This document shows, in pieces, positions 1-63,639 of a stretch of 63,639 bases of DNA. Under the pieces are notes generated by a model. It ran no database searches and was not told the origin of the DNA. It worked only from the letters and a program-made list of their open reading frames with translations. Position 1 is the stretch's first letter, and the number at the start of each line of letters is the position of its first letter. This DNA comes from Desulfobulbaceae bacterium. GTDB taxonomy: Bacteria; Desulfobacterota; Desulfobulbia; Desulfobulbales; Desulfurivibrionaceae. The stretch spans positions 1 to 63,639 of the forward strand of contig SJBG01000010.1 of NCBI GenBank assembly GCA_004332195.1, in the 5' to 3' direction. The position numbers were made by a program, and so were the translations under genes.

Positions 1-29
1 CCCCCGTTTTCAAGGACACTCCAGTTAAG

Positions 30-908
30 CTAGGCTGCCATGGCCTCCAGCTCAAAAGATACTGGTGCGGTATCCCAGCGCTGAATGCCTCCTCTGACGA
101 TTATAGAACATCTACGATTATAGAACATCTCAACATATTCGAAAATACTTTGTATAGCCTCTGGCCGTGTTTCATACCGGTAATCATATACATGCTCTGT
201 CTTTAGCGTGTGGAAAAAGCTTTCAGCAACCGCATTGTCATAACAATTACCCTTCCTGCTCATACTCTGGATAAAACCATAAGCCTTTAGTGCATCCCTG
301 AAATCAGAGCTTGCGTATTGAACCCCTCTATCAGAATGAAATATACATCCTGTACCGGGCTTCCTCCGCCCTACGGCCTGATATAAGGCTTTGACAACAA
401 ACCCGGATGTCAGCCGGTCGCTCATAGCCCAGCCAACTACCTGCCGGGAATAGAGATCCAATATTACTGCCAGATACAGCCAGCCTTCCATGGTTGCAAT
501 ATACGTAATATCAGATACCCATACGGTATTTGGCTTTTCTACCTCAAAGTTCTGACTCAGGAGATTGGGAGCAACAGGCAAATTGTGCTTCGAGTTCGTT
601 GTCGCTTTGAACTTCTTTGCTGTCTTGGCAACAATGCCATGTATTTTCATTAATCGGGCTACGCGGTTTTCGCCACATCTTGTCCCTTTTGCCTGCAAAT
701 CCTCCGTGATTCTCGGACTTCCATATGCCCTGCGACTGTTTTTGTGTGATTCTCTTATCTCCATGAGTATCTTTTCGTTTTCCTTCTGCCTCTTGCTCTG
801 AGGCTGTATCTTCCTGCTGTAATATCCGCTCCTTGATGCTCCAATGACTCGGCACATCCTCTGCACCCCATGTGTGGAGCGATACTGATCCATGAACCAG
901 TATTTCAT
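30..908 (-). CDS. IS3-family transposase OrfB (DDE integrase domain)
   Basis: This is the catalytic half of an IS3 transposase. The N-terminal HTH_21-like part contains the SRSGYY motif, followed by an rve (integrase) domain with the acidic residues in VWVSDITY, FHSDRGVQY and NAVAESFFHTLK. Near the C-terminus a 17-bp tandem duplication (about 104-137) shifts the frame; a second small indel a few tens of bases downstream restores it, so the protein regains its family ending VSFELEAMAA. The segment between the indels (about RCSIIVRGGIQRWDTA) therefore replaces the usual RQRRHSALGY-type motif. Activity is doubtful, also because the upstream orfA needed for the frameshift fusion is broken. Confidence 0.85.
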   Translation of the reverse strand: MKYWFMDQYRSTHGVQRMCRVIGASRSGYYSRKIQPQSKRQKENEKILMEIRESHKNSRRAYGSPRITEDLQAKGTRCGENRVARLMKIHGIVAKTAKKFKATTNSKHNLPVAPNLLSQNFEVEKPNTVWVSDITYIATMEGWLYLAVILDLYSRQVVGWAMSDRLTSGFVVKALYQAVGRRKPGTGCIFHSDRGVQYASSDFRDALKAYGFIQSMSRKGNCYDNAVAESFFHTLKTEHVYDYRYETRPEAIQSIFEYVEMFYNRRCSIIVRGGIQRWDTAPVSFELEAMAA

Positions 909-1209
909 CTGGGGTGTTTTGAGAAGATGGCCAACGCTTTTTTTAGGATTTCCCTATCATCCTTCAGGTTGGCATTTTCTTTCAGCAGCCTTTTGAGTTC
1001 TTCTTCCTCTGGCTTTAGGTGGCCTTTGCCAGGGAAACTGCCCGATATGGGTCTTCTTTATGCTTTCGTTTCTATGTGTGCAGCAGATTCTCGTGAATCC
1101 CAAGGCTATGGGCTACTTCTGTTACTGATCGCCCGCCTTCTGTCACAAGCCGTATTGCTTCTTCTTTGAACTGCCGGTCGTACGTCCTATGCCTTCTGCT
1201 CTCTTGCAT
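905..1209 (-). pseudogene. IS3-family OrfA (HTH), disrupted
   Basis: It starts with ATG at 1209 after a good Shine-Dalgarno sequence (GGAGGTGTAAA). It encodes an HTH_Tnp_1-type protein up to GIHENLLHT, where the expected Trp codon is TAG. A little further on, two single-base insertions (around the expected AFPGKGH) move the frame. The C-terminal coiled coil (LKPEEEELKRLL to ALAIFSKHPR) is readable only in the shifted frame, and its TGA overlaps the orfB start. Compared by memory with typical IS3 OrfA proteins; an alignment would settle the exact indels. Confidence 0.7.
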
Positions 1210-1488
1210 TTTACACCTCCAAGGTTATAAGGTTATTTATTGTAACCTAACTCTTCGGTGTGTCCGCTATACTGGGGGAAGTGCAGATGGTGAATTCCTC
1301 CGTTGTTGTAGACTAACTCAAACGGTTGAATTCTCCAATTCACGCTGAACCAAAACACATGAATTGCGACGTCAGGCAACCCATACAAGACGCTTTCAGT
1401 CCGATGACGAATGTTGGCAAACAATACAAACTCACTTTGAAACCAGAAAGGGGAAAAACAAGCACAAATTATGTCAACTTATTTAATG

Positions 1489-1637
1489 GTTCGCATATAG
1501 TAAAGGAAGAGGATCGGGATGAAGATCAGCCAGGCCGAAATTTTGGGTTTTTCCAGAACCTGTTTGGCAACTTTGTAGGCAAATTGATTTTCCTAGTTCC
1601 AAATAAGCTGGTAGGTATCACGACGATCATGGGCCAT
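1489..1637 (-). pseudogene. small membrane-protein remnant
   Basis: Read from an ATG at 1637, the frame gives MAHDRRDTYQLIWN, an in-frame TAG, then ENQFAYKVAKQVLEKPKISA and a hydrophobic stretch (WLIFIPILFLYYM) before TAA at 1491-1489. The order of a charged amphipathic N-terminus, a KPK(I/L)S segment and a transmembrane helix ending in YYMR resembles an uncharacterised deltaproteobacterial membrane family that I cannot name with certainty. The internal stop and early end next to an IS element suggest a remnant. It is too short to be sure. Confidence 0.4.
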
Positions 1638-1967
1638 AAACGATGTTCTCGTTAATTTTAGTTTCGGCCTAGATCCGACCGCCACTTGGCAACCTTTGGA
1701 CACGGCGCTCTGCAGGCAAAAAAACCTGAACTATTTATCCGCAGGTTCTTTTGAAGGGTGTTGCAAGGATCGCCGTATAACTACTTGCAATTAGGTTGAA
1801 GCTTGCAAAACAGCTTTTCAGGGTAAAACAACGGTATTTCAACAAGATACATAATGTTTTACAACACCATCTTTTAGCCTCTTGTTTTCCCGAGACATGA
1901 ACAAGGTTCGAACGTTCAGTTACCAGCCAGGGGCATCGTGGGTGAAGTTGCTTGGGCAGTGTTGGCG
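1638..1967. other. intergenic region, no gene recognised
   Basis: About 330 bp between the membrane-protein remnant and the stress-protein gene. Open frames here have no recognisable similarity and look like chance. The only structure I see is a short hairpin with a T-tract for the minus strand, listed separately. Confidence 0.5.
1716..1747 (-). terminator. possible rho-independent terminator
   Basis: On the minus strand AACCTG (1747-1742), a 13-nt loop and CAGGTT (1728-1723) run into a T-tract (about 1724-1717). The stem is only 6 bp, and it lies about 220 bp downstream of the stress-protein stop, so it is a weak candidate. Confidence 0.35.
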
Positions 1968-2390
1968 CTACTTGATGACCATAACGTTGCATTGGCTGCG
2001 ACTAACCACCTTGAGCGCCACACCGCCCATGGATCCATGAACTTCTCTCCGGTGTTTGCCAACGGCTCCGATGACAATCAAGTCCGCGCCGATTTCATCA
2101 GCGGCCTCCAGGATACTGCTCTCCGCTACTCCGGACTTGATCAACACCTTGGCCGTAATCTTGTGGTCGGCCAGGATTTGCTCGATTTCTGCTTTGATTC
2201 CCTCGGCTTCTCGGTGTTGGATGGCGGTGATTGCTTTGCACTCGTCAATACCGATACCCAGCAGGCAGAGGTCGGTTACGACAACAAGCGCAACAATTTC
2301 CGCCTCGCCGAGCTTGTCGGCCAGCTTTAGGGCTTCATCCAGGGTCTTATAGGCATGTTCTGAGCCGTCATGGGGTACAAGCAGTTTCAT
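1968..2390 (-). CDS. universal stress protein (UspA family)
   Basis: A single-domain Usp protein of about 140 residues, probably nucleotide-binding and cytosolic. It opens with the typical KLLVPHDGSEHA beta-strand and Asp and ends with a glycine-rich ATP-loop-like motif (IVIGAVGKHRRE, HGSMGG). The spacing between the second and third glycines is shorter than the canonical G-x2-G-x9-G(S/T), so ATP binding is not certain. ATG at 2390 is chosen because AGGAGG lies 5 nt upstream; a longer frame starting at 2420 lacks this. It is followed upstream on the same strand by a P-type ATPase, suggesting a shared stress or ion-homeostasis role. Confidence 0.85.
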   Translation of the reverse strand: MKLLVPHDGSEHAYKTLDEALKLADKLGEAEIVALVVVTDLCLLGIGIDECKAITAIQHREAEGIKAEIEQILADHKITAKVLIKSGVAESSILEAADEIGADLIVIGAVGKHRREVHGSMGGVALKVVSRSQCNVMVIK

Positions 2391-2501
2391 AGGAGCCTCC
2401 TGTGGTTTTAAGGATAACACATTCGATGTTGCTTGGCATCTTCATCAGCTTTCACCTTCACACCCTGCTCTGGCCCCAAAACCGACGGGGTCGCTGAACT
2501 T

Positions 2502-5243
<2,742 letters not shown>

Positions 5244-5350
5244 GTTAGTGTTGACTCCGATTTGAACCCGAATGTTTGATCGCGTCAAGTTGGCACAACT
5301 CGCCTTGTTAGCCGGCGATTGTGCGTTTTGAGCATCTTGTTTTTTTTAAT

Positions 5351-6193
5351 TTACCTGCCGCCTGGTTTTTTTGTAAGCAAAATTGTGTTTACTTCATCTC
5401 GGGCCGGTTGGTATTTTTCCGGGACCGGAGTTACCCTGGGCACTCGACCCAGGGGGTTTTCATCCACCAGCATCAGGCAGCCGTAGCATTTTTCCAGAAT
5501 CTCGAAGGTGAGCACTTTATGGGGCGGGCCAAGGGCGCTCATCCGACCCTGATTCAACAGCAGCAGGCGGTCACCGTACATGGCGGCCAGGTTGAGGTTG
5601 TGGGAAATCATGACGATGGTTACTCCCTGCAGGCGACGCAGCCGCTCCAACAGGTCGAGAATTCGGACCTGGTGGGCGGGGTCCAGGGCGGCGGTAGGTT
5701 CGTCGAGCAGCAGCAGGCGGGGTTGTTGACACAGGGCGCGGGCGATGAAGACTCGTTGACGCTCGCCGCCGCTTAATTGATCCAAGCGGCGGCGAGCGAG
5801 GTGATCGACTTCGGTAAATTCCATGGCCTGGGCAGCCAGCCGGTGATCCGCTTCCCCTTCCAACTCCCAGAGGCGCAGGTGTGGGGAGCGACCCATCAGT
5901 ACGGTTTCCGCGACCCGAAAGGGAAAATCCGTGGGGGCTTGTTGGGGCACCATCGCCACCTGGCGGGCCAGTTGCCGCCGTTTTTGGGTTTGCGGCGGGC
6001 GACCAAATATTTTCACTTGACCGATCGCCGGCGCCAACAAGCCGGCCAGGGTTTTGAGTAGTGAGGTTTTGCCGCTGCCGTTGGGGCCGATAATCAGAAA
6101 AAATTCTCCGGCCGCCACCGTAAAGTCAATTTGGCGCAAAATCGCTTGTCGGCCATAATTCAGGCCCAGTTCGCGCACCGTTACCACGTTCAT
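5351..6193 (-). CDS. btuD: ABC transporter ATPase, cobalamin import (BtuD-like)
   Basis: Cytosolic ATPase of an iron-siderophore/cobalamin-type importer, 280 residues. Walker A is IGPNGSGKTS (about 35-44), the signature LSGGERQR lies near 140, Walker B is LLLLDEPTAALD and the switch His is in MISHNLN. By sequence alone it could serve haem or siderophore uptake. The B12 assignment comes from its place as the last gene of a cluster led by a cobalamin riboswitch and a BtuB-like receptor. The frame ends with a short basic extension beyond the family core. A gap of about 117 bp separates it from btuC. Confidence 0.85.
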   Translation of the reverse strand: MNVVTVRELGLNYGRQAILRQIDFTVAAGEFFLIIGPNGSGKTSLLKTLAGLLAPAIGQVKIFGRPPQTQKRRQLARQVAMVPQQAPTDFPFRVAETVLMGRSPHLRLWELEGEADHRLAAQAMEFTEVDHLARRRLDQLSGGERQRVFIARALCQQPRLLLLDEPTAALDPAHQVRILDLLERLRRLQGVTIVMISHNLNLAAMYGDRLLLLNQGRMSALGPPHKVLTFEILEKCYGCLMLVDENPLGRVPRVTPVPEKYQPARDEVNTILLTKKPGGR

Positions 6194-6310
6194 TAGTTGA
6201 TATCCATTTTTTTAGTGTCCCTTTTTGGTTAATTTTCGAGCCGGAACCTCGAAAGAGGATGGAAGGTCCGGTAGTTAAGAGTTGTCTCAAGGGGGCATGA
6301 TGTTATCGGT

Positions 6311-7375
6311 CTATGCCCGGGCTTTCCAGAGGAGAAAGATAAACAGGGGCGCGCCGATTAAGGCGGTGACTACCCCCACGGGTATTTCTCCGCCAGTGGG
6401 CAGGGTGCGGGCGATGAGATCGCAAAAGATCAGGTAGGCGCCGCCGCCCAGTAGGCAGGCGGGAATCAACAACCGATGGTCGGGGCCCATCATCAGGCGG
6501 AAAACATGGGGTACCACCAGACCGACAAAGCCGATGGTGCCGGCCAGACTGACCACTAGCGCGACCATAAACGAAGTCAGCAGCAACAGGGTCAGGGAAA
6601 CGGCCCGAACCCTGATCCCCATGGCGGCGGCGGCATCCCGCCCCAACAGCATCAGGTTCATCGGCCGGGCCAGCAGCAGGATTATCACCATTGACGGAAC
6701 CAGCAGCAGGAGCAGCGGCAGTTGGCCCCGTTCGATTCGGGAGAGATCGCCCATCAGCCAAAAGAGGACCTGGCGCAACAGAGAGTCATCAGCCAGACTG
6801 AGCAGCAACATGATCAGGGCGCCGCAAAAGGCGTTCATCATGACTCCGCCCAACAACAAAGTGTCCTTGCCCGGCGTCTTGCTGCCTTCCCCCAGGCCCA
6901 GGATCAGAACCATGGTTGCCATGCCGCCGGCCATGGCCAGTAGAGTCACCCCGGGGAAAAAAGACAGCCCGATGATAATGCCACTAATCGCCCCGACTGC
7001 CGACCCGCCGGAGATTCCCAGGATGTAGGGTTCAGCCAGAGAATTGCGCAGCAAGGCCTGAAAGACCAGACCGCCCAGGGCCAGCGTTGCCCCGGTGGCG
7101 GCGGCCAGAATCACCCGAGGCAGGCGAATTTCCCAGATGATTGCTTGAACCACCGGATCGACTTCTTCGCCGGAGAAGAGCAAAGTCCCAAGATTGACGC
7201 TGGTAAATCCGGCAAATCCGACAAATCCGGTGGAGCCGATACTCAGGCCCGCCGCTACGGCCAAGAGCAGCGCTCCCCCGGTCAGGCCAGTGAGCAGCAG
7301 TATGGTTTTGAGCAGCGAGGGGAAGTGGACGGGCATTTTGCCATCAGCCTGCTGGTTTTTCAAATTAATCCACAT
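6311..7375 (-). CDS. btuC: FecCD-family permease, cobalamin import (BtuC-like)
   Basis: Polytopic inner-membrane permease of 354 residues with about ten hydrophobic segments and the FecCD hallmarks: RLPRVILAAATGATLALGG, NSLAEPYILGISGGSAVGA, the cytoplasmic coupling region around MNLMLLGRDAAAAMGI, and GLVVPHVFR. It presumably forms a dimer that carries cobalamin from the periplasmic binding protein. The start overlaps the end of btuF by 11 bp, indicating translational coupling. A short slippage-like repeat encodes GFVGFAGFTS in the first periplasmic loop (near 7200). Confidence 0.88.
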   Translation of the reverse strand: MWINLKNQQADGKMPVHFPSLLKTILLLTGLTGGALLLAVAAGLSIGSTGFVGFAGFTSVNLGTLLFSGEEVDPVVQAIIWEIRLPRVILAAATGATLALGGLVFQALLRNSLAEPYILGISGGSAVGAISGIIIGLSFFPGVTLLAMAGGMATMVLILGLGEGSKTPGKDTLLLGGVMMNAFCGALIMLLLSLADDSLLRQVLFWLMGDLSRIERGQLPLLLLLVPSMVIILLLARPMNLMLLGRDAAAAMGIRVRAVSLTLLLLTSFMVALVVSLAGTIGFVGLVVPHVFRLMMGPDHRLLIPACLLGGGAYLIFCDLIARTLPTGGEIPVGVVTALIGAPLFIFLLWKARA

Positions 7376-8270
7376 TTATTGGAAAAAGATCGGGATGAAG
7401 AATTCGGGCCAGGCTTTCCAGACCGTCGAGGAGGCGAAAGGTAGGGCGTTTAAAAAGATCGGCATCGACCACGTGGACGCGTTGTTTTTGCACGGCCACC
7501 AGTTGAGGCCAACGTTCCCAATGCCGCCGCAACTCCTCCGGGCCTTGTAAACCGGGTTTGGTGGAGATGATGACAAACTCCGGTTGCAGGCGGAGTATAT
7601 CCTCCCAACTATGGCGAGGGTAGGGCGGGCCGCCCGCCGTGGCGTTACGCCCCCCGGCCAGGATTATCAGTTCATGGAGAAAAGTTTGTTCGCCGACGCT
7701 GACTATGGGGTGGATGCCCACCTGGAAAAAGACCGAGGGGCGTTGCCAAACGGTGGAGATTTGGCGGTGGAGCAAAGTCAGACGCTCTTCCATGGCGGTT
7801 GCCAGCTCTTCCGCCCTGGGGGTGGCGTTAAGGATTTGCCCCAGGGCCCGAAAGCTGCTGATAATGCCCGCAAAGTCGCGGGGGTCGATAACAAAAACCG
7901 CAATTCCCATCTTGGTCAACCGTTCCACCAGTTGGCGGGGGTTGCCATCGCGGGTGGCCAAGACCAGATCCGGCCTTAAGGCCACGATACGTTCCAGGTC
8001 GGGATTGACAAAAGAGCCGATCCGGGGAATTTCCTGGGCCGCTGGGGGGAAATCGCTGAAGTGGGGGGTTCCTCGTAACAGCTCGCCCCGGCCCAGGGAA
8101 AAAACCATCTCGGTGATACTGGGGGCTAGAGAAACCACCCTTTGCGGTTGGGCCGGAATCAGCGTCTGGCGGCCGGTATGGTCGAGTAATTCCCGCTCCT
8201 GGGCCATGGCCGACGACGGGAGGAGAAAAGTGAGAAGAAGTAAGAGCAGCAGGGGGATTTTGTTGGTCAT
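7365..8270 (-). CDS. btuF: periplasmic cobalamin-binding protein (BtuF-like)
   Basis: Class III substrate-binding protein of 301 residues with a Sec signal peptide (LLLLLLTFLLPSSAMA, then QERELLD). The mature part carries the PBP family pattern PQRVVSLAPSITEMVFSLG, later HFSDFPPAAQEIPRIGSFVNPDLERIVALRPDLVLA, and a long linking helix. These fit vitamin B12 or iron-chelate binders; the neighbours favour B12. It lies between the receptor and the permease, with btuC starting inside its last codons. Confidence 0.87.
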   Translation of the reverse strand: MTNKIPLLLLLLLTFLLPSSAMAQERELLDHTGRQTLIPAQPQRVVSLAPSITEMVFSLGRGELLRGTPHFSDFPPAAQEIPRIGSFVNPDLERIVALRPDLVLATRDGNPRQLVERLTKMGIAVFVIDPRDFAGIISSFRALGQILNATPRAEELATAMEERLTLLHRQISTVWQRPSVFFQVGIHPIVSVGEQTFLHELIILAGGRNATAGGPPYPRHSWEDILRLQPEFVIISTKPGLQGPEELRRHWERWPQLVAVQKQRVHVVDADLFKRPTFRLLDGLESLARILHPDLFPINVD

Positions 8271-8294
8271 TTTTCTTAAACCTTAAATCTCAAA

Positions 8295-10211
8295 TTAAAA
8301 GTTGTAGCTTAAGGTAACAAAAGCTTCCCGGCCCGGGGGGTTGTAAGTCGCCACCTCCCGATATTTATGGTCAAAGAGGTTTTCTATTCGGCCCTTAAGC
8401 AGCCAGTTGTCAGTCAGATCGTAGGCGGCCCGCAGGGAGAAGAGGGTGTAGCCCGCGACCCTGATGGTATTGGCGGGGCCGTCATAGTGATGGCTGACGG
8501 CCTTGGCGGTCAGACCCACCCGCCAAAACCCGAAGTCGCCATCGAGATTGACGGTCCCCGTCTGTCGAGAACGCCGGGGCAACAGGCGGTCAGTGACTTG
8601 ATCTTTGGGATTGAGCAGGGTAAGAGCCAGGCCGAGCCGCCACGGTTCGCCTAGTTGAATGGCGCTGTCCAACTCCAAACCATCGATTCGGGCTTGGTTG
8701 ATGTTTTCTAGCGACCGAGAAATTGGCGACCAAGAAATCAGGTGGTCAATGTCGGTGCGAAAGACCCCCACTCGCCAATGACCTCGATCAAATGATTGGC
8801 GCAAGGCCAGCTCGTAGCTGCGGGACTCTTCCGGTCTTAGATTTGGGTTGTCGAAGCCTGGCCAGTAAAGCTCGTTAAAGGTCGGGGCCCGAAAGGCGGT
8901 GCCGTAATTGGCGGTCAGGCGCAGGTTGTGGGGGAGTTGCAGGCCATAGCCGATACTGTAAGTGTTATGGTCGCCGAACTGTTGATTGTCTTCGTGGCGC
9001 AGTCCCAGCACCAGGCTGTGGCGGTCGTAGTCGAGCTGGTGCTGAAGATAGACCCCGGTGGTGGCCCTGCGAGTACGAACATAGTCGTCGGGGGATTTGC
9101 TAACTCGTTCCTGGAGATAATCGACGCCCATGGTGATGCGCTGGTGGTCGTCGAGCTGAAAATCGTTCTGCCAGCTAAGTTGGTTCTTTTTGGTGTTGAT
9201 GATTGAACTAAAAACCCCGTTCCTGAGGTTTTGGCTGTCATCCCGGCTTTGCCCCCCTTGGATGGTGATATTCCAGAATGTCAATGGTCGCAAACGCGCG
9301 GTTAGACCAAGGGCCTGCTGCCGGAAATCGGTTTCATTCTGCCAGTCGCCGTCAAATTCGATGTTGCCGGCGGCGTGCAGGGCCTGAGCCTCCACCTCAT
9401 TGCCGGGGGTGAAGCGGTGGCCCAAGCGCAGGCTGACCGAGCTTTCGCGGAGGCCGTCGGCGTCAGGTTGATTGGGGGTGGGGCCCCAAGCTGTGGGAAG
9501 ATGAACATTGTTTTGTTGAACATCAAAGCCCCGGGTGCCCAGGTTGGCCAGGGCCAGACTGTAATGACTATCACCCAAGGGGCCGGAGAGCTGGGCTCGG
9601 ACCTCATGGGTGTCATGACTGCCACCGCTGAGCGCTACCTGCCCCCGCGGTTCATCGCCGCCCCGGCGGGTGAAGATCTGAATAACCCCGCCGATAGCGC
9701 CGGCTCCATACAGGGTTGAGCGAGGGCCGCGGACTACCTCGATACGCTCAATCTGACTCAAGGGGAGATGCTGAATGGCGGTCGCGCCAGTGGTGGCCGA
9801 ACCGACTCTTAAGCCATCTACTAAAATCAGGGCGTGTTTGGAGTCAGTTCCGCGGATGGAGAGCCGTGTGGTGTGGCCTCGGCCGCCACTGCGTAATATT
9901 TGCAGACCGGGCACCGTGCTTAAAGCCTCCGCCAGGGTGCTGAATTGTCTTTCATCGATTTGTTGACGGGTGATAACGGTGACCGCCGCCAGGCTGTATT
10001 CCTCTTTTTCGGGACCACGGATGGCGGTTACCACCATATCATCAAGACGAATCACCGACTCCCCGGCAACCCTCGCAACCCCGGCGTTAGACTCAGCCTC
10101 AGTCCTCACTCCATCCTTGGCCCCCACCTCAGCCTTCGCTGCAACTCCGGCCTCAGCCGTTACCGCCACGCTAAGCGCCAGCGCGGTCGCCAACACATAC
10201 TTCTTGTCCAT
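8295..10211 (-). CDS. btuB: TonB-dependent outer-membrane cobalamin receptor (BtuB-like)
   Basis: A 22-stranded beta-barrel receptor of 638 residues. It has a signal peptide (MDKKYVLATALALSVAVTAEA), a TonB box DDMVVTA close to the DTLVVTA of E. coli BtuB, a plug domain (ITRQQIDERQFSTLAEALS; VRGPRSTLYGAGAIGGVIQI), barrel strands and a terminal aromatic residue (SYNF) for outer-membrane assembly. Between the signal peptide and the TonB box lies an unusual Ala/Glu/Val-rich stretch (about residues 20-50) built from short imperfect repeats. ATG 10211 follows a strong GAGGAGGGAG Shine-Dalgarno, partly inside a small hairpin, and the cobalamin riboswitch lies about 185 bp upstream. Confidence 0.92.
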   Translation of the reverse strand: MDKKYVLATALALSVAVTAEAGVAAKAEVGAKDGVRTEAESNAGVARVAGESVIRLDDMVVTAIRGPEKEEYSLAAVTVITRQQIDERQFSTLAEALSTVPGLQILRSGGRGHTTRLSIRGTDSKHALILVDGLRVGSATTGATAIQHLPLSQIERIEVVRGPRSTLYGAGAIGGVIQIFTRRGGDEPRGQVALSGGSHDTHEVRAQLSGPLGDSHYSLALANLGTRGFDVQQNNVHLPTAWGPTPNQPDADGLRESSVSLRLGHRFTPGNEVEAQALHAAGNIEFDGDWQNETDFRQQALGLTARLRPLTFWNITIQGGQSRDDSQNLRNGVFSSIINTKKNQLSWQNDFQLDDHQRITMGVDYLQERVSKSPDDYVRTRRATTGVYLQHQLDYDRHSLVLGLRHEDNQQFGDHNTYSIGYGLQLPHNLRLTANYGTAFRAPTFNELYWPGFDNPNLRPEESRSYELALRQSFDRGHWRVGVFRTDIDHLISWSPISRSLENINQARIDGLELDSAIQLGEPWRLGLALTLLNPKDQVTDRLLPRRSRQTGTVNLDGDFGFWRVGLTAKAVSHHYDGPANTIRVAGYTLFSLRAAYDLTDNWLLKGRIENLFDHKYREVATYNPPGREAFVTLSYNF

Positions 10212-10219
10212 AACTCCCT

Positions 10220-10250
10220 CCTCGTGCTTGATGGTTGTCTGGTCACGAGG
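10220..10250 (-). promoter_or_regulatory. hairpin at the btuB ribosome-binding site
   Basis: On the minus strand CCTCGTG (10250-10244) can pair perfectly with CACGAGG (10226-10220). The latter runs directly into the Shine-Dalgarno stretch GAGGAGGGAG ahead of the btuB ATG. The 7-bp stem could limit ribosome access and serve as the expression platform of the upstream riboswitch. Pairing was judged by eye; no energy was computed. Confidence 0.45.
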
Positions 10251-10395
10251 ATTTTTTCCTATCCGCAGGCAGAAAATCCGCAGGCAAAAAAAATCCCCAA
10301 ACCAATAAAATAATATTGATCCGGGGTGCCCTGATTTTCCCTAGATAAACAACAGTCGTCCCTGGTCCACGGAGCTGATCTGTACGATTTTTTTT

Positions 10396-10540
10396 CAGGT
10401 AGGTCTTCTGACTCCCGGCTCATCCTCCTTCCGCGTCTTCCCATCCTGAAAAATCGGATAGTGACATATTGCGGAATTTGTCCCCGGTTACAGCGGCGGG
10501 CCCGTCCCCGATTTGCACGGGGTTCCCTTTTAAGCTCAAC
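10396..10540 (-). promoter_or_regulatory. cobalamin (AdoCbl) riboswitch
   Basis: Read on the minus strand, the conserved core appears in order: AAAAGGGAA near 10530, a GTG-containing P-stem, GCCCGC followed by CTGTAA, a variable stem, GGGAAGACGCGG, and the B12 box GAGCCGGGAGTCAGAAGACC near 10422-10403. This matches the Rfam cobalamin class. It precedes btuB-F-C-D, so the expected action is repression of uptake genes when adenosylcobalamin is plentiful. Its 5' edge is only about 5 bp from a copy of the dispersed ~141-bp repeat, so the promoter must lie at or inside that repeat. Confidence 0.93.
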
Positions 10541-10545
10541 ATAAA

Positions 10546-10686
10546 GCTACCTTGAAAAATTAGCTATTTTGTTCGAGTTTACGGCAGGCGCAAAAAAATT
10601 ACCGCAGGCATCTGGTTGATATTCCGAGGATAATTTTTTGCGCATAACGCAGAAATCGGGCGAAAGAGCAATTTTTCAAGGTGGCC
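10546..10686 (-). repeat. dispersed ~141-bp inverted-repeat element, copy 1
   Basis: Full-length copy in reverse orientation. The termini match the other copies: CTACCTTGAAAAATTAGC on the left and the complement of GGCCACCTTGAAAAATTGC on the right, with the conserved interior (GAATATCAACCA, TGCCTGCGGTAA). It occupies the divergent region between the B12 riboswitch and the beta-helix acyltransferase gene. Its 'A-end' (the end with TTTCGCCCGATTTC) points toward the acyltransferase start. Confidence 0.9.
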
Positions 10687-10911
10687 ATAAGAGCACCTGA
10701 GGCAATCAGCTTAATGGGTCGCTAGCCTAAAAACAAGTAAAAATCTCCAAAACAAATAAAAAATCCCCGGCTGAAAAATCCCCGGCCAACCGGCTCAATT
10801 TACTTGCAAAAATCTTCTCGGCAAATCATATATGCTAGGTTGTGGATTTTTTTCAACAACCCCCACCGGAGCGGTGGCAGCTTCTCCGGTCCGACCGTTA
10901 GCGAGAAATTT

Positions 10912-11805
10912 ATGTCGCACCCCTCCGACCACAGCCCTGCCGCCTTTCTGTCCGACCTAGGCCCCACCGCTTTTCTGGCCGCCTTCCTGACTGATAACCC
11001 CGGTCCCGCGCTGGATTTGTTCCCGGCCCACGAACCGGTCTGGGAAGGATTGCGGCGACTCAAGGATTTTTTCAGCTCCCGGCCCTGGCCCCGGTGGCCC
11101 AAGGAGTTGGGCTTTGAGCCCGGCCCTCTGCCCCGAACCTTGGTCCTTTATCGTCCTACCGTCGGTGGTGGCGCGCCTGACGGCGAAACCATCGTCATCC
11201 CCGGCGAACAGTGCCGCATCAGTTACGATGATGTCACTAAGGGCAAACTAACCGTGATTCACGGGGGCCAAGTCTTGGTTGGAGCCAGTGTCTTGATGGC
11301 CGGGGCAGTGCTGATGGGTCGGCGCTTCGAGTTTGGCCGCGGAGTGTTGGTGGAGTCCGGCGCTTTTTTGAAGGAGCCGCTGATTGTCGATGATCACAGT
11401 GAAATCCGCCAGGGGGCCTACCTGCGTGGGCACTGCCTGATCGGTCGTCGTTGCGTGGTGGGCCATGTGACCGAGGTCAAACATTCGATTTTCTGCGACG
11501 ATGCCAAGGCCGGTCATTTCGCTTACCTGGGCGACAGCATCCTCGGGCCGGAGGTCAATCTGGGGGCTGGCACCAAGTTGGCTAATCTCCGTTTTGCCGG
11601 AGGCAATGTGCCGATTCGTTATCAGCAAAGCATTATCGATAGTGGTCTGAAAAAGCTCGGCGCTATCCTGGGGGCCAAGGTTCAAACTGGTTGCAACACC
11701 GTAACCAATCCCGGCACCCTGCTGGGCCGCGGAGGGATCATCCTGCCCAACACCACCGCCCCTTCGGGGTATCATCCGCCCAAAACATTGATCAGGGGGG
11801 CTTAA
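10912..11805 (+). CDS. GlmU-like left-handed beta-helix acyltransferase domain protein
   Basis: About 297 residues. The N-terminal ~100 residues have no recognised fold. The rest is a hexapeptide-repeat beta-helix (GASVLMAGAVLMG, GRGVLVESGAFLKEPLIV, GAYLRGHCLIGRRCVVGH) with the GlmU-type segment VKHSIFCDDAKAGHFAYLGDSILG and LGAGTKLANLRF. It resembles the acetyltransferase half of bifunctional GlmU without the nucleotidyltransferase half, so it may modify a nucleotide sugar or envelope precursor. ATG 10912 is chosen because the sequence upstream reads through an AT-rich leader and lacks codon bias; a longer frame begins at 10804. The Shine-Dalgarno is weak (GCGAG). Confidence 0.75.
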   Translation: MSHPSDHSPAAFLSDLGPTAFLAAFLTDNPGPALDLFPAHEPVWEGLRRLKDFFSSRPWPRWPKELGFEPGPLPRTLVLYRPTVGGGAPDGETIVIPGEQCRISYDDVTKGKLTVIHGGQVLVGASVLMAGAVLMGRRFEFGRGVLVESGAFLKEPLIVDDHSEIRQGAYLRGHCLIGRRCVVGHVTEVKHSIFCDDAKAGHFAYLGDSILGPEVNLGAGTKLANLRFAGGNVPIRYQQSIIDSGLKKLGAILGAKVQTGCNTVTNPGTLLGRGGIILPNTTAPSGYHPPKTLIRGA

Positions 11806-11984
11806 TATTTCTCGTATTTCTTGAGGATACCTTGAAATAGTGAAGCTCCAAGCCGCCCGGGCCGCCCGGGAAAGTAGCGAAAAGAGACCAGGAGATACAA
11901 AGTCCCCAGCACCCCCAAAGGGTTATGATGGTGCGCATATTTAGTGGTCTTGGATAATATCAAAAAGAAACCGGAGCTTAACCT

Positions 11985-13262
11985 ATGAGCAGTTTTTCCG
12001 CTTTTTATTTTCCCGATACCTTGCCGCCGCCAGCTGTCTTGTCCGGTTTAGCCGCATTGTCAAGACGATGGCGTTTGCGTTGTTACCACCCCTTAGCCGA
12101 CGATGACCCAGTGCCGGCGCCCTGGGCCGATTTTGTCGCCACCGGTCAACTGGAATTGGTTCCCCCGCCCCTTGTCGATCCGGAACTGATCGCGCGCCTG
12201 CGTTCCTTAATCCGTGAGCTTGATGATCCCCGGGGTGAAACCGCGTTGTTTATGACTCACAACCTGGTCGCCGGACTCAGCGCCAGGCGTGAGGAGACGG
12301 CCCCGGAACTGGTGGCCCCGCTGCTTGGTCAATTCGCCGATATCGCGGCTGATCAAGCCCATGAAAGCCTCTGGCAGGCGCTGTTGCTGCTCAAGTTGGC
12401 TGAAAAGCAGGAGATCCGAGCAATAGAACTGACGGAAGAACTGCGGGTTGTTGAGACTAAAAAAGCTCTTCTTTGGCGCCAATTCAAAGACGATGATGAA
12501 GCAAATGAGGCGAGTGATAAATATCGCGGGAAAGGCGGCAATCAAAGGGATAACGGGGACAGGCGGGCCAATAACCAGACTGGCGATGACAGCGAGAGCA
12601 ACACGGCTGGCGACAACAGCGAAAGCAACACGGCTGGCGAGGCCCGTGAGGCCAGTTGGGACAGCCGGGCTAGCTGGGCCAACGAGGCCGGTCGGGCTGA
12701 TCGAGAGAGTGGGACCAGCCGGGATAAAGCGCCGATCGGGATCCCGTCGGTTCGGTCCTGGCGCGACTCTCATCGTTTGCTTCGGGCTTGGGGTCATCTT
12801 TTTCTTCGCCAGCCCCCCAGGGTCGATTTGTTGCTCAGCGCCGACCCCGAAGTCTGGAGCTTGCTTCACGACACCGCCGTCACCGCCGGTTTGACCCTTA
12901 CGACCTTGGGAAGCCTGCTCCTGCCCCAAGACGGCGATGCCCGGCTGGCCCCAGGTTTGGACCAGCTTGGCGCCGCCTTGACTGCGGCTCTAAGGCTGGC
13001 CATCGCCGAGGGCGCAAGCCGGGGGGCAGTTTCGGCCATTAATGCCTGGAACCAAGCGGTTACGGAGCAGGGAGTCGGACCTTATGCTTTGGACCTGACC
13101 CTGCTGCCGACCACCCCGCTGACGAAGCTGATCGGCAGCAGTTGCCGTCAAGTTTTGCCCGGGGAAAATTCCCAAAAAGCCCGCGCAGAACACCCCCACG
13201 GTCTGATTGCCCTTTTTCGTGCCACCTGTAACGATAACCCCCCGTTTAACGGTAGGGGTTGA
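11985..13262 (+). CDS. hypothetical protein with low-complexity insert
   Basis: 425 residues, family not recognised. The N-terminal ~165 residues are Leu-rich and probably helical. Residues ~165-250 are a hydrophilic low-complexity region rich in Asp, Asn, Ser, Glu and Arg, with a near-perfect 24-bp tandem unit encoding DNSESNTAG twice (about 12585-12640). A second ordered-looking segment follows (RSWRDSHRLLRAWGHLFLRQPP and a Leu-rich C-terminal part). No signal peptide or membrane helix is evident, so it is probably cytosolic. Its 3' end overlaps the convergent stress-protein gene by 17 bp. Codon use outside the insert is like its neighbours, which supports a real gene. Confidence 0.6.
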   Translation: MSSFSAFYFPDTLPPPAVLSGLAALSRRWRLRCYHPLADDDPVPAPWADFVATGQLELVPPPLVDPELIARLRSLIRELDDPRGETALFMTHNLVAGLSARREETAPELVAPLLGQFADIAADQAHESLWQALLLLKLAEKQEIRAIELTEELRVVETKKALLWRQFKDDDEANEASDKYRGKGGNQRDNGDRRANNQTGDDSESNTAGDNSESNTAGEAREASWDSRASWANEAGRADRESGTSRDKAPIGIPSVRSWRDSHRLLRAWGHLFLRQPPRVDLLLSADPEVWSLLHDTAVTAGLTLTTLGSLLLPQDGDARLAPGLDQLGAALTAALRLAIAEGASRGAVSAINAWNQAVTEQGVGPYALDLTLLPTTPLTKLIGSSCRQVLPGENSQKARAEHPHGLIALFRATCNDNPPFNGRG

Positions 13263-13689
13263 TGCTAAGCACCGGACAGGGCGCTGTTTTGATCACTTTA
13301 TCGGCCACACTGCCAAATAATATCAGCTCCAACCCCTTATAACCGTGGGTGCCGATGACGATCAAGTCAACTCCGGTTTGAGCGGCATGTTCGACGATGG
13401 CTTCGGCCACATCGCCGGTTAATACCCGGCTCTGAACCGCGGTATCAGGAGGAAGACATTCCTTGATGAAGCTTTGCATTTTATCCTCGGCATTGCGGAT
13501 AGTTTCCTCTTCAAACTGGGCGGGCATTTTAGGGACGAAAAAACCGGGATAATCCTCGAAGCTCTGAATCACGAAGACCACCGCCAGTTCGGCCTTAAAA
13601 CGCCGGGCCAAAGAGGCGGCCGTAGCGACAATTTTACATGAATTATCGGAAAAATCTACCGGCGCTAAAATTTTTTTAATATCATCCAT
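13246..13689 (-). CDS. universal stress protein (UspA family)
   Basis: 147 residues, single Usp domain. It opens with KKILAPVDFSDNS and closes with the ATP-loop motif IVIGTHGYKGLELILFGSVADKV, which fits the canonical G-x2-G-x9-G(S/T) spacing, so ATP binding is likely. ATG 13689 has GGAGG seven bases upstream. The gene is convergent with the upstream hypothetical gene and divergent from the DinG-like helicase. It is a distinct paralogue of the stress protein at 1968-2390. Confidence 0.88.
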   Translation of the reverse strand: MDDIKKILAPVDFSDNSCKIVATAASLARRFKAELAVVFVIQSFEDYPGFFVPKMPAQFEEETIRNAEDKMQSFIKECLPPDTAVQSRVLTGDVAEAIVEHAAQTGVDLIVIGTHGYKGLELILFGSVADKVIKTAPCPVLSINPYR

Positions 13690-13919
13690 TGTTCATCCTC
13701 CCATAAATTGTGAGACGCGAATATGGCCAAAATGTGGCCCTGGGTATAGCTCCGATCGAAATTAAAAATTCAAAATTCGTCATTAAAAAAAACGAAACTT
13801 TGTTTTTCCGATACGTTAAGATCCAGTCCAAGGAATGATATGAAACATGAATATGGTTTAACCGGAATCAACCACCGTCGCAGATTGCGCCACTTCTGTT
13901 TTTGCGCTAAAACCAGGCC

Positions 13920-16346
13920 ATGACAAGTTCGAGCAATCTCGCAAACTCACCGCAGGCTTCAACTATTACCGACAGGTTACCAGCGGTGGAAGATCATTGT
14001 CAAGAGCGATGCCACGCTGCTGCCGCCACCGTTATCTCTGCCGCTACATCCATCTCTTCCACCATCGCGGCCATGGACAATGTTTTTGCTTCCGGCGGCC
14101 TGCTGGCCCGTCATCTTCCCGGCTTTGCAGCCCGGGCCGGGCAACTGGCCATGGCCCGGGCCGTGGCGACAATCCTGGATCAGGCGGATGATGAGTCGGC
14201 AACTCTACATCGCCGCAATGGCTCCGCGCCCGAGAACCGCGAACTTACTGAATATGAATTTACTGAATATCCCGAAATTAAGCAGAGCGAAACTAATCAG
14301 AACGAAATTAGGCAGATAGAAATTAAGCAAACCGAAATTAGACAGGCCTATTCGGCTCGACACCTGCTGCTGGCGGAAGCCGGTACCGGGACCGGCAAAA
14401 CCCTGGCCTATTTGGTGCCGGCGGCACTCTCCGGCCGCAAGGTAGTGATTTCCACCAACACCATCAATCTGCAAGAGCAGATTTTGGCCAAGGAAATCCC
14501 CTTTATTCGCCGCTACCTGGCGCCAGGCCTGAAAGCTATTTGCGTCAAAGGGCGTCAGAATTACCTTTGCCTCTATCGCTGGCATCAACTCCAGGTAAAC
14601 CCTCAGGGCCGCTTGTTCAGCCGGGCTGGAGCCGATGGTGAGGAGAAAACCCTGACCGAGATTGCCGCCTGGCTCGAAACTACCAGCAGCGGCGATCGGG
14701 CTGAGTTATCCAGCCTGAGTGATGATTCGCCACTCTGGGCCGGGCTCAGTGCGGCCGCTGATCGTTGCCTGGGGTCATCCTGCGCCCATAGGGCTGAGTG
14801 CTTTATCACCCGCCTGCGCGGGCAAGCGGCCCGGGCCCAACTACTGATCGTTAATCATCATCTCTTTTTCTCCGATCTGGCCGTGCGCCGTTTTGGCCAC
14901 GCCGAGGTCTTGCCCCGCTACGAGGCGGTGATCTTTGATGAAGCCCATCATCTGGAAAATATCGCCACCCGTTATTTTGGCCTGAGCTTTAGTCATTATC
15001 AGGTTATCGACCTGGTTCGCGACCTGGAGGCCATGGCCGAGGAGCGGCTGCAGGCGGCTGATCGAACCCGATTGCTGCAGGCGGCCCGCTCCCTGGGGGT
15101 GGAGGCCGGAATTTTCCTGAATTTCTTCCCGCATAAGCGAGGTCGCTTTCCTTTGATCCCCTTGATCAACGAAGAGCCTGGCTGGCCGCAACTTTGCCAA
15201 TCCTGGCAAGGTGCTTTCAGCGCCGTGATCCGAAATTTAGAAGAATTGACCAAAACCGCCGAGATTTGGGGGTCAAGTCTGCGCCGCTGCCAGGATTTGC
15301 TTAGCGCCTTCAAGACCGTGACCAGTCCGCCCGGGTTTTCCCCGGTTCCGGCTACCATCGCACCGTCGTCATTTTCCGCGGCTACCGAGGCAAAAGCGCA
15401 AGCGGAGGCAGGCGAGCAAAACCCGGCCCCACCAGTGATAGAGAACGGAGCGGTTGATGCGGCCGGAAAACCGGCCATCACCCCCAAATTTTCCATCTAT
15501 TGGTACGAACGACGAGAAAAAAGCGTGCAATTGGTTGTCTCCCCCATCGAGGTGGCCGGCGAGCTTCGGCAACATCTTTATCAGCAGGTCAAAGCCGCGG
15601 TTTTGACCTCAGCCACCCTGCGCACTGGCAATGATTTTCGCTATGTCAAATCCCGTCTGGGCTTACCCGATGATTGCCCTAACCTGGATATTCCCACCCC
15701 TTTCGATTATCCTGGGCGTACCCTGCTCTACGTCCCCGGTCCGGATTTTCCAGCCCCCGATCAGGTTCAGTACCCGACTGCGGCCCGACGGGAGATGGCC
15801 GAAATCGTCCGGCGCTCGCAAGGCCGGGCCCTGTTGCTCTTTACCAATATCAGCGCCATGCGCCAAGCCGCCGCCACCCTGGCGACCACGGTTCCTTACC
15901 CTCTCCTGGTTCAGGGGGAGGCGCCCCGGGCCTTGCTGCTGGCGGAGTTTCGCCGCCGGACCCGCTCGATCCTGCTGGCGGTGGCCAGTTTCTGGGAAGG
16001 AGTGGATGTACCCGGTGAATCGTTGAGCTGCGTGATCATCGATAAACTACCCTTTGAGGTTCCCAGCGATCCGGTTATCATGGCCCGGATCGACCAGATC
16101 AAGGCTGAGGGCGGCAACCCCTTTTTTGATTTTCAGGTGCCCCGGGCCGTTCTGATGTTGCGCCAGGGAGTGGGGCGGCTGTTGCGTTCTGATCGGGATC
16201 GGGGGGTGCTGGCCATTCTTGATGTGCGTCTGTTTACTAAGGGGTATGGTCGGACTTTCCGTAAAAGTCTGCCGCCCAGTCCCCTGAGCCGGGATCTTAA
16301 TGAGGTCAAAAAATTCTTTGGCCAAGCTTTTAACGAGGAGTCATGA
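13920..16346 (+). CDS. DinG/XPD-type ATP-dependent DNA helicase
   Basis: 808 residues, superfamily 2 helicase with an iron-sulfur domain. Walker A is EAGTGTGKT (about residue 153), followed by the Fe-S cysteines (one in QNYLCLYRW; the others in RCLGSSCAHRAEC), the DEAH box VIFDEAHHLEN, and C-terminal motifs ALLLFTN, ASFWEGVDVPGE and RQGVGRLLR. The family unwinds 5'-3' DNA in repair and R-loop removal. Two foreign-looking inserts are present: A-rich, degenerate EIKQ/EIRQ repeats just before Walker A (nt ~14230-14345), and an Ala-rich stretch in the middle (nt ~15330-15490). The first ~50 residues are low complexity, and ATG 14073 (MDNVFASGG) is an alternative start. It is followed after 4 bp by the polyprenyl synthase. 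Confidence 0.85.
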   Translation: MTSSSNLANSPQASTITDRLPAVEDHCQERCHAAAATVISAATSISSTIAAMDNVFASGGLLARHLPGFAARAGQLAMARAVATILDQADDESATLHRRNGSAPENRELTEYEFTEYPEIKQSETNQNEIRQIEIKQTEIRQAYSARHLLLAEAGTGTGKTLAYLVPAALSGRKVVISTNTINLQEQILAKEIPFIRRYLAPGLKAICVKGRQNYLCLYRWHQLQVNPQGRLFSRAGADGEEKTLTEIAAWLETTSSGDRAELSSLSDDSPLWAGLSAAADRCLGSSCAHRAECFITRLRGQAARAQLLIVNHHLFFSDLAVRRFGHAEVLPRYEAVIFDEAHHLENIATRYFGLSFSHYQVIDLVRDLEAMAEERLQAADRTRLLQAARSLGVEAGIFLNFFPHKRGRFPLIPLINEEPGWPQLCQSWQGAFSAVIRNLEELTKTAEIWGSSLRRCQDLLSAFKTVTSPPGFSPVPATIAPSSFSAATEAKAQAEAGEQNPAPPVIENGAVDAAGKPAITPKFSIYWYERREKSVQLVVSPIEVAGELRQHLYQQVKAAVLTSATLRTGNDFRYVKSRLGLPDDCPNLDIPTPFDYPGRTLLYVPGPDFPAPDQVQYPTAARREMAEIVRRSQGRALLLFTNISAMRQAAATLATTVPYPLLVQGEAPRALLLAEFRRRTRSILLAVASFWEGVDVPGESLSCVIIDKLPFEVPSDPVIMARIDQIKAEGGNPFFDFQVPRAVLMLRQGVGRLLRSDRDRGVLAILDVRLFTKGYGRTFRKSLPPSPLSRDLNEVKKFFGQAFNEES

Positions 16347-16350
16347 AAGC

Positions 16351-17370
16351 ATGAACCCTGAAGAACTGCAAAAGCAACTAATCGCCAAGGTCCAACACAT
16401 CGATCAGGTGATGCGGGACGATCTGGCGATGGTGCGCCAACCTCGGCTGGCGGCGGTGCTGGATCACGCCCTGTTTACCGGGGGCAAGCGCATCCGGCCC
16501 TTGCTGACCCTGCTCGCCGCCAGCCTGGTAAAAGCCCAGTCCGGTTGCGACCATAGCCCGGTTTCGGCAGTCGAGCCAGCAAGTGTGGCCCGCTTGGCCA
16601 TTGCCTTTGAATATCTCCACGCCGCCAGCCTGCTCCATGACGATGTGATTGACCGTGCCGGCCAACGCCGGGGCCGGGCGACGGTCAACACCCGCTGGGA
16701 TCAAGGAACCGCCATCCTGGCGGGGAATTTTCTCCACGTCCGGGCCGTGTCACTGGTCGGCAATGCCGGCGGAGGGGAATGTCTGGAATTGATGGCGGTG
16801 GCCATCCAGGCCATGGTCGCCGCGGAGTTTGCCCAGATGGATGCCTCGACCAACCACGACTGGCGCCAGAGCACTTATTTTGCGGTGTTGCGAGGCAAAA
16901 CTGCCGCGCTGATCGCCGCCGCCTGCGAGTCTGGAGTCGTCATCGCCGACGGCAGGCGCCAACAGCGCCAAGCCCTGCGGGCCTACGGGGTCAACCTGGG
17001 TCTGGCCTTCCAGGTCATCGATGACCTGCTGGACTACCTGGGCGAACCAGGGGTCACCGGCAAAGCGCTGGGCAACGACCTGCGGGAAGGTAAAATGACC
17101 CTGCCCCTGCTCATTGCCCACCAGCAGGCAACCCCGACTCAACGGCTGTGGCTGGAGGAGCAAATTATGGCGGCTTCCCCCGCTCAGCGGGGCGAACAAT
17201 TCAGTCGGGTTCGGGAGCTGTTGACCGTTACCGGGGCCTTTGCCGCCTGCCGGGCCAAGGCGGAGGAACTGATCGCCGAGGGTCTTGCGGCCCTGACCAT
17301 TTTTCCCGCCGGTCCCGAGCAAATCATGCTGAGCGCTTTGGGGCAATATGTCCTTGAAAGGAAAAAATAA
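16351..17370 (+). CDS. trans-polyprenyl diphosphate synthase (octaprenyl/heptaprenyl type)
   Basis: 339 residues. It makes the long isoprenoid chain for quinones by condensing isopentenyl diphosphate onto an allylic primer. Seen in the sequence: GGKRIRPLL, the first Asp-rich motif LLHDDVIDRAGQRRG, GNFLHVRA, the second Asp-rich motif VIDDLLDYLG and GNDLREGKMTLPLL. The chain-length class is inferred from overall length and the absence of bulky residues just before the first motif; not certain. ATG 16351 is chosen because GAGGAG lies upstream and it sits 4 bp after the helicase stop. Confidence 0.88.
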   Translation: MNPEELQKQLIAKVQHIDQVMRDDLAMVRQPRLAAVLDHALFTGGKRIRPLLTLLAASLVKAQSGCDHSPVSAVEPASVARLAIAFEYLHAASLLHDDVIDRAGQRRGRATVNTRWDQGTAILAGNFLHVRAVSLVGNAGGGECLELMAVAIQAMVAAEFAQMDASTNHDWRQSTYFAVLRGKTAALIAAACESGVVIADGRRQQRQALRAYGVNLGLAFQVIDDLLDYLGEPGVTGKALGNDLREGKMTLPLLIAHQQATPTQRLWLEEQIMAASPAQRGEQFSRVRELLTVTGAFAACRAKAEELIAEGLAALTIFPAGPEQIMLSALGQYVLERKK

Positions 17371-17371
17371 A

Positions 17372-17671
17372 ATGGTCACCACCAGTGCAAAAAGCCCCAT
17401 CGGTCCCGGCGGGAGACGCCCTGGCCGGAGAAACGCTAAACCGCCAGCCGGTTCTCGAAGCCGAAGCAACAGCGGCCGTCGGCAACGTAAAATTGGTTTT
17501 TGGCTACCATGGCGACCGATTACATTAACCATGCTGCTGTTGATCAGCCTTGGCGCCATGGTCTACCTGGTTTTTCTCCATCAACCCACCGTTAGCAAAC
17601 AGTCCGCCTCTTCTGTTTTTTTTGCTTTACATTCTCCGACAACCCAGCTACCGTGTCGTATTCCTGGATGA
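17372..17671 (+). CDS. small hypothetical single-helix membrane protein, possibly truncated
   Basis: About 99 residues: a very basic N-terminal tail (Arg/Lys/Ser rich), one hydrophobic helix (TLTMLLLISLGAMVYLVFL) and a short tail that ends abruptly. The layout, a basic cytosolic stretch then a signal anchor, is that of an anchored periplasmic protein whose C-terminal domain is missing. I see no continuation in another frame that I recognise, so it may be either a small protein or the 5' remnant of a larger gene. It starts 1 bp after the polyprenyl synthase stop, so it was probably part of that operon. Confidence 0.4.
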   Translation: MVTTSAKSPIGPGGRRPGRRNAKPPAGSRSRSNSGRRQRKIGFWLPWRPITLTMLLLISLGAMVYLVFLHQPTVSKQSASSVFFALHSPTTQLPCRIPG

Positions 17672-17750
17672 AAGAATGGGTTTGTCCCAGGCGCTTAGTC
17701 CCTGGTGTTTACCCCAGGTGTTTGCTCACCCCTTGCCGGAGTCCCTCTCG

Positions 17751-18041
17751 ATGAACGACCGGCATGTCGCCGAAGTAGCTAAGTTGCTCAAGACCATGGC
17801 CCATCCTATCCGCCTCAAGATTCTCTGCCTGCTCCAAGACGGAGAGATGACGGTGGGGGAGATTCATCGCCAGGTCCAGACCACCAACGCCAACGTTTCC
17901 CAGCATCTCAATATTCTGCGCAATCAGGGGATTATCGACTACCGTAAAGATGCCAATTTCATCCATAACCGGATCATCGAGGGCCGGGTGGTGGAAATGA
18001 TCAAAATCATGCGCGAGCTTTTTTGTTCCGAAGAAGGGTAG
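17751..18041 (+). CDS. ArsR-family winged-helix transcriptional regulator
   Basis: 96 residues. The ArsR-type winged helix covers nearly all of it: LLKTMAHPIRLKILCLLQDGEMTVGEIHRQV, the recognition helix QTTNANVSQHLNILRNQGIIDYRKD and the wing NFIHNRIIEGRVVEM. The metal-binding cysteines of ArsR/SmtB (ELCVCDL) are absent; a Cys near the C-terminus (ELFCSEEG) is the only one there, so the effector is unknown. ATG 17751 has GGAG about 9 bases upstream; the frame extends further upstream without homology. Confidence 0.8.
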   Translation: MNDRHVAEVAKLLKTMAHPIRLKILCLLQDGEMTVGEIHRQVQTTNANVSQHLNILRNQGIIDYRKDANFIHNRIIEGRVVEMIKIMRELFCSEEG

Positions 18042-18149
18042 TCTTGCCAATCGCCTGGCGGGACTACCAACTCGGCAACCCCAAATAAGGAGCAGCAAGC
18101 GGAATCTTCCATTACTTCAAAAGCAGGCCTTTTTGCGGGCTCGAGCTGC

Positions 18150-19233
18150 TTGCCCCTAACAGCAAACAGCTCGAGCCTGCGCGGTCCCGAGGATATTCGC
18201 GGATATTGTCGCAAGTTTAAGCCCGAGTTTATCATCAATTGCGCCATTGCCGCCATCGATTCCAGCCCGCTCCAGCCCGCCCTTGGCTTTCGAGATCAAT
18301 TATCTCGGCGCCTTGAACCTCGCCCGGGTCGCCCTGGAGTTGCAAGTCCCCTACATCCATTTCAGTTCCGCCGCCGTGCTACCGTCGGGCGAAAACCTGA
18401 GCGAGCATGAGCGCTTGGATTTGCATCCGGAATTGCCCAACTATGCCAAGTCCAAACTCCTGGCCGAACTGGCCCTGGATGAGTTGCGCTACAAGCACCG
18501 CCTTGATTACACCAACATCCGCCTGGCCGTGGTTTACGGGGCTCATGACCACAAAATCCAAAGCTTTCAGCGGTTGCTCTTTTCTTTGGTCAATCAGGCT
18601 ATGCCTTTGATGTTCACGAACCGTCAGGCGACTCACTCTTATTCCAACGCCAAGAAGGTGCCGCATTTTATTCATCATATTCTGAAAAACCGGGAAGAGT
18701 TCGGTGGCCGAACCTGGCATTTTGTCGATCCTCTGCCGGTATCACTCAGTCAATTGATCAATCATCACCATCAAGTCTTATCTTGAGCTGAAGCGACCCT
18801 GGGATATTTACCTGCCATATCCTTTTGCCCGTTTTGGGGTTAGCTGTATGCGCCGGCTTACCCGGTTGCTCGGCCGGATCGGAATTGAGGCGCGGATACC
18901 GGTTGAACTATTGTTTATGGAAAATTTCTATCAAGCCCAGACCCTGTCGGCGCAACAACTGAAAAATCAAGCTTCATTGATCCCAAGCCCGAGGCCACTA
19001 TTTTTACCGAACTGCCCAACCTGTTAGAGCACTACCTCTCGCGCTGGGGAAGCCTTAACCTGATTGACTTTGACGACCACCAGGACCCTTTCGTCTGCCG
19101 TCGCCGTCGCGGTGGCGATGAGTTTATTAACAAACCGCAACACTTGCTGGCAACCCTGGACGATCAGGTCAGCCAACCCTTGCTCAGTTTTGACGATGAT
19201 GACCCTGGCGATAGGCCCGCGGCCCCGGGCTGA
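18150..19233 (+). pseudogene. NAD-dependent epimerase/dehydratase (RmlD/SDR type), frameshifted
   Basis: Pieces of one protein lie in successive frames: EDIRGYCRKFKPEFIINCAIA (to ~18275), AFEINYLGALNLARVALELQ to the YAKSKLLAELAL motif (Tyr-x3-Lys) and PVSLSQLINH (18285-18770), then SYLELKRPWDIYLPYPFARF through ENFYQAQTLSAQQ (to ~18975), then PKPEATIFTELPNLLEHYLS to the TGA at 19233. At least three frameshifts are needed; one falls in a short repeat (CCAGCCCGCTCCAGCCCGCC). The N-terminal GxxGxxG nucleotide loop is not found. Either a true pseudogene or several sequencing indels; the neighbouring KamA-type gene is also damaged, which favours decay. Confidence 0.7.
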
Positions 19234-19280
19234 CGTTCTCCCCCTTGACTCGCGCAGGCTTGACGAGTAATTTGTCGGTC

Positions 19281-20693
19281 ATGGATGCGGCGATTTTCAC
19301 TCCCCAAGACCTGCGCGAAACCAACCCCTACGTTTTTGCCGTGATTCGAGAGGCTCAAAATCTCGAGGAGGCCCGGAGCCGGTTGCTGCACTTGGCTGAT
19401 CGAATGGAGCTGGGGGCGGCAGGCCAAACCGGAGCCGACTTGAGCGTCGGGGGGCACAACCGGATTCGTGATTGTGCGGTGGCGCTACGTTTGATGAGCA
19501 AGTTCAGCTCGGATGAGGCCACCGGGTTCAGCGTGACCCAGGCCTTGTGGGATATCGCCCGCCATCGGTCGCGACCGGAATTGACATCCGCCTTTTATGC
19601 TGAGATTTTTTATCTTTTCAAAGGCTTGCAGGGTCATGGCCCCCGCCGGGCCCTGGATTTTGTTCACTTAAGCCTCATTGAGGCCGGCGGCCGATCCGCC
19701 GCCCGCCAACGCTCACGCCAACTCGACGATCTATGGAGCGCGGCGGATCGCTATATGGAATCTTATCCCTGCGGGTTGGCTCAAGAGGCGCTCAAGCGTC
19801 GTCAGCGCCGTCGGGACCATATCCTCCGCGAGCTCAACGCCGACCTGAACGACTGGCACGACTGGCGCTGGCAGATCAAAAACATTGTCAGCGAGTTTGC
19901 GTTCTTGGAAAAACTGGTCAAGCTCTCCAGTATCGAGCACCAGGCGATCAAGATCGCTCGCGCAAACAAGTTGCCCTTCAGCATCACCCCTTATTACCTG
20001 GCCCTAATGGATGATGGGACCAATGATCACGGGGGCCGGAACGGGATCCAGAGCGGAGATCGGAGCCTGGGCCGGGATGCCGCTATCCGGGCCCAGGTGC
20101 TGCCGCCGCTGAGCTACGTCAAGGGCGTACTCGCCATCGAAGATCCCTCCTGCCTAGATTTTATGGGGGAAGAGGATGCTTCGCCCTTTGATCTGATCAC
20201 CCGCCACTGCCCCGCTATCTGTATCTTCAAACCCTACAACACCTGCCCCCAGATTTGCGTTTATTGCCAACGCAACTGGGAGATCGATGAGGCTATGGCC
20301 AAGGGGGCTTTCGCCGGCATGGACCGGGCTGAAGCCGCCATCAACTGGGTTCGTGAGCATCCCGCAATCCACGAAGTCTTGATCACCGGCGGCGATCCTC
20401 TGGCCATGGGCAACCAGGCCCTGGCCGCCATTCTTGATCGGGTGGCGGCCATTCCCACCGTGGAGCGAATCCGAATCGGCACCCGAACCCTGGTGACCAT
20501 GCCCATGCGTTATACCGAGGAGTTGGTCAATCTGATCGCCCGTCATCGTCAACCGGGTCGTCGGGAAGTGGCGGTGATGACCCACGTCCAGCATCCCTAC
20601 GAAATCACCCCGGAAATGGTGGAGGCGGTTAACCGTTTGCGCCTACGGGGAATTCCCGTTTACAATCAACTGGTTTACACCTTTTACATGTAA
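19281..20693 (+). pseudogene. KamA-family radical SAM protein, 3' end cut off by an IS
   Basis: Related to lysine 2,3-aminomutase. An N-terminal helical extension of about 200 residues precedes the aminomutase-like core, with the cluster-binding CPQICVYC (Cys-x3-Cys-x2-Cys), VLITGGDPLAM, RIRIGTRTLVTMP, VAVMTHVQHPYEI and VYNQLVYTFYM. Family members continue beyond this last motif for a further C-terminal domain. Here the stop codon is supplied by the first bases of the IS66 inverted repeat (ATG|TAA at 20690-20693), and no continuation is found beyond the IS at 23180. The PLP lysine region therefore appears lost. ATG 19281 (MDAAIFTPQD) is preferred over the TTG at 19245. Confidence 0.75.
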
Positions 20694-20719
20694 ATATTCG
20701 GCCAACCCCGTTAGCCCAA

Positions 20720-21574
20720 TCATGTAGTTAATATTTTTCTGAAGTTTCTGTCCAAAGGATAAAGCCAGATATCTTTGATCGGCACACTTTGCTTTCCTGA
20801 GGGGCCGAGTTTACCGCGACCTTTCGTTTTTCCAACATGGGTCCAGTTGGCGGCCTTATAGCAGGTACCGGCAAAACGCCCGGTCTCGACAAAAGTTTCC
20901 ATTAGGACCGGTGTGATCTCATACTGTTTTTGCCAGTCTTCCGGGACTTGTTTCGCTGCCAGGGACAGGATCTTTGAAGCCAGATTATTCACTTGCACCC
21001 ATGGTAAAATGAGGAATCGAGCATTATTGACAACCAGCGGCAAATGACGTTTGCGCAGGGAGTGGGTCCATCCGATATAGTGGTCGCGTGGCGCGGCCTG
21101 CCACGCCGCGGCGCCAAACCCCAAAAGCGCAATGATCTGCTGGTCGAGCATGACAAAGTACCTCAACTGAGCGCCGGGAAGCGGCGTATAACCCAGGTAA
21201 TGATATCGTCCAATGTATTCGTTCCAGAGGAGGGACGCGGACCGTTCGACCTTGCGCAATAATAACGGACCCAGGCGATGGACGGGTTGTAGGATGGGGT
21301 TCCGGGGATTAGTCGCTTTTGTGAAGCTGATGGTTCGTAATGTCGCTTTCGCTCTGCGGGGAGGAGGCAGGTCAATCAAGCCATCCGCATGCATGCGCAG
21401 CATAGCCACCCGGCAAGACATCTCCTTAAGGCCCCCATCAGCCTTGCGCCATTGCAGCATCCGGCACACCTGCCGGGACAGTTCTGCCCGGTGACACTCC
21501 GGATGGTCGGCCATCAGCTGCCGAATCCGGGTTATTTCCGTGGCGCTGAAGTCGCGTCCGCAGTAACAATTCAT
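20720..21574 (-). CDS. DruA-like protein (DUF4338) encoded inside an IS66 element
   Basis: 284 residues. The sequence has the DUF4338 features I know from Druantia protein DruA: an N-terminal helical region (RAELSRQVCRML, METS-like MSCRVAMLRMHADGLI), then SLLWNEYIGRYHYLGYTPLPGAQLRYF, GFGAAAWQAAPRDHYIGW, VVNNARFLILPWVQVNNLAS and ETFVETGRFAGTCYKAANW. Its biochemical role is unknown. It is intact, while the tnpC to which it is coupled by a 4-bp overlap is broken. Lying inside the inverted repeats, it belongs to the element. It could act in transposition or as a passenger; a defence role is not implied by homology alone. Confidence 0.8.
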   Translation of the reverse strand: MNCYCGRDFSATEITRIRQLMADHPECHRAELSRQVCRMLQWRKADGGLKEMSCRVAMLRMHADGLIDLPPPRRAKATLRTISFTKATNPRNPILQPVHRLGPLLLRKVERSASLLWNEYIGRYHYLGYTPLPGAQLRYFVMLDQQIIALLGFGAAAWQAAPRDHYIGWTHSLRKRHLPLVVNNARFLILPWVQVNNLASKILSLAAKQVPEDWQKQYEITPVLMETFVETGRFAGTCYKAANWTHVGKTKGRGKLGPSGKQSVPIKDIWLYPLDRNFRKILTT

Positions 21575-23097
21575 GAGGTGTTCCGGCGTGTGGGGGGCGG
21601 TTTGGCTAACTGTTGCCGCCGGTCCTCACTCATGCGCCACGGCAGAAAGGGGGTTAGATCTGCGGGCGCGGTTCCGCCTTGGTGGGCGCAGACAGTCAGA
21701 TATTCTTCCAACCAATGATGAGGGTTGAGCCGCCAGAGTTCGACGGTCTGAAACAGGGAGAACATCGCGGCGGCCAAATCCGCACTCCAGATACTGCCGG
21801 AACCGTAGTAGTTTTTCCGGCCTGTAACGGGATTGCGGATCGCCTTGCTGCTCTAAACTTCTGTGCCTGATGAAAAGGCATACCCTGTTGCGCCAACGGA
21901 AGAGTTTCTTGCCAGTGGGCCAAGCGTTGTTGGTTGAGATGATAAAGGGTCCCAATTGCGGCCACCCATTCCAGCGCCCATTCTCTCAAGGTGGGGAAGC
22001 TTAAGGCAATCGCTAAAAAGTCTCGACGCACATGCGCTCAGCAAAAGGCCAGAATGATGGCAGCGTTCAAGCGACAATTCTTTTTGCAGGCGCTGTAACG
22101 ATCACACACCACAATCACTTTGGGCGCCGCCAGTCCCGAAAAATGAGCCATCGGTACGGCAGCGCTCCGCGTGGGCGCTACCTGGTAGTAAATAACCTCG
22201 GGGGATCTGGTGACCAAAGAGATACCAGCGATGACCGACCTTGCCGTCAACGGCGGCAAAAACCTCCCATCGGCTTTCATCGTTATGGAATTGCGATTCG
22301 CTCATCTGGTGTTCATACCAGGCCTGTTTGAGCGGCGTAAATAACGCCGCAATTTTATAGAGACCGCCAGTTATGGTGCCCGACGCCAATGACAAGCCGT
22401 AGCCTTGTAACTCGCGTAAGATGCGGTGCAGAGGTTGGGCGTACAGGAATTTGCCTAGGAGGATATGTACCCATATTGAGGTCCCATAGGGACTTCGCGG
22501 GATGACTTTCGCTGGTGGCGGCGCAACGATAATTGCAGGACTGTTCGCCGTCGGGGGACAGGAGCAACTCTTCTGATAGCGCTGGCGATAGACCCTGCGG
22601 CGATACGCCTTGACATCAATCTCAAAAATATCCGCTTCTTCATCACCGGGAAAGGGGATGTAAGGAAGGCCACAGTGGGAACAAAAACAGGAATCCCCCT
22701 GAAGCTCATGGCGTTCTTCGACGACGGGAAGGTCCGGACGCAGAGTACGTCCGTGACCACGGCTCCCTCGTTGTTGTCCACGGGGGCGATTCGGCGCCTG
22801 TGTCGGTTGCTGTTCTACGGCTTGCGGTGTGCCGCCTGCTTCGCTCTTTTTGCCAAAGAGGCGGTGCCGGAGATCGCAAATCAGCGCTTCTTTCTGCTCA
22901 AGTTCTTCCTTGAGACGCGCTTCCCGTTTGCAAGACCGCTGATGTTGAGCTTTCCAATAATGACCTTCCCATTTAAGCCGAGTCAGCTCTTTTTGTGTGA
23001 TCGCCACCAGATTGAGTGCAGGAACCACAGGAGAGGCTCCACTCATGGGTGGCAAAGACAGAGAAGGAAATAACGAAGAGGGAAGGGAATGTTCCAT
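21571..23097 (-). pseudogene. IS66 transposase TnpC, frameshifted
   Basis: The N-terminal part reads openly from 23097: a coiled coil (TRLKWEGHYWKAQHQ to EQKEALICDLRHRLFGKKSE), a Gln/Arg-rich linker, the IS66 zinc-finger (CFCSHCGLPYIPF, CSCPP) and the start of the DDE domain (SQFHNDESRWEVF). Around 22200 it shifts frame. PEVIYYQVAPTRSAAVP to IVVCDRYSACKK follows in a second frame, then a TGA where a Trp is expected before AHVRRDFLAIAL. Another frameshift precedes the C-terminal PHHWLEEYLTVCA region that ends at 21571. The protein cannot be made intact. Confidence 0.85.
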
Positions 23098-23274
23098 GCC
23101 CCCCTATACACGAATAAGTTGAATGTGTCCCGTTGTTTTTTTATTTATTTTCAGATGACGGGGTTGGCCGAATATTTACTTCGGAGTGAAGTCAAATCAT
23201 TAGTTTCTCATGCTTTATTCACAGTGATTGATTATTACAAAACAATGGTTGATTGTTGAAAAAAGGAGCAAGCG

Positions 23275-23712
23275 ATGGGTCATCTGGAAGCAGTCTGCAT
23301 TTCCGCCAAAAAAGGGATGATCAAAAAGGCGGTGAACAAAATAGTACTCAAGAAAAACTGGGGGGTCGAGGGCGACGCGCACGCCGGAGATTGGCATCGT
23401 CAGGTTTCCTTGCTGGCTGGCGAGAGCATTGACCGGGTCAAGGAAAAAATGCCCCTGATCGCACCCGGAGTGTTTGCCGAGAACATGATTACCCGGGGGG
23501 TTGATCTGTTCGCCCTGCGGGTTGGCGATCGGCTTCAGGTTGACGAGGCGGTGCTGGAAATAACCCAAATCGGCAAGGAGTGCCATAACAGTGGCTGCGC
23601 CATAAAAAGGGCTACCGGCGATTGCATTATGCCTCGAGAGGGCCTTTTTTCAAGAGTGTTGCAAGGTGGGGTGGTCAAGAGCGGTTCGGTTGTGAGGATC
23701 GTGGGTAAGTAA
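23275..23712 (+). CDS. MOSC-domain protein
   Basis: 145 residues, a stand-alone MOSC domain (the C-terminal domain of molybdenum-cofactor sulfurases, thought to bind or carry sulfur or Moco). Seen: a K(K/R)-rich opening, GVEGDAHAGDWHRQVSLLAGES, AENMITRGVDLFALRVGDRL, ITQIGKECHNSGCAIKRATGDCIMP (with the conserved Cys) and GLFSRVLQGGVV. The length is normal for the short form, which in some bacteria is fused to MoaB/MogA. ATG 23275 has GGAG six bases upstream. It starts just outside the IS66 element, so its original upstream region may have been replaced. Confidence 0.88.
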   Translation: MGHLEAVCISAKKGMIKKAVNKIVLKKNWGVEGDAHAGDWHRQVSLLAGESIDRVKEKMPLIAPGVFAENMITRGVDLFALRVGDRLQVDEAVLEITQIGKECHNSGCAIKRATGDCIMPREGLFSRVLQGGVVKSGSVVRIVGK

Positions 23713-23859
23713 CACAAACTTATGTCTTATAAAAAGATCATTTTCAAGGAGAGACTCTTGCAAAATTTTCACTTTGGGCCAATGAATGGTCGCGGGACGG
23801 GTCGTGGTCATGGTGATTATCGGCAGTTGTCTCGGTATCGAACCTGCGCCCCGCTGTAG

Positions 23860-25050
23860 ATGACGGTTGCCGAGCGTTTTATCAATAGATTGGCCGGGGA
23901 GAGTGAAGCCCCCCTGGTTTTTCGCGCCCGCTCCTGCCTGCGCAATCGCCTTTGGAGCAGCACCTGCGCGTGTTGCGTTGAGGAGTGTCCACGCCAGGCG
24001 GTCAGCCTGGAGCAGGACCGGGTGGTCATTGATTCCCAGCGGTGCGTGGCCTGTCTGATCTGTGTCGCGGTTTGTCCGGCGGGGGCTTTGGTAGCTCACG
24101 ATCGTCGTCTGGATAACGTAGTGGCCCGCACTTTTAAGTTGAACGAGCCAGTTGCCTGTTGCTGTGAAAAAAATGTGCGCACCGGTGAAGAGCTTATTTT
24201 GTCTTGCCTGGGTGCCCTGACCGTTGAACACTTGGCGGCCATGGCGGTTATGACCGGCGGAGTCAATCTGCATCTGGAGAGTTGCGGTGATTGTCGGGCC
24301 TCTTTTGTCCCCGCCATCCTGGCCCAACGGGTAGCCGTGCTTAACGCTCTTGCGACCGCCGGCTCCGAGGAGGCCCCGACTTCTCGGTCAGACTCCACCC
24401 TGACAACTGGCTTTAGCATCAAGCTGCTTGATCAACCCTTTTTGCCTGAAAGTGCGGCGACAACTGCCATTGTCGCTCCAAATTCTGCGGGGACCCAACT
24501 TGGGGCTAAGCCTGAGATTAAACCTGCCGCCCAATCTGCCGTCACTCCCGTCACTCCCGCCACTCCCGACCGGCGCTCGTTTTTTAGGGCTTTTCGCGAA
24601 CTTTCTTGGCACGCCGCTGCCACGACCTGGAGTACTCTTCGCCCCGAGCCTGAGGAGTTCGACCAACCATCGGGTCAGGACAAACAGGCAATCGCTCGCT
24701 CCATCGTCTTACGTCAGGCCTTGACCAAGGCCGCGCCGGAACGCCGTGGCCTCCTGCCGGGGTTGTTTTACGTCCTGGCGGTTAATGATAAGTGTAATCT
24801 GTGTGGAGCATGTGCCGGAGTCTGCCCCACTGGGGCCCTGAGCAATGAGTGGCGAGATGGGGGTGAAAAACTTTGGTTTAATTGGGCCGCCTGCAGCGGT
24901 TGCGGTCTTTGCTGTGAATTCTGCCCGCAAAAAGCGATCAGCCTGAGGCGGGGGCGCTCGGTGGAGAATATGGCCGAGGAATCAGTCTTGTTGCGGCAGC
25001 AGGATGTTCAGCTCCCCAGGGGTCGAAGATGGACTGATCGTAACCGATGA
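23860..25050 (+). CDS. polyferredoxin with two pairs of 4Fe-4S clusters
   Basis: 396 residues, probably cytosolic electron carrier. The N-terminal module has CACCVEECP and CVACLICVAVCPAGAL. A middle part resembles hydrogenase/HdrA-type 'CCCEK..CLGAL..LESCGDCRAS' cysteine motifs. The C-terminal module has CNLCGACAGVCPTGAL and CSGCGLCCEFCPQKAI. Between them is an Ala/Pro/Thr-rich linker with a slippage-like repeat (VTPVTPATP). The start is an ATG at 23860 with no strong Shine-Dalgarno. The C-terminus stops soon after the last cluster; related proteins often have a further Cys-rich tail, so a shortened end is possible. The redox partner is not visible nearby. Confidence 0.8.
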   Translation: MTVAERFINRLAGESEAPLVFRARSCLRNRLWSSTCACCVEECPRQAVSLEQDRVVIDSQRCVACLICVAVCPAGALVAHDRRLDNVVARTFKLNEPVACCCEKNVRTGEELILSCLGALTVEHLAAMAVMTGGVNLHLESCGDCRASFVPAILAQRVAVLNALATAGSEEAPTSRSDSTLTTGFSIKLLDQPFLPESAATTAIVAPNSAGTQLGAKPEIKPAAQSAVTPVTPATPDRRSFFRAFRELSWHAAATTWSTLRPEPEEFDQPSGQDKQAIARSIVLRQALTKAAPERRGLLPGLFYVLAVNDKCNLCGACAGVCPTGALSNEWRDGGEKLWFNWAACSGCGLCCEFCPQKAISLRRGRSVENMAEESVLLRQQDVQLPRGRRWTDRNR

Positions 25051-25135
25051 GTTCCCGATAGCGGCCGATGCCATATCGCCGTCAGTGGAGCAAAGCCGCA
25101 CGGCCGGACCGTTGCCGCCGCTTTTCAGATAATCG

Positions 25136-25507
25136 CTACCTTCTGATTTTGGCTTCTGTTTTTTCAGGGTTTTTCTCGAGGTGCTTATAGCGATTCTGGG
25201 CGGTTTGGGCTAAGCGGGCGACGATATGGGGGAGATCGGATTTTTCCCAGATGTCGATGAATTCAGGTGTCTTGCCCAGTCGTTGGCCCAAGATGAACGG
25301 CGGATCGCCACTTGGTTTTCCGATCCTGAGGCTGATATCAGTATCCTCGATGGCCTGGTCTTTGGTAAAAATCCTGGCCAGTAGAAGGCCCATAGTTTGG
25401 GAGAAGAATTTTTTGACATCCTCGGCGGATTCGGCCTTGTTGATCTTATTGCGAAAGTCAGGGAGCAACTCGTTCTCATCTTTGCTAAATGAAAGTTGGG
25501 TGGTCAT
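25136..25507 (-). CDS. conserved-looking hypothetical protein
   Basis: 123 residues, not recognised. It is a soluble, mainly helical, charged protein (DENELLPDFRNKINKAESAEDVKKFFSQ, LGKTPEFIDIWEKSDLPHIVARLAQTAQ) with a Lys/Glu-rich C-terminus. No signal or membrane segment. It starts 6 bp after the stop of the upstream acidic-tail gene, so the two are probably co-transcribed and may work together. Its reading frame has good codon bias, unlike the competing frames. Confidence 0.6.
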   Translation of the reverse strand: MTTQLSFSKDENELLPDFRNKINKAESAEDVKKFFSQTMGLLLARIFTKDQAIEDTDISLRIGKPSGDPPFILGQRLGKTPEFIDIWEKSDLPHIVARLAQTAQNRYKHLEKNPEKTEAKIRR

Positions 25508-25513
25508 GTCCGG

Positions 25514-25813
25514 TTATTTATCCTCGATGTCATTTGGGTTAAAATTAAATTCATCGTCATCTACCTCTTTATCTTCATCTTCATTGTCATCTTCATCGTC
25601 AAAATCCTCATAGCTTCCCGACCATTCATCAGGCGGGTCGATAGGTGTGACTCCCAGATCATCCCAGTTATCCAGCTCGACTTCCTCAATACTGGCGTCA
25701 GCATATTGAATTTCCATGATGCCTTCGTCTTCATCCACCGTAATAACCGTGAAAATCTCACCGGATGGAAGCTCGTACCAGTTGCCTTCAATAGGCTCAT
25801 TCATTGACGACAT
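25514..25813 (-). CDS. DUF6763-like small protein with acidic tail
   Basis: 99 residues. The N-terminal ~65 residues (IEGNWYELPSGEIFTVITVDEDEGIMEIQYADASIEEVELDNWDDL) resemble a small beta-barrel family I would assign to DUF6763 by memory; not certain. The C-terminal third is almost entirely Asp/Glu. Acidic tails of this sort often mimic nucleic acid or bind basic partners, but no function can be given. ATG 25813 or ATG 25804 are both possible. A truncated copy of the dispersed repeat lies 72 bp upstream with its A-end facing this gene. Confidence 0.65.
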   Translation of the reverse strand: MSSMNEPIEGNWYELPSGEIFTVITVDEDEGIMEIQYADASIEEVELDNWDDLGVTPIDPPDEWSGSYEDFDDEDDNEDEDKEVDDDEFNFNPNDIEDK

Positions 25814-25884
25814 TAGATCGACCTTTTTAATGACTTAAAGTTAAAAGTTGACTGACGATTCAGCCCGCTGGGCCTTATCTTAAA

Positions 25885-25983
25885 GGCCACTTTGAAAAAT
25901 TGCTCTTTCGCCCGATTTCTGCGTTATGTTCAAAAAATTATCCTTGGAATATCAACCATATGCCTGCGGTATTTTTTTCGCAT
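25885..25983 (+). repeat. dispersed ~141-bp inverted-repeat element, copy 2 (truncated)
   Basis: Starts GGCCACTTTGAAAAATTGCT with the conserved interior and breaks off in TTTTTTTCGCAT, exactly where the IS3 element begins. The missing ~40 bp is not found on the far side of the IS, so the insertion was accompanied or followed by a deletion. The A-end points to the small gene at 25813. Confidence 0.85.
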
Positions 25984-26017
25984 TGACCTCGGATGTCAAT
26001 AGTGGACACCAATTGGC

Positions 26018-26881
26018 TCATGCCGCCATCCAGTTTCCATAAAACTTCTTCTCATAAGCAACCGGGGATAGATACCCTAGCCGTGCCTGCCTCCTCTGCC
26101 GATTGTAAAAAACTTCTATATACTCTCTGATCTCCTGCGTTGCCTCTTGTCTTGTTCTGTATTTCCTGTGATGCACAAGCTCCTGCTTAAGTGTTCCCCA
26201 AAAGCTTTCCATAGGAGCATTGTCATAACAGTTGCCTTTTCTGCTCATTGATGCGGTCATCCCAAATTGCTCAAGTAACTTGCCGTAATTGCCGGAACAA
26301 TATTGACTCCCCCTGTCAGAGTGATGTATCAGCCCCCTCGCAGGTCTCTTGGATGCCACTGCCCGAAACAATGATTCGCTGACAAGGTTCTTTGTTATTC
26401 TTTCTCCCATTGCATATCCCACTATCTCTCCGTTAAAGATGTCTTTATGTCCGGCAAGATATAGCCAGCCTTCTTCCGTAGGTATATAGGTTATATCTGT
26501 TACCCATACCTTATTCGGAGCCTCTGCTTTGAATTCTTGCTGTAATAAGTTCTCTGCCACCGGCAATGTATGCTTTGAGTCAGTTGTTGCCTTGTATTTC
26601 TTTGTCTGCTTGCAATAAAGTCCGTGCTCTCTTTTTGTCCGCTTTATGCGGCATATGCCGACATATCTGCCGCCCTCTGCCAGCTCTTTCTGAAGCTTCT
26701 CTGCTCCGCATACCCTTCTGTTTCGCTTGTGTGCTGCTTTTATCTCTATTGTCAACCGGATATCCTCCTGCTCTCTTTTAGAAGGCTTTCTGTTAATCTG
26801 TGCGTAATATCCGCTTTCTGATACCTTGAGCATTTTACATAGAGATGATGTGAAATATTTGAGCCGCATATCTTTTATCAT
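26018..26881 (-). CDS. IS3-family transposase OrfB (DDE integrase domain)
   Basis: 287 residues. It has the HTH_21-type region (RRVCGAEKLQKELAEGG) and the rve domain with catalytic acidic residues in KVWVTDITYIPTEEGW, HHSDRGSQYCS and NAPMESFWGTLKQE, then the family C-terminus YNRQRRQARLGYLSPVAYEKKF. All expected motifs are present and the frame is open. It overlaps orfA by 4 bp (ATGA). It would be made as an OrfAB fusion through programmed frameshifting, as known for IS3 elements. Confidence 0.93.
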   Translation of the reverse strand: MIKDMRLKYFTSSLCKMLKVSESGYYAQINRKPSKREQEDIRLTIEIKAAHKRNRRVCGAEKLQKELAEGGRYVGICRIKRTKREHGLYCKQTKKYKATTDSKHTLPVAENLLQQEFKAEAPNKVWVTDITYIPTEEGWLYLAGHKDIFNGEIVGYAMGERITKNLVSESLFRAVASKRPARGLIHHSDRGSQYCSGNYGKLLEQFGMTASMSRKGNCYDNAPMESFWGTLKQELVHHRKYRTRQEATQEIREYIEVFYNRQRRQARLGYLSPVAYEKKFYGNWMAA

Positions 26882-27192
26882 CGCGCACCTCTCTGCGACT
26901 CCTTTGCAAAGTACGCTGCCGCTTTTTTTAATATGTCTCGCTCCATCCTCGCTTCAGCCAACTCTTTTTTGAGCCTGTAGTTTTCTATCTCTACATCCGT
27001 CAGCGGTCTGTGGTTTTTCCCTACTTCTCCAAGTTTGCCTGCCTTACATGCCTTCATCCAGTTGCTTAAGGTTGTTGATGCCAATGACAGCCGCTTGGCC
27101 GCCTCATGCACCGACAGCCCCTCATCAATCACAAGCTTTACTGCCTCCTGCCTAAATTCCCTTGTGTACCTTCCATACGGTAACCTTTCCAT
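26878..27192 (-). CDS. IS3-family OrfA (helix-turn-helix)
   Basis: 104 residues: HTH_Tnp_1 (RYTREFRQEAVKLVIDEGL, SVHEAAKRLSLASTTLSNWM) followed by a leucine-zipper-like coiled coil (EIENYRLKKELAEARMERDILKKAA). It binds the terminal repeats and pairs with OrfB. ATG 27192 follows GGAGGTGTCAAG. Intact, in contrast to the orfA at 905-1209. Confidence 0.93.
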   Translation of the reverse strand: MERLPYGRYTREFRQEAVKLVIDEGLSVHEAAKRLSLASTTLSNWMKACKAGKLGEVGKNHRPLTDVEIENYRLKKELAEARMERDILKKAAAYFAKESQRGAR

Positions 27193-27256
27193 CTTGACAC
27201 CTCCAGTTAGTTATTTTAACTTTTCTTTTGGTGTCCACTTTTTCTATCCTACCTCA

Positions 27257-27465
27257 CTTTAGGATCCTTGGCTAACGAATCCAGGGGAATATGGGCTACG
27301 GCAAAGCCCATGTAAAGGGTCAACGACTCTACCACATGAACGATTTCCAGTTCAGCGCCCAAGTTGGCGGCAATTTGACTTGCTTTTTCAATCAGCATGC
27401 TGGAGTTTATGGAAAAATCGATGGGTACCAGGATTTTTTTTGAACTCCGATACAGATTTGCTCAC
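27257..27465 (-). pseudogene. universal stress protein, 5' fragment
   Basis: From a GTG at 27465 (with AGGAGG upstream) the frame reads VSKSVSEF and then meets a run of eight A that puts it out of frame. With seven A it continues KKILVPIDFSINSSMLIEKA, the N-terminal half of a Usp domain, to AHIPLDSLAKDPK, where the IS3 inverted repeat begins at 27256. The 3' half is absent. So this third Usp gene is broken twice: by a homopolymer indel and by IS insertion. Confidence 0.75.
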
Positions 27466-27475
27466 AGTTTACCTC

Positions 27476-27896
27476 CTCTGGCGAGGGTGATTAGAAAGTG
27501 TCAATTGTCCTCGTTGTGAGATCAGCATTGTGGGTCATGCATACAACGAAAAGATAGAGAAAAAAAGTAATAAATGTGGTTTACGATCATTTTTTTTTAC
27601 CTTGGTCCTGGTGGGGCAGCGGCTCCCGGCCAAAAATGGCTCGGCCTTGTTGTAATACTTGATATTTCCATGTTGTTCCTTACGAAAACTGTGCAGGATT
27701 TTCCTGTAAAAGCAACACGTTACTGAGCTTTGGGAAGCGCCGCCGTTGGTTGGGGTTGGCAACGCCAGGAATGTGCTGGTTCGAGATTAGCACTCCTTTT
27801 GCGGCATTGTTAAATGAGTATAGACTTACAAGAAGCTTGCCGTGTGTTTTTAACGGGGTATGTCCGAGTTGTCTATCCCCAATTAACAATGCCTTT
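27476..27896. other. intergenic region, nothing recognised
   Basis: About 420 bp with AT-rich stretches and small open frames on both strands, none with recognisable protein features or a good ribosome-binding site. It separates the stress-protein fragment from the 3' end of the ChaN-PDZ gene. Confidence 0.5.
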
Positions 27897-30164
27897 TTAT
27901 AAGGTTACCGCGATCTCCACCAAGGTCGGTGCTTGGTTTTCGGAGCCATCATGGCGATCTGCGGCGCTCCGTGGTTCGGTCTTTTGGCCCTGTTTGGTGT
28001 TGGCGCAATTTTTTTTTGGCTCACTCTCGGTCGGCAGGCGCTGCACTAAAACCCGGACAGTTTCACCTGGCTGGCGGTAAAGCAGGAAAATTCGCAGATC
28101 GGTGGTGTCCCGGATTTTGTAGCCATCAATGGCGATGATCAGGTCGTTTTTTTTAATCCCGGATGCGTCAGCCTTATCGTGCGGACTGAGCGCGACCACC
28201 AAAGCGCCGGGGGCATCTTCAGCCCCATCTCGGATCTGAATTCCGAGTCGAGCCGGTTTGGGCAGGCTTTGCGGGGGGAGAAAAATGAAATAATCGGCGG
28301 ATTCAGCGGCGACGGGATATTCCCGAACGGGAAGGAGTACCGTTTGCTTAAAAACTTGATCGGCCGCCGGGTTATTCGCTGTTGACCGGCTCATGCGCCG
28401 GGCTAGACGAGGCGGGATGGCGTTGCGCTTGTCGGTGTGGCCCCGGCCGACCACCGCCAGCAGCCGATGGCCGGGGTTGGCCGTTAAAAACTCGGCCATC
28501 CTTGCGGCCATATGTTCGTCCCAGAGACTCTGGGCCTGGAGAAAGCCGCTGAAGCGGTCCCCGTTTTCGACCCCATGATCGCCGTGTATGGCGAGGGCGG
28601 CGGCGATTCGTTGGTAATAGCCGGGTAGAGCCAGATCTCGATCCAGCGGAATTTGTGCTTGTTGTTCGGGGCTTAATTCAGAAATTCCACCCTTGCGAAA
28701 AACTTGACGGGTGATCTCCCTTTCCAGGTTGAGGGCGATGATGGGCAGTTGGTGTTGGCGGGCAAAGTTGATAATATTTCGGTAAAGTCGGTAATCAAAA
28801 CCCCAGTTGTTAAAGTAGTCCGATTGGCGCAAAAAAGTCGCCTCATCAATTTCCCCGGCGACAAAAGCGTCTAAGGCCGGCTGGGCCGAGACCGGGAACA
28901 TTTCCATGGCCACCGCCAGCTTGAGGCTTTGTTGGTGCATGGATCGCAGGACTCGTAGTTGCAGTTGATGGTCTTGATATTCAGGGTGGACCTCACCCAC
29001 ATAGATAACCCGGCTGGCGGCCAGTCCGGCCATGATTTGCGCCAAAGACTGGCGGGCGGCAGCGGCGATTCCGTCCAGGGGCGGGTCCAGCATCACCCTG
29101 AGGCCCTTTTCCGCCGCCGCCAGACTTTGGTGTCGCACGCTGCCGTGGGTGATCTGTAGTCGGCTGAAAAGTCCGGGAGATTCCAGCAGTTCAAGTAGTT
29201 TGGCGAGGCTTTGAGCCGATGGGCCGACATTTGCCGCCGGAGTTACGGCCCCCACTGGAAAATCACAGCCAAGTCGGAGCAGGATAGCTAGATGCTCGCG
29301 GTTTAGAGGGTTGGGGTAAGCGCTCAGGCTTATTCCCCCGGCGGGATGCCGACCTTCGGCGAAAAAGCCCCGGGCTGGGTTTTGCTGATCAGAGCTGAGA
29401 AAAAGCAGGGAAGCGGCGGCCAGTTCCCGGTCGCGGAATTGGGCTAAGGGCTTTATCGCGATGCCCTTGGCTGCCAGAAAATCCAGCAAAGGAGTCCAGT
29501 TAGCAGGGGGGTCTTCCGGGATGATGGCCAGGGAGTGTTCAGCGGCCAGAAAACCGGCCCAGGTTGGTGGAATTTCATGGTCACCCAGACGGCGGAGTAT
29601 CTCCTGGTAAGGGTCAATGCGGATCTCCGTCGGACGCCGAGGGACAACCAAGCTAAATTGATTTTCTTGCTGGGAGATGGGCAGAGTGGCGCTGAAACTT
29701 CTTTCGGGAGTGATAATAAGCAGTGGGATACTCAGGGTGAGAGGTTGTGGTTGCTGCTGGATCAAAGTTAAATCCAGCTTGATCAAGCCGTCTTGCTCAC
29801 GGAGCGAGGCCTCATGAATGGCCAGTTGGACCAGGCCCTCTGGCTCCAGCAGTTCTCTGATTAAAAGTGTTTGGTCCAGTGAATTGCGGGAGTAATTTTC
29901 TTCGGCCGAAGTTGGGGTGGGCCAAACGCTCAGCATTAGCAGCAGTGCAAACAGCAAGAGCGTGGTGGGGTAAAAGAGACCGGGTAGATGAAAAGCTGAA
30001 CCACAGGGATCCTGGTTGGGGATTGACTCCGACCACCGAATGCCGGGACCATTTGGGCCGGATGGGCTAGGTCGGCCAGGTCGGTTCGTCGCGGTCTTAA
30101 GCTGCTGCCGGCTCCGGGCAGGCTTTTTGCCAGTGAGCCAGGGATTCCAGGGCAATTCGGGCAC
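27897..30164 (-). CDS. ChaN-domain protein with C-terminal PDZ domain
   Basis: About 755 residues. One hydrophobic segment (LFYPTTLLLFALLLMLSVWP) some 60 residues from the start acts as a signal peptide or anchor, placing the rest in the periplasm. After a region of unknown fold (~250 residues) comes a ChaN-like domain (RVIYVGEVHPEYQDHQLQLRVL, LAVAMEMFPVSAQPALDAFV, WGFDYRLYRNIINFARQHQLPIIALNLE, GHRLLAVVGRGHTDK); ChaN proteins are linked to haem/iron. A PDZ domain ends the protein (GIQIRD, SPHDKADASGIKKNDLIIAIDGYKI). The GTG at 30164 is favoured because GAGGAG precedes it by 6 nt; a TTG at 30224 opens the longer frame. It overlaps the trmFO 3' end by 68 bp, so the two are translationally linked. 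Confidence 0.8.
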   Translation of the reverse strand: MPELPWNPWLTGKKPARSRQQLKTATNRPGRPSPSGPNGPGIRWSESIPNQDPCGSAFHLPGLFYPTTLLLFALLLMLSVWPTPTSAEENYSRNSLDQTLLIRELLEPEGLVQLAIHEASLREQDGLIKLDLTLIQQQPQPLTLSIPLLIITPERSFSATLPISQQENQFSLVVPRRPTEIRIDPYQEILRRLGDHEIPPTWAGFLAAEHSLAIIPEDPPANWTPLLDFLAAKGIAIKPLAQFRDRELAAASLLFLSSDQQNPARGFFAEGRHPAGGISLSAYPNPLNREHLAILLRLGCDFPVGAVTPAANVGPSAQSLAKLLELLESPGLFSRLQITHGSVRHQSLAAAEKGLRVMLDPPLDGIAAAARQSLAQIMAGLAASRVIYVGEVHPEYQDHQLQLRVLRSMHQQSLKLAVAMEMFPVSAQPALDAFVAGEIDEATFLRQSDYFNNWGFDYRLYRNIINFARQHQLPIIALNLEREITRQVFRKGGISELSPEQQAQIPLDRDLALPGYYQRIAAALAIHGDHGVENGDRFSGFLQAQSLWDEHMAARMAEFLTANPGHRLLAVVGRGHTDKRNAIPPRLARRMSRSTANNPAADQVFKQTVLLPVREYPVAAESADYFIFLPPQSLPKPARLGIQIRDGAEDAPGALVVALSPHDKADASGIKKNDLIIAIDGYKIRDTTDLRIFLLYRQPGETVRVLVQRLPTESEPKKNCANTKQGQKTEPRSAADRHDGSENQAPTLVEIAVTL

Positions 30165-31434
30165 GATATTCTCCTCGCAGGCGTTTGGGGATTTTTTTTC
30201 CGACCAGAGCCGGGAAAAGGCCAAAATTAATATTTGTCGGTTGAAAAACCGCCGCCTCGGTTTGGCTCAGATGGCCGATCAAGGCGCCCAGGGCGGTGTC
30301 GACCGGAGGGACCAGCCCGGCCTGGCCTCGGCTTAAGCGAACAGCGTTGATTCCGGCCATAAGACCGATAGCGCTCGACTCCACGTAACCTTCCACCCCA
30401 CTGATCTGGCCGGCCAGCAAAATATCGGATCGAGCGCGCAGTTGCAAGGAAGAGTGCAGAACCTTGGGGGCGCAAACAAAGGTGTTGCGGTGGATGCTGC
30501 CCAGCCGGGCAAAGCCGACTTGCTCCAGGCCGGGAATCATCCGGAAGACTTCCTTTTGGGCCGTATGAGTCAGTTTGGTTTGAAAGCCCACCAGGTTATA
30601 GAGCATGCCCTCGCGGTTTTCCTGGCGCAACTGAACCACCGCGTAGGGTTCGCGACCGGTCCGGGGGTCAATTAGGCCCACCGGTTTCATCGGTCCGAAT
30701 CTGGGAGTGTTCTCGCCCCGGGCGGCCATAATCTCGATGGGAAGACAACCTTCAAAGTATTTAGGTTCCTCGAAATCATGGAGTGGCACCTGCGGAGCAT
30801 CTTTCAGGACCCTGATGAAATCCCGGTATTGTTCCTGGGTAAAAGGGCAGTTGAGATAATCTCCCTGACCCGCATCATAACGAGAAGCCTGAAAAATCAA
30901 GCTCATATTCAGGGAGTCGGCATAAACGATGGGGGCGATGGCATCGTAGAAAGCCAGGTGCTCCTCTCCGATCAATCTAGCCAAGTCTTTGGCCAGAGCA
31001 GCTCCGGCCAAAGGCCCGGCGGCGATAATCAGTGGCCCGGGAGCGGGTGGGGGGATGGTGTTGACCTCCTCGCGGATGATGGTGATCAGTGCCTCCCGCT
31101 CCAGAGTTTCCGTGATCCGGCGAGAGAAAAGTTTACGATCCACCGCCAGGGCCCGGCCGGCCGGGACTCGGGTGGCGGCGGCGGTGGCCATAATCAGGGA
31201 GTCAAGACTCCGCATTTCCTCCTTGAGCAGGCCCACGGCGTTGTGGGGATTTTCAGCCCGCAGGGAGTTACTGCATACCAACTCAGCCAGGTCCGTCGAT
31301 TCGTGCGCCGGGCTGAACGTCGTCGGCTTCATCTCGTACAGCGTGACTTGGCAACCCCGACGAACGGCCTGCCAGGCAGCCTCCACCCCGGCCAGACCCC
31401 CGCCGATAATGGTGATTTCGGGTGAACCTGCCAT
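30097..31434 (-). CDS. trmFO: tRNA (uracil-54-C5)-methyltransferase, methylene-THF/FAD-dependent (TrmFO)
   Basis: About 445 residues. It makes ribothymidine at position 54 of tRNA using methylenetetrahydrofolate and FADH2. The N-terminal Rossmann motif EITIIGGGLAGVEAAWQAV binds FAD, followed by the family signatures LVCSNSLRAENPHNAVGLLKEEM, VPAGRALAVDR, YFEGCLPIE, GPMKPVGL and GQISGVEGYVESSAIGLMAG. ATG 31434 places the FAD motif close to the N-terminus as in other members; an upstream frame to 31554 has no homology. It lies between adk and the ChaN-PDZ gene, all on the minus strand. Confidence 0.95.
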   Translation of the reverse strand: MAGSPEITIIGGGLAGVEAAWQAVRRGCQVTLYEMKPTTFSPAHESTDLAELVCSNSLRAENPHNAVGLLKEEMRSLDSLIMATAAATRVPAGRALAVDRKLFSRRITETLEREALITIIREEVNTIPPPAPGPLIIAAGPLAGAALAKDLARLIGEEHLAFYDAIAPIVYADSLNMSLIFQASRYDAGQGDYLNCPFTQEQYRDFIRVLKDAPQVPLHDFEEPKYFEGCLPIEIMAARGENTPRFGPMKPVGLIDPRTGREPYAVVQLRQENREGMLYNLVGFQTKLTHTAQKEVFRMIPGLEQVGFARLGSIHRNTFVCAPKVLHSSLQLRARSDILLAGQISGVEGYVESSAIGLMAGINAVRLSRGQAGLVPPVDTALGALIGHLSQTEAAVFQPTNINFGLFPALVGKKIPKRLRGEYRARIALESLAHWQKACPEPAAA

Positions 31435-31581
31435 ATTCTTGTCGCCAGGCGATTCTTCACTGCTTCCGAATTCGCCGATCATGGCGCTTTTGGGTGCGCT
31501 TGCAACCGAGAGCGCCGGAGCTTTATCGTTGCAGTCATCCATCCAGGCAACCATGGTCAGCCGGGGTGATTGCCGGTCGAC

Positions 31582-32229
31582 TCACATCCCCAACTCGCTT
31601 TTGATGGCGTTGACCACGATATCGCTGGTGGCGCCGGTGATATTATGGAACATTCCGTCTTCCTGATAGAAGCCGATCAGTGGTGCGGTTTTTTGGTTAT
31701 AGGTTTCCAGGCGGTGGTTGATGGCCTCCGCCGTTTCATCGTCGCGCTGGACTACCGGACTGCCGCACTTGTTGCAAATCCCGTCCTTCTGGGGCGGGTT
31801 ACTCTTTATATTGTAGATCGCCTGGCAAGCGGGGTTGACGCAGGTCCGGCGGGTGGTCAAGCGGTCGAGCAGTACATCTCTAGAGACGTCGATGTTAACC
31901 ACCATATCCAGAGTGATATCGAGTCGGGCCATCAGTTCCTTGAGGGCGCGGGCCTGAGGGATGGTCCGGGGGAAACCGTCCAGCAAAAAACCCTTGGCGC
32001 AGTCCGGGGCCTGGAGGCGTTTTTCCATAATCCCCATGATCAGGGAATCGGGGACCAAGTCCCCCTTCTTCATGTACTCCTCAGCCTGGCGGCCCAGATC
32101 TGAGCCGGCCTGGACCTCGCCCCGGAGAATATCACCGGTGGAAATCTGAACCGAACCATCGATGGCGCTGAGCAGCTTGGCCACGGTGCCTTTGCCGGCG
32201 CCCGGTGCGCCTAAAAGAATAAGTTTCAT
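31582..32229 (-). CDS. adk: adenylate kinase
   Basis: 215 residues, long-LID bacterial form. The P-loop is GAPGAGKGT, the AMP site is ISTGDILR and GFPRT, and the LID is RRTC.NPAC...CNKCG with four cysteines that would hold a structural zinc. Converts ATP + AMP to 2 ADP in the cytosol. Start ATG 32229 is the only good choice, one residue before KLILLG. Confidence 0.97.
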   Translation of the reverse strand: MKLILLGAPGAGKGTVAKLLSAIDGSVQISTGDILRGEVQAGSDLGRQAEEYMKKGDLVPDSLIMGIMEKRLQAPDCAKGFLLDGFPRTIPQARALKELMARLDITLDMVVNIDVSRDVLLDRLTTRRTCVNPACQAIYNIKSNPPQKDGICNKCGSPVVQRDDETAEAINHRLETYNQKTAPLIGFYQEDGMFHNITGATSDIVVNAIKSELGM

Positions 32230-32789
32230 TGACTAATCTCCGTTGAATTAATGACCGGTTCAAAGAAATAATGAGGGCCGGTTTAGGGGAATAAGTGGAC
32301 CGGTTGGCGTCCATCCGGCGACGGCATGCTCCTTGCGACCAAGCGGCCCCGTAGCCGGGCAATTGGGCGAAAATTCCGTTTCGTTTCCGGATGGGCATTT
32401 GTTAATTGGTTAAGATAACCCGATCATATACCCGATTTTACCGATTGAGAACAGAGAAATCAACCCTGGCGGGCTTGCACCCCTTGATAAGGATCGTTGA
32501 CCAAATCATCTTTGCCCCAAATCCCTGCTGAGGCCGGCCCCTCCTTTAGCATAAAGAAAAGGCCGTCTTCCGGTGCGGGAAGACGGCCTTTTGTCTGTGC
32601 CCTTTCGGGCTTTATTAGGGAAGGAGAGGAGAAGTACAAAATCGTCAGAAGGGAAGATTAGGGCTTTCAGAACTAGGACAGTGGTTTTGATGAAAGGTTC
32701 CAGAAAATTGGTTTTTTTTGGGGGGCCAAATGATTTTAACAGGAAAAATGGGGGCTTAGTGACCGTTTCATAACTTACGGGCAAAGCGA
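32230..32789. other. intergenic region with a strong terminator
   Basis: About 560 bp between adk and the prephenate dehydratase fusion, both on the minus strand. Apart from the hairpin at 32557-32592 I see no gene, tRNA or repeat. The promoter for adk-trmFO-chaN is expected in the part near 32230-32500; no clear -35/-10 pair stands out. Confidence 0.6.
32557..32592 (-). terminator. rho-independent terminator (works in either direction)
   Basis: AAAAGGCCGTCTTCC and GGGAAGACGGCCTTTT form a perfect stem of about 15 bp with a short loop and flanking A and T runs. It probably ends the prephenate dehydratase/dehydrogenase transcript on the minus strand, about 200 bp after its stop. Confidence 0.85.
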
Positions 32790-34463
32790 TCAACGCCGGC
32801 CTTCTAAGACGTTGTCCACCGCCAGGGCCCGCTCCATAGCGGGGCGGAGAAATTCGTCGCCCAGGGCGCTGCGGTTTTCTTCGATTATTTGGTTTAAGCT
32901 TTTGATGTCCTCAGCTTCGGCCAAGTCCAGAATCTTGGCCAGGCTGGCCGCGAAATCCCGCAAAATTCGTCGGCCCTCCCCAGGGCAAGCCAGGATTTCA
33001 GCGTAGGTGCGGGGGTTCTGAAAATGAATGCGGGCCATGGCCAGCATTGAATAGGCCGAGGTCAGAGTGGCATGGCGCTCGATTTCCCCGAGGGGCAGTC
33101 GGTGCCGGCGTAGAGTCATGGCTAGAGCCATGGCGATGGCGCTGGGCAATTTCTGGCTGACCCCCATCAGCAGATTATGTCGGGGGGCGGAATCAAGAGA
33201 GATCACCGCCCCGTGCTTGTAAAGAAAGGCCTCGAACTCGCGGCACAATATCCCGCTGCGCGGGGTTCGAACCAAAGAAACATTTTTGCCTTTCATCCCG
33301 GCGGCTTTGGGGCCCCAGAGATTATGGACCAGCAGCACCTCAACCTCGGAAGCGGTGTGCTCAAGGGCGGTGGCGATACTGGTCTCGGATTCCCCGGCCA
33401 ACAGGATCAGGGCCTGGTTTTTGTTAAGCAGGGGGCCGTATTGGCAAATGGTGGCGGCGGTGGCGCTGATCGGCACGCAAATTACCACCAGATCCACCTG
33501 GGGGATCATGATTTCAGGACGGAGTTCGCTGTTACGCCCGGAGAGCAGGACCGCATAACCTTCGCCGATCAGGCGGCGGGCAAACCACTGACTCATCGCG
33601 CCACTGCCGATAAAACCGCACTTCTTAATACGCTTGGTCCGCATATCCACCCGCGGATAGGTCCCCAGGATCTTGATGCTACCAGCCTCTTGAATCACTT
33701 GATCCTCGATATATTCGAGAGCTTTACGGATGACGGGGTCATCGGCGTGTCCTTCCATTTCGAGGAAGAAGCGAAGTTTTTGGCTTTGGGCTTCGGTTGT
33801 CGAATCCATATCCAGGAGGTTGATTCCTTTTTGGGCAAAGACCCCCATCATTTCATAAAGCAGACCAACCCGATCCTTGAGTGGGGTGGTGATGATGGCG
33901 GTGGCGTCGTAGCCGGTGACCCTCGGCAGCTTTGCGCCTAGGACGGCGAAGCGGGTGCGGTTGTGGGGACTGATCTCGCGCTCCCGCAGAATCAGGCCGT
34001 GGTGCCGCAGGGCCTCTTCTGCTTCAATTACGCCGAAATTCTCACCATCGGCCGCCTTGAGCTTGGCCACGGTTTGCTCCAGGTCGTGAACCGCCAGCAG
34101 GTCGGTAGCGGGAAAATTAGCGGTAATGTACTCTTCGCATTGGCGCAGAAAAGCGGCCCGGCCGACAATGATGGCGATTTCTCCTTCGGGGTTGCGAGTT
34201 CCCAGGGAAAGATGAATTGGCAGGATTACGTTGTCCTGCCAGTAGTGGCGTTGATTGGTAGTCAGGGCGTGAAAAAGTTCATGATTGCGCCCTTCGCGGG
34301 TATTAAAAACCGGCACCACGGCGCAAGTTGCCCGGCCACTGTCGAGGGCGGTCAGGACTGCCACAATGTTGGGCTGGAGCAACGGTTCGCTGGTGGGATC
34401 GCATTGGCGGGCCGCCTGCCAGGCATGTGAGCCGGTCGGGCCCAGAGTAACGATGGTGGACAT
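32790..34463 (-). CDS. prephenate dehydratase - ACT - prephenate dehydrogenase fusion
   Basis: 557 residues combining two competing branches of aromatic amino-acid synthesis. Residues 1-~185 are a prephenate dehydratase domain (LGPTGSHAWQAA; the Thr-Arg-Phe motif in NRTRFAVLG). ~190-270 is an ACT domain (DRVGLLYEMMGVFAQKGINLLDMDS), which normally binds Phe for feedback. ~283-557 is an NAD(P)-type prephenate dehydrogenase (CGFIGSGAMSQWFARRL, VVICVPISATAATI, HNLWGPKAAG). The first domain has unusual positions and could be catalytically weak, since motifs are less regular than in PheA. The gene is monocistronic, with a strong terminator downstream. Each domain identity is clear; retention of both activities is inference. 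Confidence 0.85.
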   Translation of the reverse strand: MSTIVTLGPTGSHAWQAARQCDPTSEPLLQPNIVAVLTALDSGRATCAVVPVFNTREGRNHELFHALTTNQRHYWQDNVILPIHLSLGTRNPEGEIAIIVGRAAFLRQCEEYITANFPATDLLAVHDLEQTVAKLKAADGENFGVIEAEEALRHHGLILREREISPHNRTRFAVLGAKLPRVTGYDATAIITTPLKDRVGLLYEMMGVFAQKGINLLDMDSTTEAQSQKLRFFLEMEGHADDPVIRKALEYIEDQVIQEAGSIKILGTYPRVDMRTKRIKKCGFIGSGAMSQWFARRLIGEGYAVLLSGRNSELRPEIMIPQVDLVVICVPISATAATICQYGPLLNKNQALILLAGESETSIATALEHTASEVEVLLVHNLWGPKAAGMKGKNVSLVRTPRSGILCREFEAFLYKHGAVISLDSAPRHNLLMGVSQKLPSAIAMALAMTLRRHRLPLGEIERHATLTSAYSMLAMARIHFQNPRTYAEILACPGEGRRILRDFAASLAKILDLAEAEDIKSLNQIIEENRSALGDEFLRPAMERALAVDNVLEGRR

Positions 34464-34923
34464 CGAAGTTCCTTGGCGCTGGCTGAGGATTGATTAAAAA
34501 CCTTGACCCCGGCAGTAGTGGCTTGGGGGCCGGCAGATCACTCGTGATCGTTTTTATGTAGTTTGTTCCGGTGTTGCGGTCAACCGGTTTTCGTGATGGT
34601 GCAGGCTTTGCTGAATCGGGACCGAGTTGGTCCGGGGAGCTGAGCCCTGCTCGACGCAAAACTATTGCGCATCAGGGTCAGATGGCCAGATTAGTTTCTT
34701 TCGTAAATTTTTTTGTAAAAGACGAACTATGGCGTGCAAATTAGCTCTTGGCTACGTTGCAAAAAGTAATACATTGCGGTACAAGCGTTGGGTCTTGTAT
34801 TGCAGGCTCAATATTGTTTCGGACCTGTATTCAAGGCGGGCTGGGTGGGCCAAATAGGTTGGTCATGATCGACGGTTGGCCAGCAAGACCCGGAAATCCT
34901 ACTATATTTTAAGGAGGGTGCAA
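34464..34923. other. intergenic region, no gene recognised
   Basis: About 460 bp of divergent spacer between the prephenate enzyme (minus) and the decayed secreted-protein gene (plus). It must contain promoters for both, but I cannot point to convincing boxes. AAGGAGGG just before 34924 is the Shine-Dalgarno of the downstream pseudogene. Confidence 0.5.
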
Positions 34924-35945
34924 ATGAAAAAAGTATTGGCGGCAGCCGTAGCATCGGCCGTATTGGTTGGGGGGGTACCTGTCGATGGTCCCTGTGGATT
35001 CAAAAGCTACCCCGGGCGCGGTTGGCGGGCCGAACTATCAGGCCGAGATTTTTGTGGCCGTGATGGGCGGTCATTTCGCGCGGGCTAATGTGACCATTGA
35101 TCCGAGCAGCGAGACCCCGATTATTTTGAACGAACCGCTCGGCATGGTCGGGATCGGGAGCTTAAAGACTCATCCCGCCCACGACATTCGGCACGACATT
35201 CGGATTGATGTCAATGATCGCAATGTTGGGTTTTGGAGTACCTATAGGCCTGACCCAAACGGTAACTTGCGCGTAGGCAAGTCCGATCTCACAACCGGCA
35301 GGGTTCTGCTTGATGTAATCGTCCCGCCGGACCCGCGGATTACTTGGGCGGGTGCCAACTACTGCGCCTCCGGCCAGGCGCATGATTATTTCATGCCGGT
35401 GTTTATGGGACAACCCGGTTTTATCGACGTTTTTGCCAAGAATGATCTTGCCCACCAACACCGGGTATTCATTGGAGATGAGCTGGGTTTCAAGCCCGGC
35501 GAGTACACCTTCGCCCACGGCTCTAACACCCCGGACATGAAGTATTTTCTGCTCACCCTGAACCTGACCCCTGACGGTCATACCAAATTCGGCGGCAACA
35601 CCCAGTTGATTATGCTGGATATGAAGGCCCTGGAGCAGGGCAAAATCAAGAAGGTGAAAGAGGCCACGATTTACGGCAAGCCCCGGGATGCGACCGGGGG
35701 GCACTATCACCTTTCGCCAGCATTTCACTCCGGACGGCAAACAGATATTCCAGTCGGCTGGCGACCGAGGTTGCATCATTGACGCCAAAACCCTGGAAGT
35801 CCTCCAGGTGGTGACTCCCCTGCCCGGCGAGGCCCACGACACGATATGATGCCGACCCCGGATGGTAAATTCGCAATCTTCACCTTGCGGGAAAGAATTT
35901 TCTCCGCGGCCGATGAGGGAATGGTCACCGACGGCGTCCTGGCGC
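34924..35945 (+). pseudogene. secreted beta-propeller-like (YncE-type) protein, frameshifted
   Basis: A strong Shine-Dalgarno (AAGGAGGG) and a signal peptide (MKKVLAAAVASAVLVGG) lead into a run of G (about 34970) where the frame is lost. The mature sequence continues in another frame: YLSMVPVDSKATPGAVGGPN, AEIFVAVMGGHFARANVT, WAGANYCASGQAHDYFMPVF, TPDMKYFLLTLNLTPDGHTK. A second shift occurs in the run of G near 35700 (then TFRQHFTPDGKQIFQSAGDR), and a third near 35850 (MMPTPDGKFAIFTLRE). The repeated TPDGK(x)IF strands suggest a beta-propeller. It then runs into a permease remnant. Three homopolymer or near-homopolymer indels in 1 kb argue for decay, though sequencing error cannot be excluded. 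Confidence 0.65.
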
Positions 35946-36194
35946 TTAGAGGTTGGCCTGCTGGGGGCGGTTGGCAGTCTGCTGGGGGTGATTGGCGGCA
36001 CCTGGCTTGCCCTTTGGCTGACCACGAGCTTTACCCTGATGCACAGTATTTCCGCCAGGCTTGATCTCGGCCAGCAGTTGGCAATCGGGGCCTTTTGTTT
36101 TTTGATTGGCGGCGTGGTCTGCCTGGGCGGGGCGATGATGCCGATCAACCGCATTAAGCAACTGGAACCGCTGCTGGCGATCAAGGAGACATGA
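35940..36194 (+). pseudogene. FtsX/MacB-type ABC permease, 3' remnant
   Basis: Only the C-terminal ~80 residues of an FtsX-family permease can be read: EVGLLGAVGSLLGVIGGTWLALWL, a periplasmic loop and AIGAFCFLIGGVVCLGGAMMP, ending INRIKQLEPLLAIKET. The 5' part is missing and the fragment is joined directly to the preceding pseudogene. Its stop overlaps the start of the following ATPase (ATGA), showing the original operon order permease-ATPase. Confidence 0.7.
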
Positions 36195-36876
36195 AAGTGA
36201 GCCAGCTTGAGTTGAGCGAGGTCAGTAAAATTTACCAGGTCGGGGATAGCTCGATCCCGGCCCTGGACCGGGTTTCTCTCACGGTGGAGCGCGGCGAATT
36301 TCTTTCCATCGTCGGCTCTTCCGGTTCCGGCAAAACCACCCTGGTTTCCATTGCCGGCGGCATTTTGCGGCCCAATACCGGACGGGTGCTCTTTGGTGGT
36401 GATGATATTTGCGCCATGGACGACGTAGCCCTATCTGTTTACCGCGTAGTACCCGGATCGGTTTTATATTTCAATTTGCCAGTCTGTTGTCGGTCCTTAC
36501 TGCTCGGGAAAACGTGACGTTGCCCGCGCTCTTTGGTCGAGACCGTTTTTATGATGAGCGGGCCCAAGCCGATCATCTGCTGGAACTGGTGGGAATTGGT
36601 GATCGGGTTGACGCTTATCCCTGGCAGCTTTCCGGCGGCCAACAGCAACGGGTGGCCATCGCCCGGGCCCTGATGAATGAACCTGAACTACTTCTGGCTG
36701 ATGAACCTATCGGTGATCTTGACGAGCAGACGGAAATGGAAGTCATGGCTTTGTTGAGCAAGGTCAACCGAGAAAAGCAGGTGACGATGATCCTGATCAC
36801 CCATAACCTGGATTTAGCCAAAACAACCCAGCGGATGATGCGGATGAAGCAGGGACGGATCAGCCTGGAATCCTGA
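36191..36876 (+). pseudogene. ABC transporter ATPase (MacB/LolD type), frameshifted
   Basis: The N-terminal half with Walker A (SIVGSSGSGKTTLVSIAGG) is in one frame to DVALSVYR near 36445. After an indel at CGCGTAGTACCCGG the rest continues in another frame: [54 protein letters not shown]. So all motifs are conserved, and a single two-base insertion (or one-base loss) separates the halves. It would have powered the neighbouring permease. Confidence 0.8.
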
Positions 36877-36899
36877 GCGGAAAGTGCTGAAAGCGCTAA

Positions 36900-36957
36900 A
36901 AGCAGACCAAGAAAACCCCTTAAGCTAGCCGCTAGCCGCTAATTGCTAACCGCTTTT
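36900..36957. repeat. short GCTAAC-type dispersed repeat, copy 1
   Basis: ACCAAGAAAACCCCTTAAGC followed by degenerate GCTAGCCGCTAACCGC units directly against the 3' end of the SH3-protein gene. The same arrangement (AACAAGAAAACACCCTAAGC plus GCTAACGGCT units) occurs at 42483-42535 at the 3' end of radA. Confidence 0.6.
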
Positions 36958-37446
36958 TCAAATGATATTGGCGGGCCAGAGTACGCGGTCGCTCATCCAG
37001 CCGGTGGTCCCGTCGGCGTGTTTAACCCTGATCCAGTCCTGGCGTCGCTCGAGTGGCTCGAAAAGCACGCCGTAGCGAACTGAGGCGATGACTTCGAAGT
37101 TGGCGCCTGGCCCCACCCGTAGGTTAGCGATATTGACCTGGACAATCACGCTTTTGGTTCTGTTCACCAAGGGGGTGTAGATCCAGCCTTGGTCATTTTC
37201 AAAATCGACGATACGGGCCCAGTTGCCTCGACGTTCGAGAATCTTTAAGGGAAAGCCCCGAAAAACCTCCCAAAGAATTTCATGATTAGTGCCGGGCCCG
37301 GAGCGGATATTGATTTTATCGCGCTGGACACTGACATATTCCGCCGTGGCTGCAACCGGCAGGGCGAGGGCGAGGATGAGCATGGCGGCCAAAGCAATCA
37401 AGATAGATCTGGGCGAACCAGGGGAACGATGTGACGGATTTTTCAT
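36958..37446 (-). CDS. secreted protein with two bacterial SH3 domains
   Basis: 162 residues. A basic N-terminus and hydrophobic segment (SILIALAAMLILALALPVAATA) form a signal peptide. Then come two SH3b domains, YVSVQRDKINIRSGPGTNHEI and VIVQVNIANLRVGPGANFEV, each followed by a WARIVDFENDQGWIY- or WIRVKHADGTTGWM-type end. SH3b domains usually bind peptidoglycan or proteins in the periplasm; no catalytic domain is present. ATG 37446 is preferred (GAGGAG 8 bases upstream) over ATG 37461. Confidence 0.85.
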   Translation of the reverse strand: MKNPSHRSPGSPRSILIALAAMLILALALPVAATAEYVSVQRDKINIRSGPGTNHEILWEVFRGFPLKILERRGNWARIVDFENDQGWIYTPLVNRTKSVIVQVNIANLRVGPGANFEVIASVRYGVLFEPLERRQDWIRVKHADGTTGWMSDRVLWPANII

Positions 37447-37573
37447 CAAGTTACTCCTCATCGCAAGGGCTGGGGTTGTTTTTGGCTAAGCGAACTCCCG
37501 CGGAACTTAGCATCAATCGGGCGCTAAGTCAATATTTGACTACCCAGCATCATCCTTTTTGCATCCTTTTTTG

Positions 37574-37603
37574 TTGACATTTCCTTGATTGCTTCGTTAT
37601 AGC
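37574..37603 (+). promoter_or_regulatory. sigma70-like promoter upstream of the tusA cluster
   Basis: TTGACA (37574-37579), an 18-bp spacer and TATAGC (37598-37603). A near-consensus pair, pointing toward tusA 430 bp away, with the dispersed repeat lying between promoter and gene. Inference only. Confidence 0.45.
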
Positions 37604-37788
37604 TTAGCCACTAAAGCGAAATCAAAGAGGGGGCTTTTTTTGTGATGGCCCTGTTCTTTTTGTGGGGTTGACAAACTTATCGCCCAGAACTTTCATTTTT
37701 TGATTAGCCCCGAAACTCCCCCCCCAAAAAAAAATGATGGTTTCGAGGCCATTTATCGTACCCAAGAAAGCCCGGAGAAAGTAGTAAA

Positions 37789-37962
37789 GGCCACCTTGAA
37801 AAATTAGCTATTTTGTTCGAGTTTACGGCACGTAAAAAAAATGGTTGACCGATGCCGGTCAACAAGGGAACTTATTACCGCAGGCATATGGTTGATATTC
37901 CGAGGATAATTTTTTGAGCATAACGCAGAAATCGGGCGAAAGAGCAATTTTTCAAGGTGGCC
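37789..37962 (-). repeat. dispersed inverted-repeat element, copy 3 (174 bp with insert)
   Basis: Reverse orientation. The ends and interior match the other copies, but between GTTTACGGCA and TTACCGCAGG it carries an extra ~35 bp that contains a hairpin, GTTGACC-GATGCC-GGTCAAC. The A-end points to tusA, whose ATG is 68 bp away. Confidence 0.88.
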
Positions 37963-38030
37963 TAAAATCTAACAAGATCGGTAAAATTTTTCCATCACCC
38001 ACCCATCCATGACATGAAAGGAGAAAAACT

Positions 38031-38273
38031 ATGGATCTAAACAGCATTACTCCCGACAAAACCCTGGACACCAAAGGATTGAGTTGCCCCATGCCTTTGT
38101 TGAAGACCAAAAAAGCCATCAGCCAGCTCAGTTCCGGCCAGGTTATTGAAGTTCTTGGAACCGATCCTGGCTCCAAAAACGACATGGCCGGTTGGTGTGA
38201 ACGCGAAGGCCACCAGTTTCTAGGACTTAAGGAAGACGATGGTTTTTTCCGGGTCTATATGAAAAAAGGTTGA
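38031..38273 (+). CDS. TusA-family sulfur carrier protein
   Basis: 80 residues, the TusA/SirA-like fold. The conserved sulfur-carrying cysteine is in LDTKGLSCPMPLLKTKKAI (Cys-Pro-x-Pro), followed by SGQVIEVLGTDPGSKNDMAGWCEREGH. These proteins hand persulfide sulfur to DsrE/TusBCD-type partners in thiolation or sulfur metabolism. ATG 38031 has AAAGGAG seven bases upstream. The neighbours are DsrE-like genes, so a sulfur-trafficking role in a sulfur-metabolising bacterium is likely. Confidence 0.92.
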   Translation: MDLNSITPDKTLDTKGLSCPMPLLKTKKAISQLSSGQVIEVLGTDPGSKNDMAGWCEREGHQFLGLKEDDGFFRVYMKKG

Positions 38274-38410
38274 TGATTAAAATCTTGCTCTGGCAACCGG
38301 AAAATTTGGGCATCCCTCCAGCGTAGGCGAGTCGATCGAGCGGAGGTGTTGTCGTATGGTCGTGGATCCCCGAGATCCCAGGCCGGCAATAATTTATGAC
38401 GGAGGACGGC

Positions 38411-38725
38411 ATGGCCAAAAGTTTAGGTATTTTCGTTACTAATCCCGGCAACATGCAGCATGTGCTGGGGATCACCAAAGCCGCCAAGGCTAAAGGATCT
38501 CAAGTTAAGATATTCTTTACTTGGGAGGGCACCAGGTTGGCCAAGGATCCATCCTTCCCCCAGTTGGCGGAAATGGCCGACGATGTTGCCATTTGTGCCG
38601 ATAGTTACAAGAAGATGGGTTTTGATGTCAACGACGTTCCTGCGGGCATGACCCCGGACAAAATGGCCACCCAGGCCCAGCACGGAGCTATCATTGAAGA
38701 CTACGACCGTTATCTGACTTTATAG
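38411..38725 (+). CDS. DsrE-family protein
   Basis: 104 residues: a DsrE/DsrF-like alpha/beta protein (AKSLGIFVTNPGNMQHVLGITKAAKAKGSQVKIFF, LAEMADDVAICADSYKKMGF). The cysteine in VAICADSYKK is at the position that carries sulfur in DsrE-type proteins. ATG 38411 has GGAGG five bases upstream. It is followed after 14 bp by another small DsrE-like gene. Confidence 0.82.
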   Translation: MAKSLGIFVTNPGNMQHVLGITKAAKAKGSQVKIFFTWEGTRLAKDPSFPQLAEMADDVAICADSYKKMGFDVNDVPAGMTPDKMATQAQHGAIIEDYDRYLTL

Positions 38726-38739
38726 GGAGAGAGAAGATC

Positions 38740-39036
38740 ATGTCGAAAAAAGTCTGCTTTTTGTATGCCAACCCGGATTATGTCGTCGACGGAATGCGTT
38801 CCGCTCTTGGCTTGGCGGTGGAAAACAACTACGCTTACGGGGCGGTGTTGGTCGATATGCCGAAGCTTAGCGAACACGACCAGGAAAACCTGGACTGGAT
38901 TCGCGACATGGAAGGAGAGGTTTATTCCACCGTGCCCGCCAATTGCGAGAAAAACGGTCTTGCTCCCATCACTCTGGAAGAGCTGGGCGAGCAGTTGCGG
39001 GAAATGGATGTTATCATCCCCTTTGGTCCCAGGTAA
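38740..39036 (+). CDS. small DsrE/F-like protein
   Basis: 98 residues. KKVCFLYANPDYVVDGMRSALGLAVENNYAYGAVLVD has the fold pattern of the DsrE/F/TusBCD family (a first beta-strand, then a long helix), and VPANCEKNGLAPITLEELGEQLREMDVIIPFG follows. Cysteines occur at residue 5 and in ANCEKN. It may be a third sulfur-relay partner. Shine-Dalgarno GGGAGAG upstream. Assignment is by pattern, less certain than the previous gene. Confidence 0.68.
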   Translation: MSKKVCFLYANPDYVVDGMRSALGLAVENNYAYGAVLVDMPKLSEHDQENLDWIRDMEGEVYSTVPANCEKNGLAPITLEELGEQLREMDVIIPFGPR

Positions 39037-39088
39037 AATTTCTTATAAATCCGGTGAGATTTCCGTCAATTACCTAGGAGTTTAGCCT

Positions 39089-39262
39089 ATGAAGATCCTT
39101 AATGTGTATCGTTCCGAGCCCAACGCTGATATCAAGAAGTTGGTGGAGATTGTCACCGAGGGCCGCGAGGCCGGCGAATTCAAGCTCTACAGTGGAGATG
39201 TTGATTATGATAAGTTGGTGGATATGGTTTATGATGCCGATAAAACCATCTGTTGGTGGTAA
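39089..39262 (+). CDS. 57-residue conserved-looking protein at the end of the tusA-dsrE cluster
   Basis: ATG 39089 with AGGAG upstream; reads MKILNVYRSEPNADIKKLVE, then TEGREAGEFKLYSGDVDYDK and ends DADKTICWW. It is too short for many gene callers. The single Cys near the C-terminus, the position 53 bp after the previous DsrE-like gene and the gene-like composition suggest a DsrH/TusB-like small partner, but the family is not recognised. Confidence 0.6.
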   Translation: MKILNVYRSEPNADIKKLVEIVTEGREAGEFKLYSGDVDYDKLVDMVYDADKTICWW

Positions 39263-39291
39263 AGTGAACCAAGCATCATGACTTATCCAGC

Positions 39292-40383
39292 TTGAACCAA
39301 TCACCTTTTCTCTCCGTCGTCATTCCCAACCATGGCGGAGCGGCTACGATTGCCGCTTGTCTGGAGGCGGTGTTGGCCTCGCGGTATGATGATTTTGAAG
39401 TGGTGGTGGTGGATGACGGCTCTGTCGATGATTCGGTGGCGATAATCCGCCGCTATCCCTGCCGCTTGCTGTTGCTGCCGGTTCAGCGGGGGGCCTCGGC
39501 GGCCCGCAATGCCGGAGCGGCGGTGGCCAAAGGTGAGTATCTTCTCTTCATTGACGCCGATTGTCTTGTCCTGCCGAACACCTTGGCTGTGGCAGGGATG
39601 GTCGCCCGGCAATTTGGGCCGGATTGGATTGTCGGCGGCACTTATACGCCCCGTCCTCCCCCCCCGGATGACACCCGCTTTTTCAGCCTGTTTCAGTCGG
39701 TGTTTATTCACCACTTTGAGAGCAAGCGCTTTATCGACCCCGATTATGTGGCCAGTCATGCTATGGTCATTGCTGCGGTCAGCTTCCGCCAAAGCGGCGG
39801 GTTTCCCAGCGATTTTTTGCCGATCATTGAGGACGTGGAGTTCAGTCACCGCCTGCGTCGCCAGGGCTATAAAATGCGGATGGCCGCACAAATGCTGGTT
39901 CGCCATGTTTTTAACTACAACCTGCGCCGTTCCCTGGCCAATGCCCGCCGCAAGTCTCGTTACTGGACCCTTTATTCCTTGAAAAATCGCGACTTGCTCA
40001 GTGATTCCGGCGTTGCCTCGCACGAGTTGAAAATCAATGTTGCCGCCTTTGCCCTGACTGTCATTTTGTTGATTTTGTTGATCACCGCCTGGCTGGGTCC
40101 GATCCTTTTGCCGGGAGTCGTCGATCAAGTTGTCGAAGAGGCCTCTTTGCCTGGCACGGTGATCGGTTCGGGCCTGACCTTGATTTTTGGCTTGCAGTTG
40201 CTCAACGGCCTGGTTCAGAGCAAGTTGTTACTCGCATTTTACCGGGCGGGTGGTTGTTTTTTTACGATGAGGGCTGGGGTTTACTATGCCTTTATTTATC
40301 CCCTGCCGGTGGGTTTGGGTGGATTGGGCGGCCTTTGGACCTATCTCTGGCAAAGAACAACCGATGCAGCAAAAAATCCATAA
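39292..40383 (+). CDS. family 2 glycosyltransferase with C-terminal membrane helices
   Basis: 363 residues. GT2 (GT-A fold): FLSVVIPNHGGAATIAACLEAVL, VVVVDDGSVDDSV, LFIDADCLVLPNT (the Asp-x-Asp metal site) and FLPIIEDVEFSHRLRRQGYKM. The C-terminal third has three hydrophobic helices, so the active domain is cytosolic and membrane-tethered. The only in-frame start is a TTG at 39292 (an in-frame stop is 27 bp upstream). It is followed by a radical SAM gene; a GT2 plus radical SAM pair suggests peptide or lipid modification, but no precursor peptide was found between them. Confidence 0.82.
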   Translation: MNQSPFLSVVIPNHGGAATIAACLEAVLASRYDDFEVVVVDDGSVDDSVAIIRRYPCRLLLLPVQRGASAARNAGAAVAKGEYLLFIDADCLVLPNTLAVAGMVARQFGPDWIVGGTYTPRPPPPDDTRFFSLFQSVFIHHFESKRFIDPDYVASHAMVIAAVSFRQSGGFPSDFLPIIEDVEFSHRLRRQGYKMRMAAQMLVRHVFNYNLRRSLANARRKSRYWTLYSLKNRDLLSDSGVASHELKINVAAFALTVILLILLITAWLGPILLPGVVDQVVEEASLPGTVIGSGLTLIFGLQLLNGLVQSKLLLAFYRAGGCFFTMRAGVYYAFIYPLPVGLGGLGGLWTYLWQRTTDAAKNP

Positions 40384-40588
40384 CCACAAGGAATTAGAAC
40401 AAAAAAATGCTTGAACGAGCAAAAACAGAACCGCAGCAGGTAAGACCTCAGGGCAGGACCAAAGGGGCAGGATCAAAGAAACATAGACCAATAGGGATAG
40501 GGATAAGGGTAGGAACGATAGCAGTCCCGCTGAGGTCGGCCCGGTTAATAGCCATTGCCAAGGCCGAAATCGAGGCCGAGGTCCAGGG

Positions 40589-41839
40589 TTGAACCAGGAT
40601 GACGGCGGTGGGCTGCCAATCAAGTCGGGTGGTCGTTCTTATTCGTTATTCCGACACTTTTGGAGCATTTTTCGCAAAAAAAACCCCATTCATTTAACGA
40701 TTTTTCTCACTCGGCGCTGTAACCAGCGCTGCTCTTTTTGTTTTTATCTGGCCGCCGATGCGTCGAGCGATACGGCAACAAATGGCGCGACCAGCCTTGC
40801 CCCGGTCAACTTAGCCGGCGGTTTGGCCGGCAGCGCCGGGTCGGCAGGCTTAGTCTCAGCCGCTGATTTGCCGGCCAGTCCACCAACTTTCAGTGATTCC
40901 GAGTTGTCTTTAGCGGAGTTGACCAGGATTGCCGATTCCTGTCCGCCCCTGCTCTGGTTGGCTTTTTCCGGTGGGGAGATTTTTTTACGATCCGATCTGG
41001 TTGATATTGCCGTAGCTTTTTATCGTCGAACCCGGCCGGCCGTCATCCTTTTTCCCACCAATGGCTTGAGTACCGAGCGGATTGTCGGAGCCATGTCCGA
41101 GATTGTGCGTAGTTGTCCGCGCAGCACCGTGGTGGTGAAACTTTCCCTGGACGGACCGGCGGCAACTCACGACCGCTTGCGAGGGGTGGCTGGCAGTCAC
41201 GCCGCCTGTTTGCGTACCGCCGTTGAGCTGGGCAAGCTGCAAGATGATTATCGTAACTTCGAGTTGGGCGTCAACTCGGTCTTTTGTCCGGCAACCCAGG
41301 ACAGTATGCAGGAAACCATTGATTTTGTGGCTCAGCTCCCCTACATCAATACCCATACTATTTCCCTGGCCCGTGGAGCGTTGGCCGACCAAAGTCAACT
41401 GGTGACTGATCTGGAAAAATACCGCCAAGCCGGGGAGTATCTTGCGACCAAGCTAAAAACCGGCCAGGCCCGCACGTATCGTTTTGGTGGGGCCCGACTC
41501 AAGGCGGCGCAGGATATCCTCCAGCGCCGTTATATTCTGGAAACCGCCCGCCAGCAGCGAGCCCTGCTGCCCTGTTATGCCGGTCGGCTAAATCTGGTGA
41601 TTACCGACACCGGCGAGACTTATCCTTGTGAGAATTTTCAGCGCAAAATGCGGTTGGGCAATATTCGCGCATGTAACGGAGATCTGGTCCGTCTACTGCA
41701 AACAACCAGGGTCCGGCAAGTGCTGAGCGCAATCAAGAGCGACGGCTGCTTTTGTACCCACGAATGCTTTATGATGACCAATATTCTCTTTAATCCCACC
41801 ACTTATCCGGCCTTACTCAAGGAGTATAAGCAACTCTAA
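40589..41839 (+). CDS. radical SAM protein with SPASM-like C-terminal cluster region
   Basis: 416 residues. The S-adenosylmethionine cluster motif is CNQRCSFC (Cys-x3-Cys-x2-Cys), followed at once by an Ala/Ser/Gly-rich low-complexity insert (~50 residues, LAGGLAGSAGSAGLVSAADL). The core continues WLAFSGGEIFLRSDLVDIAV and VVVKLSLDGPAATHDRLRG. The C-terminus has SPASM-type cysteines in LPCYAG, YPCENF and DGCFCTHECF. SPASM proteins usually modify peptides or proteins. The start is a TTG at 40589 without a strong ribosome-binding site, so it is uncertain. About 205 bp separates it from the glycosyltransferase. Confidence 0.82.
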   Translation: MNQDDGGGLPIKSGGRSYSLFRHFWSIFRKKNPIHLTIFLTRRCNQRCSFCFYLAADASSDTATNGATSLAPVNLAGGLAGSAGSAGLVSAADLPASPPTFSDSELSLAELTRIADSCPPLLWLAFSGGEIFLRSDLVDIAVAFYRRTRPAVILFPTNGLSTERIVGAMSEIVRSCPRSTVVVKLSLDGPAATHDRLRGVAGSHAACLRTAVELGKLQDDYRNFELGVNSVFCPATQDSMQETIDFVAQLPYINTHTISLARGALADQSQLVTDLEKYRQAGEYLATKLKTGQARTYRFGGARLKAAQDILQRRYILETARQQRALLPCYAGRLNLVITDTGETYPCENFQRKMRLGNIRACNGDLVRLLQTTRVRQVLSAIKSDGCFCTHECFMMTNILFNPTTYPALLKEYKQL

Positions 41840-42060
41840 CCCGGCTCCACCAGGCTCACGTCCGGCGATTAATGCCGACACTATATCGCACATTTTGATA
41901 ATCAACCATCGGCTCCCTCCCTTCCTTCCCTTTGTGAGTACATGCCAGATTCAGCATGACGCAGTTCGCCGGGTCGAACAAACACCGGAGGAGTCAGCCT
42001 TGACACGACACTGGTGACTAACGGCTATCAATAGATTTTATTTGACAGCGCCAAATGAAG

Positions 42061-42097
42061 AAAACCCCGAAATCCTTGGCAAGGATTTCGGGGTTTG
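42061..42097 (-). terminator. rho-independent terminator after the tRNA-Ser genes
   Basis: AACCCCGAAATCCTT and AAGGATTTCGGGGTT form a perfect ~15-bp stem with a short loop, followed on the minus strand by TTTTC. It lies about 10 bp beyond the 3' end of tRNA-Ser(GCU). Confidence 0.85.
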
Positions 42098-42107
42098 GAT
42101 TGCGATA

Positions 42108-42202
42108 TGGCGGAGAGAGAGGGATTCGAACCCTCGGTAGAGTTTTTTGACCCTACACTCGCTTAGCAGGCGAGCACCATCGGCCAGCTCGGTCATCTCT
42201 CC
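42108..42202 (-). tRNA. tRNA-Ser (anticodon GCU)
   Basis: About 95 nt with an encoded CCA. Acceptor stem GGAGAGA/TCTCTCC, D-arm GAGCTGGCCGATGGTGCTC, anticodon loop CTGCTAA in a GCGAGT-type stem, a long class II variable arm (GTGTAGGG ... ACTCTACC) and the T-loop GGTTCGAATCC. Reads AGC/AGU codons. Confidence 0.95.
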
Positions 42203-42261
42203 GCAGTACTCAGCAAACTGCTGCCAACTCTGCTCACAATTTCTTAAGGAGATGAGCAAGC

Positions 42262-42347
42262 TGGCGGAGGAGGTAGGATTCGAACCCACGGTACTTTCGT
42301 ACAACGGTTTTCAAGACCGCCGCCTTAAACCACTCGGCCACTCCTCC
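42262..42347 (-). tRNA. tRNA-Ser (anticodon UGA)
   Basis: About 86 nt with an encoded CCA. Acceptor GGAGGAG/CTCCTCC, D-arm GAGTGGTTTAAGGC, anticodon loop CTTGAAA, variable arm TGTACGAAAGTACCG and T-loop GGTTCGAATCC. Reads UCN, chiefly UCA. It lies 59 bp upstream of tRNA-Ser(GCU) on the same strand. Confidence 0.95.
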
Positions 42348-42482
42348 AAACGACCAGGACTATGTACCATCGCCAGGTCCATCCTGTCAATCCCGGCATC
42401 ACATCCCGGCATCACATCCCGGTACCGCACGGTTGTTGGTTGATGCGGTCGTCGGGGAGCGAGAGCGATTAGCTTAAAAAAA

Positions 42483-42535
42483 TCAAACAAGAAAACACCC
42501 TAAGCTAACTGCGAACGGCTAACGGCTGATGGCTT
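42483..42535. repeat. short GCTAAC-type dispersed repeat, copy 2, overlapping the radA 3' end
   Basis: AACAAGAAAACACCCTAAGC then GCTAACTGCGAACGGCTAAC and related units, matching the copy at 36900-36957. On the minus strand part of it encodes the last ~10 residues of RadA (SAVSRSQLA). Confidence 0.6.
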
Positions 42536-43894
42536 TTCCAAAATCGCCAGAGCTTGCTCAAGTTTGTTGACGGCGTGGATCTCAAGGCCGTCAATTTTTT
42601 CCTTGGGGGCGTTGGCCTTGGCCAACACCGCTCGGCGAAAGCCATGTTTTTTGGCCTCACGCAGGCGTTCCTGGCCGTTAAGCACCGGGCGAATTTCCCC
42701 GGCCAGGCCAACCTCGCCAAAAACCACCAGATCCGCGGGCAATGCCCGATTGCGCAGGCTTGAGGCCACCGCCAGCAGCATCGCCAAATCGGCGCCGGTT
42801 TCGGTAACCTTGACCCCACCCACCACATTGATAAAGACATCGCGGTTGTAAGTGGACAGGCGGCCGTGTCGGTGCAGCACCGCCAGCAGCATCGCCAGGC
42901 GGTTGTTATCAAGGCCCACCGCCAGTCGGCGGGGAATCTCGGCCCGAGATTCATCTACCAGGGCTTGGATTTCCACCAGCAGGGGGCGACTGCCCTCCCA
43001 AAGAGCGGTGACCAGACTGCCAGGGTTGATCTCGCTTGAGCGGGAGAGAAAAATAGCCGACGGGTTACTGACTTCCTTTAACCCCTGGTCGGTCATGGCA
43101 AAGATCCCCAGCTCGTTGACCGCCCCGTAACGATTTTTGATCGCTCGCAACATGCGGTAACGGCTGTCCAGATTACCCTCGAAATAACAAACCACGTCGA
43201 TGATATGCTCAAGCACCCGGGGGCCGGCAAGGTCTCCCGATTTGGTTACATGCCCCACCAGGAAAACGGCAGTGCCGCTCTCTTTGGCAAAGCGGGTGAG
43301 CATGGCGGCGGCCTCCCGGACTTGGGTGACGCCGCCCGGGGCTGAGGCCAGGGCGCCAACCTGCATAGTCTGAATAGAATCGATAATCAGTACCGGCGGT
43401 TTAATTTCTTCGGCGGTGGCTAAAATATTTTCCACCACTGTTTCCGCTAACAGCAATACGCCTTTTTGCGGCAAACCCAGGCGTTGAGAACTCATGGCGA
43501 TCTGCCGGGGCGATTCCTCGCCGGAAACGTACAAAACCTGGTGGCGCGGGCCCAAGGCGCAGGCCACCTGCAACAGGCAGGTACTTTTGCCCACTCCCGG
43601 ATCGCCACCGACCAGAACCACCGAACCGGGTACCAGACCTCCGCCCAGCACTCGGTCAAACTCGACCATTGTCGTACTGATTCGGGCCACCTCCGCCAAT
43701 TCCACCGAACCGATGGCCTGGACCGGACTCACCACCCCGCTGTAGCCGCCAAGATGCCTCGAACTGGCGGCGGCCGACAACGATCGATGTTCCTTCATGG
43801 TGTTCCACTGGCCGCAACCAGAACATTGTCCAGCCCATTTGCCGGTGAGCGTCCCACAATTGTCGCAGATATATTCGCTTTTATGCTTGGCCAT
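42500..43894 (-). CDS. radA: DNA repair protein RadA
   Basis: 464 residues, RecA-like branch-migration protein. The N-terminal zinc finger is YICDNCGTLTGKWAGQCSGCGQWNTM (four Cys). Walker A is LVGGDPGVGKSTCL, the RadA motif is IKNRYGAVNELGIFAM, and the C-terminal Lon-like domain contains NRLAMLLAVLHRHGRL and GEVGLAGEIRPV. The extreme C-terminus is encoded by a short dispersed repeat, so its last residues differ from the family. ATG 43894 gives MAKHKSEYICDNCG. A dispersed ~141-bp repeat lies 52 bp upstream. Confidence 0.96.
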   Translation of the reverse strand: MAKHKSEYICDNCGTLTGKWAGQCSGCGQWNTMKEHRSLSAAASSRHLGGYSGVVSPVQAIGSVELAEVARISTTMVEFDRVLGGGLVPGSVVLVGGDPGVGKSTCLLQVACALGPRHQVLYVSGEESPRQIAMSSQRLGLPQKGVLLLAETVVENILATAEEIKPPVLIIDSIQTMQVGALASAPGGVTQVREAAAMLTRFAKESGTAVFLVGHVTKSGDLAGPRVLEHIIDVVCYFEGNLDSRYRMLRAIKNRYGAVNELGIFAMTDQGLKEVSNPSAIFLSRSSEINPGSLVTALWEGSRPLLVEIQALVDESRAEIPRRLAVGLDNNRLAMLLAVLHRHGRLSTYNRDVFINVVGGVKVTETGADLAMLLAVASSLRNRALPADLVVFGEVGLAGEIRPVLNGQERLREAKKHGFRRAVLAKANAPKEKIDGLEIHAVNKLEQALAILEKPSAVSRSQLA

Positions 43895-43946
43895 ACTTCT
43901 TCCAGGCCTCCTAACCCCTAACGCATTTGCCCGAGAATAAACCTTA

Positions 43947-44087
43947 GGCCACCTTGAAAAATTGCTCTTTCGCCCGATTTCTGCGTTATGCTCAAAAAAT
44001 TATCCTCGGAATATCAACCATATGCCTGCGGTAATTTTTTGCGCATGCCGTAAACTCGAACAAAATAGCTGATTTTTCAAGGTAGCC
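43947..44087 (+). repeat. dispersed ~141-bp inverted-repeat element, copy 4
   Basis: Full-length, from GGCCACCTTGAAAAATTGCT to ATTTTTCAAGGTAGCC. This copy can serve as the reference for the family. The A-end is 52 bp from the radA start and faces it; the other end lies near the 3' end of hemW. Confidence 0.93.
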
Positions 44088-44189
44088 CTTAATGGTTGCG
44101 TTTATAAGTAACAAAATTGATAAACGTTACCTATAAAACAGCAACCGACCCCCCCGGTTGCTGCGCTTGCAAGTTACATTTAGGCCAGG

Positions 44190-45329
44190 CTAAACCAGGC
44201 GATGTAAAACTTGATTGGCCAGGGCCAGACCCCGTTGGCTCAGAGCCATTCGCTCTTGATCAATCAGTAGCAGGCCGTCGACCACCAATTCGTCCAGAAT
44301 TTCTTGATAATAACCCTGGGGAGTCAAGGCAAAACGTTGTTTAAGTTCGGCAATTTTCACCCCCTGGCACCGGCGCAAACCCATGATCACTGTTTCCCGA
44401 AAACTTGCCGCTCGCCCCAGGGCCTCAACCTCAGCGTAGGGGGCCTGACCGCTGTTCAACTGGCGCTGGTAGCGGCCAGGGCTGGCGACATTGCTGATCC
44501 GCAGGCCGGAAAGGCAGGACACCGCCGCCGCCCCTAAGCCCAGATAGGAACCATTCTGCCAGTAATTAAGATTATGGCGGCATTGGCGGCCCGGACGGCA
44601 GAAATTAGCCACCTCATAATGCTCATAACCCGCCCGGCCCAAGGTTGCTTGCGCTGCCAATTCCATCTCGATCACCTGGTCTTCCTCGGGCAGATGAAGT
44701 TGTTGGTCGGCCATCGCCCGGGCCAACACGGTTCCCTCCTCCAAGGTCAACTGATAAAGGGCCAGGTGGGCGGGGGCAAACTCCAGGGCCAGCGTCAGAT
44801 CAGCGGCAAAGCTTTGCATGCTCTGGCCCGGTAGACCATAAATCAGGTCAATATTGACATTGGTGAACTCAGCCTTTCCGGCCCAGGCCAGAGCTTGCAG
44901 GGCCTCTTGGCGGGTGTGGCTACGTCCCACCCCCTTGAGCAAATCATCGTTGAAACTCTGGATGCCGATACTTAATCGATTGACTCCGGCCTGGCGCAGG
45001 CTTTGCAGTAAATCAAGGCTCAGGGTGTTGGGGTTGCTTTCAATGGTGATTTCCGGCGCCGGGACGAAATTGAAAATCTCCCGCAACCCGGATAGCAGGG
45101 GTTTCAAGGTGGCGGCGGGATAAATGGTCGGGGTGCCGCCGCCGATAAAGAGCGTGGAAAAAACCCGGTCCCGGCTCCAGGGCAGAGCCGCCATTTGTCG
45201 GGCCTGAGCCAGGATCGCCGCGGGATATAAACTTGGTGGCCGCAAGCAGGGCCATGAAGCAAAAGCGCAATAAGCGCACTTACTCAGACAGAAGGGAATA
45301 TGAACATAAATACCGACACGTTCCCGCAT
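44190..45329 (-). CDS. hemW: HemW-type radical SAM protein (haem chaperone, HemN-like)
   Basis: 379 residues. GIYVHIPFCLSKCAYCAFAS contains the Cys-x3-Cys-x2-Cys followed by Ala rather than a fourth Cys, a HemW trait that separates it from true coproporphyrinogen dehydrogenase HemN. Further on are STLFIGGGTPTIYP, ITIESNPNTLS, GVNRLSIGIQSF, NVNIDLIYGLPGQ, CRHNLNYWQNGSYLGLGAAA and a winged-helix C-terminus. HemW inserts haem into respiratory proteins. ATG 45329 is preferred; a TTG at 45362 opens a longer frame. hemC and cobA/hemD lie just beyond, making this a tetrapyrrole neighbourhood. Confidence 0.88.
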   Translation of the reverse strand: MRERVGIYVHIPFCLSKCAYCAFASWPCLRPPSLYPAAILAQARQMAALPWSRDRVFSTLFIGGGTPTIYPAATLKPLLSGLREIFNFVPAPEITIESNPNTLSLDLLQSLRQAGVNRLSIGIQSFNDDLLKGVGRSHTRQEALQALAWAGKAEFTNVNIDLIYGLPGQSMQSFAADLTLALEFAPAHLALYQLTLEEGTVLARAMADQQLHLPEEDQVIEMELAAQATLGRAGYEHYEVANFCRPGRQCRHNLNYWQNGSYLGLGAAAVSCLSGLRISNVASPGRYQRQLNSGQAPYAEVEALGRAASFRETVIMGLRRCQGVKIAELKQRFALTPQGYYQEILDELVVDGLLLIDQERMALSQRGLALANQVLHRLV

Positions 45330-45375
45330 CAGAGCGCGGCCTTTTGATTTTGGGAGGCACAAGATTTTAACACAA

Positions 45376-45518
45376 GGCCACCTTGAAAAATTGCTCTTTC
45401 GCCCGATTTCTGTGTTATGCTCAAAAAATTATCCTCGGAATATCAACCATATGCCCTGCGGTAATTTTCTTGCGCATGCCCTGAACTCGAACAAAACAGC
45501 TAATTTTTCAAGGTAGCC
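45376..45518 (+). repeat. dispersed ~141-bp inverted-repeat element, copy 5
   Basis: Full length (143 bp), closely similar to copy 4 (differences such as TGTGTTATGC and an extra C in GCCCTGCGG). The A-end is 46 bp from hemW ATG 45329 and faces it; the other end adjoins the 3' end of hemC. Confidence 0.92.
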
Positions 45519-45542
45519 ACAAGATTTTGACGGATTCAGGAT

Positions 45543-46499
45543 CTATTTGATGGCTTTACCATAAACTTCTGCCAGAATTGCCCGCCCACCCTTAGCCAGT
45601 AGCTCCTCAGCCAAGTCCAGACCAATCCGCGCGGCATTCTCCACCGTCCCGGTTTTGCTGGCCCGCACCTGTTGATCGCCATTTATTGAAACGATCAGGC
45701 CGGTTATGGTTAAAATTTGCCCCTTATCGTCCAGGGTAGCAAAACCGGCCAAGGGCACTTGGCATCCTCCTTTCAGGCGCTTGAGGTAACTGCGCTCGGC
45801 CTGGACCGCCAGGGTAGTTGGTCGGTGTTCCATAAACGAGAGCATTTGTCGCAGTTGATCATCTTCCCGGCGCAATTCAATCCCCACCGCCCCTTGAGCC
45901 ACCGCCGGCAGCATTTCGGCGGCGGTAAAGCATAAGCCAGCCCGGTGGGACAGCTTAAGGCGATTTAAGCCGGCGGCGGCCAGAATAATCGCGTCATACC
46001 GGCCTTCATCGAGCTTGCGCAGACGGGTGTCCAGGTTTCCCCGTAGGTCTTCAATTTTCAAGTCCGGTCGCAGGCGAGCAAGTTGAGCTTTGCGCCGCAA
46101 ACTGCTGGTTCCCACCCGTGCCCCCGGGGGCATGGCGGCCCAGGTCTTTGCTTGAGTGGCGATAAAGGCATCAAAGGGATTTTCCCGTTCCGTGATGATC
46201 CCTATATGCAAACCAGCCGGCAATTCAGCGGGGACATCCTTCATGCTGTGAACGGCGATATCGACCTCGTCACTCAGTAGGGCCTCCTCAATTTCCTTAA
46301 CGAACAGGCCCTTGCCACCCACCTTGGCCAAAGGCACATCAACGATTTTATCGCCCTTGGTGATGATTTTGACCAGCTCCACCGCACAGTGGGGATATTT
46401 GCTCTCAATTCGATCTTTGATCCAATTCGATTGAGCCAAAGCTAGTAGACTGGCCCGGGTGCCGATGCGAATGTTTCTTTTCGTGAACTCTTTTTCCAT
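45543..46499 (-). CDS. hemC: hydroxymethylbilane synthase (porphobilinogen deaminase)
   Basis: 318 residues. It joins four porphobilinogen units to make hydroxymethylbilane. Seen: IRIGTRASLLALAQSNWIKD, KVGGKGLFVKEIEEALL, DIAVHSMKDVPAELP, GARVGTSSLRRKAQL, DLRGNLDTRLRKLDEG, LPAVAQGAVGIE and the dipyrromethane cofactor Cys in LKGGCQVPLAGFA. Its partner uroporphyrinogen-III synthase is encoded divergently in the next gene. Start ATG 46499 with an AGGATAAGAG leader. Confidence 0.96.
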   Translation of the reverse strand: MEKEFTKRNIRIGTRASLLALAQSNWIKDRIESKYPHCAVELVKIITKGDKIVDVPLAKVGGKGLFVKEIEEALLSDEVDIAVHSMKDVPAELPAGLHIGIITERENPFDAFIATQAKTWAAMPPGARVGTSSLRRKAQLARLRPDLKIEDLRGNLDTRLRKLDEGRYDAIILAAAGLNRLKLSHRAGLCFTAAEMLPAVAQGAVGIELRREDDQLRQMLSFMEHRPTTLAVQAERSYLKRLKGGCQVPLAGFATLDDKGQILTITGLIVSINGDQQVRASKTGTVENAARIGLDLAEELLAKGGRAILAEVYGKAIK

Positions 46500-46851
46500 A
46501 AACTCTTATCCTTGTATCCGTGAGATCACGGTTTAACCGCCTATCGCCAGTCGGCCACGATCCAAGCGTCGGCCGGCCACTATACAAGCAAATGCCCAAA
46601 GGGGCAACCAACTCAGATGCGGGAGATTTTTTCCGGTTACCGGAATTGCCCATGCGGAAAACATCCATGTCAAGGGCAACATGACCGGTGACTAGGTGGG
46701 ATATTTTCCCTTTGACCCTGCGGATGAATTAGGTGTAAGCTGGACGAGTTTTTTGGATAGATGGATATTGCAATATTTTCTAAAGAAATAAACAGGTTAA
46801 GTGAAAATTAACCACTTTTTTTACGACAGGTCCTTCGCGGACTTAGTATAG
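46500..46851. other. divergent intergenic region hemC / cobA-hemD
   Basis: About 350 bp separating two tetrapyrrole genes transcribed apart; promoters for both must be here. No riboswitch, repeat or convincing promoter boxes were recognised. The AT-rich portion 46740-46850 probably holds the plus-strand promoter. Confidence 0.5.
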
Positions 46852-48453
46852 ATGGCTCGGATTAAGATAAAAATGGCTAAAAAAGGTATAGTTTATTTGA
46901 TTGGGGCCGGACCCGGCGATCCTGAATTGATCACGGTCAAGGGTCGGCGTTTAATGGGTCAGGCGGATGTGGTGGTTTATGATTATCTGGCCAACAAAAA
47001 ACTGTTGGCGCATGCCCCATCATCGGCAACTTTTATTTACGCCGGCAAAAGAGGTGGCAGCAGGCATATTCATAGTCAGAGCGAAATTAATCAGATCTTG
47101 GTGGATCACGCCCTGGCCGGCAAAACCGTGATTCGACTCAAAGGTGGCGATCCTTTTATCTTTGGTCGGGGTGGTGAAGAGCTTGAGAAGCTGGTGAGTT
47201 GCGGTATCCCCTTTGAAGCGGTGCCCGGCGTTACCTCAGCCAGCGCCGCCGCCACCTACGCCGGGGTTCCCATTACTCATCGGCGCTTTACTTCTTCGGT
47301 GACTTTTGTCACCGGCCATGAGGACCCCGGCAAAAAAGCAACTCGGATCGCCTGGGATGCGCTGGCCACCGGGAGGGGTACCATTGTTTTCTATATGGGA
47401 ATTAAAAATCTGCCCAACATCTGCGCCAATTTGATCAGTCACGGCCGCGACCCGCAAACCCCGGTGGCGGTGGTGCGCTGGGCGTCCACCCCCCAGCAGC
47501 GTTCGGTGGTGGGAACCCTGGAGAATATTGCCGAGGTGGTCCGCAAGGCCTTGATAACTCCACCGTCCCTGGTGGTGGTTGGAGAGGTGGTCGCCTTGCG
47601 CGACACCATCAACTGGTACGAGCAACGCCCGCTGTTTGGCCAAAGGATTCTGGTCACTCGGAGTCGGGAGCAGGCCAGTGATCTGGTGCGGGGTTTGGAA
47701 GATATGGGCGCCTTTTGCCTGGAAGGGGCTACCATCGCGCTTGCCGCGCCGCCTGACTGGACTCCGCTGGATCAGGCCTTGGCTCGAATCGCTGCTTATC
47801 AGTGGCTGTTGTTTACCAGCCCCAACGCCGTGCGTTTTTTCTTTCAGCGCCTGGCGGTACTCGGGCGGGACAGCCGTGACCTGCACGGCCCGAAAATTGC
47901 GGCGATTGGCGCCGCGACCGCCGCGAGTTTGCTGGGGCACGGAATCAAGGCCGATTTGCTGCCGACACAATTTACCGCCGAAGGCCTGGCCGAGGCCCTG
48001 TTGGCCCAAGGCATGACCCAAGGTATGACCCAAGGTATGCGGGGGCAAAAAATTCTGTTGCCTCGGGCGCTGAAGGCTCGCGATGTCTTGCCGGCAAGCC
48101 TTGAAAAGGCCGGGGCCGGGGTTGATATTGTCCAGGTTTACCAAAACGTCCGCCCGGCTTTGGATCAGGAAGTTCGGCAGGCTTTGGATCAACGGGAAAT
48201 TGATTTGATTACCTTTACCAGTTCCTCTACGGTGACCAATTTTGTTGAATTGCTTGGTTGCCGGTCGGCTCAACTTGTCGACCTGCTGGCCGGGATTAAA
48301 ATTGCCGCCATCGGTCCGATTACCGCCGCCACCGTCGCCAAGGTCGGGCTGTCCGTAAACATCCAGCCCCAAAAACATACCATCCCCGAGCTGATTGCCG
48401 CTATTGTCGAGTACTTCCAGAAAACGCCGGCGCCGGATAAAAACGTTTCTTGA
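46852..48453 (+). CDS. uroporphyrinogen-III C-methyltransferase / uroporphyrinogen-III synthase fusion (CobA-HemD)
   Basis: 533 residues. Residues ~8-255 are SUMT (VYLIGAGPGDPELITVKGRRL, VIRLKGGDPFIFGRGGEE, VPGVTSASAAATYAGVPITHR, GTIVFYMG), which makes precorrin-2 for siroheme, cobalamin and, in these bacteria, alternative haem. Residues ~265-533 are HemD-like (FGQRILVTRSREQASDLVRGL, WLLFTSPNAVRFFF, ITFTSSSTVTNFVELLG, AIGPITAATVAKVGLSVNI). A slippage repeat encodes MTQGMTQGM in the HemD half (48012-48040). ATG 46873 (MAKKGIVYLIG) is an equally good start. The fusion is common in Desulfobacterota and Firmicutes. Confidence 0.93.
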   Translation: MARIKIKMAKKGIVYLIGAGPGDPELITVKGRRLMGQADVVVYDYLANKKLLAHAPSSATFIYAGKRGGSRHIHSQSEINQILVDHALAGKTVIRLKGGDPFIFGRGGEELEKLVSCGIPFEAVPGVTSASAAATYAGVPITHRRFTSSVTFVTGHEDPGKKATRIAWDALATGRGTIVFYMGIKNLPNICANLISHGRDPQTPVAVVRWASTPQQRSVVGTLENIAEVVRKALITPPSLVVVGEVVALRDTINWYEQRPLFGQRILVTRSREQASDLVRGLEDMGAFCLEGATIALAAPPDWTPLDQALARIAAYQWLLFTSPNAVRFFFQRLAVLGRDSRDLHGPKIAAIGAATAASLLGHGIKADLLPTQFTAEGLAEALLAQGMTQGMTQGMRGQKILLPRALKARDVLPASLEKAGAGVDIVQVYQNVRPALDQEVRQALDQREIDLITFTSSSTVTNFVELLGCRSAQLVDLLAGIKIAAIGPITAATVAKVGLSVNIQPQKHTIPELIAAIVEYFQKTPAPDKNVS

Positions 48454-48468
48454 ACTATCAGGATGCCT

Positions 48469-48615
48469 TCAGAGAGTATATAGAAGTTTTTTACAATCGG
48501 CAGAGGAGGCAGGCACGGCTAGGGTATCTATCCCCGGTTGCTTATGAGAAGAAGTTTTATGGAAACTGGATGGCGGCATGAGCCAATTGGTGTCCACTTT
48601 TTCTATCCTACCTCA
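48469..48615 (+). mobile_element. IS3-family 3' remnant (same element as 25984-27256)
   Basis: 147 bp identical or nearly so to the orfB 3' end of the element at 25984-27256: it encodes EYIEVFYNRQRRQARLGYLS through KKFYGNWMAA and stop, then the terminal repeat ending ACTTTTTCTATCCTACCTCA. It lies 15 bp after the cobA-hemD stop. No 5' part remains. It keeps the perfect form of the inverted repeat that is degenerate in the full copy, so it is not simply derived from that copy. Confidence 0.9.
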
Positions 48616-48670
48616 ACCCCCTGTTTTTGCCTGGCAGATTTTTTTCTCCGGGTCGTTACGGTTATGTGTT

Positions 48671-51091
48671 ATGTTTGGCTCCATGCAGCCCTCTTTATTC
48701 GCTTCTCAAATTACTCCCAAAATTCTGCCCAAGGCCCCCCAAGGCCCCCCCAAGGTCGCCCCCAGGGCTCCCCTTTTAGCCCCCCCGGCTACGGCCGGTC
48801 CGGTCACCGATTCCACGGCCAAGCTCAACCCGGCTCAGCGGGAAGCGGTTTGCGCCCCCGACGGTCCGGTGTTGGTGATTGCCGGGGCGGGCAGCGGCAA
48901 GACCCGCACTCTGGTTCATCGCCTGGCTTATTTGGTGGAGCGAGGGGTGGCTCCGGAGGGCTTGTTGTTGCTCACCTTTACCCGCAAGTCCGCGCAGGAA
49001 ATGATCGCCCGGGCCGGCCTTTTGCTGGGCGATGCCTCCTGTCGGCGGGTATGCGGCGGCACCTTTCATGCCACCGCCAACTTGTTGTTGCGCCGTTATG
49101 CCGCCCATGTCGGTTATCAAGCCAATTTTACCATTCTCGATCAGGGGGATGCCGAGGGGATTATCAATTTGTTGAAATCCTCTCTGGGCCTGGGTAGGAT
49201 TGGCCGCCGTTTTCCCTCCCGTCGCCTGATTTCGGGGGTACTCAGCCGGGCGGTGAATACCGGCAAGACGACTGGCGACCTGATGGAGGCCGAATATGGG
49301 CATCTGCTGGAATTTCTCGACGACATTCTGGTCATCGGGGAGCATTACCATAAGTTCAAGCTGACCCACGGCCTGATGGACTACGATGATCTTTTGGTTT
49401 ACCTCCGCCGCCTTCTGCGGTCGCACCCGGTGGTGCGGGATGAGTTGGCCCGTCGTTTCCAGGCCATTTTGGTGGATGAATATCAGGACACTAACCCGAT
49501 CCAGGCCGAGATTGTCCGCCTGCTGGCGGCCCCCCGCAACAACGTGATGGCGGTGGGAGACGATGCCCAGTCGATTTACAGTTTCCGAGGGGCGGACTTT
49601 CGCAACATTATGGAGTTCCCCGACCATTTTCCCGGCACCCGAGTGATTCGGTTGGAGGAAAATTACCGCTCTACCCCGGAAATTCTCAATTTGAGCAACG
49701 CTATTATCGCCCCGGCTCCCGAGCAGTTCCACAAAAAACTTTTCAGCCGCCTGGCCGGGGGTGATCGCCCGACGCTCCATAAGGCTCGTAACGAAGGGGG
49801 GCAGGCCCGTTTCGTGGTGGAAAAAATTCGTCAGTTACAGGCCCAGGGCATTGCCGATGACCAAATCGCGGTGCTTTTTCGTTCCGGTTTTCACTCATAC
49901 AAACTGGAGCTGGAACTTGCCGCCCACGGCATCGCTTTTGAAAAACGAGGCGGGCTGAAACTCACTGAGTCGGCCCATATCAAGGACGTTCTGGCCCACT
50001 TCCGAGTGCTCTGCAATCCCGCCGATCGATTATCCTGGAATCGCATTCTCCTACTGCTTGATAAGCTCGGTCCTAAAACCGCCGACAAGATAGTCGATGG
50101 TTTCTCGATCAAGGGTGAGTCGGCAGCTTGCGAGCTTACATCCGGCGATGATGAGGGGCCGAAGGGTATTGCCCCTCATCTGCAAGTGTTGGCAACCTAC
50201 GCGGCGGGCAAGCCCTGGCAGGTCGGACTACAAAAACTGATGAAACTGCTGGACGACATTCAGGGTTTCGAGTCGGCCCCCCTGACCATGTTGGAGTTGG
50301 CGCTGGCCTATTACCAGCCCATTTTCCAGCGCCTCTACCCCGACGATTACCCTCGCCGTCAGCGGGATCTTGATCAGTTGTGCCCCTTATTGAGCGCTTA
50401 TGGCGACATCCGCGATTTTCTGGTCGACACCGCTTTGGATCCGCCCGCCCCCGACCCCCAAGCCGGCGAAGAAAAGCAGGGCCGTCTGGTGTTGTCCACC
50501 GTTCATTCCGCCAAGGGGCTGGAGTGGGACAGCGTCTTTATCATCCACCTGGCCGAGGGCAAGTTTCCCTCCTCCCAGGCGGAGGGGGTGGAACAGCATG
50601 AGGAGGAGCGCCGCCTCCTGTATGTGGCCGCCACCCGGGCCAAACGCAATCTTTACTTAAGTTTCCCCGGCGAGGTGGCCGGGTTCGATCGCCGTCCCAG
50701 TCTTTGCGAACCATCCTCCTTGCTCGGCGCTATTCCCCTTCGGCTATTTTGTGCCGCGGAGATCGCTGATCGGCCCGAGCCCGGCTTTGCCGACCGGGCG
50801 AAACCGTCAAGGGTAAGAAGGGGTGGTTTTGTCGAGGGATTTGGCCGGGATCAGCCGGGGCAACCTGGCCGTTGGTTAAAGCCGGGCAGCTCGGCGACTG
50901 GGACTAATGCCGTCAGCGCCACCAAGACTGAACCCGACCGGTCCTGGTCGGTTGGGGCCCGGGTTAGGCATTCCTTCTTTGGCTTGGGCATCTTGCTGAA
51001 ACAGATTGATTCGCGCGCGGTGGAGGTTAATTTCGATCGTCACGGTCGCAAAATCCTCTACTTGGACTATGCTAAACTGGAAAAACTTTAA
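48671..51091 (+). CDS. UvrD/Rep/PcrA-type ATP-dependent DNA helicase
   Basis: Superfamily 1A helicase of about 806 residues. Walker A is VIAGAGSGKTRTLVHRLAYL, motif Ia LLLLTFTRKSAQEM, motif II ILVDEYQDTN, then GDDAQSIYSFRGAD, RLEENYRSTPEILNL, LVLSTVHSAKGLEWDSVFI and LLYVAATRAKRNLYLSFP. A disordered Pro/Gly-rich linker (~nt 50750-50940) precedes the C-terminal SVGARVRHSFFGLGILL module that binds RNA polymerase in UvrD. The open frame runs upstream into the IS remnant (MSQLVSTFSILPQP is the translated inverted repeat), so the true start is inside; ATG 48671 or 48683 are candidates without strong Shine-Dalgarno. Confidence 0.9.
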   Translation: MFGSMQPSLFASQITPKILPKAPQGPPKVAPRAPLLAPPATAGPVTDSTAKLNPAQREAVCAPDGPVLVIAGAGSGKTRTLVHRLAYLVERGVAPEGLLLLTFTRKSAQEMIARAGLLLGDASCRRVCGGTFHATANLLLRRYAAHVGYQANFTILDQGDAEGIINLLKSSLGLGRIGRRFPSRRLISGVLSRAVNTGKTTGDLMEAEYGHLLEFLDDILVIGEHYHKFKLTHGLMDYDDLLVYLRRLLRSHPVVRDELARRFQAILVDEYQDTNPIQAEIVRLLAAPRNNVMAVGDDAQSIYSFRGADFRNIMEFPDHFPGTRVIRLEENYRSTPEILNLSNAIIAPAPEQFHKKLFSRLAGGDRPTLHKARNEGGQARFVVEKIRQLQAQGIADDQIAVLFRSGFHSYKLELELAAHGIAFEKRGGLKLTESAHIKDVLAHFRVLCNPADRLSWNRILLLLDKLGPKTADKIVDGFSIKGESAACELTSGDDEGPKGIAPHLQVLATYAAGKPWQVGLQKLMKLLDDIQGFESAPLTMLELALAYYQPIFQRLYPDDYPRRQRDLDQLCPLLSAYGDIRDFLVDTALDPPAPDPQAGEEKQGRLVLSTVHSAKGLEWDSVFIIHLAEGKFPSSQAEGVEQHEEERRLLYVAATRAKRNLYLSFPGEVAGFDRRPSLCEPSSLLGAIPLRLFCAAEIADRPEPGFADRAKPSRVRRGGFVEGFGRDQPGQPGRWLKPGSSATGTNAVSATKTEPDRSWSVGARVRHSFFGLGILLKQIDSRAVEVNFDRHGRKILYLDYAKLEKL

Positions 51092-51099
51092 ACAAATAT

Positions 51100-52503
51100 A
51101 TGGACTATCAACAAGCCTGGAGCTACCACAATAGCTTGCATTTTTTTAAGATCAAGTTGGGCTTGGCCAGCATGGAGCGTTTTCTTGGTCGCCTGGGGGA
51201 TCCCCAGCGGCGCTCGCGCTTCATCCACGTGGCCGGAACCAACGGCAAGGGCTCCGTCGCTGCGGCTTTGCAGGCTGTGCTTGCGCAGGCCGGCTACCGA
51301 GTGGGACTTTACACCTCGCCCCATCTAAGTTGTGTTCGTGAGCGCTGGCGGATCAACGAAGACTATATCTCGGAGGCCGACTTCGCATATCACGCCACCG
51401 CCATTAAAACGGTGCTCAACGGTGAGCTAATCACTTACTTTGAGTTCGCCACCGTTTTGAGCCTGCTCTGGTTTGCCGCCAGCGAGGTTGATGTCGCGAT
51501 CATGGAAGTGGGCATGGGCGGGCGCTTGGACGCCACCAACGTGATCACCCCTCTGGTTGGGGTGATCACTAATGTTTCCATGGATCATCAGGAGTATCTC
51601 GGCGATACCCTAACCCAAGTGGCCGCGGAAAAGGCAGGGATCATCAAGTCCGGGGTGCCGCTGGTTGCCGGAGTAGCCGTTGACGATTCCCGTCGGGTGG
51701 TACGGGAGCGCTGTCGAGCGTTGGCCGCCCCCCTTTATCTGTTGGGTCGGGATTTTTCTTGGCAGGCAGCAGGATCTGAATCCGGTCGCGCCCCTGATCC
51801 GGGCAAGCCCGACAAATTCAGCAAAAACCCGCCGATTGATGCCCCCTGGACTTACAGGGGTTTGAATGGTGAAATTACCGGTTTACGTTCCGGTTTGCGA
51901 GGGCGCCATCAGCGAGACAATCTTAGTCTGGCCTTGGCGGCGCTGGAAGTCCTGGCCGATCATTTGCCGGTGCGGATCGACGACATCCGGGCCGGCTTAG
52001 CTGCGGTGAGGTGGCCGGGGCGCTTGGAGCTGTTGGAGTCGGCCTTGGCCGGGCATCCGGAAAAACGCCGGGTTTTGCTGGACGGCGCGCACAATCCCGC
52101 CGGGGTCACCAGCCTGGTTGCCGCTTTGGGCGCCGCCACGGGCGCCGATTTTGGCTATCGGCGACTGATAACGATTTGGGCCAGTATGGCCGACAAGGAA
52201 GTGGCCGTCGGTTTGCACGCAATCGCGCCGCTTTGCGACACCATGATTCTGACCCAATTAGCGAGTGAACGCGCGGCCAGCCCGGCAAAGATGCGCCAGT
52301 TTTTGGCCACCGGGGGCAACGCTGAACCGACTCCGGCGGTACTGGATGCCTCCAGCCCGGCAATGGCCTTGGATCTGGCCTGGTGCCGGAGTACCCTTGA
52401 GGATCTGATCGTCGTGTCCGGGTCTTTGTATCTGGTAGGAACGGTGCGGCGGCTACTGGTCGGTGAATTAACCGCTCAGGGTCGGCAAGCAAATAGGCGC
52501 TAA
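51100..52503 (+). CDS. folC: folylpolyglutamate / dihydrofolate synthase (FolC)
   Basis: 467 residues. A Mur-ligase-type enzyme that adds glutamate to folate. FIHVAGTNGKGSVAAALQAVL is the P-loop; VGLYTSPHLSCVRERWRIN, EVGMGGRLDATNVI, TNVSMDHQEYLGDTLTQVAAEKAGI, RHQRDNLSLALAAL and VLLDGAHNPAGVTSLV complete the signature. It follows the helicase by 8 bp with no visible Shine-Dalgarno, so it may depend on coupling. The next gene (HNH) starts 7 bp after its stop. Confidence 0.94.
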   Translation: MDYQQAWSYHNSLHFFKIKLGLASMERFLGRLGDPQRRSRFIHVAGTNGKGSVAAALQAVLAQAGYRVGLYTSPHLSCVRERWRINEDYISEADFAYHATAIKTVLNGELITYFEFATVLSLLWFAASEVDVAIMEVGMGGRLDATNVITPLVGVITNVSMDHQEYLGDTLTQVAAEKAGIIKSGVPLVAGVAVDDSRRVVRERCRALAAPLYLLGRDFSWQAAGSESGRAPDPGKPDKFSKNPPIDAPWTYRGLNGEITGLRSGLRGRHQRDNLSLALAALEVLADHLPVRIDDIRAGLAAVRWPGRLELLESALAGHPEKRRVLLDGAHNPAGVTSLVAALGAATGADFGYRRLITIWASMADKEVAVGLHAIAPLCDTMILTQLASERAASPAKMRQFLATGGNAEPTPAVLDASSPAMALDLAWCRSTLEDLIVVSGSLYLVGTVRRLLVGELTAQGRQANRR

Positions 52504-52510
52504 TGGTATC

Positions 52511-52804
52511 ATGGACAAACCTTTCCACGATTTCGATGGGGTGGATGAAGCCTGGATCCGCCGGGAAAAGACCAAGGCTCGAGAACTGCGCAAAACCCGG
52601 TGGTGGCGGCACAAATTAGCCCAAGGCCTCTGTTATTACTGTGGCCGCAAGAGCGCTTTGGCGGAATTGACCATGGATCACGTGGTGCCCCTTGCCCTCG
52701 GCGGAGGCAGCGACAAGAACAACCTGGTCCCCTGTTGCAAAGCCTGCAACAACGCCAAACGCAACATCTTGCCCCAGGATTGGAAGACGACATTTGACAT
52801 CTGA
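52511..52804 (+). CDS. HNH endonuclease
   Basis: 97 residues. The HNH module is complete: LCYYCGRKSALAELTMDHVVPLALGGGSDKNNLVPCCKACNNAKRN, with the Asp-His pair, the Asn and the two Cys pairs for structural zinc. The N-terminus is basic and helical. Small HNH proteins of this kind are common, non-toxic-looking nucleases or McrA relatives; the substrate is unknown. Placed directly after folC and 83 bp before the alkyltransferase gene, so it may share their transcript. Confidence 0.88.
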   Translation: MDKPFHDFDGVDEAWIRREKTKARELRKTRWWRHKLAQGLCYYCGRKSALAELTMDHVVPLALGGGSDKNNLVPCCKACNNAKRNILPQDWKTTFDI

Positions 52805-52887
52805 CATCTGATGTTTGATGTTTTAGAGGTTTCTCAAGGCCCTTTTTTACAAAATATTCTCAATGTATCAAACGAGAGGAGGAAAAA

Positions 52888-53223
52888 ATGAAAACCTTTG
52901 CCGATAAAGCGTACGATCTTTTAAGGAAGGTGCCTAAAGGGCGCGTAACAACCTATAAAGAAATTGCCCACGCCCTGGAAACCAGAGCATATCGGGGAGT
53001 AGGGCAGGCCATACGAAGAAACCCCTATGCGCCCGAAGTGCCCTGACACCGGGTTGTCGCCGCATCCGGTCGGATTGGAGGATTTCAAGGAAAGACATCG
53101 GGAACTGCTATCCGGAAAAAAATAAAAATGCTCAAAGACGAAGGGATCGACTTCCACGGAGGAAAAGTAAAGAATTTTGAAGAAGTTTTTTTTCGATTGT
53201 TTACGGTAGGGTATCGGGAGTGA
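52888..53223 (+). CDS. O6-alkylguanine-DNA alkyltransferase (MGMT family) with probable active-site selenocysteine
   Basis: 111 residues if the TGA at 53044-53046 is read as selenocysteine. The first part, FADKAYDLLRKVPKGRVTTY with the AYRGVGQAIRRNPYAPEVP segment, is the DNA-binding helix-turn-helix and approach to the active site. Then TGA stands exactly where the family has the acceptor Cys of Pro-Cys-His-Arg-Val, followed by HRVVAASGRIGGFQGKTSG and KKIKMLKDEGIDFHGGKVKN, ending at TGA 53221. The strong GAGGAGG Shine-Dalgarno and the downstream conservation speak against a dead gene. A conventional caller would see a 52-residue stub. Its 3' end overlaps convergent ppiD by 23 bp. selA/selB/selC are not in this window. 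Alternative: a nonsense mutation. Confidence 0.82.
53047..53080 (+). promoter_or_regulatory. candidate bacterial SECIS element
   Basis: Downstream of the in-frame TGA the mRNA can form ATCC (53064-53067), a GGTC apical loop (53068-53071) and GGAT (53072-53075), with a further CC/GG pair below an internal loop. The loop begins 21 nt after the TGA; in E. coli fdhF the GGUC loop lies about 18 nt after its UGA. A competing pairing (ACCGG with CCGGT) exists. Judged by eye. Confidence 0.6.
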
Positions 53224-55084
53224 TGTTGATGTCGGCCTGTCCGGCCAAATGATTGACCCAGGTGTCGATGATGGCTTCCTGCTTGTCCTGCCGCAGTTCC
53301 TGGTAGAGGGGCCGGCGCCAGCGGGCAAACAAGCTGTCCTCCCCGGGTCGCTGGTCATCCAGCTTGATCACGTAAAAAACATCGTTGACGGTTTGTATGG
53401 CGGTGGGGAAGGGGTTTTTCTTGCTCAGTTCCAGGGCGGCCTGGCGAACCTCAGCGGGAAGATCGACGGCGGCGGCCGTGGTTCGGGAAAACCAGGCCGA
53501 TTTTTGAACCTTCCGGCCGGCGGGGACCTGCTGCCGCATATCAGCTCCACCCCGGATGGCCGTCAAAATTTCCTCCGCTCGGTGGCGAGCCGCCTCCCTT
53601 GCCCGCAAGCTGATGAGATCCGTTTTGATTTGCTGGCGTATCTCGGCTAACGGCGGGATGTATGGTTCTTGTCGCTCTTGCACGAAAAGAATGGCGTAGC
53701 CGGCAGCGGTGGGGATGATGGAGCTTAACTCGCCCTGGTTGAGACGTGACGCCGCAGCCACTGCTTCGGGGTGACGACGTAGCGCGGCTGGTGGTTGGTT
53801 GGGGGTAAAGAAGTTGGTGCTTGTCGCAACCAAGCCGGCCGCTTCTGCTCCGCGGATCAAGGCGCCGGTGGTTAAAATCTTTTCGTAGACCGCACCGGCG
53901 CGGGTGAAGGCAAGTTGGCGGCCTTTGTTTTTGTGCAGTTCCAGCTCGATTTCCCGGCGAGCCTGCTCCAGGGTAATGGTGGCACTGGGCTGGATTGCCT
54001 CAAGCCTGATGATATGAAAACCGATGGTGGTTTCCACCAGTTGACTTATTTCGCCCACTTGTAGATTAAATGCCGCCATTTCAAGAGGTTCGAGCATCTC
54101 TCCCCGCTGAAAAAACCCCAGATCGCCGCCGGCGCCGGCGCCGACATCTTCGGAGTAAAGTCGGGCCAGTTCCGCGAAATTACGTCCTCCCTGAGCCAAT
54201 GCCCGCACGATTTCCGCCTGTTGGCGTTGTTCTTGCCGTAATTCGGCGGAATCGGCAGGGTTGCTGCGAATCAGGATATGGCTGGCCCGACGTTGCTCAG
54301 GCATGCGGTAGCGTGCAATGTTGGCCTCATAGTGGGCGATAACCTCTTCGGCGCTGATTGTCACGGCCTCATCGATGGCGTTAAAGAGTATGTAATCCAG
54401 TCGCACCATGGGTTCGCTGCGAAAGCGATCGCCATGATCCCGATGATGGGCCGCGATCTCTTCCTCGCTGAGTTGAATGCCCGGCTGAAAATCGACGCCG
54501 CTCAGGTTGAGGTAGGAAAGCCTGACTTCATCGTGATCCCAGTGAAAACGTTCTCGAATTTCGAGATCACTGACCGTGACAAAAGAGGCCAGTTGATCGA
54601 AGATTTTGGATTGAAGCAGGTCGCGACGAATATCAGCTTCGAAGGTTTTGGTGCTGAGTCGCAATGATGCCAGGATGCTTTTATAACGTTCAAGACTGAA
54701 AACCCCGTCTTCGTGAAATTCTCCCATGTTATGGATAGCCTGTTGCAGTTCCCCGGCGGTGACCGGCAACCCGGTGTCTTCGGCGCTCTGGAGCAGAAGC
54801 GCTTCCCAGATCATTTGATTGATAACCTGCCGGCGCAGGTCCAGGGCCTCCAGAAGTTCGGCCGGAACTCTCCCGCCCAGCTCTTCCCGGTATTGGAATA
54901 AAATTGCGTCATAGCGTCGTTGAAATTCCAGGCCGGACAAGGCCTCGTTGTTGACCGTGGCCACCACTCCCGGGCCGCGCTCCCCTCCCATCTGGGGCAA
55001 CCAGAAAACAAAGACGAGGATGATAATAACAATCGCAACTAAGACCAGCGGAGAACGGACATTACGGCGCATCGCAGCAAGCAT
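53201..55084 (-). CDS. PpiD/SurA-type membrane-anchored peptidyl-prolyl isomerase (chaperone)
   Basis: 627 residues. One N-terminal helix (SPLVLVAIVIIILVFVFWL) anchors it in the inner membrane. The periplasmic part has the SurA_N-like chaperone domain (GLEFQRRYDAILFQYREELG, LEALDLRRQVINQMIWEALLLQ), then a parvulin domain (RRASHILIRSNPADSAELRQ, NFAELARLYSEDVGAGAGGDLGFFQRGEMLEPL, QLVETTIGFHIIRLE) and a long C-terminal region. It assists folding of exported and outer-membrane proteins. ATG 55084 (MLAAMRRNVRSPLV) is the family start, while an upstream frame to 55177 is unlikely. Convergent with the alkyltransferase gene. Confidence 0.88.
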   Translation of the reverse strand: MLAAMRRNVRSPLVLVAIVIIILVFVFWLPQMGGERGPGVVATVNNEALSGLEFQRRYDAILFQYREELGGRVPAELLEALDLRRQVINQMIWEALLLQSAEDTGLPVTAGELQQAIHNMGEFHEDGVFSLERYKSILASLRLSTKTFEADIRRDLLQSKIFDQLASFVTVSDLEIRERFHWDHDEVRLSYLNLSGVDFQPGIQLSEEEIAAHHRDHGDRFRSEPMVRLDYILFNAIDEAVTISAEEVIAHYEANIARYRMPEQRRASHILIRSNPADSAELRQEQRQQAEIVRALAQGGRNFAELARLYSEDVGAGAGGDLGFFQRGEMLEPLEMAAFNLQVGEISQLVETTIGFHIIRLEAIQPSATITLEQARREIELELHKNKGRQLAFTRAGAVYEKILTTGALIRGAEAAGLVATSTNFFTPNQPPAALRRHPEAVAAASRLNQGELSSIIPTAAGYAILFVQERQEPYIPPLAEIRQQIKTDLISLRAREAARHRAEEILTAIRGGADMRQQVPAGRKVQKSAWFSRTTAAAVDLPAEVRQAALELSKKNPFPTAIQTVNDVFYVIKLDDQRPGEDSLFARWRRPLYQELRQDKQEAIIDTWVNHLAGQADINITPDTLP

Positions 55085-55322
55085 GGTAAATCCCTGGATC
55101 GTGGTTTTGGATGAATAAATGTCGGTTGGTCGGTCGCTTACGCAGTTTTTAAAATGTTGCCGTCGTCGTCCGGCCAAACCTCGTAAAAGGTTGATTTTGA
55201 TTTGCTAAAAGACGATAGAGTGCGAGGTCAGGGTAAATTTTTTTCCCGGTTCAGTCAATCGTTTTTCCTTGAAAAAGCCTAGAAGATTGCCTGCATATTG
55301 AAGATTTTCGTCACATCCCTGC

Positions 55323-58010
55323 CTAGAGGGCGGCGAGGTTGACCCCGGTCTTGATGTTGACCAACAACGGAACGTGCAGTTCCATAACCCCCTCCATGGC
55401 CCGCCGCACCAGGATGCCGACCGGTTCGATTTCCGCCAGCAGTACCTCAAAGATCAGCTCATCGTGGATTTGCACCACGGCCTCGGCCTGGTGGTCGGCC
55501 GCCCGCAGGTCGCGCTCGCAAACGATCGCCGCCAGTTTGATGATGTCGGCGGCGGTTCCCTGGATCGGGGTGTTGATCGCGGTTCGTTCGGCCAGCTCCC
55601 GCCGTTTTTTGTCGCGGCTGGTAATGTCGGGCAGTTGACGACGGCGCTTGAGCAGGGTCTGGACAAATCCATCGCGGCGGGCCTTTTCGACCATGCTGAT
55701 CATGTAGTCTTTTACTCCTTGATACAGGGCAAAATAGCGATCGATAAAAACCTGGGCTTCCTTGCGGCTGCAGCGGAGCTGTTCGGCCAGACCAAAGGCG
55801 CTCATTCCGTAAATGATGCCGAAGTTGATGGTTTTGGCCACCCGCCGCATCTGAGGAGTGATCATGGCCGGACTGATCCGGAAAATTTCGGCGGCGGTGC
55901 GGGTGTGGATATCTTCGCCTTGGTGAAAGGCGGCCAGCAGTACCGGGTCGGCGGAGTAATGGGCCAGCACCCGGAGATCAATCTGGGAATAATCGGCGGC
56001 CAGAAAAAGATGATTTGCCGGGGCGATAAAGGCCGCCCGCAGGCGTTGACCTTCGGCTGAATGGATTGGAATGTTTTGAAGATTGGGGTGACTGCTGCTC
56101 AGGCGACCGGTGGCGGTCACCGTCTGATTGAAGGAGGTGTGGAGCCGGCCATCGGTGGGGTCGATCAGGGTCGTTAGTTTATCGGTATAGGTGTTTTTGA
56201 GCTTGCTCAGGCTGCGTTGAGCAATCACCGTGGCCGGCAGATCATGGTAGGCGGCCAGACGCTCCAGCTCTTTAATGTCGGTGGAATAACCGGTTTTGCC
56301 CTTGGTTTTACGACCATGGGGCAATTTCAGTCGCTCAAAAAGAATCTCTTCCAACTGACGAGGAGAGTTGATGTTGAATTCTTTCCCAGCGAGATGGTGG
56401 ATTTTTTCCTCCAGTCTAATTAATTCCTCGCCGAACTCTGCGGCCAGTTGGGTCAGCAGTTTTGAGTCAATCATGATTCCGACCCTTTCCATCCGGGCCA
56501 GAATGGGCAGCAAGATCATCTCCACCTCGAAAAAAAGCGAACCGAGGTCTAACTCGTTAAGTTTTGGCTTAAAAAGCTCCCAGAGCATACGGGTGGCGGT
56601 CACATCCTCGCAGGAGTAGTGGCCGGCCGTTGTCGGCTCAACGTAAGCAAAAGCGTCGGGTCGCTTATCGCCGTCACAGGCCTCGGCAAAAGAGGTAAGT
56701 CGAAACTGGAGCAGTTCTTCGGCCAAATCATCAAGTTTATGGGAGCGACGGGCCGGATCGATAAGATAGGAGGCGATCATGGTATCGGCCAGGGGTGGGG
56801 TCAAAGTCAGGCCGCAACCGTGCAGTACCTGGAGATCGTATTTGAGGTTGTGGCCCAGTTTGAGCCGACCGGCGTCGGCCAACAGTGGCTTTAAAACCCG
56901 ACAAACTTCAGATGAAGGTAACTGGCCGGGAGCCGGCGAGCCGTCGGCGCGGCGGTGTCCGATCGGGAGATACCAGGCATCGGGGCCGACCGTGGCCAGG
57001 GAAATCCCCACCAGCTCGGCTTGCAGGGGATCAAGAGAGTTGGTTTCAGTGTCAATCACCAGGAGATCGCCGGCCGTCGCCAGTTTTTTCCCCAGAGCTC
57101 TCAACTCTGCAAGATTAGTGATCAAATGGAATTTATCCGGTGCCATTTTAGCTGGACTCAACTCGCTTTTGATCAGACTTAAGAACTCAAGCTCGGTGAA
57201 AAGTTCCCGCAATTGGTTCTGATCGGCTGGTGGCCGGAGGTAAGCCGCCGGGGTGGTCGGCAACTTGAGGTCGTCTTTAAGTCGGATCAGTTCCCTGGCA
57301 AGCAAGGCGTCCCGGCGGCTCCCGGCCAGTTTGTCCCGCAGCTTGGCGGAAGCGACTTGATCCAGATGCTGATAAAGCCGGTCGAGATTGCCGAATTGAC
57401 CGATGAGTTTAGCCGCCGTTTTCGGGCCCACCCCAACCACGCCGGGGATGTTGTCTGAGCTGTCACCGACTAAGGCGAAAAAGTCCAGTAGTTGATTTGA
57501 AAGCACTTGATATTTGCTCGCCACCGCAGCCGGGTCCATGACCTGGCCGCCCGTCGGGTCCCAAAGGCTGACGGTTGGGCTGACCAGTTGCAGCAAGTCT
57601 TTGTCGGCGGAAATGATGACCACCGGCTGGTTGGGGCCGGCCAGTCGGTGGACGGCGGTGGCGATCAGATCGTCGGCCTCAAAACCCTCCTGTTCCAGGG
57701 CGGTAATCTGATAAGCGGCGACGATCTTTTTGATATAGGGGACTTGACGGGCCAGATCATCCGGCATTGGCGGCCGATTAGCCTTGTAGGCCGGATAAAG
57801 TTCATGACGGAAATTTTTGCCGCGGGCGTCGAAGGCCACCGCCAGGAAGCGGGGATTTTTTTCCCGAATCACCCGCAGCAAGGTGGCGGTAAAGCCGTAA
57901 ATCGCATGGGTGGGCAGGCCGGCGGCATTGCTTAGTGGGCTGATAGCGTGATAGGCCCGATAAAAATAGGTGCTGCCATCAACGAGGTAGATCGGTTCAT
58001 TACAGGCCAT
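55323..58010 (-). CDS. polA: DNA polymerase I
   Basis: About 895 residues, all three domains. The 5'-nuclease (PIYLVDGSTYFYRAYHAI, FEADDLIAT, LVGDSSDNIPGVVGVGPKTAAKL) comes first. The 3'-5' exonuclease is next (VIDTETNSLDPL, LGHNLKYDLQVL, AYSY-like YSCEDVTAT), so proofreading Asp/Glu residues are present. The polymerase palm and fingers follow (ADYSQIDLRVLAHYSADP, RRVAKTINFGIIYGMSAFGL, NTPIQGTAADIIKLA, QIHDELIFEV). ATG 58010 (MACNEPIYLVDG) fits the family; ATG 58022 or 58046 are alternatives. Confidence 0.95.
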   Translation of the reverse strand: MACNEPIYLVDGSTYFYRAYHAISPLSNAAGLPTHAIYGFTATLLRVIREKNPRFLAVAFDARGKNFRHELYPAYKANRPPMPDDLARQVPYIKKIVAAYQITALEQEGFEADDLIATAVHRLAGPNQPVVIISADKDLLQLVSPTVSLWDPTGGQVMDPAAVASKYQVLSNQLLDFFALVGDSSDNIPGVVGVGPKTAAKLIGQFGNLDRLYQHLDQVASAKLRDKLAGSRRDALLARELIRLKDDLKLPTTPAAYLRPPADQNQLRELFTELEFLSLIKSELSPAKMAPDKFHLITNLAELRALGKKLATAGDLLVIDTETNSLDPLQAELVGISLATVGPDAWYLPIGHRRADGSPAPGQLPSSEVCRVLKPLLADAGRLKLGHNLKYDLQVLHGCGLTLTPPLADTMIASYLIDPARRSHKLDDLAEELLQFRLTSFAEACDGDKRPDAFAYVEPTTAGHYSCEDVTATRMLWELFKPKLNELDLGSLFFEVEMILLPILARMERVGIMIDSKLLTQLAAEFGEELIRLEEKIHHLAGKEFNINSPRQLEEILFERLKLPHGRKTKGKTGYSTDIKELERLAAYHDLPATVIAQRSLSKLKNTYTDKLTTLIDPTDGRLHTSFNQTVTATGRLSSSHPNLQNIPIHSAEGQRLRAAFIAPANHLFLAADYSQIDLRVLAHYSADPVLLAAFHQGEDIHTRTAAEIFRISPAMITPQMRRVAKTINFGIIYGMSAFGLAEQLRCSRKEAQVFIDRYFALYQGVKDYMISMVEKARRDGFVQTLLKRRRQLPDITSRDKKRRELAERTAINTPIQGTAADIIKLAAIVCERDLRAADHQAEAVVQIHDELIFEVLLAEIEPVGILVRRAMEGVMELHVPLLVNIKTGVNLAAL

Positions 58011-58375
58011 GGGCGCGATCATACCAGGGCCGCGGCCGCTTGGCAACCTGATAAGGCATTATGCCTGCCAGTCGTCGCTGGAACAGGGAAGAAAAATTGG
58101 CGCTTCCGATTCCCGTTTTGCCCCTGAAGTCGAAGGGTTTAGCTTTTACGAAAAGCAGTCCGCCGGACTTGGGGCCTATTTTCTTGCGCGTCGAGGATAA
58201 TATCATCCGTGTGTTTGCCATTCTTGATTGTCGGCAAAATTCTTCATGGAGTCGTGCTCGCCTTGCATGAAAAATTATCAACCAACGGAAATGGGTTCAA
58301 TTGAAAGAAGTTCGCGGTACCAAAGGCGAATCCGAACCCCAGTCCTCTATTTTTCCTTGCAATAAACTCCATAAC

Positions 58376-58816
58376 ATGTCAACTGTTCATGCTATGAACA
58401 CAGACGCCGGCCCTGAAATTCGTTACCGTATCTTTAAAATACTGGATAACAACCCCCGTCTTACCCAACGGCAGATGGCAGGAGAAATGGGCATCAGTCT
58501 GGGGAAATTTAACTACTGCCTGACCGCGCTGGTCAAGAAAGGCTTTGTCAAGATGGATCGTTTCCGGTCGTCCGCGAATAAAACGGCGTATATGTATATC
58601 CTTACTCCCCGAGGGTTAGAGGAGAAAGCAAGGGTGACAAGCAGGTTACTGCATCGGAAGATGGAGGAGTTTACAGCGATAAAAAAAGAGATAGAAAAAC
58701 TTGCCATAGAGGTAAGAGACCAGAAAGCGTACGGATCTTTTCTGCACAAGGCATCAAGGATGGTTGGGCGCGATTTGATTGCAAAGAAACCGGGGCGGAA
58801 AGTGCAGGACAAATAG
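58376..58816 (+). CDS. MarR-type EPS-associated transcriptional regulator
   Basis: About 146 residues. The winged helix is RYRIFKILDNNPRLTQRQMAGEMGISLGKFNYCLTALVKKGFVKM, with wing FRSSANKTAYMYILTPRGLEEKARVTSRLLHRKMEEF, the pattern of the EPS-associated MarR family found beside exopolysaccharide clusters. A C-terminal coiled coil and a basic tail follow. Its TAG stop lies inside a short direct repeat (58812-58835), so the last residues may be secondary. It likely controls the polysaccharide genes downstream. ATG 58376 or 58394 are possible starts; neither has a clear ribosome-binding site. Confidence 0.83.
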   Translation: MSTVHAMNTDAGPEIRYRIFKILDNNPRLTQRQMAGEMGISLGKFNYCLTALVKKGFVKMDRFRSSANKTAYMYILTPRGLEEKARVTSRLLHRKMEEFTAIKKEIEKLAIEVRDQKAYGSFLHKASRMVGRDLIAKKPGRKVQDK

Positions 58817-58835
58817 GTATTGTGTCCCCTTATTT
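58812..58835 (+). repeat. 24-bp direct repeat, copy a
   Basis: AATAGGTATTGTGTCCCCTT followed by ATTT. The same sequence recurs at 59879-59902 and 59919-59942. This copy contains the stop codon of the MarR-type gene and lies just upstream of the Shine-Dalgarno of the repetitive secreted protein. Confidence 0.85.
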
Positions 58836-58861
58836 TCACGAGCCCAAAAAAGGAGGCTATC

Positions 58862-59524
58862 ATGAAAGCAAAGTCTTACTGGTCTGTACTCATACTTGGC
58901 ATCAGCCTTGTCGTCTTGACCGGAATAAAACTGATATCAGATGGAGATGTAAAAGCGCAGCAGAGTCCCGTCGCCAGCCCCGGCCACAACTTCAACATGA
59001 GCATCGACGGCGTCAGCGCCAGCGCGGCGGCGACGGCACTGACGGTGGCGGCGCAGGCAGTGGCGGCGGCGCAGGCGGCTGGTGCCGTAGGCAACATGAG
59101 CTTCGATATGAGCATCGACGGCGTCAGCGCCAGCGCGGCGGCGGCAGCGCAGGCGGCAGCGCAGGCGGCAGCGAGCGCGGCTGGGGGCCTTGGCAACGTG
59201 AGCTTCGATATGAGCATGGACACGAGTTTTGACATGAGCATCGACGGCATGAGCGCCGGCGCGGCACTGGCAATGGCAACAGCAGCCCTGTCAGCGGCGC
59301 AGGCGGCTGTCGCCATCGGCGATATGAGCATGGACGTGAGTTTTGACATGAGCATCGACGGCATGAGCACCGACGCGGCGCAGGCGGCTGTCGCCATCGG
59401 CGATATGAGCTTGGATGCCAGCGTCGATGCGAGCAGCGATGCTGGCAGCGGCGGTGGCAACGGCGGCAACGGTGGCAACGGTGGCAACGGTGGCAACGGC
59501 GGCAACGGTGGCAACGGCGAGTAA
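58862..59524 (+). CDS. secreted repetitive protein (FDMSIDG repeats, Gly-Gly-Asn tail)
   Basis: 220 residues, family unknown. A signal peptide (SVLILGISLVVLTGIKLI, then cleavage after the DVKAQQ region) directs export. The mature part consists of units built on NMSIDGVSASAA / FDMSIDGMSAGAA, each followed by Ala/Gln-rich stretches and GxxGNMSFDMS or IGDMSMDVSFDMS links; at least five MSID/MSMD-type cores are visible. The end is a tract of about eight Gly-Gly-Asn-type repeats. There is no Cys in the mature protein and few bulky residues. The Shine-Dalgarno AAAGGAGG is strong. It stands between an EPS regulator and a polysaccharide operon, which hints at a matrix or surface role, but no function is established. 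Confidence 0.75.
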   Translation: MKAKSYWSVLILGISLVVLTGIKLISDGDVKAQQSPVASPGHNFNMSIDGVSASAAATALTVAAQAVAAAQAAGAVGNMSFDMSIDGVSASAAAAAQAAAQAAASAAGGLGNVSFDMSMDTSFDMSIDGMSAGAALAMATAALSAAQAAVAIGDMSMDVSFDMSIDGMSTDAAQAAVAIGDMSLDASVDASSDAGSGGGNGGNGGNGGNGGNGGNGGNGE

Positions 59525-59607
59525 TTACTGGCGATTGTTTAAAAGGGACGGTTCTCTTTATCCAGGAGTATAGGGACAGGCTAGGGCCTGTTTCTAAAAC
59601 AGGCTCG

Positions 59608-59881
59608 TCAGCAAAATTTGTGGGTGAAAACTGGGCCAGGCAGATCTCCAAGTGTATGATATAAAGCGATTTTTTGTACTTCGATGCTCCGAAAACCAAA
59701 GGATCTTCTGGTAACCACTTTTGCTTTGTTGTTGAACCCCTCGATGGCACCGGTTGCCACCTGGTTCTTGCATTGAAACCAATTGAGCAGATAAGGACGA
59801 TGAACTCGCAACATCTTGGCCACACTCTTCATCGGCTTGAGCCTGGAGCGCGTGGTGCGTTTGCACCAGTCATCAATGAAT
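59608..59881 (-). pseudogene. ISL3-family transposase, 3' fragment
   Basis: Reads FIDDWCKRTTRSRLKPMKSV, then VHRPYLLNWFQCKNQVATGA, IEGFNNKAKVVTRRSFGFRS and EVQKIALYHTLGDL before stop at 59608. This is the C-terminal end of the ISL3 transposase domain (the final Glu of the DDE set lies in AIEGFNNKAK). The 5' part is absent and the fragment begins directly at a copy of the 24-bp repeat. Confidence 0.85.
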
Positions 59882-59902
59882 AGGTATTGTGTCCCCTTAT
59901 TT
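59879..59902 (+). repeat. 24-bp direct repeat, copy b
   Basis: Identical to copy a (AATAGGTATTGTGTCCCCTT plus ATTT). With copy a it brackets the repetitive-protein gene and the ISL3 fragment. Confidence 0.85.
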
Positions 59903-59918
59903 AGCCCCTTATTTAGCG

Positions 59919-59942
59919 AATAGGTATTGTGTCCCCTTATTT
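59919..59942 (+). repeat. 24-bp direct repeat, copy c
   Basis: Third identical copy, 16 bp after copy b, followed by a partial unit GTGTCCCCTTATTTAGC to 59959. A tandem cluster of this sequence. Confidence 0.85.
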
Positions 59943-60033
59943 GTGTCCCCTTATTTAGCTTTTCTTATTTTTTGGCTACCAGGATTGAAGACGGGATGCG
60001 GGAATTTGCAGCCTGGTTCAAAAGGTATTAAGC

Positions 60034-60909
60034 ATGAAAGGAATCATCCTGGCCGGCGGCTCCGGCACCAGGCTTCATCCACTGACCCTCTCTGTCAGCA
60101 AGCAGTTGATGCCGGTCTACAACAAACCGATGATCTACTATCCTTTGTCGGTGCTGATGCTGGCAGGGATCAGAGAGATCCTGATCATTACCACACCTCA
60201 AGATCAGGCGGCATTTCAGCATTTACTACATGATGGCAGGCAGTGGGGGCTTTCGATTGAGTACGCGGTGCAACCTTCACCAGGTGGTTTGGCGCAGGCG
60301 TTCACTATCGGGGAAGAGTTTATTGGCGCCAATTCGGTTGCCTTGGTTCTGGGCGATAATATTTTTTATGGTCACGGCATGGACAGGTTGCTGCGACGCG
60401 CTGTCGGGCAAGAGAGTGGCGCCACTATCTTTGGTTATTATGTCAGAGATCCTGAACGCTATGGGGTGGTGACTTTTGATAAGAATGGACAGGCAAGCGA
60501 CCTGGAAGAGAAGCCCGCAAACCCCAAGAGTAACTATGCGGTGACAGGCCTCTATTTCTATGATAATAAGGTGGTGGAGTATGCAAAACAGATAGAACCA
60601 TCGGCCCGCGGGGAGCTTGAGATCACCGACATCAACAAACTTTACCTCCGGCAAAAGACCCTCACGGTAGAGGTGATGGGGCGTGGTTATGCCTGGCTGG
60701 ATACCGGCACTCACGACTCATTGCTCGCGGCCGCCAACTTCATACAGGTAATTGAAGAGCGACAGGGCCTGAAGATTGCCTGCCCGGAAGAGATTGCCTA
60801 CCGCAGGGGCTACATCGCCGCCACTGAGCTTGAACAGTTGGCAAAACCGCTGAGCAAAAATGGCTATGGCCGGTATCTGCTTGAACTCCTGCGTCGGGAT
60901 ATTCGCTGA
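60034..60909 (+). CDS. rmlA: glucose-1-phosphate thymidylyltransferase (RmlA)
   Basis: 291 residues, first enzyme of dTDP-L-rhamnose synthesis (dTTP + glucose-1-phosphate to dTDP-glucose). [20 protein letters not shown] is the nucleotide loop; [49 protein letters not shown] and [12 protein letters not shown] are family signatures. Start of a four-gene operon; its TGA overlaps the rmlC ATG by one base. Confidence 0.97.
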
Positions 60910-61475
60910 TGAAACTTATTGAAACCCCGCTGCCCGGCGTAATGGTGCTGGAGCCGGAGCGATACGGTGACAGCCGTGGGTTCTTTCTCGAAACCTACCG
61001 TGAAGATACTTTAAGATCGGCGGGAATCAGCCGGCGTTTCGTGCAGGATAACCACTCCCGCTCGGTCCGCGGGGTTCTTCGCGGCCTCCACTATCAATTG
61101 ACTCAACCACAGGGGAAACTGGTGAGGGTGGCACGGGGCGCGGTGTTTGATGTGGCGGTTGATGTCCGCAGCGGCTCACCCACCTTCGGCCGGTGGTACG
61201 GCGCCACGCTGGACGAAGAGAACATGCGGATGATGTATATACCGCCCGGTTTTGCCCACGGCTTTGTGGTCCTCACCGAGATCGCCGATTTTATCTACAA
61301 GTGCACTGATTACTATCATCCGCAATCGGAGCAGGGGATACTCTGGAATGATCCCGCCATTGGCATTAAATGGCCTGTTATGGAGATCAGACTATCTGAA
61401 AAGGACGGTAATAATCCCGACTTACGGGATCAGCCGGAAGAACTCTTGCCCCGCTACCCGGAAGCCACATCATGA
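60909..61475 (+). CDS. rmlC: dTDP-4-dehydrorhamnose 3,5-epimerase (RmlC)
   Basis: 188 residues, cupin fold. GDSRGFFLETYRED, FVQDNHSRSVRGVLRGLHYQ (catalytic His), QGKLVRVARGAVFDVAVDVR, IPPGFAHGFVVLTE and the late KCTDYYHPQSEQGI (Tyr) match the family. Its stop overlaps the start of rmlD by the usual ATGA. Confidence 0.97.
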   Translation: MKLIETPLPGVMVLEPERYGDSRGFFLETYREDTLRSAGISRRFVQDNHSRSVRGVLRGLHYQLTQPQGKLVRVARGAVFDVAVDVRSGSPTFGRWYGATLDEENMRMMYIPPGFAHGFVVLTEIADFIYKCTDYYHPQSEQGILWNDPAIGIKWPVMEIRLSEKDGNNPDLRDQPEELLPRYPEATS

Positions 61476-62356
61476 GAGTACTTGTTACCGGCGCAAAAGG
61501 ACAGGTTGGGGCCGAGATTGTCCGGCAAGGTCGGAATCTCGGACTGGATATGATGGCAACAGGCCGGGCCGCACTGGATATAACCCGGCAAGATGCCGTA
61601 AATCGCTTCATTCAGGCACAGCAGCCCGATATCGTCATCAATGCCGCCGCTTATACCGCGGTAGACAGAGCCGAGTCGGAGCCGGAACCGGCCTATGCCG
61701 TCAATCGTGACGGCGCGGCTTGTCTGGCCCGGGCCTGTGCCGCGAATAATATCCCCCTGTTGCACCTCTCCACCGATTATATCTTCGACGGCCGCCAGCA
61801 GGGAGCCTACAGTGAAACAGATCCCCCCAACCCTCAAGGTATCTACGGCAAGAGTAAACTGGCGGGTGATCGTGCCATCGAGTCTATTTTGGAGCAGCAC
61901 CTCATCCTTCGGGTGTCGTGGGTATTTGGCGTTGATGGCAACAACTTTGTGAAGACCATGCTCCGTCTGGGCAAAGAACGGGATGTTCTCAAGGTAGTCG
62001 CGGATCAGCACGGCGGGCCCACCTGGGCAGGGGCGATTGCCGAAACCTTGCTGGGCCTTGTGAAACGCCGGGGTGATGGTGAAGCAATTTCCTGGGGAAC
62101 TTACCACTACAGCGGGCAACCTGTCACCACCTGGCAAGCTTTTGCCAAAGCCATTTTTGAACAGGCAGACAAACTAGGCATGATCGACCGGCAACCCAGG
62201 GTAGAGCCCATCACCACCGCAGAGTACCCGACCCCGGCCCAACGCCCGTTAAATTCGGTATTTGACTGTCACAAGATAACGCAAGTGCTGGGTATCTCCC
62301 AACCCGATTGGCGTACCGGACTCGATAAGGTATTAAAAAAGTGGAGAAAATCGTGA
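61472..62356 (+). CDS. rmlD: dTDP-4-dehydrorhamnose reductase (RmlD)
   Basis: 294 residues, short-chain dehydrogenase fold. RVLVTGAKGQVGAEIV binds NAD(P)H, LDITRQDAVNRFIQ and VINAAAYTAVDRAESEP follow, then STDYIFDGRQQGAY and the catalytic YGKSKLAGD. Final reduction step to dTDP-L-rhamnose. The family-typical YHYSG and C-terminal RPLNSVFD segments are present. Confidence 0.96.
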   Translation: MRVLVTGAKGQVGAEIVRQGRNLGLDMMATGRAALDITRQDAVNRFIQAQQPDIVINAAAYTAVDRAESEPEPAYAVNRDGAACLARACAANNIPLLHLSTDYIFDGRQQGAYSETDPPNPQGIYGKSKLAGDRAIESILEQHLILRVSWVFGVDGNNFVKTMLRLGKERDVLKVVADQHGGPTWAGAIAETLLGLVKRRGDGEAISWGTYHYSGQPVTTWQAFAKAIFEQADKLGMIDRQPRVEPITTAEYPTPAQRPLNSVFDCHKITQVLGISQPDWRTGLDKVLKKWRKS

Positions 62357-63426
62357 AACATTCTCCAAAAAGTCTCCTCGTTACCGGCGGGGCCGGATTT
62401 ATCGGCAGTAACTTTGTCCATTACTGGTTTGAACAATATCCCGATGGGCGGATAGTTGTGCTTGATGCCCTCACCTATGCCGGCAACCGGGCAAACCTGG
62501 CTGCTGTTGAGGGAAACTCTAAATTCCGCTTTGTCCACGGCAATATTTTGAACACCACTCTGGTCGAGCAACTGCTGCAAGATGAACAGATCGACACCAT
62601 TGTCCACTTTGCGGCTGAATCTCATGTTGATCGCTCCATCCACGGCCCTGACGCCTTTCTCAAGACCAACATCAACGGCACCCATTGCTTGCTCAAGGCC
62701 GTGAAAAAGATCTGGCTCGACCAGGGAGTCGAGAACCATCGTTTCCATCACGTCTCCACCGATGAAGTCTATGGCACGCTTGAGCCGGATGCAGCCCCAT
62801 TTACCGAAAATCATCAGTACTTGCCCAACTCCCCTTATGCCGCCAGCAAGGCCGGCTCCGACCATATCGTGCGCAGTTACCATCACACCTATGGTCTAAA
62901 CACCACCACCAGTAATTGCTCCAACAATTACGGCTCATACCAGTTTCCTGAAAAACTGATCCCGCTTGTCATAGCCAATTGTCTTGACGGAAAAGCTCTC
63001 CCTGTATATGGTGACGGCAGACAGATTAGAGATTGGTTATATGTAGACGATCATAATCGTGGTATTGATCTGATCATCCGCAATGGCTGTGTTGGTAATA
63101 TCTACAATATCGGCGGCAACAATGAGTGGACCAATATTAACATCGTCACCTTGATCTGTGAATTGATGGATCAGCATCACCCGCAGGGCGCCCCGCATAA
63201 AAACCTGATCACCCATGTCAAAGACCGGGCCGGGCATGATCGCCGTTATGCTGTTGATGCCGGCAAGATTACCCGGGAGTTAGGTTATATGCCTGTCGAG
63301 ACCTTTGAGAGCGGTATTCGCAAAACAATAGACTGGTATCTGGAAAATGAACAGTGGTGGCGCAGGGTGATGGATGGGAGTTATCAGGATTGGATCGAGA
63401 AAAATTATGTGTATAATCAGCAATGA
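62353..63426 (+). CDS. rmlB: dTDP-glucose 4,6-dehydratase (RmlB)
   Basis: 357 residues. SLLVTGGAGFIGSNFVHYWF binds NAD+; HFAAESHVDRSIHGPD, HHVSTDEVYG (Thr-Asp-Glu) and SPYAASKAGSDHIVRSY (Tyr-x3-Lys) are the catalytic motifs; NCSNNYGSYQFPEKLIPL and GDGRQIRDWLYVDDHNRGI complete it. GTG 62353 is chosen since it overlaps the rmlD stop (GTGA) and has GTGGAG six bases upstream; GTG 62341 is possible. It completes the rmlACDB operon. Confidence 0.96.
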   Translation: MKHSPKSLLVTGGAGFIGSNFVHYWFEQYPDGRIVVLDALTYAGNRANLAAVEGNSKFRFVHGNILNTTLVEQLLQDEQIDTIVHFAAESHVDRSIHGPDAFLKTNINGTHCLLKAVKKIWLDQGVENHRFHHVSTDEVYGTLEPDAAPFTENHQYLPNSPYAASKAGSDHIVRSYHHTYGLNTTTSNCSNNYGSYQFPEKLIPLVIANCLDGKALPVYGDGRQIRDWLYVDDHNRGIDLIIRNGCVGNIYNIGGNNEWTNINIVTLICELMDQHHPQGAPHKNLITHVKDRAGHDRRYAVDAGKITRELGYMPVETFESGIRKTIDWYLENEQWWRRVMDGSYQDWIEKNYVYNQQ

Positions 63427-63470
63427 TCCCGTCACCTTCTTCGCCATCAACAGGGATGGGGTAATTATTG

Positions 63471-63639
63471 ATGAAGCACAGCAATATCCTGCACGCCCCG
63501 CCAAGCACTTACCAGGGAACCAACCCCCACGCCACCCAGCCTGGCTCGCTGCTTGCCATGGCGCGCAGTGTGTGGCGCAATCGCGCGCTCATCGCGCAGA
63601 TGACGCGGCGCGATGTGGTGGGCCGCTACAAAGGCTCCA
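63471..63639 (+). CDS. ABC-2 type polysaccharide export permease, 5' part
   Basis: Only the first 56 residues are in the window. After a Pro/Thr-rich head the frame reads SLLAMARSVWRNRALIAQMT and RRDVVGRYKGS, the cytoplasmic N-terminus typical of the Wzm/KpsM-type permeases that export O-antigen or other polysaccharides. ATG 63471 is the only nearby start in frame. Placement 45 bp after rmlB suggests it begins the export part of the surface-polysaccharide cluster. Confidence 0.75.
   Translation, partial: MKHSNILHAPPSTYQGTNPHATQPGSLLAMARSVWRNRALIAQMTRRDVVGRYKGS

Follow-up and report, generated by a model that had tools for sequence, protein, structure and literature searches.

A DruA-family gene coupled to IS66-type and other transposases encodes a protein with a predicted Mom-like GNAT fold

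Insertion sequences are regarded as minimal, accessory proteins such as TnpB aside. In contig SJBG01000010.1 of a Desulfobulbaceae bacterium (assembly GCA_004332195.1), analysed here over a stretch of 63,639 nucleotides that we call the window, an IS66-type element consists of a broken transposase gene, tnpC, and an intact gene of the druA family. The locus raises the question of what a DruA-like protein does in a transposable element, and how it relates to the DruA of Druantia anti-phage systems. The element and the gene that it splits are composed as follows:

19245-20689, plus strand: 5′ part of a radical-SAM (kamA-like) gene, split by the element (Radical_SAM, E = 5e-8)
20690-23179: IS66-type element of 2490 bp with two genes, tnpC and druA, both on the minus strand
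20690-20711, plus strand: terminal inverted repeat on the druA side, GTAAATATTCGGCCAACCCCGT, complementary at 22 of 22 positions to 23158-23179
20720-21574, minus strand: druA-like gene, 284 aa, intact (PF14236 DruA, E = 7e-51, 173.5 bits, cut-off 27)
21571-21843, minus strand: 3′ part of tnpC, following a deletion of ~83 codons and ending in an ATGA overlap with druA
21861-22214, minus strand: middle part of tnpC in another frame, placed by alignment to the TnpC of locus L038, with an in-frame TGA at 22038-22040
22102-23097, minus strand: open 5′ part of tnpC, a 331-aa reading frame (DDE_Tnp_IS66, E = 1.6e-10) in which homology stops at a frameshift near 22200
23158-23179, minus strand: terminal inverted repeat on the tnpC side, 22 nt, partner of 20690-20711

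The 22-nt arms are 100% complementary at a spacing of 2446 nt and form the top-scoring inverted pair in the 6 kb searched. The exact 22-bp end occurs five times in the 1.66-Mb genome and a reversed-pattern control not once, which, together with the near-identical full copies described below, places the repeat beyond chance. On the shared strand tnpC lies upstream of druA, and the tnpC stop codon TGA and the druA start codon ATG share the sequence ATGA (21571-21574). These observations confirm the anatomy proposed in the initial annotation, namely perfect 22-bp repeats around a broken tnpC and an intact DruA-like gene that overlap by ATGA. Degeneracy of the DUF4338 gene itself, which that annotation would have counted against its reading, is not seen, as the 284-aa druA carries no lesions. 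The element shares with the IS66 family a TnpC with the DDE_Tnp_IS66 domain (41 bits in the 5′ part, cut-off 23.1), GTAA-type terminal repeats and 8-bp target duplications, the latter recovered across contigs and also in relatives. It differs from the family in its conserved second gene, druA, overlapping tnpC, and in that the window copy has a dead tnpC and lacks tnpA and tnpB. We take its single-tnpC type to resemble the ISBst12 group.

We scored the damage in tnpC against the intact relative L038 (TnpC of 601 aa) and found three kinds of lesion: (i) a frameshift near 22200, at about residue 310 of L038; (ii) the TGA at 22038-22040, which replaces the Trp of an FCW motif present in L038; and (iii) a loss of ~83 codons at 21843-21861 (L038 residues 429-511), accompanied by a change of frame. 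The deletion takes out the conserved PMDNNRGE segment, which holds the Glu of the DDE triad. Judged from the alignment, this deletion should by itself rule out DDE activity, and it is not explicable as a simple base-call error. Frameshift, TGA and loss of the DDE Glu recur in all copies, none of which thus encodes the functional transposase of an IS66 element, and the window element is a non-autonomous member of the family. We searched the assembly for an autonomous partner and found no other intact IS66 transposase.

Three full-length copies of the element are present, on contigs C1, C2 (the window) and C12; they are near-identical and have the tnpC lesions in common, and contig C14 holds an end fragment only. 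The 8-bp flanks of the window element were traced to two of these contigs:

20682-20689, plus strand: 8 bp on the left, TTTTACAT; the other half of this target duplication is on C12, in reverse complement
23180-23187, plus strand: 8 bp on the right, TTCGGAGT; the other half of this second target duplication is on C14, in reverse complement

The kamA side of the window element therefore pairs with C12, where the flank resumes the kamA reading frame in frame (FYISCRFEAAALRRRL...) and the remaining 3′ part of the gene is found, and the side of the MOSC gene pairs with C14. We rejected a single insertion in the window, since its left and right flanks derive from different target duplications, which is also why no duplication surrounds the element there. 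The window is thus chimeric or recombined across the element: either the assembler bridged identical copies and so joined the halves of two insertions, or recombination joined them. Two insertions with proper 8-bp duplications, and a third site on C1, suggest repeated transposition of an element whose tnpC is dead, barring later homogenisation of the copies. Because the assembly contains no intact IS66 transposase, the simplest inference is probable mobilisation of the copies in trans, by a related transposase that was lost or left unassembled and is no longer seen; homogenisation could account for the identity of the copies instead.

Some contig ends carry unusual junctions. C1 and C12 (L013, L014) share their last 81 bases, a piece of kamA (window 19688-19608) that is attached within the terminal repeat and lies ~1 kb from its proper position; an assembly-graph artefact is the probable cause. 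At C14:1-149 (L015), 40 bp of tnpC (window 22162-22123) are fused directly to the druA end, a junction that represents either a deletion derivative or an assembly tip.

We collected ~110 druA loci by scanning one genome per species as well as genomes of the same order and phylum. The commonest arrangement among them is tnpC-druA with a 4-nt overlap, which occurs in Pseudomonadota, Bacillota, Acidobacteriota, Planctomycetota, Thermodesulfobacteriota and others. Ends of the form GTAA(A/G)TATTCGG and exact 8-bp duplications flank both genes in most Accumulibacter copies (L050-L066) and in L041, L044 and L083, so that the search for the same repeats and gene pair suggested at the outset recovered matching elements in several phyla. 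In one Accumulibacter genome, tnpC and druA align end to end in each of 28 full-length copies. In two lineages TnpC and DruA form a single reading frame (L113, 824 aa; L106, 808 aa), and in another IS66 group the gene order is tnpB-druA-tnpC (e.g., L090). druA is a regular, conserved gene of a two-gene IS66-type element and not accidental cargo. The proposed coupling of a DruA-family gene to tnpC is borne out by this recurrence across phyla, and the suggestion that the family behaves like a transposition or DNA-maintenance factor gains support from it and from the pairing with further transposase families described below. The literature that we searched, mostly papers available without subscription, yielded no report pairing DUF4338 with IS66; three of these papers mention DUF4338. 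We dropped L040 as a candidate druA-only element, as its left end was not found. The viral-classed contigs L027, L117 and L118 contain druA-tnpC IS66-type elements; a tblastn search of phage records gave no DruA-like match.

The partners of DruA extend beyond IS66. Above NCBIfam cut-offs we identified two kinds of IS4 transposase (Tn5-like, L095; IS4_1, L112), ISKra4 (L034) and IS701 (L084), and Pfam domains reveal fusions of DruA to an ISAs1-type (L029) and a Tn5-type transposase (L124). An IS1182-like partner (L133) and unnamed reading frames beside L039 and L139 fell below the cut-offs and were left out of the partner count; an IS1380-like gene beside L087 lies largely beyond the element ends and is no partner. 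Relatives of DruA thus accompany at least five different transposase families in a sample that was selected by similarity to the window protein and whose proportions are not those of PF14236 as a whole. On a tree of 103 DruA proteins the partner family changes at least 12 times, which shows repeated exchange of partners. DruA looks like a general transposon helper rather than stray defence cargo, and its independence of transposase type would enable unrelated DDE elements to adopt it.

It had further been claimed that only druA is still under selection. When the window element is compared with its closest relatives, druA has a dN/dS of 0.08-0.14 and tnpC one of 0.13-0.26; synonymous sites are almost saturated in these comparisons, and by these ratios both genes are under purifying selection between related elements. 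An Arenicellales chromosome carries several copies with a broken tnpC and a full-length druA. In seven of these tnpC-broken copies, the ratio of synonymous to nonsynonymous private changes is 50:135 in tnpC versus 13:27 in druA (P = 0.56). We therefore abandoned selection on druA alone as a supported reading. On the same chromosome full-length druA genes outnumber full-length tnpC genes, and no copy combines an intact tnpC with a broken druA; this suggestive asymmetry has to be set against the double length of tnpC and the relatedness of the copies. Among the Arenicellales loci, L082:4223-5887 is a 1665-bp deletion derivative flanked by a 9-bp duplication; its truncated tnpC runs on in frame into an intact druA.

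What the protein might do is indicated by its predicted structure. We modelled it with AlphaFold2 from 62 homologues (pLDDT 90) and obtained two parts, a helix-turn-helix-like region (residues 1-75) and a Mom-like GNAT domain (about residues 100-284). The N-terminal region comprises three helices and short strands (pLDDT 89) and gives weak fold matches, mostly to HTH or winged-helix proteins and none of them confident (best Z 5.3). A Foldseek search of 350,542 PDB chains with the model ranked phage Mu Mom (8bv8) first (E = 4.7e-6). VIA-align superposes DruA and Mom with Z 14.0 (168 residues, rmsd 3.8), compared with 12.6 for the runner-up entry and 11-12.6 for other GNATs. Profile-profile comparison by hhalign connects the two families at E = 4.6e-9 over 166 columns, with about 17% identity over the aligned part, and the top PHROG for DruA is the Mom-like family phrog_1384 (E = 4e-5). 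Compared singly with the DruA profile, Mom sequences match weakly (E 0.07 to 5e-5), and ordinary GNATs from related genomes reach 0.019 at best. Searches of Pfam with the window protein matched no GNAT family, and the PDB searched by sequence returned spurious weak matches only.

The profile alignment equates S124, R111, H58 and Y159 of Mom with S200, R186, H125 and Y239 of DruA. S200, R186 and H125 are invariant in 103 of 103 proteins, and Y239 is found in all 102 proteins in which the position is aligned. That S124 is essential we take from the title of entry 8bv8, which names the inactive mutant S124A. In addition to fold, profile and residues, Mom resembles DruA in being encoded by a transposing element. 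DruA differs in its extra N-terminal HTH-like domain of ~75 residues and in its coupling to IS transposases, and its activity is a prediction. An earlier paper (PMC10853773) describes a DUF4338 domain fused to DndF and classes it as GNAT; this domain belongs to the same Pfam family and is part of a phosphorothioate-linked defence protein, for which the relevant passage reports no link to transposases. A relation of DUF4338 to Mom, or its association with transposases, did not appear in the literature accessible to our search.

What the analysis shows directly is the anatomy of the element, its limits in relatives, the repeated coupling, and a Mom-like fold and residue set. Assignment of DruA to the Mom-type class of enzymes is well supported by the profile comparisons and the predicted fold; the substrate (DNA), the chemistry, the benefit and the mobilisation in trans are what we infer beyond it. 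We lean, on balance, towards DruA being a transposon-encoded, Mom-like DNA-modifying enzyme that works with the coupled transposase. Mom modifies Mu DNA and thereby protects it against restriction (PMC6483171), and by analogy we propose that DruA modifies the DNA of its element. The protein would place a GNAT-fold catalytic domain with the active-site residues of Mom behind an HTH-like N-terminal domain. Made together with the transposase, it would bind DNA and add a small group to bases of the element, and this modification may keep host nucleases from attacking transposition intermediates and elements that have just arrived, much as Mom protects Mu. Alternatively, the modification might mark the element ends and so control transposition. 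Against this proposal, the GNAT fold can also serve proteins, tRNA and small molecules, and DNA is assigned to DruA as its substrate by analogy.

DruA could accordingly be a GNAT acyltransferase whose target is tRNA or a protein, either the transposase or a nucleoid or replication protein of the host, and which tunes transposition or host cost while the DNA stays unmodified. We consider this unlikely. Many protein and small-molecule acetyltransferases share the fold at Z 11-12.6, and tight coupling or fusion would suit a modifier of the transposase; yet Mom is the best fold match and the sole GNAT-like family reached by profile, no Pfam GNAT family is matched, and the partner transposases are unrelated in sequence, which makes a shared protein substrate less natural than DNA. 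Still more doubtful is a non-catalytic, DNA-binding cofactor of the transpososome, architectural or end-binding, in a role comparable to that of the IS66 accessory protein TnpB. Such a role is consistent with the HTH-like domain and with the tnpB-druA-tnpC order of one IS66 group, but the invariance of S200, R186, H125 and Y239 across very divergent proteins points to retained catalysis.

The Mom-like reading of DruA also bears on its relationship to Druantia. PADLOC DruA1 matches the window protein with 18.5 bits (E = 2e-4) over 87 residues, and hhalign aligns transposon DruA with defence-type DruA1 proteins over 104 columns (E = 3.5e-10, 24% identity). The kinship of the two, by these alignments, is real but distant. 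Defence-type homologues, here proteins with a strong match to the PADLOC DruA1 model from seven candidate Druantia loci, belong to the same Pfam family (PF14236) and share the core of ~104 columns, but they are longer (about 380-420 aa) and stand beside HerA-like and other defence genes. They lack equivalents of R186 and S200, which align with Val/Gly, and their comparison with the Mom profile gives no match (E 0.05), so that of the two proteins transposon DruA is the nearer to Mom. With a weak DruA1 match and only tnpC and druA, without druB-druE, the element is not a Druantia type I system. Of the link to Druantia DruA drawn in the initial annotation, the shared core stands; the Mom-like S200 and R186 do not extend to the defence-type proteins. 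Druantia DruA may descend from transposon DruA, or the reverse.

That DruA is defence or addiction cargo, a Druantia-like immunity fragment that benefits the host and so preserves the element, is very improbable, for although the Pfam family and the core are common to PADLOC DruA1 proteins and DUF4338 domains fused to the defence protein DndF have been reported (PMC10853773), druB-E are absent from the two genes and 2490 bp of the element, the defence-type homologues have greater length, no S200 or R186 and no detectable likeness to Mom, and the gene is tied to transposases, through in-frame fusions too, and not to other defence genes. Matches to DUF4338/DruA in genomes are often transposon genes and not evidence of defence. 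If the favoured reading of a Mom-like, DNA-modifying DruA is true, an enzyme of DNA-modification type has been acquired repeatedly by unrelated transposases, which would open a new side of transposon biology with Mom of Mu as its parallel, and the Druantia component DruA gains a testable enzymatic ancestry. We entertain only tentatively the bolder version, in which transposons of at least five unrelated DDE families carry a mobile and exchangeable Mom-type base modifier that shields or marks their own DNA while they transpose, and Druantia DruA is a domesticated, catalytically altered descendant.

The window also contains a dispersed repeat of ~150 bp with inverted ends, GGCCACCTTGAAAAATT ... 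AATTTTTCAAGGT(A/G)GCC, which is MITE-like or REP-like:

10538-10690, 25884-25982, 37785-37966, 43941-44091, 45375-45518: ~150-bp repeat, five or more copies in the window; also present on C12

Beside one of these copies, window 26018-27192 holds an IS3-type transposase gene pair with HTH_Tnp_1 and rve domains.
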